A stretch of 64,000 bases of DNA, taken from contig JAIVFI010000020.1 in assembly GCA_025558095.1 (NCBI GenBank), forward strand, positions 372,001 through 436,000, written 5' to 3'. The notes beneath the pieces were generated by a model that did no database searches, had not been told where the DNA came from, and saw nothing but the letters and a program-made list of their open reading frames with translations. Every line of letters begins with the position of its first letter. Position 1 is the first letter of the stretch. This document shows, in pieces, positions 1-64,000 of this stretch. A program made the position numbers and the translations under genes. The stretch comes from Hyaloraphidium curvatum. Taxonomy: Eukaryota; Monoblepharomycota; Hyaloraphidiomycetes; Hyaloraphidiales; Hyaloraphidiaceae.

Positions 1-157
1 CCCTCCTGATAGATCCTTGGTGAACGATCGCGAGACTGCAAAAGGCGCCTGCTAGATCCATTTTGGACTGGACGATCATGAGACGTCGAATGAAGCAATG
101 TAGCTGTTGTAAATTTAGAGCCAAAAGAGGACACGAAAAGTAGCGTCAAAATCACTT

Positions 158-1756
158 CTACCGCTTGCTACAGTGTGGAAGCTGGCAATGAGCCTCCCTA
201 GCAATGGCCAACGTCCGTGGGTGATCCCGCCCGAACACAATCGTGCTTATGTCGATCGCGCGTTCCCAAGCCTCCACCGCCTCCTCCATCAGAGCCGCAG
301 CATCATGCCCTTCCCTTGCCGACACCAGCTCTGCCTCCATCTCGCCGAATTGCGCGAGCTGCACAAGCAGGCCGATCATGTCCGGCCACGCAGCGGGGAG
401 CACGTTGGAGGACTTCAGTCGCTCCACTGCCGACCGGAGGTAGCGCAGCGCATCGGCAAAGTTCAAGTCCGTGTGTGAGTGGGCAACGGCGAGCTTGTGC
501 AGGGTTGAGTAAATCAGGTGGTGTGCATGACTAGCACGAGCCGCGTGGCGTTCTAGAAGCTGGGTCAGAGCGGTGCGGGCAAACTGGTGGCGTCCGCCCT
601 CAAACAGCTCCACCGCTCTGTCGTAATCGTCCGAAAGGCGCTTTGCGAAAGCTCGGTAATCCGAAATCGTGACCGTCGACGGGCACGATGGGCACGACAG
701 GATCGAGTCGGGCGAAGCCCGATCAAAGTCCAGCCCGACGTCCTCCGACGGTTCGTAAATGGCCCCGCATCCGCAGCGCATCCCTTCGATATCGAGATCC
801 CGCCTCCACCACTCGCTTCCGCGCGGCGCGGAGCACCTTTCGCATTCGCACAGGAAGGACTTTGAGGCAAGCAGGTCCGCCTGCCGAGCCTCGCGCGGCT
901 GCACGAGGTTGATGTAGCTCACGCACAGCTCCTCGCCATGTTGGACGTCGCGCACCGTCCGGAAGAGCACCTCGCCGCCTGCCTCGCGTTGCGGCCCAGC
1001 GACGTACACGGTGTTGGGAGCGCACGAGTGGTTGAAAATGCAGCCCAGGGGAAACAGATTGACAATGAGAGCATTGAGCGCACCCTCCGGATCGCCCAAA
1101 GCATGAGCATTGGCGTTGATCCGGCAGGCCAGGCCGACGAGGTCCGAGGTCTCAAGGCCCTCCGTCAAGTGAGCAGGGAGGCGTTCCAGGAGAAGCTCAG
1201 AGCCCTTCGTGACCGCATTGAGCCACTCCTCGGAAGCCATGCGCTCATGCGCCACGACGTCGTCTACCAATCGAAACGGCGTCGGTACGAGACCGGTCCG
1301 AGCCTCGCTGGTCTCCTCCAAGTGTCGCGCAAACACCAGCCGGGCAACCAATCGGACCAGGTCGAGCGCCATATCGCTGTCCAGGGCAACGTCCACGAGC
1401 ACCCGACCGGCGACGAGGGGACATTCCTGGGCATGAAACCTGTCTTGCCGAGCGCATTCCTCCGAGCAGTGCCGAGCCTTGCACGCCCCGCAGACCAGCG
1501 ATTCGGCCACCGTCTCCCGCAGATCAGAGAGACACACTTGGCAGTAATCCCGAGAGAACTCGTCGCGGACAACGTAGGCCGTGGCCGCCTCCCGCAGGAC
1601 TGTGGTGCCGGCAGGCAGGTCTGCCGCGGCGAAGACCCCGCGGCCGGCCGACTTGGAGATACGGAGCTCCACGGGGAACGGTGCAAAAAGGCGCTGCCGT
1701 TCCAGAAAGCGCTCTTTGCGGCGCCTCGCCCGCGCGGCTTTGTCTAGGGAGGTCAT
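158..1756 (-). CDS. SET and MYND domain protein lysine methyltransferase (SMYD family)
   Basis: Intronless 532-residue protein. The split SET domain starts near residue 33 (SAGRGVFAAADL), is interrupted by a MYND zinc finger at about 72-112 (CQVC, CGAC, HCSEEC, then His/Cys), and resumes with the SAM-binding NHSC motif at 242-245 and the catalytic-type Tyr281 in ELCVSYIN. A post-SET cysteine cluster FLCECERC follows at 301-308. The remaining ~220 residues are helical and TPR-like, as in SMYD proteins. Family knowledge: SMYD enzymes methylate lysines of histones or cytosolic proteins; the substrate here is unknown. The Met at 1756 was chosen because it gives a normal SMYD N-terminus; a longer in-frame reading to 1855 would run into the divergent neighbour's 5' end. 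Confidence 0.88.
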   Translation of the reverse strand: MTSLDKAARARRRKERFLERQRLFAPFPVELRISKSAGRGVFAAADLPAGTTVLREAATAYVVRDEFSRDYCQVCLSDLRETVAESLVCGACKARHCSEECARQDRFHAQECPLVAGRVLVDVALDSDMALDLVRLVARLVFARHLEETSEARTGLVPTPFRLVDDVVAHERMASEEWLNAVTKGSELLLERLPAHLTEGLETSDLVGLACRINANAHALGDPEGALNALIVNLFPLGCIFNHSCAPNTVYVAGPQREAGGEVLFRTVRDVQHGEELCVSYINLVQPREARQADLLASKSFLCECERCSAPRGSEWWRRDLDIEGMRCGCGAIYEPSEDVGLDFDRASPDSILSCPSCPSTVTISDYRAFAKRLSDDYDRAVELFEGGRHQFARTALTQLLERHAARASHAHHLIYSTLHKLAVAHSHTDLNFADALRYLRSAVERLKSSNVLPAAWPDMIGLLVQLAQFGEMEAELVSAREGHDAAALMEEAVEAWERAIDISTIVFGRDHPRTLAIAREAHCQLPHCSKR

Positions 1757-1829
1757 GTTTGCTTCTTCGCGCAAGCGTCGATCGCGCCACGCGCAGACCG
1801 TTGGGACGCTTCGGGGATTCGACGAATGA
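1757..1829. promoter_or_regulatory. 73-bp divergent intergenic region
   Basis: Only 73 bp separate the start codons of the divergent SMYD-like and GT61-like genes, so any promoter elements must be shared or lie in the opposite gene's 5' end. No TATA-like element is evident. Confidence 0.35.
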
Positions 1830-3236
1830 ATGGGGTTCCTGCCACGACGCCTCATACTCTACGGGACTTTTGCATGGCTGTCGGTGCTCCTTGCCACCGG
1901 CTCGCTGCGCCTCCCCGGTGGTCGGACCGAATCCTGGGACGCACTCGGCAGCGCCCCTTTGCGACCGCCGCCGGCCCGCCTCGGCGAGCTGTCGGTCGCC
2001 CGCAACGTGTGCCTGCATGCGGACGATCCGAACCGCCCGTGGCCGAGTGCCGTCTCGGTGATGGACGGCTCGGATCCGCCGCCGGCGGTGACCGCGCTCG
2101 TCGGATTCGAGCCCCCGCCCCTCGGCGCCGGCGCCAACCGCTCGGATCCCGTTTGGTTCCCGGGAAAGACGCTTCTGCCCAACTGCGAGTGGCCCAGCAG
2201 CCCGCAGGTTGCCCACCTGATGTTTGGACTCGGTTTTGCCATGGCCATGGCCCAGCGCTGGCCGGCCTCGGCCGGACCCAAACCGGCGTTCCGCCAAATC
2301 GCATTCAGCTGGTGTCCGATGTTCAAGAGCGTGTATCCGGATAACTTTCAGGACTGGGAGTTTGGCCAACATCTGACTGAAGCCGTGGTCGCCTCTTTGG
2401 AATTGTCGGGGATGCTCAACACCCGAGGCGCCGAGGGCGGTGGAGACAGCGCGGGCTCCCCGTGGAGCAAGATCGTACAGCCAAAGAACGCATGCTACGA
2501 GGAACTGTGGATTGCCCACGGCCTGCGCGGATTGCTCCTGGATGTGCGCGACGAACCGGCCTTGCTGAACGAGCTCGGCCGACTGGTACCCGAAGCCAAA
2601 CCCCACCTGCAATTGGACTCTGCGGCCCTTGCGCGGGGACTCGCCGAGCGCTGCGCCTCGAAATCGCTCCGCCTGGGCGTTTTTCTCCGCGAGGGCAACT
2701 GGAAAGCCCGGCGCTTCGTGAACCTGAACGCCGTCCGCGACCTCGTGCAGGGCTACACTTCGCGCCCGGTATCGACCGTCTCCACCGACGGACACAACGG
2801 CACGCTGGCCCACATCGTCGCGCACTCCTCCTACGACGCCCTGGTCATGCCAACGGGCTCGCACTTCGCCGCCGCCGTCGCGGTGCCGGGCAAGCAGAAC
2901 AAGGCCTGGATCGAGGTCGCTCCCATCCTCCGGGACGGCTTCTGGAAGGATGAGGCGGAGTCGTGGGGGAGCGTGTACGTGCTGTCCACAGGCCACAGGA
3001 TGGACGACGCCGAGATCGACGCCAAGATCAAGAAGCAGTGTTCGTGGGCAAAACTGTGGCCCAACGAGCCCGAAGTGCTCCAATGCCCGCTTCCGGACGA
3101 GGAGAGGTTTGCGCTGGGCGAGGGCGGGTTGCACGTGGATCTGGAGCGGTTGGCACGCGACGTGGAGCGGGCGCTGGACCAGCTCTGCCATCCCCGGAAG
3201 AGAGCGCCCAGACGGCGGACCGGACGAAAGCGGTAG
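1830..3236 (+). CDS. GT61-like (DUF563) type II membrane glycosyltransferase
   Basis: Intronless 468-residue protein. A short N-terminal cytosolic stretch is followed by one hydrophobic segment (about residues 7-26), giving a type II Golgi/ER lumenal topology. The C-terminal third has the GT61 layout: LREGNWKARRFVNL resembles the family's Arg-Glu-Gly/Asn-Arg-x-x-x-N block, followed by a VxTV strand and ALVMPTGSHFAA at the place of the usual 'HGAGLTN' loop. The middle has FGQHLTEAV where GT61 members have FGHxxxD/E. Family knowledge: GT61 enzymes transfer xylose, GlcNAc or arabinose in glycan synthesis; donor and acceptor cannot be told here. The classical HGAGLTN glycines are poorly kept, so this is a remote member. 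It converges on a second lumenal protein gene, and the stop codon lies in a tandem repeat. Confidence 0.6.
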   Translation: MGFLPRRLILYGTFAWLSVLLATGSLRLPGGRTESWDALGSAPLRPPPARLGELSVARNVCLHADDPNRPWPSAVSVMDGSDPPPAVTALVGFEPPPLGAGANRSDPVWFPGKTLLPNCEWPSSPQVAHLMFGLGFAMAMAQRWPASAGPKPAFRQIAFSWCPMFKSVYPDNFQDWEFGQHLTEAVVASLELSGMLNTRGAEGGGDSAGSPWSKIVQPKNACYEELWIAHGLRGLLLDVRDEPALLNELGRLVPEAKPHLQLDSAALARGLAERCASKSLRLGVFLREGNWKARRFVNLNAVRDLVQGYTSRPVSTVSTDGHNGTLAHIVAHSSYDALVMPTGSHFAAAVAVPGKQNKAWIEVAPILRDGFWKDEAESWGSVYVLSTGHRMDDAEIDAKIKKQCSWAKLWPNEPEVLQCPLPDEERFALGEGGLHVDLERLARDVERALDQLCHPRKRAPRRRTGRKR

Positions 3237-3308
3237 CCATTCGTGTAGGGCCGGTCTCATTGATGGACCGCGTAGCCATTCGTGTAGGGCCGGTCTCATT
3301 GATGGACC
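3233..3308. repeat. Tandem 39-bp duplication spanning the stop codons of two convergent genes
   Basis: A 37-bp sequence beginning GTAGCCATTCGTGTAGGGCC occurs twice with a period of 39 bp (3233-3269 and 3272-3308), with no mismatch seen. Copy 1 carries the TAG stop of the GT61-like gene (3234-3236). Copy 2 carries the TCA (TGA on the minus strand) stop of the convergent gene (3296-3298). Each copy contains both stop signals, so the ancestral gap was probably about 20 bp and was enlarged by this duplication. Confidence 0.9.
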
Positions 3309-4390
3309 AACAAGATGCGGTGCACGAGCACCTTCCGCCGCCGTCCGTCGACTTTGCCGCTCGGGAGCCGCCGCGCCAGCTCTTCGTAAAAGATGCCATC
3401 GGATTGGATCAGCATGTGCTCCGCAAAGTGTGCCTTCGTCACGAGGTCGCCAAAAGCCGCATTCCTGATGAGGCGCAACGGCGAACCGTCGGCAAGCCGC
3501 TGCTTGCGCAGCCAGTCCGTACGAATCATGGCCGCGGCCATGTCGATCTTTGTCCTCGCAAATTCGACGGGGATGTAGTGAGACGGGCCAGCGCCGGTGT
3601 CGTCCGCGCCCCCTTTGGGAATCAGGTTCTCCCCCTCTGCGAACTTGGAAACAAAGTCGAAACCAATGAGGTCCGCCGGGCCCTCTTCCCCGCCGTGCAG
3701 CCACGGCTTGAGGAGGTCGGCGAAGCCCATGCGGAACAAGTTGTCCGCCGAGCTGATCACCAGGTACTTGCAGTCCGTGTGCACCCCGCCCGTGTTGTTG
3801 CTCCCCAGAAGCGTGTCGAAAATTGCGTCCACGGCAGAGTAATCCGCCCCCATGAATTTGTAGATGCAGGTGTCCCTGTTGTGGCCCGAATTGGTGTTAC
3901 CCAACCCGAGCGTTGTGTTGCAGTACGCCGCCACGGTGGCCTGCTGTTCCGGACGCACCACCGAGAGCAGGTGCCTCTCCACGTCCGCGTATGGAACGTC
4001 GAGGGCGTGGGCGAAATCCGGGCAGCCGAGAATGGCGTTCACGTGGCGCGCGTGCGCGGCGGCGTCCCAGCGCGGACCGTTCGGTGAGCCGGTGTCTGCG
4101 GCTAGCACTTTAACCCGGACGCTCCCATGTGCCAGCGAGGAAGCGTAGGTCGAGAAGTATGGGGCGTAGCCGTGGAAGCCGCGGGCGACGACGCACACCG
4201 TGTTTGGGTCGTCGCGCTGCCACGAGGCGCACGGCGGGACCGCGTCCCTCGGCCGCAGGGACGCGGGCGAGAAGTCGGCGTGCGCCGTCATCCCCGGTTC
4301 CAGCTGCGAACGCAATCCGCCCGCGTGCGAGGCGACCAAGACCGCGGCGCCGAAGAGCGCCACGACCTGGAGAAGGCCGCGACCCCGCAT
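3296..4390 (-). CDS. Orphan type II/secreted lumenal protein, possible glycosyltransferase-like
   Basis: 364-residue intronless protein that I do not recognise. It starts MRGRG followed by a hydrophobic segment (LLQVVALFGAAVLVASHA), a signal peptide or signal anchor. The body has several Asn-x-Ser/Thr sites and even-spaced cysteines typical of a lumenal protein. The stretch YLVISSADNLF resembles an A-type glycosyltransferase strand ending in an acidic metal-binding motif, but the DxD is not clear. Context: it converges on a GT61-like gene, and an FkbM methyltransferase lies 2.8 kb away, which suggests glycan work in the secretory pathway. That is inference only. The Met at 4390 was chosen because the signal segment follows directly. 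Confidence 0.55.
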   Translation of the reverse strand: MRGRGLLQVVALFGAAVLVASHAGGLRSQLEPGMTAHADFSPASLRPRDAVPPCASWQRDDPNTVCVVARGFHGYAPYFSTYASSLAHGSVRVKVLAADTGSPNGPRWDAAAHARHVNAILGCPDFAHALDVPYADVERHLLSVVRPEQQATVAAYCNTTLGLGNTNSGHNRDTCIYKFMGADYSAVDAIFDTLLGSNNTGGVHTDCKYLVISSADNLFRMGFADLLKPWLHGGEEGPADLIGFDFVSKFAEGENLIPKGGADDTGAGPSHYIPVEFARTKIDMAAAMIRTDWLRKQRLADGSPLRLIRNAAFGDLVTKAHFAEHMLIQSDGIFYEELARRLPSGKVDGRRRKVLVHRILLVHQ

Positions 4391-5017
4391 AGTTGTGCGC
4401 CGCAGGCAGATTCGGTCCAGCGATATCCCGCCTCGAATGGCCGGGAGTCCGGGAGCGCGCGAGGGATCAAGTCGTGCGTCTGCTTGGCCTGATCCGGTCG
4501 TTCCAGACCACCCCTCGGGCCGAAATAATGCCTCGCTTCGGACTGGCCCCGTAAAATTCGGAGGAAAGTGGTAGCTTCGCTGGCGGTCGGACTCCCCTTC
4601 TTTTCCTCCTCTTTCTCGAGTGATCCTTCCCGGGGCTTTGGCAAGTTCGTGGGCCTCAATATGCCAGCGCGAAATCAATGACCGATGGACGCCAAGCTCC
4701 TTCACCAGGCGCAGCCGAGCTCCTCGCCAGGCGCAGCCGAACCCCGAATCGCCTTCCGCACTGCATCCACCAGCTTGCTCTTTATAGTGTAAGCTCGTCT
4801 GCCCATGTGGGCCGGTGGAGGACTCAAAGTTGCTTCTTGCCGCAAAAGACGGTCGACCACAACCTTCATACGTTAGCGCGACCGGCCGCAATCATCCATC
4901 CGACGTAGCTAGCTGTATCTGCGGCACGATCACTGCTCTTTCCGTAGCCTTCGACGCGGATTTGTGTGCTGTCTTCGGGGGGCGGGTTGTTCGGTCGGGC
5001 CGATCCAATCGACCAAA
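4391..5017. other. Intergenic, divergent promoter region
   Basis: 627 bp between two divergent start codons. Reading frames here lack any recognisable domain. Nothing else seen. Confidence 0.4.
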
Positions 5018-7144
5018 ATGTCGCTCTTCGAGGCTGCGGCAGAGGGCGACCAGACCCGCCTGCTCTCTCTGATCGATAAGTCGAAACAGAGCGTCAAGGA
5101 GCGCGACGCCCGGGGATGGACGGTGCGTCTCCGGGAACGCGGCAACGCGTCCGCCGCCCGTCTGAACGTCGGCTCATAGCCGTGATTCTCCTCCCTGGCT
5201 GCTCGCGGAAACGGTTCCGGTGATATCGCACGATGTGGTCCCCGGCACTGGGCCTATCCCCCGCGATTCTCGCGTCTCCCCTCGTCCGTCGTCGGCAACT
5301 TCTGCCGATCCGTCTCCCGGCCACCCTCCGTCTCCCTCCTTCGGATCGCCATCGGACCCGATCACGCCCGCCTCCACAGGCGCTGCATTTTGGCGCCCGC
5401 TACGGGCACATGGAGGTGGTCAAGATCCTGCTCGACCGCGGCGCCGACCCCGCCGCGGCCAACAATGAGGGCCGCACGCCGTCGGACCTCGCCTCCTTCT
5501 GGGGCCACGCGCCCGTGGCGGAGCTGATCGCCAAGAAGGCCGGCACCAAGCCTCCGGCCAAGCCGACCATCAGCCTGGGGAAACCGGCGGGGCCGGCGGC
5601 GGGCGGGGCCAAGGCGCCGCTGATCTCGCTCAAGGGCGGCGCCAAGGAGCAGGCCAGGGGCGTCGCGACTGCTGCTTCCGCCCCCGCGGCCGCTCCTGCG
5701 CCCGCCGCGGCACCTACCATCCGTCTCGCCGCGCCCCACGTCAACTTCTTTGCCGGATCCCCCCTGAAGCGGTCAGCTCCAGCGCCGTGCTGCCTTTTGC
5801 TGTCCTCTCACAGTGCTCCGTTCCAGGCTGAGCGAGAAACGCGCGGACAAGGCCTTCATCTCCTCCGTCCTCCAGCACCCCTCCTCGCGCTACGTCCTCT
5901 TCCGCAACCTCTCCCCGCTCTTCGCCCCCACCCCCAAGGGCAAGCCCTTCGAGCTCGCCTACTACTCCCACTCGGACGTCGGCGAGTTCCTCGACGTCGA
6001 CGGCACCAAGGGGAAGCAGTGGGCTTTCCTCGGGGTCGACAGGGACGACCCCGTGGTGTTCCCCGACGGGCAGGAGCTGGGGAGGCCGTACGTCTGCATC
6101 GACGTCACCCCCGTCGAGGGCGAGCCCGAGACGCCCGCGCTCAAGAAGCTGATCGCCGGTGCGTCCTTTGCCGCGCCGGACCGCTCGTCCCCTCACCCTT
6201 GGTCCCGCAGCCGCCGAATCCCGCGGCCAGAAGTTCAACGACTTCCGCCCCGGCGCCTTCCGCCTCCCCCCCCGCGAGGCCTCGGTCGTCGGGCAGGCGC
6301 GGTCGATCCTGGACTGGAACCTCAAGAACCCGTACTGCTCCGCCTGCGGGCGCAAGACGTCGAGCCAGGATGCCGGGTTCAAGCGGATCTGCGCGCCGCC
6401 GGGACCGGGGGAGAAGCCGTGCATGGCACACAACGGCGTGCAGAAGTGGGTCATCGATTTGCCGGGGGGGAGCGCGCGCTGATCGGCGCAACGGTGCAGC
6501 TTCGTGTACCCGCGGCTGGACCCCGTGATCATCGTCGCCATGGCATCGCCGGACGGGCAGAAGCTCATGCTCGGCCGCGGCAAGTCGTGGCAGAAGGGCT
6601 TCTTCTCGTGGGTTCCCCATCCGCGCCTCGCCGCGCACGCTGACGCTCCGGGACAGCTGCATCGCAGGGTTCATGGAGGCCGGCGAGTCGATCGAGGACA
6701 CTGTGCGGCGCGAGGCCAAGGAGGAGCTCGGCGTGGAGGTGGACAGGATCGTGTACCACTCGTCGCAACCGTGGCCGATGCCGGCGCAGCTGATGATGGG
6801 CGTGGTGGCGCGGTGCAAGGAGGGGCACACCGAGTTCAAGCCCGAGGAGGACGTGGGTCTCCGCCTGCGCGCGAGAGAGTCGTATGGGGCTGACCGATCG
6901 CCCCGTTTAGGAACTCGCCGAGGCGCGCTGGTTCACGCGGGACGAGATCCACGCCGCGCTGGCGCTCTCGACCACCAACGACGCGCGCACGCAGGGCGCC
7001 CCGAAGCCCGCGGACGGGTCCAGGCCAAAGGTGGACTTTTTCCTGCCGCCGTCGTACGCGATCGCGCACCAGATCATCAAGGCGTGGGCGGACGGGAACA
7101 TCGACCTCGGGTCGGGGCCGGCGGCCGCGGCGGCCAAGTTGTAG
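5018..7144 (+). CDS. Ankyrin-Nudix NADH pyrophosphatase, NUDT12 homologue
   Basis: Predicted exons 5018-5122, 5380-5771, 5827-6158, 6211-6445, 6500-6607, 6657-6852 and 6911-7144 give 533 residues with all phases consistent. The N-terminus carries about two ankyrin repeats (GWTALHFGARYGHMEVVKIL), then an Ala/Pro-rich linker, then the NUDIX-like N-terminal domain. A zinc ribbon follows (YCSACG...C...C), then the Nudix box GFMEAGESIEDTVRREAKEE, matching GX5EX7REUXEEXGU, with SQPWPMPAQLMMG just after it as in the NADH-specific subfamily. Family knowledge: NUDT12/NPY1 hydrolyse NADH and NAD-capped RNA, in peroxisomes or cytosol. The C-terminus (…AAAAKL) ends in KL and is not a strict PTS1. Introns are 49-58 nt except the first (257 nt). 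It converges on the FkbM gene with 30 bp between stops. Confidence 0.88.
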
Positions 7145-7174
7145 GCGTTTCTCCGTGTCAAGGGTTGCGTCTCG

Positions 7175-8056
7175 CTACAGAAGGTCGACCCTGACGCCGT
7201 GCCAGTCGAACCATTTGCCCGGTTCGTCGTCCGCGAACGCCGATGAAGGCCGCAAGGGCGACCATGCCTTTCCCGCGAGCACGTCCATCGCATCGGGCGG
7301 CAGCCCCCCCGACGTCCTTGTGCCGCCCACCTCGTGCTGCGCGACCCGCTTCAGGAGCGGGTACGACAGGTTGTGCAGCAGCGCCTGCACGTACTCTGCC
7401 GCCGCCGGCCCCCTTTCGGGCGTCCGGAACGGCGCGGGCGGGGCGCGCTTGCCCTCCTCCACCGAGACGTACGTTGGTCGCAGGTGAACGGGCACCGTGT
7501 CGAGGTCCGACAAGCAGGCAAAATCCCGGCCCTCGACGTCGATCTTCAGGTAGGCCACGTCCCCGGTGCCGTGCTGGGCAAACAGCTCGGCGCAGGTGGC
7601 AGTGGGCACCCTCACAACCGTGCACGCCTCCCCGCCGGGGGCCGCGTCGTCGCTGTCCCTCCCCGGCCGCGTGCGGCAGCCGATGCTCCTGTCCAGCGAG
7701 GACCATTCGTCCGTCAGGGCGTTGATGTAGAATGCCCGGTGTCCCGCGGGCTCGTCGCGGCGGCGGACGGCGAGGTTCAGCAGCCGCAGGCGGCCCGAGG
7801 CGATGTGCGGCGCGAACGCCGGCGACGCGAGGGCGCGGCGGAACAGCGAAGGGTTGGCCTCGACGGCCACGACGCGGAAGCGCTGCGGCAGGGAGAGGTA
7901 GAACGCCGCGTCGGCGCCCGTGTTGAACCCGACGTCCCAAATCGTCGTGCGCTCCGGCGGGGGCGGAGGGCCGCATCGCGGCGCGGGGGCGAGCAGGAAC
8001 AATAGTGCCGCGAGGGATGCCGCGGCGGCCGCGAGGACGGCGCGGTCCGGGGACAT
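7175..8056 (-). CDS. FkbM-family SAM-dependent methyltransferase, membrane-anchored
   Basis: Intronless, 293 residues. An N-terminal hydrophobic anchor (AVLAAAAASLAALLFLLAP) precedes a Rossmann methyltransferase. Motif I is WDVGFNTGADAAFYL, motif II is VVAVEANP, and the FkbM signature YLKIDVEGRDFACL with RPTYVSVE follows. Family knowledge: FkbM domains methylate hydroxyls of sugars or polyketides. The lumenal anchor suggests action on a glycan in the secretory pathway (inference). The Met at 8056 was chosen because the anchor follows within a few residues; the open frame upstream has no homology. Confidence 0.82.
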   Translation of the reverse strand: MSPDRAVLAAAAASLAALLFLLAPAPRCGPPPPPERTTIWDVGFNTGADAAFYLSLPQRFRVVAVEANPSLFRRALASPAFAPHIASGRLRLLNLAVRRRDEPAGHRAFYINALTDEWSSLDRSIGCRTRPGRDSDDAAPGGEACTVVRVPTATCAELFAQHGTGDVAYLKIDVEGRDFACLSDLDTVPVHLRPTYVSVEEGKRAPPAPFRTPERGPAAAEYVQALLHNLSYPLLKRVAQHEVGGTRTSGGLPPDAMDVLAGKAWSPLRPSSAFADDEPGKWFDWHGVRVDLL

Positions 8057-8525
8057 CGCGCCCTTGACTGCCAAGCATTGACAACGTTGTTGCGGCCGGG
8101 GTCCCCTGCGGTCGGCATCCGAACCCGCTGCTCGAGGATCCCTCGGAACCGCACCTGTCGATCCTCCGGCAGAGCATCCAGGTGACGGCGGCCGCGTCCG
8201 CTGCGCTGCTTCATGGGCAGCCCACGTCATCCCGGCGTCGCACAACGCCTCCATTTGAAGGCTGCTGCGCCCCGTAAGACTCACGGTGGCAACTTCACCA
8301 CTGATCGGACTCGGGGACGGACGGCGGTTTCTTCCGTGGTGGCCATTCCAACTCAATCGACCCCTTTTACACTGTACCGTATGAACTCGACCCAATGCCG
8401 ACACTTCAAGAATCCAAACTCAAAAGAAAAGCCCAAGTCCGATTCGAAGATACTGCTGGCGGTTCCCTTGATGCGCCGCATGCATTCAGCGGCTTTCTTT
8501 GCATGGCGTAAGCTTTCGGCGGCCT
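8057..8525. other. Intergenic region
   Basis: 469 bp between the FkbM start and the stop of the upstream minus-strand NHL gene; the FkbM promoter should lie here. No further gene or RNA recognised. Confidence 0.4.
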
Positions 8526-9921
8526 TCACGACCACTGAATCATGCGCACGCGGCATCCGGACTCCTCCGCGATGTAGAGGCGCTTCCTCGTCGCATCGTA
8601 GGCAATGCCCCTGACGCTTTTGAACTGGGTGGCGGCCGACGGCGCCTGGCCGTCCCCGGCATCGCCAAAGGTACCGTCGCCGGCGAGCGTCGAGACGATG
8701 CCGTCTGGCGACACAAGTGTGCGCGGCGGTGGAGACGTACACGTTGCCCTGGGGATCCTTGGCCAGGCCGTAGGGTTCGTTGACGGATGCCGTGGTGGCC
8801 GTCGTGCCGTCGCCGCCGTCGACCTTGGTGCCGTTACCCAAGAACACGGCCTTAGCGCTGCCCGACGTGGGTTGAAGGATAACATAATTGACGGTGGCAA
8901 CGAGCAGGTTGGAAGCGTCGTACTCCAGCAGGGCGGTAGGATTGTTGCCAATGCTGGCGAGCAGATCAATCTGGCCTCCAGACACTTTGCGCACGCGTTG
9001 TCCTGTCGCCTGCCCAATGTAGACCGTGTTGTCGGAACCCACGGCGACTCCCCACGGCCAGCCGACCTGAGCGCTGGTCGCAGGGCCACCATCGCCGCTG
9101 GTGCCGTCGGTGCCATCCCCGGCGAACGTGGTGATTATGCCACTGGTCCTGTTGACCATGCGGACCCTGTTTTCGTAGTGGGCAATCAGGAGGTTGTCGT
9201 CCTTGTCGAAGGCGCACATGCTCGGCCAATTGAGCTGCGCAGACGTTGCAGGCCCGCCGTCTCCCGAGCTGCCCATTCCGTTGCCGCCCGCGTAGGTGGT
9301 GATGATGTTGGTCGTGACGTCGATCTTGCGAATGGTCGAGTACCCAGAGCTGACGTACACGTTGTTGGACGAGTCCAGGCAGATCGCGAAGGGGCCATGA
9401 AGCGTTGCGTCGGTCGCTAGGCCGCTATCGCCGCTGTTCGAGCAGACTCTATTTCCGGCAAAGGTCGACACGACAGCTGCCGACTCGTACCTTGCAGCCC
9501 GGCAGGCCTGTCAGCGATCCCGCGCCACAGCCAGGATCCCGGCCACCCACCGCCTGTAAAGATGCTCGTGCGAACCGTACTTGACGCAGGCGACGTGTCC
9601 TTGGGGAGTTCCTTCGGCCCACAGCTCGCTGCGGGTTCCGTCAGCGGGGCGGGTGGCGTTCCGGGCAGGAAGGGCCCACCAGTAATCATCGCTGGCGCAC
9701 TCGGCGCATGAGCGCCGGAACACCGTGCGGCCGGGTGAAGCCTTAGGAGCGTCGGCTTGCCCCGCGCGGACGGGGCTGAGGCGCGATCAGGTCAAGCAGC
9801 GGACGCGGAGTCTCGCGCGGGACGGGGACGTGTCGTACCTTGCGGCTGCGAGCGGCGCGATCACGGCGGCAAAGAGAAGCACGGCGGTGGCTGCCACGAG
9901 GCAAGTCTTGAGAGTTGCCAT
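8526..9921 (-). CDS. Secreted NHL-repeat beta-propeller protein with one frame break
   Basis: Predicted exons on the minus strand: 9839-9921, 9547-9775 and 9507 downward. Exon 1 encodes a clear signal peptide (MATLKTCLVAATAVLLFAA). Exon 2 is a short Cys/Trp-rich module (SCAEC, YWW). Exon 3 is a run of NHL units with the repeating theme 'STFAGN...SGDGGPAT' and 'PWGVAVGSDNTVYIG'. Near 8718 the frame must shift by one base (or a multiple of 3 plus 1) to continue from NVYVSTAAH into LVSPDGIVSTLAGDG and end at 8526. Consensus NHL spacing suggests about 20 bases are missing there, not that an intron is present. It could be an assembly error or a decaying gene. Family knowledge: such propellers are secreted binding or hydrolase scaffolds; the ligand is unknown. 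Confidence 0.6.
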
Positions 9922-10883
9922 TGCTCTGTTCTCGTCCAGAGTCCAGTTGGTTCCTTTGCGGTTCCTTGGCAGGGGGATGATTGGCTGAAGCCTTGGAGAC
10001 TGGCTTATCACATCTCCCCTGGATCAAACGTCACGATGAGGGACCGACAAAGTTGTCGCCCCCGGCCGCGGCGACGCAAGGCCCGCCGCGAGGGCATTCG
10101 GCCTGTGCTACCGATCTTTCCCCGGAGACGCGCGGTGCATGCCCGCGGGAGCTCCGCGGAACGCCCATGCCTGACCGGCCCCGACCCCCGACAAAGCCAA
10201 AATGGCGGGCGCCGTTCCGCGGCACCCATCTGCCATCGGCGAGGTGCGGTGGGTCGCGAAAATCGCGATATGGCCCCCTTGCCGTGATCCCCGAGTCCTC
10301 CGACCGGTGCGCGTGCTGCTCGATCTTCGCGGCGACCGAGTCGGCCGATGACGAAATGGAACCAGGTTCCGGGCCGGCTCTCGATTCGGGGGTTCCAGAA
10401 CTGGCTTCCGCGCCTGCATGCCGGATCGCGCCCAGCGACAGACTCGGCGCGATCCTCGGCGGGCTCGCCGGGGTTGCGGGTTGCGCATCTGCGGGCGGTG
10501 CACGGGCTGCGCCCGCGCTCATTCGTCTCCGGGCGATCTGTTGGACGCCTCTAGAACACTCGGATCGTCGACCGGGAACGCCGAGAGCGAGTAAGCGATC
10601 GAACGGTCCTGGGACGTTGGGTTTCCAAACCGTTGGACAGAACGTTGCAAGTGCATGCGAATAGCGTCGTTAGGTTCGATCCATTCGGCTTCGTTCGCGG
10701 CGCCCAGAACCCCGTCCTTGGCGCTGCCCTTGAACCCCCTCCCCTGCCGCAAGCGAGTACGCTGCCCCGAAGGCGCCGTCGCCTGCGATCCCTGCGGGAA
10801 GAAAAGGAGCTGCACCTTCGCTAAGATTCCGTTGCCCGTAGACGGCGCAGAGCCGCCGCGATGGACCGCGCCGTTCGTTTTGA
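9922..10883. other. Intergenic region without recognisable gene
   Basis: 962 bp upstream of the NHL gene and next to a transposon remnant. Open frames on both strands are composition-driven and show no domain or periodic codon conservation that I could recognise. Confidence 0.35.
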
Positions 10884-11397
10884 CTAGTGTTCTTGCCCGC
10901 CGCCTACGGCGGCTGTTTGCAGTTTCGCTCGTCGAGTAGACAATAGGCTGTGGCATTCGAGCAATGTACATCCGGGGAAGAACAACGGGTACAGGAGCGC
11001 GTCGAGCTCCGGATGGAGGAAAGAGATCCGCTGAAGGCCGTGGTGCCGGTGGTGCAGGATGAGGTTGTGCGAGTTGAACACATTGTCCCCCACGCCGATG
11101 ACCACGGCCGTGATCTCGGTCGCGCGCGGCTTTGCGCGCCGGCGGTTGCTCTTCGGATCGAAACGAAGCTGGAGCTCCGGGATCGCCTGGCCCCCGGCAC
11201 GATGCTCCTCGGCGCGAACCTGTTCGCTAAGCATCTGGTACGCCCGAGCAATCGGCCCCCGGCGGATGATTTCGTCCAATTGGCGAAGCAAGTCTGGATC
11301 CAGCTGCTGGTTCGCCGGGTGATCTTGACGTAGCTGCTGCGCCTGCGCGGTGTCGAGAAAGTAGAGCTGTCCATAAGTCGGCCTCTGTGGCTGCCGT
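10884..11397 (-). mobile_element. Helitron remnant: fragment of the helitron-like N-terminal domain
   Basis: One open minus-strand frame of about 170 codons matches the conserved region upstream of the Rep motif of Helitron transposases. It reads RPTYGQLYFLDTAQA, then DPDLLRQLDEIIRRG, ARAYQMLSEQV, and finally LQRISFLHPELDALLYPLFF, the family's 'Hxx[YF]DALQYPLLFP' motif. It breaks off immediately after this motif: the Rep two-His nuclease and helicase domains are absent, and the stop is at 10884. No start codon context or terminal CTRR hairpin was found. I read it as a truncated, dead insertion (inference). Confidence 0.7.
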
Positions 11398-11845
11398 CAC
11401 GATGCCGCTCACTCGAAAATGCCGAGCAATGCGGCGGGAGATGCGGTCCGTCCCGCGGTGGCCGCATCGGCCGACGATTTGGATCAAGTCGTGCGGTTTA
11501 CCGGCTGCGCCGACTGCATCCCGAGGGCAGATCCGACAAGAGGCTTCGACGGCGCGAGATCCGGGCGACCGCTCGGCCAGTACAGGAATCGGGTCGTGCC
11601 CGCATGCCGGCTCCAGTCCGTTCGCCGTTCAGAGGGGCGGTGATGGAGTTCCCGGCAGCAGTTTCCGGTCCGGCCAAAGCTGCCCAGGGGGGATCGACGG
11701 GTCCCCTCTCCGGAGATGTTCCTTCGGCGATCGAAGCCTTCCGTGGTTTGCCATCGATGGTTTGAAAGCTGCCGCCACGATGGTTTAGATGCGGAAGCCC
11801 GAAGTATTAAGGACGCTCACGGGCGCACAGTCATCGCTCCCCAAC
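11398..11845. other. Intergenic region
   Basis: 448 bp between the Helitron fragment and the next plus-strand gene. It may include further degraded transposon sequence, but I see no matching motif. Confidence 0.35.
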
Positions 11846-12454
11846 ATGCTCGAAATGCCCGCACCGCGCCTCATCCCCGCCGTCCGCCGCCTCCCCCTCC
11901 GCTCCTTCGCCTCCGCTCCCAAGGGCTCGGGGCCCGGGCCGACGGCGCCGCTGCCGGGCGTCGCGGGGCCGGGGAGCGAGCCCGTGCCGGGGGACGCGTG
12001 GCCGCCCGGCCGCACCAAGGAGGACAAACCATGGACCAGGAACGAAAGCGTGCTGGACAACTTACCGCATGAAGGTGGGACGCAGCGGGCGGAGTCGCCG
12101 TCGGGCGTCCGCGTGACGACGTAGTCCCCGTCCCTCTTGGGTTCCACAGGAACGGTCAACAAGGGCCTCCCCAACACCACCCACAAGGAGCCCGAGCCCC
12201 CCGTGCTCACCAACCCCGCCGGCACCACCTCCACGTCCCCGACGTGGATGCTCGCCGGCGCGGTGGCCGCGGCCGCGGGGGCGTACTGGTGGTGGACCGC
12301 GCGCTGGGAGGGGAAGGAGGCGACCGCCGCGGTGGGTGATCAATTTGTTCCCCGGAAATCGTGGATGGAAGCTGATGGGAGGGTGAAGCCGCCGGCTGCG
12401 ATGCCGGGGCCGAGGGTGGAGCCGGCGGTGGACAGGGCCGAGAAGGCCAGGTGA
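11846..12454 (+). CDS. Small single-pass membrane protein, probably mitochondrial; function unknown
   Basis: Predicted exons 11846-12074 and 12150-12454 (75-nt intron, donor GTGGGA) give 177 residues. The N-terminus is Arg-rich, low in acidic residues, and contains RRLPLRSFAS, typical of a mitochondrial targeting peptide. The middle has DKPWTRNESVLDNLPHEG. One transmembrane segment, WMLAGAVAAAAGAYWWWTA, lies near the C-terminal third. I do not recognise the family. The targeting and topology are predictions from composition. An in-frame Met upstream (11789) is possible but adds a less basic leader. Confidence 0.55.
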
Positions 12455-12674
12455 TCGGGTGCTGGGCGGCGGTGGAAGCCACGGAAACGGGGTGCTGGGT
12501 CGCGGATCGGGAGCTGTACGGTGGTTTCATCTCGAATCGAGTGCGTTTGTCCCCCTTGACGGCGTCCGCGTCTCCCGGGGCGAGGCCCGGTGTGGCGAGG
12601 CGTGATCGCCGCAGCCGCAGTTCGCGCCGTCCGCCAAACATGCCAGCCCGCCCGCACGCCCCCGCGGCGTAGCG

Positions 12675-15600
12675 ATGACCTCGCGGATCCCGGTGGCGAT
12701 GGCGGTGCCGCCGATGGGCGCGGCGGGCGGGAACGTGGTCAAGGTCATCCGCGGCGGGGGGCGCAAGGCCAGCGCGGACCTGACCGCGGCCCCGCCGACC
12801 GCCAACGCCCCCGCCGGCCTAAACGGACCAGGCGGCGGCTTAAACGGACTGGGCAATGGGCCCGGTGGCGAGTCGGGGGGGATGGGCGGCCCGCCTCCCC
12901 TCTCTCCCCTGCAGTCCGCCCTGCTGCGGGCCGTGCGGCGCGAGGACGAGGTTGCCGCGCACCGCGCCGCCCCGCCGCCCGACTCGGCAACCGGCTCGAC
13001 GCTCGTCGACGACGCGCACGCGTCGCTGGGCGACCTGCTGGACGGCACCGACTGGGCGGCGCCCGCCGTCAGGGCCGCCCTCAGCGACGCAAACCACGTC
13101 GGCGGCCTGCTGCTGCTGTGGGCCGCCATGCGCGGGCACTCCCAATTGGTGAACATTTTGCTGCAGTGCGGAGTATCGCCCGATGCCTGCGTGCCGTGGG
13201 TGGCAGGCAACGACCCCGCCGCCGCCGCAAACCCCGCAGACGCCGCGCGGCTGGCCGACCTCGTCGAGGAGGCCGAGTCGCGCCAGCGCCCGCTCATCCT
13301 CGCCGCGCAGCACGGCAAGCTGCAGGCCATGCGCGCCCTGCTGCTGGCAGGCGCTGAGGTCGACGCCGCGGACGCCCTGGGCTGGACGCCCCTCCTGCGC
13401 GCCGCCGCCGACGGCCACCCAGACGCCGTCGCGCTGCTGCTCTCGCACCGCGCCTCGCCGCACCTGTGCAACTCGGACGGCATGTCGCCGCTGCACGGCG
13501 CAATCCACGGCGGGCACCTGGCCTGCGCGCAGATGCTGCTGGCCGCAGGCGCCTCCTACTCCATCAAGGACAATTACGGCACCACCCCCACCCTGCTCGC
13601 CCGCGCAGAGGACTCGCTGCCCCTGGTCTCGCTGCTGTGGCACGCCGCCCTGTCGCGCAACGACCCCTCGGTCCTGGCCGAGGTCGACCCGGCGACGCAG
13701 CGCACCCCGCTGCACGACCTCGCCCGCCTGAAGGCCCCCCTGGAAATGTTCGCCCCCCTGTTCCCCGCCAACCCCACGCAACCCTCCCCCGTCACGGTGC
13801 CCGACAGCACCGGCACCTCGCCGCTCGTCTACGCCGCCCTCTCGGGCTCGGCGGAGCTGCTCGCCCTGCTCCTGACAAAGGGCCTCCCGCTCTTCCCGCA
13901 CCCGACCATCGACCGCGCGCTCCCCTCCACCGTGCACCTCCTCAGCCAACTATCGCACCCCTCGCCGCTCCCGGACGTCCCCGCGAAGCTGCGCGAGCTC
14001 GCCCGCGCCGACGCCGCCGCGCGCGCCTCGGAGCTCCGCTTCCCGAACCCGGGCGCCGTCAAGCGCGCCGTGGACCTGCGCAGCGGCGCCGTCGAAGCGC
14101 TGCTCTCGCTCCTGTCGGCCTGCGGCATCGTGCGCGAGAGCAGGGCGCTCGTGCTCGCGGAGCTCGAGGCCGTGCTCCGGGGGATGGAGGCCGAGGTGCG
14201 GCGCGTGCGGGCGGCGAGGGAGGGGATGAAGGAGGCGGCGGGCGGCGGGGCGCAAGCGAAGCTGGCGGAGGCGTGGGACGGCCTCGGCAAGGGGCTGGGG
14301 GCGCTGGGGGGGTTGGTGGGGCGCGAGGCGGTGGATGCCGCGCTGGGGAGGGCCAGGGGGGAGGTGCTGGACCTGGCGAGGAGGAGGGCGGGGGACGCGG
14401 CGAGGCAGGAGAAGCGCGCGCGGGTGCAGGAGGACGGGGTGCGCAAGCTCGGGCACGCGGTCAAGCACGCCGCGCGGTGGGCACGGGCCGACCTCGGGCG
14501 GTGGGAGGCCAAGGCGGCCGAGGTCGGCGGAGCGCTTGACGAGGCGCTGCGGAGGGGGAGGGAGGTCCTGGGGAGGTGCATCGGGGCGGCGGATGCGGCG
14601 GGGAGGGAGGCGATGGAGAGGATCGCGGCGCTGGCGGAGCAGGACCCCGAGGAGAGCGGGGAGGGCGGGATGGAGGAGCTCAAGCGGCTGCAGGTGCGCT
14701 TGGAGGAGAGCAGCAAGATCGGGGTGTGGTGCAGGGGGAAGCTCAAGCGGCTCGAGAGGGTGGCGGCGGCAAGGAGCGGGGCGCCTCTCCCCGAGGCGGC
14801 GCATCCGGCTCCCCAGCAGGACGGGTGGGCGCCCGAGAGGACGAGGGGGGTGCCGATGCCGCCGAGGCAGACGGGGCCGGTGTGGATACAGGCGGGGGCC
14901 AAGGGCAGGGCGGGGGATGCGGCGCCCGCGGGGAATGGGGCGCCGGCACCAGTGACGCCGGCGGCGCAGATGGCACCCGCACCGGTGCCGCCCGCACCGG
15001 CTCCCGCACCTCAACCGCCGCCGGCAGCGGCAGCGGCGCGCACGACGGAGGACGCGGCGGTGCAGGCCCAGGCGGCCCGCATGGCGCAGGCCACCGCTGC
15101 GGCGCAGGGCAACCCCGCCGCGGCGACCCCAGCGCAGACGGCCGCGCAGCAGGCCGAGTTCCAGAAGCAGGCGAGCGGGACGTGGAAGCTGGTCAAGAAC
15201 ATGGTGACGGCGTTCGGGAACAAGGCGGAGCAGGCGCTGGACTCGGTCGCCGACATTTTGCTGCCGTCGGCGCCAAAGTCGCCCATGCTGGTGGGCACCG
15301 CGTCGCCGCTCAACGGCACCTCGACCTCGTCAGCGATGCAGTCGGCTGCGGCGAGGACCGCGGACCCGCAGCCGGCCGCCAAACCGCCTCCCGCCCCTGC
15401 GAGCGGCCCTCCGCCGGCCAACCCCACCCTCGACACGACCTCCTCCTCCATAGCCATCGGCACCGCACTGTCATCCCTCCCCAACCTGGACGTCACCGCA
15501 TCCACCGCTGGCCTCGCGTCGGCCGTCTCGGCGGGTGACCCCAACAGGCCGCGGCTGCCTTCCAAGGTGCGCAAGGGGCCGCTGCCGCCCGCCGACAGGC

Positions 15601-15923
15601 CGCTGGGGGTGTTCAAGCCGCCGTCGGTGGGGCAGATCGATTCGGGGTTGCCTGCTCCTGCGCAGCCCGCCCCAGCACCCGCACCCGCGCCGCCTCCCCC
15701 CGATCCCGCGCCCGCGCCGGCCCCCCCGCCGCCGGACGCCGAACCCCGCACGGACCTCGACGCTGCCGACGCGCTGGAGCGCAAGGTGGCCGCGCTGCAG
15801 CAGATGATGGACTCGGGGGCCGGGTCGCCGTCGGGGCAGTCGGGCAGCCCGACGCCGGCGCGCAAGGGGACGCTGCCGAGGCGGAACGGGCTGAAGAACG
15901 TGCTGGACAAGTACGGCTTGTAG
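12675..15923 (+). CDS. Large ankyrin-repeat protein with coiled coil and Pro/Ala-rich tail
   Basis: Intronless 1082-residue protein. Ankyrin repeats run from about residue 140 to 404, the clearest being [39 protein letters not shown] and [20 protein letters not shown] in tandem. Residues about 470-690 are Glu/Arg/Ala-rich and predicted coiled coil. The rest is Pro/Ala-rich with a short conserved-looking C-terminal peptide ([19 protein letters not shown]). Such architecture fits a scaffold or adaptor; no enzyme domain is seen. GC content in the tail is very high, and the absence of introns over 3.2 kb is unusual among neighbours. Specific function unknown. Confidence 0.78.
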
Positions 15924-16007
15924 ATATGGCGGGCTCGGGTATTTCTGATGTCTATTGTCGTTTGCTCGGTCGGAAAAGAAGCCAAGAATCTGTGCGGCGT
16001 CGCTCCA

Positions 16008-17900
16008 TCAGTGGTCCAGGATCCGCAGGTTTCCGGTAACGATCTGCAAAAGGAACGAATGTCAGTGCACTTGCACGTGCGAGAACGATCCGCGTGCGTC
16101 ACCTTGTTCTCGAGGATCGAGCCCGCCGGGATGTCGATGCGCTGGCCGTGAGTTGCGACAATGATGACCGTGCCCGCGAGAACGACCTGGCCGTGGAACC
16201 AGACGTCGCCCGAGACGGTGAGGTGATCCAGATCGAGGATGTTGGGCGGAGACTCGAAGCTGGTGCGGAGGCAGAGGTAAGGGGCCGTGCTGCTGGCGGA
16301 CGAGAAGCCCACCGCCTATCATAGTCTGCGATCTTCGAGAACTCGTTCCCCAGCTTGATCACCGGCGTCGATGAAAATGGCCGTGTGGGGTTGATCACGA
16401 GCTGCCCGTGACGCAGCGAGTACAGGCCTTCGGATTGCGCGAGGAGGAGGTCCGCGGTGTTTTTCACTGGCACGAAGCGCGATCGCGGGACGAGGATGCC
16501 GCCGGACTTTTCGAACGCCCGGATCGCTGAAGCCATGGCGGTCTCGAGCTGTGGGGGCGGTCGTTGAGGTGCGCCAATCGGCAGCTGGCCGATCTGATGA
16601 CTGCCCACCTGAATCACGGCCTCGCCCGAGTCCGTGGTCTTGGGATTCTCGATGATGTCGAGCTCCGGACCGTGCGGGTGGCGGTCGAAGAGATCCTTGA
16701 GCGCCTTGAGGTTGACCCAGAGATTGTTGGTGTTGAACGTGGAGAACTTCTTGACGGAGTAGCTGCGAAAGCAGAATTCTGTAAATCAGTCGGAACCGCA
16801 CCCGATCGCCCGACCCACAAGTCGTTCCTGTGAACCAACGCCACCTGTGCCACCTCCAATAGGCGTGTCTGCCCCTCGTACTCGATCAGGGTGCCGCCCT
16901 TGATGTCGCTGCGCGTCTTTGGGGTCATCTCGAGGAGAAAGTCCGCCGATCGCGACTCGCACAGGTGCTGCAGGATCCGGAGGTCCACGGTAGCACCGAG
17001 GTTATCGATATCTGTCGCGATCAATATGTGATGACAACGTGGCAAGCGCGAAAAAGAGAGAGAGACCCACTGGAGACAAAAACCCATTCCTTCCCTTCGT
17101 CGAGCAAGCTGTCCAGGATCCCGCTGCGCACCATAGAGGCCCAAATGTCGCCGTGCCCGGGAGGGTACCAATGCTGCTTCGTGCCCGCCGTGATCTCGGC
17201 GGTCGCGGGAACCGGGAGCAGCGACTCGCGGGAAATACGCGGAGCAATTGCCTGGTCGAACGTGCGGATGTCGACACCCTCGTCGCCTTCAAACTTGCCG
17301 ATCAGCTTCGAAGTCGTTTCCGCGGTGTTGAAGGAGTTCATGAGCACCAGCGGGACCTTGACACCATACTTGCGGGAAAGATAGCGGACCTGGCCGGCGA
17401 TCTCTTTTAGCGAGGCACACCACGAGGCAGCTGAAGCCACTCTAGCCTACCTGCGTCACCGCCAAATCCAAAAACGAGCTTCCGTCGCGGACTTCGATCG
17501 CGCTTTTCGGTCCCTGGAGGCCCATAGACGTTCCAAGTCCGCCATTGAGCTTGACGATGGCCAATTTGGAGAGCAGCTGTGGAATCCTCGCTTCCGCGAC
17601 CTCCGGTAGCTCTTCCAGCTTGACCATCTCGTCCATTCGCTGGCCGACCACCCTGTCCCAGTTGAGCTTCGTCGACCTGGTCCTCTGCCAGCGCACAAAC
17701 AGGTCGTAGAAGGCGTCCATCTCCGGCGCGAACCAGGAGCGGTCCCGCTCGGGAGCCGTGGAAATGAGCTTGTCGAGCTCGCGCCTCAGGGCGTGGGCCG
17801 GCCCCTCCGAGGAGAACCCTTCTGCCATCAGCGAGGGGTCGCGGCTGATGGCGTTTCCATTGGGGGCAAGGCCCTGTTCGGTCGTGCGGCCTCGGTCCAT
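16008..17900 (-). CDS. UGP1: UTP-glucose-1-phosphate uridylyltransferase (UDP-glucose pyrophosphorylase)
   Basis: Seven predicted minus-strand exons: 17451-17900, 17071-17401, 16819-17011, 16609-16762, 16313-16548, 16103-16259 and 16008-16043, giving 518 residues (family about 500). The nucleotide-binding loop is [32 protein letters not shown], the uridine/metal region [24 protein letters not shown] and [10 protein letters not shown] are all in family order. The C-terminal left-handed beta-helix has [12 protein letters not shown] and ends GNLRILDH. It makes UDP-glucose for glycogen, cell-wall glucan and trehalose. Introns are 49-60 nt. The start is uncertain by some 24 residues (17828 is the alternative Met). 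Confidence 0.93.
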
Positions 17901-18183
17901 GTCGATGTTTGGGTGAGCGACAGCCCGCGCTGAGTCATCGCTCCAACTGTTGGGCCATGCCCGTCGGGGCATGCACGTCGTGCCCATCTCCCCACAGGAA
18001 GGACGGCGACTGGGGTCGTTCCCGCCGCCGCTGAAAGCCAAGGGCAGGCGGGGAGATCGAAAAAGCCACGCACGAAGCCCGTACCGTGCCGTCGAGCTCG
18101 CGTTGCACACCACCTTGCGCCACCGAAAAGCCCGATCCCATTGTTATAGCTACTGCGCACGGTACCTACCGCATCCTGGCAGA

Positions 18184-18518
18184 ATGAGCGCCAAAGGATT
18201 CAAAGAGGGGGATCTCGTGGCCTGGAAATACGGACAGGGGCTGATTTTCGGACACGTCGAGGTGCGGTCTCGCTCTTACGCTTCTCGGAAACTGGCCAGT
18301 GGAATAACGAGTTGCTCCAGAGCGTGCACGACAACGGAACTGTGGCAGTCAAGCCCCTGAAGGAAGGAGGCGGGACCGTTCTGCGGAAGCCGGACAACCT
18401 GCTCGGGGAAGGCGATCTCTCGGAGCACGACATACGGATCGCGAAGGAACACAGCGGCCACATGGCTCGTCGGGAGGCTACGAGCGACTCGGAAAAGGCG
18501 CAAAAGATGGACATTTGA
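18184..18518 (+). CDS. Small HVA1/TUDOR-like protein
   Basis: Predicted exons 18184-18261 and 18321-18518 (59-nt intron) encode 91 residues. The N-terminus KGFKEGDLVAWKYGQGLIFG is an SH3/Tudor-like strand pattern. DNGTVAVKPLKEGG and then AKEHSGHMARREATS follow, resembling the 'HVA1 TUDOR' family (PF11160), which ends in a charged helix. That family is common in fungi and bacteria and has no firmly known biochemical role. The stop is 31 bp from the stop of the convergent receptor kinase. Confidence 0.65.
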
Positions 18519-18549
18519 GGGGGGATGAGCATTGGAAGACCGAACTAAA

Positions 18550-20272
18550 TCATGGGCCCCGCAACCGCGAGAGCTCGTCCTGCAAATACACGAACGATGG
18601 CCGCTCCACCGGATCCTCGCGCCAGCACGCCTCCATCATCCTCCAAACCCGATCATCCACCCCGCCTGGTCTCTCGGGCCTCCGTCCCTCAACGCAGACC
18701 ATAAACATGACCGCCAGCGCCCCCGGCGCTCCCGCGAAGGGGTACTGGCCCCGGCTAACAACCTCGTAACACAGCATCCCGAAGGACCACACGTCGGAGG
18801 CCGGGATAGCCTTTCCACGCAGTGCCTCAGGCGCCATGAATGCTGGTGTTCCCGCCAGCATGACCTCGGTGCCGCCGACCGTTGTTGTCCCTTGCCGAAC
18901 CTTGGCCAGCCCGAAATCGGATACCGCAGCCCTCCCCCGCCCATCCACGAGCACGTTGGCCGCCTTCAAGTCCCCGTGCACCACCCTTCGCAAATGCAGG
19001 TATGCCATTCCCGTCGCAACGTCCACCAGCGTCCGTAACCCAATCGCCGGATCCCACCCTGATCGGGCCATGAAGGCGCGAAGGTTGCCCCCCTCAGCGA
19101 CCGCGCTCACGAGCGCCGGTGGGTCCATGCAATATCCAAGCAGCGGCGCCACGTTTGCGTGGGCAAGTCCCGACCAGGCGCGGACCTCGCTCGAAAGGGC
19201 AGCCGCAAGCTCGTGCGGAGGTCCGCGGAGAAGCTTGACTGCCGCGGGGGCGCCGCGGATGGTGCCGCGGTACACCGTGCCGGAGGAGCCGGAGCCAAGG
19301 GCTTGCGAGGAATCGAAGGTGATGGCGGAGGAGGGCACAAGCAGGTGGTCCGCCCCAGGAGAGGGGAGTCCTGCGAGGGATGCGGTGCGCGGCAACGCCC
19401 GCACGTCCACGAAAGGCGTTGGGGCTGCGGCCGCGCCTGATTGCCAGGCAACGCTCGGTGCTGCCGTGGTCACATGCGCAGGAGACGCCGGCTCTGCTCC
19501 GGGCGCGTATGCGACCCCTGGCGGGGGTTCACTGCAAGTGACCGGTCCATCCGCCTCTCCCATGCCATCTTTCTGTGCAGCCCGCCTTTTCTTGCCCCTC
19601 CACAAGACGAGCGCGGTAACCAGCGCCGCGATCACCAGCACACCCAGCACCGCGCCAACCACCGCACCGGTGGGGAACCCTCCCCCATCGCTGGGGTTCT
19701 GCGCGGCCGCGGCCAGGGCGGCGCCGGAGGCGGGAGTCGGTTCCGTGTCCTCTGCCGGTGTCGGCTCCGATGGAGCGGCCGCCGAATCCGAGGGAGTTTC
19801 CTCTGCGGGGGTTTCCTCGGCGGCTCCCGAGCCTGCAGCGTCCGTCTCGGTCGGACCGACGGTCGGCGTGCTTTGTGCCAGCGCAGAGCACAAGTCTTTT
19901 ACGTCCTGGAGGGCCCCGAACTGCGATTTGTCCGCGTCTGCAGGGCATCGTTGCATCGTTGCCCGTCAGCGCGAATCTCGGTACCCACAACGGTCGAATC
20001 CCACCCTCGCACTCCGCGTAGCACTGACTCAGTGTGTCCTGCTGGTGGTCGTTGCACAAGCACACGTTCGCCGCCTCCCCGGAATCGAGGCAGCCGGTGT
20101 AATCCGTGGAAAAATGCTCGCACCATTGCGACGTGCAGGATCCCACGGCCTGTTGCCGTGCGACTAGGCGGGACAGCGGTGTGCTGCCTTCAGACAATGG
20201 CGCCCAGCGGTGAGGGAGGGACCGCAGGGCGTTCCCTTCGGGAAACGGGCCGCGGGCGCGCAGAAGGGGCAT
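18550..20272 (-). CDS. Receptor-like TKL protein kinase with CFEM-like ectodomain
   Basis: Exon 2 (18550-19937) and exon 1 (20005 upward) join over a 67-nt intron. The joined N-terminal part has eight cysteines spaced C-x4-C-x9-C-x9-C-x-C-x10-C-x3-C-x17-C, close to the fungal CFEM pattern. A Ser/Thr/Pro/Glu-rich stalk, one membrane segment (AVVGAVLGVLVIAALVTALV) and a basic stop-transfer follow. The kinase has LGSGSSGTVYRG, AVKLL, HGDLKAANVL, DFGLA and APE, so all catalytic residues are present; it is TKL-like. An extracellular sensor signalling through an intracellular kinase is the inferred role. The start at 20272 is provisional: no signal peptide is seen in this frame, so a further 5' exon is likely. 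Confidence 0.8.
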
Positions 20273-20628
20273 CTCTGCGTGGTGGCCCCGGAAACGCGGG
20301 ATTCCGCGTCCTGCCCGCTTCTCTCACAAAAAGAATGCCGCCGGACGCTTTTCGGCGCGGATCAGGAGGCCGACGGGCCCGATTCGAAGTCGGCTGACGG
20401 CGGGATTTCGGGGACCTCCGACCTTGCCGCACACCCGCCCACCTTGGCGGCTCGGGCGCACATCGCACTCAGCATCAGGCATGTCACTATTCAAGCAGAA
20501 AACGAGGAAAGAAAAAGAGCCCATCCACATCCTCCGGTCTCCGTGCCTCAAGTCTTCGAACGGTCGCTGAAGCCGACGCGAAAAAGAATCCACCAAATCC
20601 TCCGGCCCCCTTGCTTGCCTCAAGTCTT
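20273..20628. other. Intergenic region between two minus-strand genes
   Basis: 356 bp. It probably holds the promoter and possibly the missing signal-peptide exon of the receptor kinase. It also contains the outer copy of a duplicated gene end (see 20529-20647). Confidence 0.4.
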
Positions 20629-20647
20629 CTAACGGTCGCTCAAGCCA
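20529..20647. repeat. Imperfect direct repeat covering the 3' end of the DUF4211 gene
   Basis: About 50 bp is present twice, 68-72 bp apart: 20529-20575 and 20597-20647. Both begin ATCCTCCGG, share GCCTCAAGTCTTC and end CGGTCGCT[G/C]AAGCC. The inner copy contains the last codons and stop of the minus-strand DUF4211 gene (20629-20631). In the outer copy the stop triplet has changed. Confidence 0.8.
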
Positions 20648-23127
20648 ACCGCGTGCTCGAACTTCCCCTGCACGCCTCCGATCAATCTTTCAACCTTCCC
20701 CTCCCGCTCGAGAGTGTCCAGCACCAGCGTGGTGATCGCGGCCCAGTGGTCGCTGAGAAAATGCCTCTGCCCCTTTTCGGCGATCTGCTCGCGATCCTTG
20801 GCGTACCCGCCGTAGCGCACTGGATCCCGTCTGTAGGCCGCCCAGAAATCGCGCGCGCGATCGGTAACCTGGGTGCGCATGCGGAACAGCGCGTGCGCGA
20901 GCTCGTGGTACCGCTGCGCCTTGTCCTTGCAGAAGCTCCCGAAAGCAAACGGGCCTGCGGGCGGTGGCTCGGCACGGCCCTGCCCATCCTGCGCGTTTCG
21001 GCCCAGCTTGCGCTGCTCGGTGCGCGGTTCGAACGAGAAGGCATCGTATGGTTCGCCGTGGAACGACACGGCGAATGCAATCGGCTGCAGCTTGCCGCAG
21101 GCCGAGCACTTTTCGCGGTGGTCGCTCGTCGAGACCGAAGGCTGCGCCGTAAAGATCGGAAACCAGTCCAGCGCCCGCACCAGATCCGACGGCCAGCTCG
21201 TCTCCGGCACCATCTGCTTCCGCTCGATGATTTTGTCCAGCACGAGCGCGAGGGGCTGATAGAACTCCTGCAGAGGACCGCTGCCGTGCATCTCGCGCTT
21301 CACTTGCGCGGGAAAGTCGGCCGGGTGGAAGTAGGAGCTGACGAAGTAGGGAACGACGAGGGCCAGGGCTTCGTCGAACGTCGTCACGGGGACAAAGCTC
21401 GGCTTCTTCGGGCGACCGCTTCCGCGGGGCTCGTCGTCGTCGTCCACGACGAACCCGCTCTCCCACCGGTCCAGGTCGACGCCCGTCACGTCTTCGCCGC
21501 TGTCAGACGAGCTTCCAGACGACTCATGCTGGCGACGCCCAACCGGGTGAGAACCCTCGCGCTTCGCCTCGCGCCGAGCGCGGAGCTCCGCGAGCCCGGC
21601 GCGCTTCTCCTCCGCATCCCTGCTCATGGCCGTGCGCGGCGACCTCAGCTCGCGGGTCGGCGATGCGCTGCGAGCGTCCCTTTGCTGCGCCGGCCTGACT
21701 CCGGAAGGCCGCTCTTGGCGCCGGTCTGAGCCCTGCCTCTCGCGGTCGCAGGAACGGCGGTCCGGGCTCCGGCGGTCGCGATCCCTCGGTGCTTCCCCGC
21801 GGTTCCGTTCGCGGTCGCGGTCCCCAGTCTTCCTCTCCGCTCCCTGCACGCGTCCGCCCGACGGGCCCGAGCGCACGACCTCGTCCCTCTTCTTGGCGGC
21901 CGGCATATCCGTGAGCCTGTCGCTCCTCACGTCTCTGGGGGCCACGATAAAGTCCTCGCCAGAGGAGGCGTCGCTGGACCTGCGGCCGATCGCGCCGAGC
22001 TTCTGCGGTATCGGAGCAGGAGACTCGATGACGAACGTCGGCCTCGCGGTCTCGAACTCGACCGCGGCCCTGGGTTTCTTGGCCGACCGACCGCCCCTTT
22101 CGGGCTCGGAGTCGGACTCTTCCTTTGCGCCCGTCTTGCGCGCGGTGTACCGCGGCTTTTCCTTCTCCTTCGGCTCCTTCGGTGCCACGTCGGCGGACAG
22201 CGCCACCCGCTTCTTCAGGCTCCACTCCGATCCGCCCATCTCCGCGGCCACGGACAGCGGCGGCAGCTTCGGGGCGCTCGGCGGGGCAACCACGATCAGC
22301 GAGGCGGCGCTCTTGCGCTCGGGCTGCGGCGACGCAGTGCGGTTCGCCGGGCGCTGTCCGTCCGCGGGAGATTGCTGGGCACGAACAATGGTGGACACCG
22401 GGTGCACCGTGGCGCGCACGGGATCCTCGACGGCTCGCTGTCCGCTCCTGGCTTCTTTGCTCGCTTTCGAGGAGGCAGTCCGGTCCTTGGCTTCGCGGTC
22501 CTTTCTCTTCGGCCGTGGAGCACTCGAATCGTCGCTCGCCGCATCTTCATTGGCGGCTACTTTGCCGGTTGCTGCTTTCGAGCGTTGGGCCAGCGGCACG
22601 GATTCGAGTTCGCTTTCGCCGAGGTCGAACGGGTCCGAGTCGGAAGAGGGCTTCGGCTTCTTCTTGAACCGGAGCTTCTCGATCGGCTGGCCGAGACCGA
22701 GGTCCTCGTACGTCTTCCTGCTCATCATATGGTTCCGGAGCTTCGTCACGGCGCGGAGCTTGCACTCGTCGTCGGAGTCACTGATCTCAATGACCACCTC
22801 CAGGTGCCGGTCCGGTCTCCAGAAAAGCTTCTCGCTCGCGGGCTCCTCCCCGGCCGGCAAAGGGCTGCGCGCGAGCCTCTCCGTCGAAAGCAGTTTCCTG
22901 GAGTCGTCCACGAGCTCGATTTCGACGACAACGCTCTTGCTCGGACGCGTGCGCGGCGTTGCCGGGGAGCCTTCGAGCATGCCCGCGTCCATCTTTGCAG
23001 CGGCGTCCGCGGGTCTGCCCGGGCGAGCGGGTTCGGCGGGGGACGCCTCCCCGGCCTCCCCCGACGAGACGCTCCACGCGTCCGCGTGCGGCGGAGCCCT
23101 CCCGCCGTCCACGTCGTCGAGCGACAT
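20629..23127 (-). CDS. DUF4211 domain nuclear protein
   Basis: Intronless, 832 residues. The first ~570 residues are low-complexity, rich in Arg, Lys, Ser, Glu and Asp, with several nuclear-localisation-type clusters. The C-terminal ~230 residues match DUF4211: an acidic entry (WESGFVVDDDDEP), FDEALALVVPYFVSSYF, ALDWFPIFTAQPSVS, a CSACGKLQPIAFAVSFHG zinc-knuckle-like motif, and helices with RYHELAHALFRMRTQV. The family is mostly fungal and animal, nuclear, and of unclear function, likely chromatin or transcription associated. The stop lies in a direct repeat. Confidence 0.8.
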   Translation of the reverse strand: MSLDDVDGGRAPPHADAWSVSSGEAGEASPAEPARPGRPADAAAKMDAGMLEGSPATPRTRPSKSVVVEIELVDDSRKLLSTERLARSPLPAGEEPASEKLFWRPDRHLEVVIEISDSDDECKLRAVTKLRNHMMSRKTYEDLGLGQPIEKLRFKKKPKPSSDSDPFDLGESELESVPLAQRSKAATGKVAANEDAASDDSSAPRPKRKDREAKDRTASSKASKEARSGQRAVEDPVRATVHPVSTIVRAQQSPADGQRPANRTASPQPERKSAASLIVVAPPSAPKLPPLSVAAEMGGSEWSLKKRVALSADVAPKEPKEKEKPRYTARKTGAKEESDSEPERGGRSAKKPRAAVEFETARPTFVIESPAPIPQKLGAIGRRSSDASSGEDFIVAPRDVRSDRLTDMPAAKKRDEVVRSGPSGGRVQGAERKTGDRDRERNRGEAPRDRDRRSPDRRSCDRERQGSDRRQERPSGVRPAQQRDARSASPTRELRSPRTAMSRDAEEKRAGLAELRARREAKREGSHPVGRRQHESSGSSSDSGEDVTGVDLDRWESGFVVDDDDEPRGSGRPKKPSFVPVTTFDEALALVVPYFVSSYFHPADFPAQVKREMHGSGPLQEFYQPLALVLDKIIERKQMVPETSWPSDLVRALDWFPIFTAQPSVSTSDHREKCSACGKLQPIAFAVSFHGEPYDAFSFEPRTEQRKLGRNAQDGQGRAEPPPAGPFAFGSFCKDKAQRYHELAHALFRMRTQVTDRARDFWAAYRRDPVRYGGYAKDREQIAEKGQRHFLSDHWAAITTLVLDTLEREGKVERLIGGVQGKFEHAVGLSDR

Positions 23128-23975
23128 CGCGCGGCCGGGCGGGGCGAAGGAGGCGCGGCGCTCGCTTTGAGGGGGACGAGTGTTTGCGAGTTGAATCCCG
23201 CTTGACTACGCGCAACTCCGTCTCGAGACGTCGGCGCATGAAAGCACGGCGCACGCGATGGGCTCATTCTTCCGCGGCTTCTACTACCCGACGCTGATGA
23301 ACTCGGTCCTCTCGCGGGCCGGACGTCTCCCCGTTCTATGCACTTCCCATCTCTCGTCCTGGTCAACGGGGGCCTGACGGCGCTCCGCGTAATAGAAAAG
23401 GTCGAGGATTGGAATCAGATCATCAAGCGATGGAGGACCTGCTCTTGAGCTTGGAAGTGCTTGCTCTGAGGGTGGATGCTTTGACCGCTGCCACAGCAGC
23501 GTGCACTGTCATCAACAAGCAAGAGCAATGGACGGCAACAAGACGATCTTTCGGGACTTCGCATGCTTCGTCACCGTGAGGGACAATGGGGCGCCACGAG
23601 GCTGGAGGATCGCTGAGGTTTCGCGGATAGGAAGATGAACCCGGGCTGAGGGGTGGACGACCGAGGATGCGTGGAAGGAGGGCGGGGCAGTACCGGGAGC
23701 GAAGCTCTGATTTTGCCGTGAACTTTATCGGAGATCTCCGACCTTTTCTGGTAGAGAGTTTCGTAACAGAGCACCTTCCAACGAGGTCGACGGGATGCTG
23801 TGCGACGACACCGCCACACCTCCGACCTTCCGCGGAATCCCGCCCGCCACACTTCGAGTCCCGGCAGTACGACCTTCAGCCGGAAGGCTAGGCAATTCCA
23901 CCTTATAGCCTAGTTTGCGCGGCGAACGATGGGACCGTACAACGCACCTCAGCCTGAACCTCCGCGCCCCGAACC
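23128..23975. other. Intergenic, divergent promoter region
   Basis: 848 bp between divergent starts. Two short plus-strand frames are present, 39 codons from 23258 (begins MGSFFRGFYYPTLMN) and about 49 codons from 23430. Neither has an identified homologue, so neither is called as a gene. Confidence 0.4.
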
Positions 23976-25722
23976 ATGGCCTTCGAAAACTACCTCCGCT
24001 CGCTCCTCTCGTCCCCGTTCCGCCGGAAGCGAATCGAGATCCTCGTCGCCGAAGCCGGGGAGCTCAAATTCAAGCGCAGCCTGGGACTCGCGGACCTCTT
24101 GGCGCTCGGCGTCGGCGGCATCGTCGGCGCCGGCATCTTCTCGCTCCCCGGCATCGTCGCGGGCCAGGATGCTGGGCCGGCCGTCATCGTTTCCTACGTT
24201 CTCGCGGGTTTCGTCGCGTGTTTCGCGGCCCTCAGCTACTGCGAGTTTGGCGCCATGATGCCCGTCTCGGGGTCGGCCTTCAGCTTCGTCTATTCGACCC
24301 TCGGCGAGCTGCTCGCATGGATCGTTGGCTGGGATCTGATCCTGGAGTACCTGATTGCGGCGGCGGCCGTTGCTGTCGGCTGGAGCGCGTATCTCCAGTC
24401 CTTCTTCGTCGACGCTTCGGGGGGGCGGATCGCGGGATTCTACGTGAGTTGCTCGCGAGTTCTACAGCGACTTCGCTGACGGCTTCCAATCAAGTACCCG
24501 TTGGTCAACGCCCCGTTTGCTTGGGACGAGGCTGGCTACGTCACCAGGCGATGCAACGGCCCCGACACGACAGCACCGGGCTACGAGTGCGGCATAATCA
24601 ACCTCCCCGCCGTTGCCATCTGCCTCGCCCTCACGGCGTGCCTCGCCTTGGGCAGCAAGGAGACCGCGCTGCTCAACAACGTCGCCGTGGTGCTCAAGAT
24701 CACCATCATCCTCGTCTTTGTCTTTTCAAACGTGAAGTTCATCGAGCCCGCAAACTACGTCCCCTTCGTGCCCCCGAGCGAAGGCGGCAAGTTCGGCGTG
24801 CACGGCATTTTCAAGGGTGCCGTCACGGTCTTCTTCGGCTTCCTGGGCTTCGACGGCGTCACGACCGTCGCGCAGGAGGCCAGGAATCCGCAGCGCGACC
24901 TCCCGATCGGCATTCTGGGCAGCCTGTTCGTCGCGACCGTCCTCTGTAGGTATTTCGCACCCGCATCCGCAAAGTAGTTCTCCTCACGTGACCCTCCGCT
25001 GGCCTGCAGACATGGCCGTGTCGGCCGTGATGGTTGGCCTGGTGCCCTACCCGCAGCTCAACACCGCCGCTCCCATGAGCGTCGCGATCGACGCCACCGG
25101 CCTCACCTGGCTCGCGGCCCTGACCGATTTCGGCGCGCTGCTGGGGCTCGGCACCGTCGTGCTGGTCTGCATCATGGCCCAGCCTCGGATCCTCGCCGCC
25201 ATGGCGCGGGACGGCCTGCTGCCGTCGCAGTTTGCACGTGTGAGCGAAAAGAGGGGCACGCCGGTGGTGACGACGCTCGTCTGCGGCGCGGCGGCGGCGA
25301 TCATGGCCGGTCTGCTGCCGATCGACTTTTTGGCGAGCATGACCAGCGTGGGGACGCTGATGGCCTTTTTCCTGGTCTCGGTCGCGCTGCCGATCAACCG
25401 GCTCATGTACCCGGACGTCGAACGGCCGTTCCGCATCGGGGGCAAGGGGAGGTTCGGCGACGTCTTTGCCTGGATGTGGTGTATGATCGGTGCCGCCCTG
25501 TGCATGGGGCTCCTGGTCGTCTCTTCGATCGGGGCGACGCAGATCATCTACCGCGTACTCTTCTGGGACGGGATCGGCCTCGTGTTGTACCTGCTCTACG
25601 GTTCCTGGCACTCGAACCTGGCCAGGAACCCGGAGCACAACGCGGAGCCGGACAAGCACCCGGCAATCGCGGCCACGAAGGATAGCGCCGCCGAGGAGGG
25701 CAAGTCGCCGGTGGAGCTGTGA
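23976..25722 (+). CDS. Cationic amino-acid transporter (APC superfamily, CAT-like)
   Basis: Exons 23976-24443, 24495-24945 and 25010-25722 (introns 51 and 64 nt) give 543 residues. The N-terminal GVGGIVGAGIFSLPG is the APC substrate-binding loop in TM1. ALSYCEFGAMMPVSGSAF, AWIVGWDLILEYLIA and GFDGVTTVAQEARNPQRDLP are classic CAT motifs (TM2-TM3 and TM6-TM7). About 12 membrane helices are evident, with a short polar C-terminus. It likely imports basic amino acids at the plasma or vacuolar membrane. Confidence 0.9.
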
Positions 25723-25959
25723 GATCGGAACTGGACTGGTGGGGAGCTCGAGCACGGGGCAGGTTCGTTCGAGGATATCTTCTGCTTCTTTTTGCTATCT
25801 GTTGTACAATCATTGAAGCATCTGAATCAAATCGTTCACATCATCACTGCCAAAGGAAGAAGATTCTCGGCGGCATTGCCGGCGAGCCCCCGGCGGCCTG
25901 GTATCCTGGTATCGCAGCAAGGCAAAGCGCGCGGGCACAAACCTGTTGCGGAATGAAGC

Positions 25960-27762
25960 TCATCTCCGCGTGCGCTTGCTCGGCGGCCCGTCGTCCCCGT
26001 AGTCCACCTCGTCCCCGTCGTCCCCGCCGAAAGCGATGCACTCCTCCTCGAGCTCGGCCTCGCCGTCCTCCCCCGACGCGCCCTCGGAATCGTCGAGCAC
26101 GAACACCTCGGGATGCTCCTCATCCTCGGACTCGCCGGGCTCCCCGGCACCGGCGTCGACCTCGGGATCCAGCACCTCGACCTCGACCGCCGCGGGCTCG
26201 CCCGCGGAGGCGGCTTCCGATCCATCGGCGGAATCGACCCCGTCGACCAGCGGCTCGTCGTCCGAATCCAGGTCCATGTCCATGGCCATGTCCGCGTCGG
26301 CCTCCTCCTCGTCGTCCTCGTCGTCCTCGAGCGGCGAGGCCCCGTTGTTCCCGTCCAGATCCTCGAACCCGAGCAGGTAGTCGTCGTCCCGGCCCTCCTC
26401 GGTGGCGACCGAAGGCGGCCCCGCCTGGTCCGTCGCTTTCGCTTTTTCGTGCCTCGCCTTGCGGTTCCTCGCCACGTGCGGCAGCCTGCACTTGGGATCC
26501 CCGCACTCGCCCTTCTCGTCCTCGGTCGGACAGACGCGGTAGTGCTTCTCGGTGCACGCGGCGCCGCGGTCGCACCACCCTTCCGCGGCGAACTGCGCGC
26601 ACACCTTTGCGCCGTCGGGAAGCTTGACGTGCGCGAACCTGCAGTCGTCCCCGCTCCTGCACCTGCCGGCCTGGAAGTGCCTGCACAGCGGGGTGTTGTT
26701 GGCGTTGGGCTCGTGCGAGAGGCGGCACTCGGTTCCCTGCGGGTGCGGCCGGCGGAGGAGCCACAACGGGCACAGGGCCACGCGGCCGGGGACGTGGAGG
26801 AAGCGGCATTTCGGGCGGAGGCACTGCCCGCGCAGGGTGTGGAAGGTGCAGTGCCTGGAGCGGGGTTTGCTGGGGCGCGCGCGGTGAAGTGCGGCGCGGC
26901 GGGCGCGGTCTGCGGGGCGCACGTACCTGGGTGCCAGGCGGAGGTTGCCGTTGACGGTGCGCAGGTACACGCGGCCGCCGAGCGTGACGGCCTTGGGCAG
27001 CGCGGCGGGGGCCTGGGCGGCTGCGGCGGAGCGGAGCACCAGCTTGTGCGGGCGCGCGGGGTCGCGGAGGTACGGCACGCCGTTGACGAGCACGGTCTGC
27101 ATCTTCTGGCGGCGCTGCGGCGGGCCTGCGGCTGCACCTGCGGGAGGGGTTCGCGGTTTCTGGCTGCCCACGCGCACGAACGTGTTGCCCCGCAGCGACT
27201 TTCTGTATGCGACGCCGTTGATCTCGACGGTTGCGCCGGGGCGGGCGGTGCGCAGGGCGGCGGTTGCGGGCGTGCGCGGCAGCACGCGGGGCAGCGTCTT
27301 GGGTGCGACGCCCGCTTTGGCCAGCGAGTCGAGGATGCGCTTGCGCGAGGCCTGGGCGGCTGCGCCGACCTCTGGCAGCGCCGAGCGGCGGATGAGCTGG
27401 TGCGAGCGCTTCTTGACCCACTGCGGGGGAGGGGCGGAGGGGGCGTTGGAGGGCGTTGCGGAGGAGGGGACCGGGGGAGGGGGAACGGCAGGGGAGGCCG
27501 TCGGGGCGCCCCCGTTGTTGACCAGCGTCCGGTGGCGCGGCCGCTGCGGCGCCTGCTTCACTTGAGGCGCGCGCGGCGGCGCCGAGGCCGGCCGGCCGGG
27601 GGGCCGCGCGGGCGGCCGCGGGTTCGCCTTCGCCGCCGCGACCGCCGCGTCGACCGCCTTGCGCCGGTTGATCGCGCCAGACAGCTCGGCAATCTGCCGC
27701 AGCAGCGCGGACGTCGTCGGCGAGTGCGGCCCGCCGTCCGCCGGCCCGCGCTTGGGCGGCAT
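25960..27762 (-). CDS. CCCH zinc-finger protein, ZC3H3-like
   Basis: Intronless, 600 residues. The centre has five tandem CCCH fingers: CTFHTLRGQCLRPKCRFLH, CPLWLLR...CRLSH, CRHFQAGRCRSGDDCRFAH, CAQFAAEGWCDRGAACTEKH and CPTEDEKGECGDPKCRLPH. The spacing and the upstream basic motifs (KSLRGNTFVRVG and related) are as in ZC3H3. The second finger is degenerate, with an extended loop. The C-terminal ~170 residues are strongly acidic (Asp/Glu runs) and end in an Arg/Lys cluster. Family knowledge: ZC3H3 links mRNA polyadenylation to export. CstF64 and RRP41, both 3'-end factors, occur in the same window, but that may be chance. Confidence 0.8.
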   Translation of the reverse strand: MPPKRGPADGGPHSPTTSALLRQIAELSGAINRRKAVDAAVAAAKANPRPPARPPGRPASAPPRAPQVKQAPQRPRHRTLVNNGGAPTASPAVPPPPVPSSATPSNAPSAPPPQWVKKRSHQLIRRSALPEVGAAAQASRKRILDSLAKAGVAPKTLPRVLPRTPATAALRTARPGATVEINGVAYRKSLRGNTFVRVGSQKPRTPPAGAAAGPPQRRQKMQTVLVNGVPYLRDPARPHKLVLRSAAAAQAPAALPKAVTLGGRVYLRTVNGNLRLAPRYVRPADRARRAALHRARPSKPRSRHCTFHTLRGQCLRPKCRFLHVPGRVALCPLWLLRRPHPQGTECRLSHEPNANNTPLCRHFQAGRCRSGDDCRFAHVKLPDGAKVCAQFAAEGWCDRGAACTEKHYRVCPTEDEKGECGDPKCRLPHVARNRKARHEKAKATDQAGPPSVATEEGRDDDYLLGFEDLDGNNGASPLEDDEDDEEEADADMAMDMDLDSDDEPLVDGVDSADGSEAASAGEPAAVEVEVLDPEVDAGAGEPGESEDEEHPEVFVLDDSEGASGEDGEAELEEECIAFGGDDGDEVDYGDDGPPSKRTRR

Positions 27763-28151
27763 CGTGTTTGCGGTGATTGGTGGTCCGGGGTCGAATCCGC
27801 TGCCTCCTCAAAGCGAGGAGCGAGGCGCCAGATCAAGCCTACCCCACTTCAGGGTCTCGATGCTCCTTGATCACACTCATGCAAATGCTAGAAGTCGCGT
27901 TGGTGGGATTCGCTGCTCTGCCGTGCTCGAGATCTTCGCGGCTTATTACGAAACTCCTTCCATGGCCATCCACGGCCATCTCCATCCTTTCCAGGCCCGG
28001 TCTGGGCGCGACGTGAAAGATCTTGCTGGCAATCCCAAAAATGGATTGATTTCCAAGCCTCCAGGCTTCATTGCGAGGGACGGCTCGAGCACAGATGAAC
28101 GGCCATCACGTGTCCAGCCGTCACCATCAAATCTCCAAACACTCCGCAACC
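27763..28151. other. Divergent promoter region
   Basis: 389 bp between the ZC3H3-like and lipase start codons. No feature recognised. Confidence 0.4.
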
Positions 28152-29157
28152 ATGGAGGGCGAGGAAAAGACCTACGTGACCGACGACGACGTGGTCGGTA
28201 GGCTCATCTCGACCGCAGCTTCGCGATCCGCGCGCTGAATCCTACCGTCAAGTGTTCTACCGGCTCTGGAGGGCACGGGGAGAGCAGCGCGCCGTCGCCT
28301 TCTTCCTGCACGGATTCGGGGAGCATACCGGCCGATACCCGCACGTCTTCGGCCGCTTCGCCGAGAACGGCATCTCCACCATCGCCCCCGACCACCGCGG
28401 CCACGGACGCACGCAGGAGCTCAACAAGGACATGGTCAAGGGCCACATCGAGTCGGACGCGATGCTGGCGAGCTACCTGAAGCTCCTGCACCGCGTGGAG
28501 CGCGCCCTCATCGGGGACACGCCCGTCGTCGTCTTTGGCCACTCGATGGGCGCGCAGCTCGCGTTCCGGTTCACACAGCTATACGCCTCGGCCGTGCCCA
28601 ACTACGCCGGCACCGCGGGCTCCGCACCCTTTTTGGGCTTCTACACCAACCCCGTCACGCTGCAGCTGGTCCGCACCATCGGATACTTCCGCCCCACCTT
28701 CACCGCCGACTCGGGGCTGGCGCCGCAGCACATCTCCAACGACCCCGAGTCGGTCAGGCAGTACATGACGGATCCCTTGGTGCACTCGACGCTGGCCGCG
28801 CAGACGCTGCGGGATTGGGTGGCAAATATCCAGGCGATCCTCGGCGGGGCGGCCAAGTTCCGCTTCCCGCTGCTCATCACGGCGCAGCCGTCGGACCAGA
28901 TCGTGCCGCTGGCGCCGATCAGGGAGTTTTACGAGCGCGCGGGGAGCAGGCACAAGAAGATGGTGATACTTGGGCCCGAGTACAAGCACGAGGGTGGGTT
29001 GCCGGGTTGCGGTTTCCGAGGCTTGCGATCGGCTCACTTCCGGCGCGCAGCCCACAACGATGTTGGCAGGGAGGTTGTGCTGCAGGAGTGGGTCCGCTTT
29101 ATCTTGGAGCGAGCGGCGGCGGGACCGTGGCCGGGGGACGTCCCGGCATCGCTTTGA
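28152..29157 (+). CDS. Monoacylglycerol lipase (serine alpha/beta hydrolase)
   Basis: Exons 28152-28197, 28253-28993 and 29051-29157 (introns 55 and 57 nt) give 297 residues. VFYRLWRARGEQRAVAFFLH leads into the oxyanion region HGFGEHTGRY. APDHRGHGRT follows, then the nucleophile elbow VVFGHSMGAQLA (GxSxG). The acid lies in the QPSDQIVPL strand and the catalytic His in KHEAHNDVGR, which is restored only by the last splice. Length and order match MGLL/Yju3. It releases fatty acid and glycerol from monoglycerides, usually at lipid droplets or membranes. Confidence 0.9.
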
Positions 29158-29262
29158 GGACTCTTGGACATGGCTGGGCAGGATTGGTAGCCCTCTATCT
29201 ACTTCGACCTAATGGCCCGTTGGCCGCAAGAGATCAAGACAAAATCGCGCAAGAGCATTCCC

Positions 29263-30102
29263 CTAGTGCGACTTGGCCCCCACCCGCTCGACGAGCAGCA
29301 TCTTGCGCCACGGTACCCTGCTCTCGAACCCCTCCCACCCGACGTCGGCCTTGCCATCCGCACCCCCGACCCTCGCAAACACGTAGTCCGCGACCCTGAC
29401 CCCCCCGAACCACGACTCGCGGATCCACACACCCGGCTCCGCCTCGCGCAGGCCAAACAGCGCCATCCACGAGGGGATGCGGAGGTGGACCTGCGGCCAG
29501 CGCGCGAAGGCGGGGAAGCGGTCCGAGGGGGGGCGGATCCACGCGCGGGGAAGGAGGCGGGCGAGGAGGGGGAGGAGGGGGAGGAAGAAGTGCGGGACGA
29601 TGCTGACGTAGGATTTGCTCTGCTCGGAGGAAGAGTCAGCGTGCGAGATGGAGGTGCGTCAAGATCGCACCTCGTCGAGGTACGCCTCATACTCTAGCCC
29701 GGTCAGCCAGACCCACGCATATAGCAGGTAGCCCGCGATGTTGCCGTGCCAGGTCCAGCAGCCTGCTCCGTAGACGCGGAGCCAGAAGGAATGGGTCTCG
29801 GGCCGGTGGCGGATCCCGGCGAAAGAGACAAGTGAATCTGGAAGCGGATTGCCCCTGGAGAAGCCTTAGTCTTGCACGACGCGCGCCCGAGGCTTGCCGC
29901 ACCTCATGTGCCACACCCCGTACAGTGATGGGAGGAACTCATCGGGAGTGTTGGCGCGGTTTGCCGGGGGAAGGAGCGCTGACGTGGCGCAGGCGTTCCA
30001 TGGGACGCGCCGCAGCCGGTACGGCCCGAAGCGCACGGCGAAGCGGGGCAGATCGTGTACGCCCTTGGTCCCTGCCCAGTTCACGCGATGAAAGATATTC
30101 TA
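29263..30102 (-). CDS. Orphan membrane-associated protein
   Basis: Predicted exons 29263-29619, 29671-29854 and 29901 upward join over 51- and 46-nt introns into about 245 residues. I do not recognise it. Visible features are an aromatic stretch WLRVYGAGCWTWHGNIAGYL, a hydrophobic block IVPHFFLPLLPLLARLL, and a soluble C-terminal part with WIRESWFGGVRVADYVFARV. A domain seems continuous across both splices. The 5' end is open: the frame begins after a stop at 30102 without a Met before residue 7 (GTG), so an upstream exon is probable. It lies 108 bp downstream of the phytase-like gene on the same strand. Confidence 0.5.
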
Positions 30103-30210
30103 TGTGGTGCTTAGTGAAGTCTAATCCAACACCGTCGTCCACCAAAGGCAAGTTCTATCTCTCTCCCCTCCCGAAGCTGACTTGGCCCGCGGCCTCCCAT
30201 GCGTGACCGA

Positions 30211-33200
30211 TCACGAGCAGGAATTGGCCGCACCCTTGGTCGAGGCGGCCGTGGCCACGAATCCGCCCGTTCCATCGGGACAGCGGCCGTAGGTGGTGCC
30301 TGCGTGCGTTGCCCACGTGTACGAATCGATGAGGACGGTGGCGGTGGAGTCGGTGAAGATCCTTGCGCTGTCCGAGGACCCGAGACCAAAGCCAAAGTCG
30401 GCCTCCTCGACAACGTAAAAGGCTCCCGGGGCCAAGGTCGTGCCGGCCGGGATGGTGTAGGTACGCGTATTGTCGCTGTCCTGAACCAGGATACCGGAGA
30501 GGTTGACGGCTTCCGTTCCAATGTTGATGAGCTCGATCCAGTCGCCAGGGCTGCCGCCGCTCGATTCAACCTCGTTGATGCGCACGGAGGGCGTTGCGAC
30601 GGTAGCAGTTGTCACGCTCATAGTCGAGGTCTGTATCCAGCATGAGTCGAGCACGTGGCACGCAAGCAGGGCCCCTTACCGCGTAGAACGTAGTGGATGT
30701 AGCAACGGGGCAAGCATTTGCGGCCCCTTTTGTCGAGCTCGTCGTGACCACAAAGTTTCCGGTGCCGTCCGCGCAGCGGCCATAGGTTGTCGCAGCATGC
30801 GTCGCCCACACGTACGAGTCGATCAAAGTGGAAGCCGAGAAATCGGTAAAGATTCTGGCGCTGTCCGAACTTCCAAGCCCGAACCCGAGCGCGGCCTCTT
30901 CAATGACGTAAAAGCTGCCTGGGGCGAGGGTCGTTCCCGCCGGAATTGTGTAGTTTCGGGTATCGTCGTTGTCTCGCACCAGTATACCAGAGAGATCCAC
31001 GGTTTCGCTGCCCACATTGATCAACTCGATCCAGTCGCCGGGAGTGCCCCCGCTCGATTCAACTTCGTTGATGCGAATCGCAGGAACGACAACCGTGGGC
31101 GTGGCGCTTGCAGTGCTCGTGGCCTGACGAAGGAGCTTCTACGTAAGAGTCTGTTCCACGAAATACGAAAGGATGAACTAACCGTGGCCGTCGTGCGCGT
31201 AAGGGTCGTCCGCGTGGTCTGCGACGCCACGTAGCCGGGCAGCGAGACCTTGAAAGCGTAGAGGAAGCTCGGCACGAGCGTGCATCCCGAGTCGATCGCG
31301 ACCTGGGTCCCGTTGGTGCAGACGTCCAGCTGAGTTCCGCCGCCGGTCTGCGTGACGCTAAAGTCGTTGTCCGTTGCCAGGAGGAGCAGGAAGCTGCCGT
31401 CGGCCAGGCGGGGTCCGATGGTGATGCCCTCCATCTTCTCCGGGATCGTGAGCCCGGCGTTCACGAGCTCTGTAAGCACGTCGAAGAACAGGGTCTTGGA
31501 CACGGGGATGGTCCCAAGAGGCAGGTCGTTGGTCCCCGCAAGACTGGTGCCGCTCACGTCGCTGGCACCAGCAATGTCAATCTTGAAGATGCGCTTCGAC
31601 CCGACGGGGTTGGCCGCGATCGGGTCGTCCACGCCCAGGCCGCGGTTGTCGCGCTCGAGCACCAGGAACTCGGTCGCGCCGAGCGAGATGATGGCGCTGA
31701 TGCCGATGTTGCGGCCCTGAGCGGTGGCGCCAAAGTCGTTGGCAGTGCCAGGGATGCGACTGTTGATGTCGGCGATCGCCTCCACCTGGTAGATGAACTG
31801 GCGCTGCGGCTCCCCCGACGCCACGTCGTACTCGACCATGCGCAGGTTCCGGCTGCGACGGCCGTCGTTGCTTGCGCCCTCGATCACCAGGGGGTCCTGC
31901 AGAAGACCGTAGAGCTTGGTGCCGTCGGGGGAGATGGCCAGGCCCTCGAAGCCGCGGTTGTCCTGGCGCCCCGACGTGATGAATGCACGCCCGTCGACGT
32001 AGTTCGTTGTGCCGTTCGCCATCTTGGGCACCAGGTTGGCGGGGACCTGGAACCTCCTCGAGAGGGTGCCGTCGGGACGGAACTCGAGCACCGAGGGCCC
32101 GTACTCGTCCTAGGTATGCGCAGCGGTCAGTGCCGGCTTCGAACCGATCGCCAGGGATTGGACACCCACCGAGATGTACAGCAATCCAGATTCCGAGACA
32201 ACGATTCCTTCGGGATCAAGCGACCTCCCCAGCGTCTCCACCGAGCCGGTGAGCAGCAGCGGGTTGAGGCCGTTGAAGGGCGTGCCATCCGTGTCCCGCA
32301 GCAGGACGGTCTCGGCGACGGCAAAGTTGCTGATGGCGCCCGTCGCGGGGTCCACGGCAAGCGACAGGTGGTGGAAGCGCGTCTCGTAGCTGATAACCCC
32401 GCCGCCGGGCCCGCGATCGGCGAGGGCATAGAAGACGCCGGTGCTGCGGTCGTAGTAGATGTCGGAGCCGAAGCCACCAAGGCGGTTGCCATTGGCACCG
32501 GCAGGCTTGCCGCTCGCGTCGGCCGCATCGCCGGGGATGGTGATGCTGTTGACGAAGCTGACGAACTGGGCCGTGGCGGTTGCTATTGCAACCTGCTTTG
32601 CTTATCATGAGAACGAGCGCTTCGAAGCAGGCCGGCACATTTAGCTCACTGTCGTCGAAGTAGGTGTAAGAGTGCCGGAGGTCGAGTTCAAAGTCAAGGT
32701 ATGAGTGGTGCTGGTCGTTGCTGGCGCAGGCGTGGGGGTGGCTGTCGATTGCATGACCACGAGAGAAGTCGTCTTCCAGGATGCCGAATCAGGAGCATGT
32801 GATGAGCTCCGAAATCAATGATACAATTGTTCACACCTACCTGTTGCTCTGTGGTGATGCGCTGAGTTGTCGCCAACCGTTTTGTAGAAGTCCGCTTGGC
32901 GGTCCCTCGCCTCGTCGATGACTTGCGTTTGGTGGAAGTGCGCTTGCGCGTGCTAGTGAGCTTGCGAAGGGATGAGGTTTTCCGCTTGGTGGTCAGCCTC
33001 TTTTTGGTCGTCGTCAACTTCCGCTTTGTGGTCTTGCGTGTCGTCCGTTTCCTCGAGGTAGCTCGCTTCTTGGTTGAGGTCTTTTTCGCCTGCCGCCTCT
33101 CCAAAGCAACGGCAGATGCATCATCTTCAAGAGCCTCCACGGCATCCAACTGGTCAAACGAAATGGAGTCCTCAAATGCGGGGGCCAAGGGAGCAGCCTC

Positions 33201-33415
33201 GGCCGACGTCAGCCAGCCGTGTCCGGCATGAACGATGCCAGAAGCGACGGAGGAGCCGGGTCCGCCATTCGCAAGGCTACAGGGGAGTTTTCAGTCAGAT
33301 GATGGCGCATCGGAACGTTCGGCAGAGCGGAGCGCCTCCAGTCCTACCTGCGACGCTCGTGGAACGATGCGAGCACGATCGCGAACAAGGCCGCGAACGC
33401 GAACCGCCCATACAT
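30211..33415 (-). CDS. Secreted phytase-like esterase with Lys/Arg/Thr-rich stretch and two lamin-tail domains
   Basis: Seven predicted exons: 33348-33415, 32841-33276, 32650-32772, 32170-32592, 31183-32109, 30680-31123 and 30211-30630, all in phase, 946 residues. Exon 1 encodes a signal peptide (MYGRFAFAALFAIVLASF). Exon 2 has an acidic stretch, then ~80 residues of almost only Lys, Arg, Thr and Ser. A Thr/Ser/Pro linker follows. The main domain matches the 'esterase-like activity of phytase' propeller (GGFGSDIYYDRSTGVFYALA, DPEGIVVSESGLLYIS, NRGFEGLAISPDGTKLYGLL). Two lamin-tail domains, one per exon, close the protein (RINEVESSGG, DWIELINVG, NYTIPAGTTLAPGSFYV). Extracellular phosphate or ester hydrolysis with matrix or wall binding is inferred. 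Confidence 0.85.
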
Positions 33416-33939
33416 CGCGAACAAGTGAACCTGCCCGCGCTGATTTGCTTCGGTCGGTGTTGCGGGTAAACAAATGGGTGGCAAGAATGGAGATGAGCCA
33501 GGGATGGGCCCATCGTGGCCTTGGTGTGCGCATGCACCAGCCACATCACCCGGCCGGCCGATCCCATCCGTTTAGCCGGTCCGCGCTTGCGGCACTTTGT
33601 TCGGAAAACAGTGCCATGCTAGCTCCGTGTATGAGCAGTCGACCAACGGCGATGATGTCTGCTCGGCCCGGCGTGTACATGCGCGGGACACCTGGGGCTA
33701 GCTGATGGATGTCGCCTTGGCCTTCAACCGCATGACAACATCTTGCGCACAGGACAGTCAGGACAGAAACTAGCATTCGATCATGCCGGACCCCTGGGAC
33801 GTACATGATGAGGGCCTCCGAACAAGCCAGCAACCCCGACGCCGCCCCATCGGCGCAAGGCAAAGGGACAAAGCCCGGGTATCGTCCGCCGCATCGCGCG
33901 GCTTCCAGGCGCAGCCACTGCGCTCCTCCCGCGGAGGGT
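33416..33939. other. Intergenic region
   Basis: 524 bp between the phytase-like gene start and the eIF1A stop, both minus strand. No gene or RNA recognised. Confidence 0.4.
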
Positions 33940-34700
33940 TCAGATGGCGTCCACGTCCACGTCGTCGAAGTCGACGAGGTCCTCGTCGTCCTCGCCCTCG
34001 CCGGTCGCGTCCGTCTCGTTGATCTTCGTGTTTTCCGGGAGCTCGCCGTAACTGGTCATGGGAAAAAAGGCTAGATTAGCGCCCTGTCGCAAGTGAACCG
34101 ACGGAGAGGCTTTGAAGCGGCCAGACGCAGTCCGGTGTTCGCCGACAACAACAGATCATCGCCCACAGCTCGTAGAGCCAAGGGACGGTGCCACGACCGC
34201 GCATCATATGCCTTCCTCCCTTGGCGCCTCCACCGGGCACACTCACGCTTTCAGCGACCTCGCCTCGTCCGCCGTGTACTTCAGGATCACGTCCGCCTTC
34301 TCGTCCTGGTACTCCCGCAGGCTGACCAGGATCACGTCTCCCGGAGTGATCCACACCCTCTTCCTGAACGCCCCCCGGATGTGCGCGAGCCGCTTGCTGC
34401 CGTCGATGCAGTGCGCCTCGACCCAGCCGTTCCCGAGCATCTTCTGGACGACGGCGTACTCCTGGCCGTCCTCCTTGAAGAGGAGCTCGCGCTTCTCCTT
34501 CTCATTTTCATTCTTCCCGCGCTAGAGGGCGGAACAGGGGTGCGACGGGGCGAGCGGGCGGTGCGCAGCGCGGGAACGGCGCGAGGGGGAAAGCGACCCG
34601 GAGCGGCGGCGGAGGAGGCGAGCCGTCAGCGCCGCCAGAGGCAGGCGGGCAGATCCCGCACCTTGCGGTTCTTGCCTCCCTTGCCCTTGTTCTTGGGCAT
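33940..34700 (-). CDS. Translation initiation factor eIF1A
   Basis: Exons 34662-34700, 34247-34521 and 33940-34051 give 141 residues, the usual eIF1A length. It begins with the basic tail [13 protein letters not shown], then [20 protein letters not shown], the OB-fold strand [34 protein letters not shown] and [20 protein letters not shown], and ends in the acidic tail [10 protein letters not shown]. It promotes 43S assembly and start-codon scanning on the 40S subunit. Introns of 140 and 195 nt are long for this window. Confidence 0.96.
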
Positions 34701-34946
34701 GGCGGCGAGAGGGGTGTGTGGAGTTCGATGAGAGCTGTTCCCAGCCTCGTCGCCGACTTTTCTTCCCGCGAACAGACGCACAGATTCGCGGCGAAAGAAC
34801 GCAATCTGATCTCTTCTGCGCCAAATAATATGGAGACAGGACGTCGAGAATTCCACGGACGCGGACGGGGCCAAATTGACACAGAAACCTCGAGGCAGGG
34901 AATCGATCGGTCGCAATATCTACAAGCGAGTTCGATCCAAAGGAGC

Positions 34947-35773
34947 TTAGTCGAACAGACCGAAGCCCATGTCTGGAGACAAAAGAGAGGCATGAGCAGC
35001 GAGAGGGGAACGATTCGGTGGGAAAGGAAGCGTAGAGCGTGAGCAAACGGCGTTGGAGAGCGGGCACCGGTCGAACTGACCCTCGTCACCCTCCTCCTCC
35101 TCCTCCTCCTTCTTCTTCTCCTCCTTCTTGCTCTCGGCGGCCGGTGCGGCACCGCCGGCGGCGGGTGCGGCGGCGGCGGCCGGGGCAGCGGCGGCGGGAG
35201 CGGCGCCACCAACGGGCATCGACGCGAGCTTCGAGGCACCGTCGGCGATCAGCTGAGGGAGAGGAAGGAAGAGGCAAAGTTAGAGGCTGTTTGAGGCGGA
35301 TCCATTGCGAGAGCCAAAACACGGCAGCAGGTGAAGCAGATGCGAAAGCCATTCCCCCGGTCCATGGGAATTCCAGGCCGGCGAATCGACGATGCGACGC
35401 CAGCGACATGCAAAAGCACAACGCAGCGCAGGCATCACACGAGATTGGCCGCCGGGGAAGCACAAAGAAGCTTCCGCATCTGAACGTGCCATCGACCAGC
35501 AACCCCGCCCAACAATCCCGAATGAGTGCATCGAGCTTTCAGGCGAGCTGAGCTCCCTTGACGTAGCCTGCTGCCCTCTCTCGGTCCCTCCTGTCGCCCG
35601 TCCACGAGCCTCACCTTGCCGAGGTCCTTCCCTCCGAGCTCCGAGATGAGCTTCTCCAGACGCTCATCGTCGGCCTCGACGCCGCCGGCGGCGAGCACCT
35701 CCTTGACCTCGTCGGCCGTGGGCGCCGACTTGCCGGCAAGGGTGAGAAGAAGGTAGGCGGCGAGGTGCTTCAT
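34947..35773 (-). CDS. 60S acidic ribosomal protein P2
   Basis: Exons 35615-35773, 35081-35252 and 34947-34972 encode 118 residues. The N-terminal dimerisation domain is MKHLAAYLLLTLAGKSAPTA, followed by EVKEVLAAGGVEADDERLEK. An Ala-rich hinge and an acidic run lead to the conserved stalk tail DMGFGLFD, encoded by a 26-nt last exon. P2 pairs with P1 on the P0 stalk and recruits translational GTPases. Introns are 362 and 108 nt, the first being the longest seen in the window. Confidence 0.96.
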
Positions 35774-36018
35774 TTTCTAGAGGGTGCGAACGCGCGTCAG
35801 AGCCCGTGGAAAGCGCGGCGGACGCGGCGCCCACAGTGTGAGGGTGCTAAAGAGAGGGACGTATCGCCGCAAAGCTGGCAAGGCCCTTCGGTTCCGAGTG
35901 GGAACGGCTATGCTGGTCGATACTGATGTTGTGGGATCGGGTCTAGGTCGAGAAAACTTGAACCTATTTGAAAGGGAGTTGCAGTGGGGAACCGCCGTTC
36001 GACAAGACACCGCACCGA

Positions 36019-37703
36019 ATGGATCCAGCTCCCGGCCCCGAGCCCGCGCAACCGGCGATGGCAGTGCCTGCCGCCGAGCCCGATTTCGCGCCCACGGCGC
36101 CCGGCACGGCGGTGACGCTGGCGGCGCCCGAGTCACCGGCGCCCTCGCCCGCCGAAGGGTCGAGCACCCCCGCGGCCCGAGACGACGACGCGGCGTCCGA
36201 GGCGCCGACCGAGGACAAGCCGAAACCGCGGCGGAAGCGCTACCTGCCGGCAGATGCCTCCGGGGTGCCGAAGCGCAGGCGGGAGGACGGGCCGAGGAGC
36301 AAGGATCTGTTCGAGACGGCGTGGGTCCCGGTTCCGCATCTGCGAGGCGGCGCAACTGATGGATCGTATCCGTATTCGACCTCTGCACCGCAGATTTTTC
36401 CTCATATGGCACGAGAAGTTCAGCAAGCTGATATCCGTGGGCAAGGTCGCGCCTCTGGTCCCAAAGGTGCCCATACCGCAGCCCGCGCGCCGAACCGGCA
36501 TCCGATGCTTACGGCCTCCTTGCCGACGCGTGCCCCGCAGGAATTCGAGGCGGCCCTCGACAGCTACGCCGACTCGCCGCTCCTGCGCTCCCTCCTCTCT
36601 CGCGTCCTCAGCGCCCTCCTCTCGCGGCCGGTCGACACCTCCGACGCCGCCCTCGTTCCCGCCCTGCGCTCCGCCATCGCCCGCCACATCGACCGCGACC
36701 CCGCGCTGAACGATTTCTGGGGCACCGACAACCCCATGGAGGGCGCCGAGACCATGGCGCCCTTCTGGGCGCTCACGGCCGAGAACAAGGCCAAGACGTT
36801 CCGCTACCTCGCCGAGTGGGCCACGGCCGTGGGCAGGATCAAGACGGCGGTGGACGTCGCGTACGAGGACCGGGAGAGCGCCGCCAACACGCTCTGGGTG
36901 CCGCGGGTGGGCAAGGACCGCAACAGGAACAGCTTCTGGCGGCTCGAGGGGTTCCCGAGGATCTGGAGGGAGACCGTGGCCGGCCGATGGAGTGGGTTTC
37001 TTGTGTTGATATGGTGTCCGGATCGGTCGCTCATCTGCCTGCAGGTGTCATTTCGGACAACGTCGCGGACATGCGCAAGTTTGCCGAGACGCTGGCGACT
37101 GACAAGCCCGCGCAGGAACGGGAGCTGCGCCGCAAGATTCTCGAGGAACTCGCCCCCAACTATGAGGAGACCGAAAAGGTTTGGTGTCGTCGGCGCGTCA
37201 TGGCGGCCACGGGCACGACCGCTGATCGCCCGTCTCCGTAGCGCAAGAACCGTGCCGAGCGCCGCATCCAAAAGCTCGAGCGGCAGCTGGCCGTCGTCGC
37301 CGCCGGCCCCGTGCGGACCACGCGCAGTCGGCCCGTGTCGTACAACGTCGACGTGGACGACCGCGAGTTCGAAAAGATGCTCAAGACGCCCAAGAAGGAC
37401 GCGCCGCCGGAAAAGGTGTTCCGCGACGGCTTCCGCAAAACCCGGCGCGGTGCAGACACCACCGAGCTCGTGGAGCTCCCGAGCAATTGGAAAGACGTGG
37501 GTAGGCCGCGAGACCGGCGGAGGATATCGGAGGAGGACGGGGAGAGCACGCTGGCGGGGACTGGGGAGGACGGCGAGGCGCACGACACCGAGGAGTCGGA
37601 TTTGGATTCCGTGGCAAGCATGGAGACGGAGGACGAGGGCGCGCCGCCCGCGAAGAAGGCATCGCCGGGCGTCTCTGCTCCGGCCGGAGCCATCGGCGCA
37701 TGA
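36019..37703 (+). CDS. DDT/WHIM-type chromatin remodelling accessory protein
   Basis: The N-terminal part (36019 to about 36310) is Pro/Ala-rich with a basic cluster (PKPRRKRYLPADASGVPKRR). A DDT-like helical block follows: FFLIWHEKFSKLIS ending at 36436, a 104-nt intron, then EFEAALDSYADSPLLRSLLS from 36541. The WHIM region has LTAENKAKTFRYLAEWA and VGKDRNRNSFWRLEG. Exons 37045-37178 and 37242-37703 add a charged helix and a Ser/Glu-rich tail. The family (ISWI partners, Itc1/BAZ/RSF-like) binds nucleosomes. The junction between the N-terminal frame and the DDT exon is unresolved: the only phase-correct donor is a weak GTTCGA near 36309, so the model is incomplete. Confidence 0.62.
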
Positions 37704-37828
37704 GGCCGGCAGGCTCGGCTCTTGGGAAGGGACAACGACACACGACAAAGATACCGCTTGGTCCAGGACTCTCGGGTCTCATTTCGTTGTATACCAGCTA
37801 GAGAAGATTCTTAAATCGCCTTCATGCC

Positions 37829-39019
37829 CTACACCAGCGACGCGAGGACCACGCCCAGTCCGATCACGAATACAAAGGCGGCGAGGTCGTCGCGGAGCAT
37901 GGTGAAGACCAGGCCGAACCGGCGGAAGAAGCCGGCCGCAGCCGGAGGCCGGTCGCTCGAAGGGCGCGGGGGAGTGGAGATTGACGTGTCCAGGATGGAG
38001 GCGGCGCCGATGCGCAGGAGGTGCAGCGTAACTTCTGACATGAGGAAGATGAGCCAGATTGGCTGTCGGCCCCCACGGAATGCGTTAGAAGCCTGCTTCC
38101 AAATCAGCGAACCAGTTGGACTCACGTATCCGACTGCTTCCGCGCCAAGGTCGTCGAGCACCTCGGACGAACCCAGCCGCAGCCTCGCTATCCTCGCAGC
38201 ACCGCTCCTCCAGCCCGTGTACTCTCCGACCTGCGCATCCCCATCCGCGTCGACGTCGCCCATGTCCACGACGCTGCCGCTCGTCGCCAGCAGGTACAGA
38301 GCAAAGAGGGCCACCGCGGCGGAGCACAGGATGCCCACGATGCGCCACGGCCGTGCCCTTCGCAGCTCCTCCTTGCGCCTGAGCTCCTCCTCTGCGCGCA
38401 TCTCCGCCACGGCGGGGTGGGTGGGCTTCATCATGTTCTGCAGCATGCTCGCCATGCCGGGCGGCGCGTTGGCGCCCAGCAGCGCGGCCAGCGGGTTGTC
38501 CATCGGCATCTGCGCCTGCGGCTGGCTGCCCGGCTGCGATGCCTGCCCCCTGCGCTGCCTCGGGCCCTGGTCGCCGGGCGGGGCGCCGAGCAGGCCCGCC
38601 AGCGGGTCGCCGCCCTGCTGGCCGGCCCCCTGGCCCGTCATCTGGCCCAGCAGCTGCGCAAACAGCGCCATCGGGTCCTCCGGCGCGCCCTGCGCCCCCG
38701 CGGCGGGGCCGAACGAATCCGAGTCGGGCGCCTCGCCGGTGAGCGCGTCGCCGAGCCGCTGCGCCTGCCGGAGCGGCGGCGTCGCGGCCGGCCGCGCGTC
38801 GAAGCGCGGGAAGCCCGGCGGGAAATGCTCGGCCGCGACGAGCGGCGGCGGCTGCGGCGCCGGGGACGCGGGCTCGGCGGGCGCGTCCGCCCCCGCGTTC
38901 GCCGCCCCGCCCGCCGCCGCCTCGCCCTCGAGCCGCGCCTGCTCGAGCCTCTTCAGCCGGTCCGTGCCGCGCGCCATGATGCGCTGCCGCCGCTGCTCCG
39001 CCTCGTTCGCGGATGACAT
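37829..39019 (-). CDS. GET2: GET2-like tail-anchored protein receptor subunit
   Basis: Likely exons 38126-39019 and 37829-38062, with a 63-nt intron having donor GTGAGT and branch site CTAAC, give 375 residues; reading through the intron also stays open. The N-terminal cytosolic motif RRQRIMARGTDRLKRL is the Get3-binding signature of Get2/CAML. A long Ala/Pro/Gln linker and three C-terminal membrane helices follow (IVGILCSAAVALFALYLLA, PIWLIFLMSEVTLHLLR, FVFVIGLGVVLASLV). With Get1 it forms the ER receptor that takes tail-anchored proteins from Get3. Confidence 0.85.
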   Translation of the reverse strand: MSSANEAEQRRQRIMARGTDRLKRLEQARLEGEAAAGGAANAGADAPAEPASPAPQPPPLVAAEHFPPGFPRFDARPAATPPLRQAQRLGDALTGEAPDSDSFGPAAGAQGAPEDPMALFAQLLGQMTGQGAGQQGGDPLAGLLGAPPGDQGPRQRRGQASQPGSQPQAQMPMDNPLAALLGANAPPGMASMLQNMMKPTHPAVAEMRAEEELRRKEELRRARPWRIVGILCSAAVALFALYLLATSGSVVDMGDVDADGDAQVGEYTGWRSGAARIARLRLGSSEVLDDLGAEAVGYVSPTGSLIWKQASNAFRGGRQPIWLIFLMSEVTLHLLRIGAASILDTSISTPPRPSSDRPPAAAGFFRRFGLVFTMLRDDLAAFVFVIGLGVVLASLV

Positions 39020-39181
39020 GGTGGACGCGTTGTTGGCTCTTGCTCCAACTCTCTTTAATGCGAGTGATGCGTTCAGCAGCACGAGCTCTCGAGGTGTCGA
39101 GCGTTCCGCAAGCAAGCAATACTACGTGTCCCATTGACAGAGATATGCTAAGTTACACCAGGTGCTGCAGATCCATCCAAT

Positions 39182-42100
39182 CTATGGCGAGTTGAGGAAC
39201 GCCGGGGATGCGGCGTCCGAAGCGAGTTTCGAGAAGGGGTCCGTGTTGCTAGCCGACGATCCCGCCGGAGGTGTGCGCGGAGCCCCCGTCCGTGCGAACG
39301 GATCCGTGTTGCTGGCCGAAGATCCCAGCGGGGGAGTGCGGGGAACGCCAGCCCGTGCAAAGGGGTCGGTGTTGCTCGATGAGGATCCCAACGTCGGCGT
39401 GCCGAGGGGGTTGAAGGTGCTCGCCGAGGAGAGCGGCGGCGTGGCAAGGGCCTCGCCGTTCGGGCCCGTCGCATGCACGGAGGAGGGGGCCATGCCGGCG
39501 TGCGCCACCAGTACCCGTTCGAGGTCCGCGCGCGTGATCGGCTTGGCGACGAACCCGTCCATGCCGCTCTCGGTGGCCCGCTCGCGGTCGTGGGCCATGG
39601 CATTGGCCGTGAGGGCGATGATCGGCATGCGGGCGCGGCCCTGTGCCGCCTCGCGGCTGCGGATCTCCTGCGTCGCCTGGAAGCCGTCCATCACGGGCAT
39701 CTGAAGATCCATGAGGATCAACTTGTACTGGTCGGCTTCGGCGCCGGGTTGCAGCGACGCCTCCACGGCGTCGACGGCCTTTTGGCCATTGTCCACGACC
39801 TTGACGTTGCAGCCGAGCAATGTAAGCATCCTGTTTGCCACCTTCTGGTTGACGAGGTTGTCCTCGGCGAGCAGCACGCGCATGCCCCCGGCCCGGGCGT
39901 CCTGCGAAGCCCTCGACTTGGAACTCGCCAGCGCCCGCCGGGGTGCGCTCTTGCTCAGCAGCTGCTCGAGGGTGGCGGATAGCACCTGCCGATGGACCGG
40001 CTTGTGCACGCGGCGTAGGATCGCCGACGACGGGAGCGCTCCGCCTTCCTCGCCACTCCCCACGGGGGTAAGGACGACGAATGGCGTGGAAGCGAGGGTG
40101 GCGTTGTTGGAGACGTCGCGGGCCAGGTCCAGCCCCGATACGCCCGGCATGTCGCGATCGACGACGACAACGTCGTAGCGTCTCTCGGCCGCGACCGCCT
40201 CCAGCATCATTGCCAGGGCGGACGATCCGCCGTCGGCAGAGTCCGTGTCGAATCCCATGGACAGCATCCAGTCGGACGTCGCCGTCCGCGCCTCGGCATT
40301 GTCGTCCACCACGAGTGCCCGCTTGCCCGCAAACACCTTGGGAATCGGGGTGTCCTTCGCGGGCTCCGTGGCGTTCTTGAAGTGCGCCGAGAACCAGAAG
40401 GTTGATCCGCCGCCCAGCTCGCTGACGACCCCGATCTCGCCGCCGAACAGGCGCACGAGTTCCCTGGAAATGGCGAGGCCCAGGCCGGTGCCGCCGTGCG
40501 TCCTGGTGGTGGATCCGTCCGCCTGCGCAAAGACGTCGAAGATCTTTTCCTGGAACTCCGCGCTGACGCCGATGCCAGAATCCTTGACCTCGAAGAGCAG
40601 CAAGACCCCTTCCGCATCCTGCTCCACCAGCGAGACGCTGACGACCGCCTGGCCCCGTTCCGTGAACTTGACTGCGTTGCCGATGAGGTTCGTGAGCACC
40701 TGATGCGTTTCGGGCCAATGAGCACGCATACAACCGCTCGTCGCGCCAAATCCACGCACCTGCCGGAGCCGGTCCGGATCGCCGATCAGGTTCATAGGTA
40801 TCTCCTTGCCCATTCGCAGGACGAGGTCGAGGCCTTTTGCCTGCGCTCGCGGGGCGAGCATGTCAAGGGAGGCCTCGAGCAGCGCCAGGAGGTCGAACGA
40901 CACGGAGGTGAGCTCCATCTTGCCGGCCTCGATCTTCGAGAAGTCGAGCACGTCGTTGATGATGCCGAGCAGGCTCTTTGCGGAGTTTTGAATGATGTCG
41001 GCGTACTCTCTTTGGGTTGCTGCGAGATCCGTCTCGAGCAGGAGCTCGGTCTGTTCATGAGAGTCAGCCACGGCCGGCAACCTTTCAGCTTCAGTAAACT
41101 GACCATCCCGAGCACTCCGTTCATCGGCGTGCGAATCTCATGCGACATCGTAGCAAGGAACTCGGTTTTGGCCTTGGCTGCCGTCTCCGAGACCTCCTTG
41201 GCGGTGCGCAGCTCGTTCTGGGTCTGCAGCAGCGCGGCCTTGTCCTCCGCAAGCCTGTTGCCCATCTCGACAACTCCCCGCGACGTTTCGTCGAGCTCGA
41301 CGACTTCCATCGGCTTGTACTCCTGCTCAAAGTAGCCTTTGCCGATCTCTCGCACCGTGTTGTTGATGTCCTGCAGAGGCTGGGCAATGCTGCGGGCCAT
41401 GCTCCTCGCCTTGAACCAAAGGTAGACGAAGAAGCCGATGTAGAAGCACACCAAGCAACCGATGACAATCCAGGTCACTTGGCTGATGCGGGCGCTTTGC
41501 GCCACGGCTTGCGCGTCGATCTCGTTTTGGGCAACAATGATGAGAAGCTTCCAGTTCGTACTGGCAACCGTCGACCAAGCAGCTTGCTTGCCGCCGTTCC
41601 CAAGATTCGTGGCCATGATTCCCGACTCTTCGGTCTCCAGGCGCGCTGCGAGATCCGCGATATCCTTGCGCTTGTAGAGGTTGAACTCGTCAGGTTTGAA
41701 GGTGTCCTGCATGATCGCGGTCTGATAATCGTGATCGATCTGCGATGACGGTGTCAGCTTTGCACACTGAGGATGCATCTGCGACACGAACCAGTTCGGT
41801 GAGACCGAAGTCGGTCTCTCCCTTCTTGGGCAATGCAAGGATGGTGCCGCTGCGCTCGATGAGGACACCGTAGCCGTACCAAGGGATCTGGAGCGCCAGG
41901 ACCTGCGCCAAGATGGCGGGCAGAGTCAAGTCCGCGCCCACAACGCCCTCGAGGAAGTCCGTCCCGGGCCGGTAGACGGGCTCGATCGCCGACGCCATCC
42001 ACCCAGACCCGGCAGGGTCAAGGTACGCATCAACCCAAACGACGCTTCGGTTCGGGTTCATGGTCGCATTGGCCTCGTAGTAGAAGTTGAAGGTCGGGAT

Positions 42101-43148
42101 GTCCATGACGGGGGAGTAAATGTTGAGCACATCCATCCAAGGCCAAATGCGGTTGAGTGAGTCGTGCGTGTTGAGGTATGCCTGCACGACCAGCGGATTG
42201 TTCTTCACGAATGACCGCATCACATAGTCGAACCTCTCCGACTTGAGGATCTTGTCCTGCTCCTCGGGGCCGATGCGTGTGTGCGCCGAATAGTAGAGAG
42301 CAGAGAGACCGTCTTCTCCGGTGCCGGTCTTGTAGGTGGTTCCGTTTTCGGAAACGGAGTAGTGCGAAAGCCGTTCCGCCCTCTCCGCATCGCTGATGAC
42401 CAGGGGCTCGGCCATGGCACGAGTAATCTCGTCGGTAAGGATGCGCAGAGATGCCTGGATTCCCTCGAGCTGGCGCTCAATGACCGAGGCTTCACGCACA
42501 GCTATGCGGGACAGCTCGTCCTCCGATATGACGCGGATGGAGCTGACGTTTTCGTCTGTGGACAACCGTCAGAGTGTTTCGACGCGGAGGCAAGTTCAAC
42601 TCACTGAAGACGAATCGGTTCGCGGCAATGTAGACGCCGATGAGGACGCATTCCACGAGGAGCAGCGGAATGAGGGCAGTGCGGAGCTGGTGCGCCCAAA
42701 TCCAGTTCTGCAGGTACTGGGGCTTGCGCTTCTTCGACCCGAAGCCGCAACAGCCGCGGCTCGAGGAAGAAGCCGCGGATGCCGGCGGGACGGCGGCCTC
42801 CGTCGGGCTCGGCGCCTTCTTTGCCGCCGAAGAATCCATGAGGTATGCCGACCCGGTCCGGGCGCCGGCGGCGTCCAGCATGCCGGATGCCTTCTTGGCG
42901 ACCGCATAGTCCGACAAGGACGCCGTCCGGGGTGCGGCGGCGGCGGCCGCCGCCATCTTCTCATCAGGGGGGCGCTGCGAGTCCGGTAGACCCGCCAGCG
43001 ATTTCTCCGCCTCGATGTAGGCGGCGGCCGAGAGGGCCAGGTCCGGGGAGGCCGTGGCGGCTTCGCCCGGCCGGGGATCCCGCGGCGCCGCGCCGGCCGG
43101 GTCGACGACCACGACCGTCGCGTCGCTGGGCGTGCGGCCGACGGACAT
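39182..43148 (-). CDS. Transmembrane hybrid histidine kinase with two receiver domains
   Basis: Exons 42605-43148, 41792-42555, 41104-41739, 40760-41050 and 39182-40699 give 1250 residues in phase. Order: Ala-rich cytosolic N-terminus; TM1 ([19 protein letters not shown]); an extracellular dCache-like sensor of ~330 residues; TM2 ([20 protein letters not shown]); a HAMP-like linker; H-box [19 protein letters not shown] (restored by splicing); the catalytic ATPase with [19 protein letters not shown] and [10 protein letters not shown]; receiver 1 ([14 protein letters not shown]); receiver 2 ([23 protein letters not shown]). The tail carries a 21-residue repeat with NTDPF. It should autophosphorylate on ligand sensing and feed an HPt/response-regulator MAPK route. 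Confidence 0.93.
39231..39390. repeat. 63-bp coding repeat in the histidine kinase tail
   Basis: Three copies with a 63-bp period, marked by GTGTTGCT at 39243, 39306 and 39369. On the minus strand they encode GSS[A/S][14 protein letters not shown], with the last copy shortened. Confidence 0.88.
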
Positions 43149-43344
43149 GCGAGCCGTGGAGGAGGGGAAGAGGAGGGTGTGTAGTCTGGTGACAAACCGA
43201 GGGAGGTGGGTGAAGCCGGGACGCGCCCGATGGCGCCGCATGTGGTTCTAGATCTTTTGGAACATCGGCTTCGCCCCAACGTCCCTACCCGAGGATTCGT
43301 CAGCTCAACCATGAAAACAGCACACGATCTACATTATGCTCGCT

Positions 43345-44660
43345 CTATGCTCCTCCTAAAAGCTTTGCCTTCAGTGCCAGGACGGTGGCGCGCTCCGTCG
43401 GCGGCAAGGCGTCGATCTGCGCCTGCGAAAGGCTGAGGACCTGCTGGATGAGCATCGCCTGCGCAATCGGGATCAAGGTTAGAGCAGAAAGTGATGCGCA
43501 GCTTGGCGAGGTGTCACCTGTTGGGGATCCGCTATTGCCGGCTGCATCGGCGGCACCATCTGGGGCGCAATCGGCGGGGCGCCGTACGGCGGCGGCACGG
43601 CACCGGCAGGGAATGGCATCGACTGTTGCGGCATCGGAGGACGTGCAGGGAAGCCCATGGGACCGGGGGCCGGAGGAAAGGGCGCGGGTGCAGGCTGCTG
43701 CATCGTTTGCTGCGAGCGGCGTGACGATCAAAACTCGGTCCGAACGGCTGCTGCAACACGAATTCTTACCTGGACGACAGAAACGTCAATCAGGTTGGTG
43801 ACGAGCATGATTTGGAAGAGGGCGTAGCTGTGCAAATTGAGAAAATGAGCTGCCAGTGCCGAGCAATCCAAAACGGACGACACCCACGCCAACGGAGGGT
43901 TCTGTTGGAGAAGACCGCGTGCCTGGTCCGGCGAGTTGGTGGCTAGCAGCTGGAGGAACGATCACGCCAGTAAGAGGTATGCCCAGCAGGTCACGACCCC
44001 GCCCACCTTCATCTGCGCCATCAGCTCCATCAGCTGGTCGTTGGAGAACAGCGATATCGCCTTGGCAATCAGCGGATCCTGTCCCGCGGGCGCTGGAGCC
44101 GCGCCCGGCGCCGGCATGGCCTGCACCGGCGGAGGCGCCGCGACGGGCGGCGGCGCCGCGGGGGAAGGCACGAAACGCTCCTTCTCCTCCTTGTCCCGCC
44201 CGCCGCCGCCCCGATCCCGCCCGTCGCTCTCGGCAAAATCGACGCGGAGCGTGCGGCCCCCCATGTCGTAGTTGTTCAGGTTGCGGACCGCGCTCGCGGC
44301 CGTCTCGTAGTCAAAATACTCGCAGAAGCCTGTCCCGACGCCGCCACCAATGTGAGAAACCATCTTCCGAGCCTCCAAGATCGTCCGCCGGGAGCCCACC
44401 ATATCCCTTTGCCTTGCCAGTCTCGCGGTCGAAAACCAATCTGCGCCGGACGCGTCCAACACCAGCGCGAAAAGCCACGGGAATGGAGCTCACCGAAAGC
44501 CGGCCACGGGTCCCACGGTGCTGAAGATCTCCGTCAGCTGCTCCTCGGTCGTGTCGTAGGGGATGTTCCCAACGAAACACACGGCATTGCTGGAGCCTGG
44601 CACCCGCGGCGCAATCGAACGCGAGGACGCGCGGGCGGTACGGTCAGACGTTCTTTCCAT
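43345..44660 (-). CDS. Cleavage stimulation factor CstF64 / Rna15 homologue
   Basis: Seven exons: 44494-44660, 44400-44440, 44007-44329, 43888-43949, 43770-43827, 43518-43709 and 43345-43458, 318 residues. One N-terminal RRM has RNP2 CFVGNIP and RNP1 KGYGFCEY, the latter assembled across the 41-nt second exon's splice. A charged linker leads to the hinge domain ([35 protein letters not shown]), then a Pro/Met/Gln-rich linker. The C-terminal helical domain is [20 protein letters not shown]. It binds the downstream GU-rich element and CstF77/Pcf11 in mRNA 3'-end processing. Introns are 53-70 nt. RRP41 lies head-to-tail upstream with a 106-bp gap. Confidence 0.93.
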
Positions 44661-44766
44661 CGCGATGGGCTCGGCTCGGCTCGGGGCCACCTTTTCGAGA
44701 CATTGTGCGCCGGAGTGTGGGTGGGGGAGGGACAACGCGGCTTGCCGGACTGATCACCTCTTTTCT

Positions 44767-45857
44767 TCAGGTTCTTGCACCCGATCTAAAGGCATTCAGG
44801 TCGATCGTCACCCCCGACGCCGCCTGCGCCTCCTCCAACGAGTGCTGCGCGCCGCCCAGTCTCGCCTCGAGCGTCCGCTTCACCTCCGCCTCGAGCACCT
44901 TCTGCACCACCGCGCAGCCGTCCGCCGCCGTGTCCAGCATGGCCTCGAGGGCCTCGAGGTGGAATTTGTTCTCGGAAAGGAGGGTGACGGCCTTGGATTG
45001 GTTCCGCTTGGCCAGGGTGGCGAGGGTGATGGAGGCGCACTGGTGCGAGTTTTCTTCGAGGCTGTTGAGATCTGCGGGGGCAACGGGAGAAGTCCGGTCC
45101 ATGTTAGCGGGGAGCAGCAGAGACCATCAGCATGGTCCGCACCAAGGAGAATCTCGTGGTCCGAGAGGTACCCTGGCATCGCATCCGGGGCCGGGGCGCC
45201 CGAGGCCGTGCCCAGGAACCCCTTTGGCAGCCTCGCGGCACCGACCGTCACGGCACACACGTAGTCCGTCACCGGGATCCCGGCGTCGATGATCGCCAGC
45301 GTCGCCGCGTTCACGGCGCACGCGAGCGTCCCCCCGTCGACCTGGATCATCTGGCACGATATCCGGATCTCGGAACGGGGGAAAGCCGAGGCGATGATGA
45401 TCGGCTCCACGGTCTTCCGCAACGTGGCGGCGATTTCCACCGTTCTGCGGTCCCGGCCGCGGTTCGCACGTCCCGCGGCACCGCCGCGCTGGCCCGAAGA
45501 CTGGGCAAACGTGGGCGCGTGGAAATCGACCGTGATTTGCGCCCCACCGCCGACCGAGGGCATCGATGCGCCGTCCTCGGCGCCAGTTTGGGCTTCGAGC
45601 AGGGAAGCCGGGCCGCCAGCGGGGCCAGACCTGTTCTCCGTCGACGAGGAGGCGGCGCCCTGCCCCTCCCGGCGACGATCGCGCTCCTTCGGGCCGTAGA
45701 CCGTGCACAGACAGCGCGTATTGCCCATCTGCACGTAGGCCGAGCCGTCTGCCCGCGGGAGCACGCCCGTGCGGGCGCTGAGCCTGCGGAGCTCCTTGGG
45801 CCGCCGGCCGTCCAGGCGCAGGCCCTCGAGCGATATGAGGTCCTTCCGGTCCTCCAT
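44767..45857 (-). CDS. RRP41: Exosome core subunit RRP41 (RNase PH fold)
   Basis: Exons 45143-45857 and 44767-45071 (71-nt intron) give 339 residues. It opens LRLDGRRPKELRRLSARTGV, then GSAYVQMGNTRCLCTVYGPK, the RNase PH substrate fold. VEPIIIASAFPRSEIRI, QVDGGTLACAVNAATLAIID and PVTDYVCAVTVG follow. The splice joins into DLNSLEE, the conserved place of the family's 'D-L-N-x-x-E' motif. A ~55-residue insertion rich in Gly, Ser and Ala in the N-terminal half makes it longer than the usual ~245 residues. It is part of the ring that threads RNA for 3'-5' decay. Confidence 0.93.
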
Positions 45858-46023
45858 CGACCCGATGCGATGGAAAGAGATGGAAACAAAGGGGGGCTAT
45901 GGCCTCAACAGGAACGAGGAGGAGGACGCGTTGACGACACTCGAGCAGCACGGCGACAGAAAGAGTGACGCGTTTCTGCCATCACATCCACGCGATCGCA
46001 CGCTCGCGCAGGCCCGATTCGCG
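45858..46023. promoter_or_regulatory. 166-bp divergent intergenic region
   Basis: Shared upstream region of RRP41 (minus) and the RhoGAP gene (plus). No clear core element seen. Confidence 0.3.
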
Positions 46024-49000
46024 ATGGCCGATCCGGCACCGCCAGCCGCGGAGCCCATTCCGCCTCCCGCCGCCCCGGCGGAATCGCCATCGCCGCCCGC
46101 GGACGCGTCGCCGCCCCGCGCCGCACCGTCCCCGGCCGCCCCGCCCGCGCCGAACACCGCGGTCGCGCCGGACGCGTCGCAGGCCGCGGCGCCGCCTGCG
46201 CAGCCTGCTGACAGTGCGCCCGCTGCGGCGGCGCCCCCGGATGCCGCCGAGCAGCCCGCGGCGCCCGCATCGGAGTCCGCCACGGCACACGCGCCCGCCC
46301 CGGAACCAGCTGCCCCGGCAGCGGAGCCTGCGACCCCGGTCACGCCAGAAAATCTGTACGCCCAGGCGGTCTGGAACTACGCAGCCCTCGAGGACAACGA
46401 AATAAGCTTCGCGCAGGGGGAATACGTGCTCGTGCTGCTCAGGGCAAACGCGGACTGGTGGGAGGGCATCAACCTGAGCGTGCCGGACAGCAAACCGGGC
46501 TACTTCCCCGCGAACCGCGTCAAGCTCCTTCCCGGACCCCCGCCCGGTGTCGCCCTCCCTGCGCCCGGTGGTGCTCCCTCGGCGGAAGCGGTAGCAGCTG
46601 CATCTCCGCCAGAAGAACCTCCCGCGGCGGCAAGTCCCGATGTGACGCCTCCCGCACCGACATCAGCGCAAACTCTGCCTCCGGTTGTCGCTGCAATCGC
46701 TGCAGCCTCGGAGCCGCCGGCGGCGCAGACGGAGGCCGCTGCCGACAAGTCAGAAAAGCCTGCCGAACCGGCGCCCACCGCTGGCCCGCCCGAAGTTCCC
46801 GGCGACGCGACGAAGCCCGAGCCGGCGGCATCGCCCGAGGCTGAAGCACGTGTCGCCGAGGCCCAAGTTGCGGCGCACCCTGCTGCGGCGGAAACGATTC
46901 CCGCCGCTGTCAGCGAAGCCCCGGTCGCGGCGGAACAGCCCGCGCCTGCCGCCGAGGTGCCTGCTGGTGAAGTTGTGGAAGCGGAGAAGCTGCCGGCGGA
47001 AACGGAGGTGACACTGGGCCCGGAACCCTCCGGAGCGGAGCCACCGGAAGGAGCTTCTGCCGAGGGGGAGGCGCATGGCGAGGCGGAGCAGGCACCCGCG
47101 GAAGGACAAGTGGATGCGGAGCCGATCCAAGGCGAAGGCGAACAGGCCGACGCCACCGCGGCGCCGCAAGAGGTCACGGACCCCGAGGAGCTCCTGGACA
47201 CGGACGGCAACCCGCTGCCCCCCGACTGGCGCAAGGTTTGGCGGGACGAGGACCAGGCGTTCTACTACTTCAACGTCGTGACGGAGGAGACGAGCTGGGA
47301 CATTCCCGGCAAGGTTGCAGCTGCGGACGGGGTTCCCGAGACGACAGATTCGCAGGAGTCGCTCGAGTCGATCACGGCCACGGTGGGTCTTTTCTTGCCG
47401 TGTCTGCCATGTCTGCACCTCACCCGCTTCGTTCGTTGCAGCTCCCGCCCAACTGGGAAGCCGTGCGCGACGACAGCGGCAACCTGTACTACTACAACAG
47501 CGCCACCGAGCAGACCTCGTGGGACGTGCCCCCGGCCGACGGCTCGGAAACCACGCCCGTCAGCGGCACCGACTCGGCAGGCCCGTCGCCGATGGCCAGC
47601 CAGGCCAGCATGGACTACTCGGCCGCAACTGGGCCGCCGCTGCCCCCGCGATCGCACCCGCCGGCGCAGTTCCTGACGTTCGAAGCCATCCCGCCCAACC
47701 TGGTGCTGGCCGCGGGACCGGTGCTCGTCAGGCTGCAGGGGGGCGAGGACAGGCGGTTGAGCAAGGATTGGATTCCTTTCTGGGGCGCCGCGATCAGGGG
47801 AGCTCTGGTTCTGTTCACCGTGGCGCCCCAGGGTCAGGTACGTTCCGCCATGCCTCCCAGCACCGCGCTTCCTTACCTGGGCCATTCCACCAGAAATTCT
47901 TCTACTCCTGGGTCGACCTTTCGCAGGCGCAATGGCGGCAGGCGACCAAGGACGACACCAAGAAGCGGAACGCCCTCTTCTTCGAGAACCCCGGGAGGGC
48001 CGGCTACGTCCTCCGCACCGAGGACGATGCCGAGTTCGCCAGGTTTTACCAAGCGTTCCCTCTGGCTTGCACGCCGTTTGGACCCGCCGAGCTTGGTGGG
48101 GATCGTGCAGCCTTTTGCCCGACAGTCCGATCTGACGTCAGCTGCGCGCCGCAGAGCTTGTGGCAAAGGTCAAGGAGCTCGCTGCGTTCCTGGAGATGCA
48201 GGGCGACCACGCCGGCGTCAAGAAGGAAAAGAGCGCGTGGAAGAGTATGGGCGGGCTGTTTGCGCAGCTCGGGGGGAAGTCCAGCGGCGACATTCCGCCG
48301 CCGGCCGTCCGCAAGCCCCTGCCCGAGACGCCTCCGGCGCCACAGGGTGAGCGATGGTCGAGTGACACGCCTTGAATGCTCCTGACTGAATGCCTGCGTA
48401 GTCTTCATCCCGCCCTACGCCTGCTTCGGAGGCCGCATCCCGGACCAGGTCGCCAAGCAGCAGCGCAAGATACCCTACATCGTCGAGACTTGCATCGGCG
48501 AAGTCGATGGGCGGGGGTTGCAGTCGGAGGGCATCTACCGCGTAAGCGGCAACGCCGCGAACGTGCAGCGGCTCAAGGTTCTGTTCAACTCCCGTGGGTT
48601 GCGCCAATCGGGTAGCCGTGATTGCGCCCTCATGCAATTGCAGAGGATTGCCCGGCCCTCCCCGTGGAAGATTCCCCCATCGACATCAACTCGATCGCGT
48701 CGCTACTGAAGGCGTACTTCCGCGAGCTCGCCAACCCGTTGATACCGTTCGAAACCTACGAGGACTTCCTGAACGCCGTCCGTAAGTGCAGCTTGTACCC
48801 CGAATGGTTCTCAGCTGATTCATCTCTACCCAAGGGCTCCCGTCGCGCGACATGAAGCTGAGCCAGATCAAGGACCTCGTGCAGTCCATGGCTGCCGGTT
48901 TCCAGGCGCACTACAACGTGCTGGAGTATCTCATGCGGCACCTGCAGCGCGTACAGGCGCAGTCCGACGTGAACAAAATGGAACCGTCGAACCTCGCCAT

Positions 49001-49243
49001 TGTCTTCGGGTGGGTGCAGCGGCGAGAACTGTCTTGCTTGTAGCTCAACGATCTTCCAGGCCCACGATCTTGAAATCTCCCGCGGAAAACGCAGGGAATG
49101 TGGAAATCATGAACATCCCGCTGCAGAATGAGCTGGTCGAGCTCATGGTGGAAACATGCGACTGGCTTTTCGACGTGAGCGACTGCACACGGACCGCGAC
49201 CATGCATTGCTGACTGGACTGCATGCAGGGACAAAGCACCTGA
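46024..49243 (+). CDS. SH3-WW-WW-PH-RhoGAP protein (ARHGAP9/12/15/27-type)
   Basis: Nine exons: 46024-47382, 47442-47837, 47894-48095, 48155-48346, 48402-48593, 48644-48781, 48835-49009, 49060-49174 and 49229-49243, 927 residues. After an Ala/Pro-rich N-terminus, SH3 is AVWNYAALEDNEISFAQGEY with WWEG and GYFPANRVKLL. An Ala/Glu/Pro linker of ~220 residues follows, then two WW domains (LPPDWRKVWR...TSWDIP and LPPNWEAVRD...TSWDVP) and a PH domain split by introns (KFFYSWVDLSQAQW, AEFARFYQAF). The RhoGAP has GLQSEGIYRVSGNAANV with the arginine finger, SLLKAYFRELANPLIP and MEPSNLAIVFGP. It should stimulate GTP hydrolysis by Rho/Rac/Cdc42 at membranes. The last coding exon is 15 nt. The stop is 19 bp from the PMR1 stop. 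Confidence 0.9.
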
Positions 49244-49262
49244 TCGTGGTTCGCAGTCTATT

Positions 49263-52903
<3,641 letters not shown>

Positions 52904-53143
52904 TTGCCGGTGGCGGGTAACTCGGGGCCCGAGGTCTACGCGACCGGCGTGCCGCGGCCGACCATCGCGGTCAAAGGAAAACAACGTGGATTTCCGCTCC
53001 TATCGTCAGCGAGCGGGTCTGGGAAGTTCCAGCAATGCAATGTGCCACGTTTCCGCGGCAGCCGCAGCAGCCGTCGCCCGCGCTCGTGCGTACGCCGCGC
53101 GACCCCGTCCGTCTCAGAGGCAGGACCCAGCGCACTCTCCAGT

Positions 53144-53631
53144 ATGGCCAATCGAGAGCTTCGTCGGAAGGTCGTCGATCAGTACAGGCAGTTCCTCTAC
53201 CTCGTGGGCAGGCCCCTAAGCCCGCCCGGATTCGGCCCTTCTCACCGATTCCTCGTCCCACCACCTGCTTCGCTTCTTTCCACCGATTCCTTCCCACGGC
53301 CAGGCCAAGGACTACCCCGCTGGAGAGGCGTACCTCAAGTCCCGGGCCAAAACCGCCTTCGCGAAAAATGCGTCGCTAAAGGATCCGGCGGAGATCCAGA
53401 AGGCGCTCGACCGGGGAGCGTTCGTGATACGCGAGATCGAGGCGTTATACGCCCTGCGCAAGTATAGAACGTTGAGAGCGCGGCGAGTCCTAGTAGGCGG
53501 CATGGCGGGCGGTCCAGTAATCCCGTCCTGGTCACAGCTATTCCGACGAGGAACAAGGAAGAGTCACGCTCGCTTCGATCCTGGCCGCGTCGGAAAAGGA
53601 CGACAGGGGAAACGTTCCCGGGGCCTCTTGA
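53144..53631 (+). CDS. LYR-motif protein ETFRF1/LYRM5 homologue
   Basis: Exons 53144-53203, 53304-53482 and 53538-53631 encode 110 residues. The LYR core is RRKVVDQYRQFLYL, then DYPAGEAYLKSRAKTAFAKN and FVIREIEALYALRKYRTLRA, matching LYRM5 across its length. The last intron (53483-53537) has a GC donor (GCGAGT). Only this splice restores the family's tail (R-YSDEE), and every GT alternative shifts frame. Family knowledge: ETFRF1 removes FAD from electron transfer flavoprotein in mitochondria. The stop is 7 bp from the stop of the convergent cullin gene. Confidence 0.88.
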
Positions 53632-53638
53632 TTGTCGT

Positions 53639-56650
<3,012 letters not shown>

Positions 56651-56798
56651 TTCCCGAGCCCGTGATCTTCTGCGCGGCAGAAGTCTCCGCCGCTGCAACG
56701 AATCGTCCCCGGCCTGCCCTCGGCCGATCTCTGAACAAGACCGGCCGCCGCGCGCGCGTGATATAGCATCTCAGAACCGCGGGACCGAGCAGACCGCG

Positions 56799-57488
56799 AT
56801 GTCAGAGGTGCGCTGGAAGACGGTGACGAAGCCGCCGAGGCTGCGGCAGACGCGGATCGCGGCACTGGAATTGCATGCTTCGGTTCGGAGGAAGGACTCG
56901 GCGAAGAAGGGGCCGCAACTGCCGAACCGCAAGCAGGTCAGACTGGACCGCTTCCTCAAGAGCACGCCCCCGGCAACGACCGTGTCTAAGGCGGGACGCG
57001 GCAAGAGGAAGCGAGCCATTGACGAGAATGAGGTCGGAGAGACATTGGACGAACCGGATCGAAGCGGAGTTGAGGACCGTCGTGTCGAACCGCGGACTCC
57101 AGAGCCGGTCCAGCGGCCAGGGCGCTGCGTGAGTGCAAAACGGACTCCCCCCGCGGTTTCGGGGCAGCCCTTGGTGCCGTTCGCCTCGCCGCAACGGCGG
57201 AGCCCCCTGGGATCGCCACGGACATCACCCGGGGATTGCTCCCCAAGCGTGCTTCAGCCGCGAAACTTGGGACAAGGCTTTCCGAGCCGGATTCAGCAAA
57301 GCCCGCTGGGAGCGGCCTCTGGCGCGCCTTCTCCCGGGCGCTCCGCCAGTGGATCTGTTAGATCGTCGCCGGCACGATCACCGAGAACTAGCGGTGGCGC
57401 AGAGAGCCAGGGCTTGGATACGGCGGCTGAGGCTTCGTACCTGCTAGGCATTTTCGACGAGGACACGCCAGATGTGTTTTTCGAGTGA
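56799..57488 (+). CDS. Basic disordered protein with a PIP-box-like motif
   Basis: Intronless, 229 residues, not recognised as a family. Residues 46-57 read KQVRLDRFLKST, close to a PCNA-interacting box (Q-x-x-aliphatic-x-x-F-aromatic) with Leu in the last aromatic place. The middle is rich in SP/TP sites (RRSPLGSPRTSPGDCSPS), possible CDK targets, and the C-terminus has an acidic-aromatic end, YLLGIFDEDTPDVFFE. A nuclear replication or cell-cycle role is inference only. It diverges from the cullin gene with a 148-bp gap. Confidence 0.6.
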   Translation: MSEVRWKTVTKPPRLRQTRIAALELHASVRRKDSAKKGPQLPNRKQVRLDRFLKSTPPATTVSKAGRGKRKRAIDENEVGETLDEPDRSGVEDRRVEPRTPEPVQRPGRCVSAKRTPPAVSGQPLVPFASPQRRSPLGSPRTSPGDCSPSVLQPRNLGQGFPSRIQQSPLGAASGAPSPGRSASGSVRSSPARSPRTSGGAESQGLDTAAEASYLLGIFDEDTPDVFFE

Positions 57489-57564
57489 GGAGGGAAGCAG
57501 GAAGGGAAATGATTGCCACGTTGCGCACAGCCCCCGTCCTCGGCGTTCCTTGCAACTCTTCGAG

Positions 57565-59207
57565 ATGCCTCGTCCATACGGAGCCCTCGCGGCCGTCCTC
57601 GGCGCGCTGACTCTCTCGAGCGCGGTCTCCGCGCTGTATTCTCCGTCGGACGGGGTCGTCACGCTCGGCCAGGCGGGATTCCAGCGGGAAGTTCTGGGGT
57701 CCCCGGAGGTCGTCCTCGCCGAGGTGCGGAGCTCCATTCAGCCCTCCAGGCCGCCCGGCTCTGACGGAAAGACCCGTATCCTCAGTTCTTTGCCCCGTGG
57801 TGCGGCCACTGCCAACGATTGGTGCCGGACTACAAGAAAGCTGGTGCGTCCTCGCGCTCGCGACGGACTCTCGCTCGTGTTGACCACCGCCAACAGCTCA
57901 GAGCCTCAAGGGCTTGGTCAAAACCGTCGCCATCGATTGCGATGATGCTGCAAATCGGGGACTTTGCAGCGCTCAGGGCATTCAGGGTTGGTTACGCTCA
58001 CCCCGGCGTACTCAGGGCGGACCTTGATTCCACACGCTTCCGACACAGGCTTCCCGACGATCAAGGTCTTTTCTCCGACGCCGGACAAGTCGGACAAGAC
58101 CAAATTCAAGAAGATCACGTCGGGTGGGGGGCTCCAGGGCGCGTGTTGATCGAATTCTGGAGTCTGACGTCGGCGGCAGACTACCAGGGCGCGAGGAGCG
58201 CAGACGCGATGTCCGACTTTGCCATTTCTAAGCTTCCGACTTTCCTTGTGAACAGAATTGGGACGAGCGGGGTGTCGCTGGAGCAGTTCCTGGAAGACAG
58301 GCCATCGCTGCCGCGAGCCGTCTTGGTTTCGAACCGCAAAGCGACTCCTCCCCTATGGAAGGCGCTTTCGACGCAGTTTCACAACCGGATTGTCTTCGGT
58401 GAAGCCCGGTCTGATGGAGATTCGGTCGCCTCGGAGGCGATCGCCAAGTGGGGCGTGACGGACTTCCCCGGCGTCATTCTCTACCCTACGAACGAAACCG
58501 AGTTCGTCAAGTACGATGGTTGGGCCCTCTTTTTTCGACCCTTCTCGCGTTGCCTGACTCCCGATCGCCTGACTCTCGATCAGGGCAAATGAAGCACGCT
58601 GCCTTGACCCAGTTCTTTGCCAAGTACGCCCCATCTTCCAAATCCTCCAAAGGCTCGGATCAGGAGCCGAAGAAGCCGGAAGAAGAGCGCCCGCCATGTG
58701 AGTCGTGGTGATAGCCTGATTCCGAACCGCATCTCACAAGCTGGTCCCTTGACAGTCGACCCCAATGTCTATGAGGTGACGGACCAAGCAGCCCTGGACA
58801 AGTACTTGGCAACTCCGGGTATCACAGTCGTTGCTTTTGTCAACCTGGAACCTGAGTATGAGGAGAGCGTCGCAGCGCAGAAGGCCAGCGTTGAGATGCT
58901 GGCGAAGCTGAAGGAGAAGTTCTACAAAAGGAACGGCCCTTTCGGAAGCTTCGTCTGGATCAACGCCATCGAACGCGGGCGCAAGCTCATGAATGACTTT
59001 AGTGTGAGCGACATGCTCCCGAGTCTGATGATCATCCACGACAAGAAGAAGGTTTACCGTGTACACCGCGAGGCCTTTGAGCTTGAGTCTGTGCATGGCT
59101 TTTTGGGTGAGGTCTGGCAGGGCAAAGGACGTTTCTTCAAGTACGACTTTCCTCCGAAGCTGGACGCGGCCAAGAAGGAGAAGGGGGTGGCAAAGGACGA
59201 GCTCTAG
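57565..59207 (+). CDS. ER protein disulfide isomerase with KDEL tail (PDIA6/P5-like)
   Basis: Exons 57565-57723, 57786-57843, 57897-57986, 58049-58123, 58180-58518, 58584-58697 and 58741-59207 encode 433 residues. A signal peptide (AALAAVLGALTLSSAVSA-type) is followed by a thioredoxin domain with FFAPWCGHCQRLVPDY, active site CGHC formed by the first splice, then AIDCDD and cis-Pro GFPTIKVF. The second domain lacks CxxC (AIAKWGVTDFPGVILYPTNE). The third, DPNVYEVTDQAALDKYLATP onwards, ends VAKDEL, an ER-retrieval signal. One redox-active domain followed by two inactive ones resembles Mpd1/P5 proteins. Introns are 43-65 nt. Confidence 0.9.
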
Positions 59208-59224
59208 TTCCGTGTAAGAACACG

Positions 59225-60673
59225 CTAGATTGCTTCGGCGAAGAAGTCCTTTGTCGATTTGCACGTCTCGTTCGTGCACTTTGGGCACCGCAGCTTGAAC
59301 TGCTTGGTCGACGCCACGTCCGATGCCAGGTGCTTTGCCACGATGTCGCCCATCGCCTGGACGAAAACCGGGTCGTCGTTCAGGGACTCGGCGCGCTTCA
59401 AGTTCGTGATTCCGACCTGCCGATCGCGACGGTCAGCGGAACATGTGCAGATCCAGGCGAGCAGACAACTCACCTCGTGCGCCAGTTCGCCGTACTCAAG
59501 ATCCAGCTCGTACAGTGTCTCGATGTGGTCCGAGGTAAAGGCGATGGGCACGAGGAGGACGTTCTTGATGCCACGCTTCCCCAGCCCCTCCAGGGTTCCA
59601 GCAGTGTCTGGACCGAGCCACGCCGCGGGTCCGACTTTCGATTGCCAGACCAGGCGGTACGGGTTCGAAAAGTGGAGCCGCTCCATGACCGCGTGTACAG
59701 TGGCGGCGACCTCCTGCGGGTAGGGATCTCCGCGATTTACGACCGACATGGGCAGGGAGTGCGCCGAGAAGAGAATGATCACGCTGTCACGCTCGGCGGG
59801 GTCGTACTCGGCCAGCTTGGCCTGGATCCTCCGCGTGAAGGCCTGAACGCCAGGATTGTTGGCCCCAGAAAGTAAACGAACGACTCGCAAACGGCTCACA
59901 TCAATCAGACCAGGGTGTGTCGGCCACCGATCGATCACGCTCCATTTTATCGACTCGGCCCCCTCAAAGTCCCGAAGAAGACGAAAAAGGTGGTTGAGAC
60001 TGCTTCCGGTGGTCGAGCACGAGTACTGGGGATATTGAGTGAAGGCAACGGCGCGCTGCACCCCGTCCGCCTTCATCTCCTCCAGAGCGTGTTCGGTGAG
60101 CGGTGGGGCGTAGCGGAAGGCCGTGTAAGCCTTGTGCGGCGCTGCACAACAGCACGAGGAGGTCAAGAAACCACGACCATGAAAAACTTTTCGTCCGCTC
60201 ACCGGTCTCGGGGCTGAGGGTGTCCAGAAGCTTCGTCAGCATCGCGCCCTGCTTCTTCGTCCAATCGCCGATCGGGGAGCCTCCGCCGATCTTTGCGTAC
60301 TGCTCCCTAATCTTTGGTGTCCTCCGTTTTGCGATCCAGGGTGCCAAGGTCGGTTGGAACGGGATTGGGATGAGGTCGGGGTCCGAGAAGAGCCTGTTGA
60401 GGAACGGCCCGACTTCGTCCAGGTTCGGCGGCCCTCCCTGGGAGGGAAGAAAGAGTAAGCTCAAGGACATACTTGCACGAACGCTGGAAGACCCACCATG
60501 TTCATCATTACGATGGCAGTCGGCGGTTTCGAGGAGCTAGAAGGGCCCTCAGCGGAGGAAGTCGTGGCGAGTCCGCGGGCCATCAAAGGCTGTAGGTGCC
60601 TCATTCGCCGTCCTGCAAGCATGTCTGCTGTCGGCAGCGAGCGTGGCAGGCAGCGTACGAGCTTCGTTGGCAT
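59225..60673 (-). CDS. HEM15: Ferrochelatase, mitochondrial
   Basis: Exons 60497-60673, 60203-60437, 59900-60141, 59474-59842 and 59225-59416 give 404 residues. A basic mitochondrial leader ([18 protein letters not shown]) precedes [58 protein letters not shown], the catalytic His motif [20 protein letters not shown] and [17 protein letters not shown] follow. The C-terminus has CPKCTNETC, three of the four cysteines that bind [2Fe-2S] in human FECH. The fourth (human Cys196, in IQCF) is Ala in LIDAF. It inserts Fe2+ into protoporphyrin IX at the matrix face of the inner membrane. Confidence 0.95.
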
Positions 60674-60746
60674 TTTTCGCGTGCAGCGTCGGGAAAGCGG
60701 ATCGGGACGGCTCCGGCCATCAAATCGTCCCGTCTCAAAAGGCTCA
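60674..60746. promoter_or_regulatory. 73-bp divergent intergenic region
   Basis: The ferrochelatase and dynactin p24 start codons face away with only 73 bp between. No element identified. Confidence 0.3.
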
Positions 60747-61529
60747 ATGGCGGACCTCGATTTCATTCGTGCGCGGCTGTTGTCCGTCGAGTCCCGAATA
60801 CATGGCGACGCGTTGCCGACACCCGCCTCCTCGGAGGCGGCGGGATCGGCCGGACTTGGGACGCGTGTAGCGACCCTCCAACGGCTGCTGGCACGCGAGC
60901 TCCAGGCGCGTCCGGACGTCCAACAGTTCGTTGCTAAACGTGAGGATTGGGCTCTTAGCTCAGAGCGTCATCTTTGAGGTGGCAGAGAGGCTGACTGGGC
61001 TCCGTGCGGCTGTGGAAGTGGAATCTCTACGCGACATCCTCTCCAACGAAACGGCGGCCCTGGTTTCCCCCGATGTGCTGCCCGTTCAGGCGCAGCTGGA
61101 GCTGATCACGGACGGCTTGGAGGAGTATGCCAAGATTGCCGAGCAGCTGAAGCAGATCGACGAGGCGCGATCGGTCCTGGACAAACCGCTCCTGGAACGT
61201 GGGTCGAGGCGGGCTGCGGACGCCCCCCGGTTCTCAAGGCACCGCTGGATTTGCTTCAGCGATCCTTCCACATGCTCCCAGATTGGCAGCTTTGGAGAAG
61301 AACCAGGCGACGCAGGCCGAGGAGGTTGCCGAGGTCGCGCGACAGCTCCGGGGCATCATGGCGGACTACAACGCCTTCGTGGGTGTTGCGCACCGCCTTC
61401 AGACATACTGCCGATGCTGACTCGTGGGTCTCGAAGGTTCAAACCACCTCGGAGATCTTCATCGGACTCCATCAGACGCTGAGTTCGATTGAGAGGGCGG
61501 TGGCCCGTGCGAATCGAGGACAGAGTTGA
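60747..61529 (+). CDS. Dynactin subunit 3 (p24) homologue
   Basis: Multi-exon gene of roughly 200 residues, predicted mainly alpha-helical coiled coil. It begins MADLDFIRARLLSVESRIHG. The core DVLPVQAQLELITDGLEEYA followed by AEQLKQIDEARSVLDKPLLE matches the dynactin p24 signature. Helices ALEKNQATQAEEVAEVARQL and a C-terminal TTSEIFIGLHQTLSSIERAV follow. The first intron probably uses GTGAGG near 60939 with acceptor near 60986. It is a shoulder-arm subunit linking p150Glued/dynamitin in dynactin. Confidence 0.72.
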
Positions 61530-61616
61530 GAATTTGGAAACGATGCCATCCTCACTGTAATTCAGAATACTTGAATGATACCTTCTTTGTCGTCACCGCG
61601 AAAACAACCAACCAGA

Positions 61617-61941
61617 ATGGACAGCCAACAGCAGTACGGCGCCGGCTCCGCGGGCATGGCGGGACAGCAACCGCGCCGTAACGAGGTCATCTACATCTGC
61701 GGAGGTCTGGTTCCCCCCTTCTCGCCGTCGGGAACCCGTGCCGACGGACATCTCTTTGCGGGCAGACTGCGCGGTGGAGAACGAGATCAAGCAGAAGGAA
61801 CCGATCCGGTGCAAGGAGTGCGGGTATCGCATCATGTACAAGAAGCGGACAAGGAGGATGGTCCAGTTTGAGTGGGTGCGAGGCGCCCAGGGAGGGATGG
61901 CGGGATCTGACCGTTGCCGGCTCGTCCGCAGGGCGCGATGA
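61617..61941 (+). CDS. RPC10: RNA polymerase I/II/III subunit RPB12 (ABC10-alpha)
   Basis: Exons 61617-61704, 61766-61871 and 61932-61941 give 67 residues. The zinc ribbon is ICGDC...[19 protein letters not shown], with C-x2-C pairs on both sides of the first splice, ending VQFEAR, the invariant tail of this subunit. The last coding exon is 10 nt. The N-terminal ~25 residues are Gln/Gly-rich, as in yeast. It is shared by all three nuclear RNA polymerases. Confidence 0.96.
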
Positions 61942-62188
61942 GGCCTCGAATGTCGGAGGAGGCGAACATTTTCTTTGGCACGGGACAGAGGAAAGCCGGA
62001 TTCGGGTTGCGCCTCGTTGAACCATCGCGTGGACGTTTGGGAAGCAAGCTGCGGAGAGGGACGCGTTGCCGGTTCCCTGCCACCACGGGGACCGGAGCGC
62101 TCTCTTGGCGGAAGCTGACACTTCAACGGCATTTAGAATTATAGGGTCTCATGGCAGTTTACAGGTGGAGGTGCGGGGTATGGGGGTG

Positions 62189-64000
62189 TCATCGTGCTCG
62201 CTCAAGGAAGCGCTGGAGCTGCGTGTAGTCGTCGTTCGTGGCAATGGAGAGCTGGAGGAGACGATGTCAGAAGCTACTCGAAGTCGTCGCCGAGGCACCT
62301 ACGGATCCAATGTCGAGGATGTGGACGCGCCCGTCCGAGGAACCGATGGCGCTCCGCCGTCCGTCCGGCGTCCAGGCGAGCTTGTTGAGGGCGACACCGC
62401 CACCGTCGATGTAGGTGCTGACGATGGGAATCTGCGGGAACGGTGCTTCAGGCAGGCACGGGGATCATTGGGGTGGAAAACCCACCTCGGCATCCTGGTT
62501 CAGGTTGTAGATGTCGAAACGGCCACTGCCGTCCACAGAGGCAAACACTGCGGGGTGCGAGGGCGACCACTTGACGTCGTACACGTGGTCGTCCGACTCG
62601 GCGAAGGTGAGGATCGGGGCAAAGGTCTCGGGTGCCGTAGTGGCCTTGTTGAGTGTCTAGGCCACGGCACGAACGCCCGGATCAGCGCCAGTCCACAGCC
62701 GACCGTTCCAATCCCCACCTTTGCCCTCCAGAGGCTGATGGTCCAGTCCACCGACGACGTGAGGAAGTAGTTGGACAGGTTCGCGGGCCCGAACAGCGGG
62801 TGGAAGCTGATGCCCGTCACCGCAGCCGCGTGGCCTCGGTAGGCGTCGTTGATCCCCGCCTTGCTCCCGGCCTGGTCGTAGCGGTTCACCTGGTACACCG
62901 CGCCCTCCTCCGTTCCCACCCAGAACGTCGCGGTCTCGTTGTCGGGCAGCGCGAGGCAGGTCACTGCCACCTCGTCCGTCTTTGGGTGCGCGGGGCGGGA
63001 GAGCTCCAGCGTCTCCTGTGGCTGCGCAAGCATGTCCAGCTGCCACGAGGCCACGAGGCCGTCTGTGCTGGCCGAGAGGAGGGAGTGGGCGTTGTGGGTG
63101 CCGGTCACAGCTAGGGAGTAAACCGGGTGCGTGTGGCCCGAGCCCGTCAGAGGGGTCTTGAGCACCGGGTCCGCCTTTGCGCGCGTGTCCCAAAGAACGA
63201 TCTGGCCCGAGTAAGTGCCGCCGATGACCATGTTGGGGTGGAACGGCGAGAACATGGCCGTCATGACGTCGGACTGGTGAATAAGGACTGGTTGAGCAAT
63301 GGCGGAGGGCGCTGAAAGCGTCGAAAACCCACCTGAGCCCGGAAAACAAACTCTGGTCGTGCTTGGAGGTGCACGTTCCAGACCAAAGCGAGCCCGTCCG
63401 CCTCGCCGGCAGCCAGCGAGCTCCGGTTGTACGAGGCGACCACCAGCTCCGGGTAGGCGGCCGAGAAGGAGCAGTCCGTGACGGAACGATGCCGCGTCAG
63501 CCGCTCGTCAGAAAACTGGAGGACGGCCTTGACGGATTTGCCCGCGTCCGCGTCGCTGGGTAACGGCGGTGAGGGAACGCTGGGAAGGTCGATTTAGGGG
63601 AGCCACGCACCGGTCCGACCCGACCCCGACGGTGTAGTCTTTCATGTAGTCGTACGGTTCCGACAGCATCCGCTCCACGACCTTGGAGGAGCGGTCGATA
63701 AAGTCGAGGAAAGGTTCCGAGGCCATGATTTGCTGCTTCTCCTCGTCGGCGAGTTCTGGGGGACCCGGTAGGTCTAGCGTCGCCACCAAGCGTGTAGGGA
63801 CCGACAGCAACGCACCCCGTGGCGGCGGTGGCGCCTGCGCCCCGTCCGCCAATTCATTCGCCGGTTCCATCTCCTGGATGCTCATCGAGGCCACGCCTGA
63901 CACGAGCGTGTCCGACGCCGACTCTGCCGCCTTGGTCGGCGGCACATCCTCCGTCTCGACCTCGACGGTCTGCACCTCCTTTGAGTAGGTGACGCGTTCC
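62189..64000 (-). CDS. Cytoplasmic dynein intermediate chain, 5'-truncated by window end
   Basis: Minus-strand gene entering from beyond 64000. The most upstream visible peptide is [20 protein letters not shown], the conserved SYSKxTQT light-chain-binding region. A Pro/Glu-rich linker leads to [20 protein letters not shown] and WD repeats: [93 protein letters not shown] and [18 protein letters not shown]. The last intron (55 nt, donor GTAGGT) joins ILDIGS to [13 protein letters not shown], ending at 62189. It links dynein heavy chain to dynactin p150. Confidence 0.9.

Follow-up and report, generated by a model that had tools for sequence, protein, structure and literature searches.

A predicted receptor-like TKL-type kinase of Hyaloraphidium curvatum and its modular family of membrane-kinase paralogues

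Introduction

The reverse strand of the window analysed here, a 64,000-nucleotide stretch of the genome of Hyaloraphidium curvatum (contig JAIVFI010000020.1), carries at positions 18550-20272 a gene that raises two linked questions: whether a freshwater fungus encodes a receptor kinase of the kind familiar from plants and animals, and whether the cysteine-rich segment ahead of the kinase belongs to the CFEM family. The species is placed in Monoblepharomycota, and a database protein attributed to it (P0046) agrees with the genome at 99% and 98% over two stretches of a single locus. An earlier note on this DNA, made from the letters alone, had leaned towards yes on both, describing a CFEM-like ectodomain with a possible role in sensing haem or surfaces, fused to a transmembrane TKL kinase. 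Haem binding is a property of some CFEM members.

In the available excerpts of a 72-genome study, no receptor-kinase architectures are found in fungi and hybrid histidine kinases are the only fungal group resembling receptor kinases (PMC6733946); those differ from the PF07714-type kinase described here in kinase fold and chemistry. A second source states, in the portion at hand, that leucine-rich repeat (LRR) receptors are almost entirely absent from fungi and that LRR-kinase receptors are lacking (PMC2939053). The CFEM domain has a published consensus motif with defined cysteine spacings and P, A/G and D positions and, according to the sections available of the survey that gives it, occurs only in Ascomycota and Basidiomycota and is reported absent from the chytrids surveyed (PMC4530338). 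Among the matches listed in the open-licence PMC literature, neither a receptor-kinase repertoire in Hyaloraphidium nor a CFEM-kinase fusion was recognised.

The neighbouring genes in the window are of varied function. On the same strand as the kinase gene lie an upstream neighbour with a DUF4211 match (20629-23205, E = 2e-07) and a UTP-glucose-1-phosphate uridylyltransferase gene of several exons with UDPGP matches (16099-18143), whilst an ankyrin-repeat protein (12606-15923) and an amino-acid permease gene of at least two exons (23958-25722) are encoded on the forward strand. A pair of short direct repeats, of 34 nt at 91% and 22 nt at 82% with spacings of 72 and 68 nt, lies at 20525-20649, at the 3' end of the upstream gene.

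Gene structure and predicted protein

As far as the gene can be read, exon 1 (20005..20272, reverse strand, as are all features of the gene) starts at the first in-frame ATG (20272) and is followed by a predicted intron of 67 nt (19938..20004), which has a GTGGGA donor, a branch-like CTGAC motif inside and an acceptor end CCTGCAG/CAG. Exon 2 (18550..19937) carries the last cysteine, a stalk, a membrane helix, the kinase and the stop codon. Removal of the intron joins an eight-cysteine segment to the stalk, a single membrane helix and a TKL-type kinase, and on this predicted splice the intron length and the cysteine spacing are as first proposed, namely C-x4-C-x9-C-x9-C-x-C-x10-C-x3-C-x17-C, the C-x-C being CLC. 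An alternative frame-preserving intron of 64 nt (19921..19984, GTACCG...TCGCAG) would yield C-x18-C at the end of the segment.

In log-odds of codon usage, with 8,507 codons from the same genome as the training set, the frame of exon 1 is preferred between about 20130 and 20005 and that of exon 2 from about 19937 onward. Within the intron a third frame scores slightly above zero, by no more than 0.16 per codon, and upstream of about 20130 the coding signal of the exon-1 frame fades. For comparison, ten paralogues carry an intron of 51-61 nt at one and the same conserved position of the kinase (an eleventh candidate, at L022, was dropped by a stricter motif). Seven of these introns begin with GTGGG, one of the seven with the exact GTGGGA of this gene, five contain CTGAC, as does the intron at 19938-20004, and the longest is 6 nt shorter than that intron. 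The predicted 20005/19937 splice is thus supported by codon bias and by paralogous introns.

The stalk (19678..19887) is 70 residues long and rich in Pro, Ala, Gly, Ser, Thr and Glu, which together make up 85% of the stalk plus the next few residues; no N-glycosylation sequon occurs in the ectodomain or the stalk. It leads into the membrane helix FPTGAVVGAVLGVLVIAALVTALVLW (19600..19677), identified by hydropathy rather than by a trained predictor, which contains a GxxxGxxxG motif and is followed by the basic run RGKKRR. Stalk and helix together give Pfam matches to Podoplanin and MGC-24, both below the cut-off. The protein kinase domain (18571..19311) matches PF07714 at E = 1.1e-47 compared with 1.1e-32 for Pkinase, so that its TKL placement is one of profile scores rather than of a kinase tree. 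The domain retains the glycine loop, the lysine, the αC glutamate, a catalytic loop reading HGDLKAAN, and the DFG, APE and CW-x6-RP motifs; because all these catalytic motifs are present the kinase is apparently active, and it belongs to the non-RD class. By hydropathy, a single helix with a basic inner flank separates the outer domain from the kinase, as in receptor-like kinases.

The anatomy of the gene, with its spliced cysteine segment, stalk, helix and kinase, is therefore confirmed at the level of the predicted protein, and with it the part of the earlier description that concerned the stalk, the membrane helix, the apparently active TKL-type kinase and the single-pass receptor-kinase layout.

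A repertoire of membrane TKL-type kinases

A query consisting of the helix and kinase matches the 31.9-Mb genome at least 125 times with E ≤ 1e-5, a figure obtained from the best candidates, which were scored, and in which multi-exon genes and duplicate contigs are counted more than once. Among the 29 best other places, nine of which (L024-L032) were viewed with a flank of 1.5 kb only, 15 have a membrane helix upstream of the kinase, 13 detected by script and two, L017 and L018, on visual inspection. A single open frame spans the helix and the ATP-binding lobe at 13 of the 15, and GxxxGxxxG is found in 12 of the 15 helices, as it is in the helix of this gene. When the helix-to-lobe part of one paralogue is used as the query, seven more places align from the helix onward, counting those not yet included whose alignment starts within the first three residues of the query, with contig copies (C48 of C30) dropped by eye. 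At least 22 places besides this gene therefore have a membrane helix before such a kinase.

The outer domains vary among the paralogues and include RCC1 propellers, a STIG1-like domain and stretches without a Pfam assignment, and in several paralogues a hydrophobic leader precedes the outer domain. RCC1 repeats are better known from inside cells. Twelve places, counted by eye, have these repeats on the same strand as such a kinase and no more than about 2 kb upstream of it, and the outer part of L034 matches the RCC1-like domain of Pfam at E = 7.8e-103. L034, L036, L037, L038, L039, L047 and L030, among others, have RCC1-type propellers before membrane TKL-type kinases, many with hydrophobic leaders. 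At L048, an open frame (3441-5399 of that locus) encodes a cysteine-rich outer part with a match to the STIG1-like family, named after plant stigma proteins (E = 2.6e-10), before a similar helix and kinase lobe. The outer parts of L041 (3399-4034), L042 (3484-3786) and L052 (3455-4243) contain cysteines and are mutually similar by eye. For L042 and L052, Pfam gives nothing up to E = 0.1, and the three are possibly a new ectodomain family. Other members of the kinase family have, by eye, ankyrin repeats instead of a helix before the kinase.

The catalytic loop is readable at 24 of 30 places, with HGD at 20, HSD at three and HRD at one; the HRD arginine is missing from 23 of these 24 loops, which makes the kinase family almost wholly non-RD. 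A metagenomic protein (P0045) has a leader, RCC1 repeats, a helix without GxxxGxxxG and a kinase in one frame. As leader and kinase share a single frame there, the layout is no artefact of exon joining in the present assembly.

These data lend support to the idea that the gene is a fungal counterpart of the receptor kinases of plants and animals, since the same genome holds many more receptor-kinase-like genes.

The eight-cysteine ectodomain and the CFEM family

The eight-cysteine segment, which runs from C1 to C8 across the intron (19888..20137), has no Pfam match above threshold, with ESF1 as a sub-threshold match (E = 0.97; 10.2 bits, where the cut-off is 24.1), and no relative was found. 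With a query from ectodomain to helix, 7,996 candidates out of 5.8 billion proteins were scored, none of them a relative at E ≤ 0.001, and none was found elsewhere in the organism's own genome at E ≤ 10, where the two candidates scored were both the same gene. A search of the PDB likewise found no relative, a result of little weight because a yeast CFEM control had no PDB match either. For the contiguous exon-1 part of the segment AlphaFold gives an uninformative model, with a pLDDT of 53.5. The segment is probably a small domain, perhaps with four disulfides, held outside the cell on a mucin-like stalk.

Assuming the predicted splice, the ectodomain shares with CFEM proteins (PF05730, for example yeast Ccw14) its eight cysteines in the order C, C, C, CxC, C, C, C, with the C-x-C in the middle, and five of its seven gaps fall within the published CFEM ranges. 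To call the CFEM signature matched almost throughout is nonetheless generous. The agreement fails at C1-C2 (4, not 3), at C7-C8 (17, not 15-16) and at the P, [A/G] and D positions, and the strict published motif finds no match in the ectodomain. CFEM proteins further differ from this gene in that here a receptor kinase follows. When three versions of the protein were compared with Pfam-A, PF05730 gave no match up to E = 10 (the filters of HMMER may drop weak matches), compared with 1.7e-12 for the yeast Ccw14 control. A search of the organism's own genome for PF05730 gave no match, to which no weight is attached because its 14 controls were silent as well. A CFEM profile was trained on 21 non-redundant domains taken from 44 Ccw14-type proteins and is hence narrow and representative of yeast-type CFEM only. 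Against it the ectodomain scores 3.4 bits without filters, a value that 62 of 500 shuffles with fixed cysteines and 14 of 500 full shuffles also reach, whereas all 44 Ccw14-type domains, training set included, score at least 85.6. Across 376,662 residues of six-frame translation from the window and 20 loci, a relaxed seven-cysteine pattern matches this gene alone; as the pattern was picked after the gene had been seen and shuffled sequence yields 0.35 hits per scan, the spacing alone is unusual but weak evidence, and no proof of CFEM kinship.

CFEM membership, examined by Pfam search, strict motif and shuffle tests, is thus not supported. With it falls the suggestion that the protein senses haem or surfaces, which is left without a basis once these tests fail and the published survey confines the domain to Ascomycota and Basidiomycota (PMC4530338, in the sections available). 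Were the CFEM claim true, a haem- or surface-binding module would be coupled to a kinase.

Alternative readings and the 5' end

The ectodomain could still be a true but very diverged CFEM, making the gene a CFEM receptor kinase able to sense haem or a surface. The identical cysteine order, including the CLC, and the five gaps in range would fit this, and the narrowness of the profile leaves room for a very remote kinship, but the silence of PF05730 beside a strong yeast control, the failed strict motif, a score that shuffled sequences reach and true domains far exceed, and the reported lack of the domain in surveyed chytrids (PMC4530338, same sections) make it improbable. The further claim that the module is an ancient relative of CFEM is equally improbable.

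The remaining alternatives concern where the gene begins. An ATG lies within the proposed intron, near the start of the exon-2 frame (open from 19965), and a gene finder could pick it to give an intronless stalk-helix-kinase protein with exon 1 outside the gene. This is very unlikely, given that coding bias in the exon-1 frame reaches the donor, that the intron bears splice signals typical of introns in this genome and that the eighth cysteine meets the other seven only through splicing. A larger, though still small, share of probability falls to a protein that is membrane-anchored and no surface receptor, either because its 5' part has been lost or because it is not exported, in which case the cysteine segment would be no ectodomain. 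The upstream signal peptide that the earlier note asked to look for was not found in the open frame of exon 1. When models with one intron further upstream were scanned, a single hydrophobic leader outside the upstream gene's own coding frame came up, MWMGSFSFLVFCLN (20489..20530, reverse strand, ATG at 20530), between that gene and exon 1. It is the sole candidate for the role; its start overlaps one copy of the short repeat pair located at the 3' end of that gene, and none of the single-intron models scanned gave a convincing intron linking it to exon 1. The dwindling of coding bias upstream of about 20130 points the same way. Against this, leaders are present in paralogues that share the helix type, the eight cysteines and a Ser/Thr/Pro stalk suit an outside location, and a signal exon may lie behind a longer or second intron, the scan having covered single introns.

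Discussion

On the preferred reading, which is likely, the product of the locus is a receptor-like kinase of TKL type that crosses the membrane once and belongs to a large modular repertoire in H. curvatum. The splice-compatible architecture, the helix, the intact kinase motifs and the paralogues of the same layout are present in the sequence; counted against the reading are the missing signal peptide, an ectodomain for which the searches found no relative, an intron 6 nt over the longest compared, and the lack of GxxxGxxxG in P0045 and three paralogues. By analogy with other receptor kinases, the outer domain would bind a ligand, the glycine-zipper helix may help to bring receptors together, and the kinase domains would then phosphorylate each other or partner substrates, passing the signal into the cell. 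Secretion, disulfides, pairing and ligand sensing are all things that we infer from the sequence architecture. Non-RD plant kinases can be activated without activation-loop phosphorylation, and the missing catalytic-loop arginine suggests, by analogy, that activation here may likewise be independent of it.

The closest counterparts are the TKL receptors with RCC1 ectodomains in the same genome and in P0045, which share with this gene the kinase family, a similar helix and a stalk before the helix, and differ in having an RCC1 propeller outside and, in several, visible hydrophobic leaders. Plant receptor-like kinases likewise combine an outer domain, a single helix and a TKL/Pelle-type kinase; their outer domains are different, and the likeness drawn here is one of layout. 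Some plant immune receptors are also non-RD. The receptor-like TKL kinases of the oomycete Phytophthora infestans, for which 99 membrane kinases, all TKL, are given in the accessible part of the report (PMC3019232), resemble the present family in being lineage-expanded and in combining a membrane helix with diverse outer parts; oomycetes are not fungi, and the likeness drawn is again one of layout.

The repertoire is a more interesting result than the CFEM claim. On balance, and by a small margin of confidence, Hyaloraphidium and its relatives appear to have independently evolved a plant-like modular system in which dozens of TKL-type receptors cross the membrane once, mostly by a glycine-zipper helix, and carry outer domains that can be exchanged; in this system the eight-cysteine ectodomain would be a lineage-specific ligand-binding module. 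Some two dozen or more receptor-like TKL-type kinases in a freshwater fungus would correct the picture of fungi as organisms without receptor kinases, would show such receptors arising again in another kingdom, and would make a simple system for studying what they sense.
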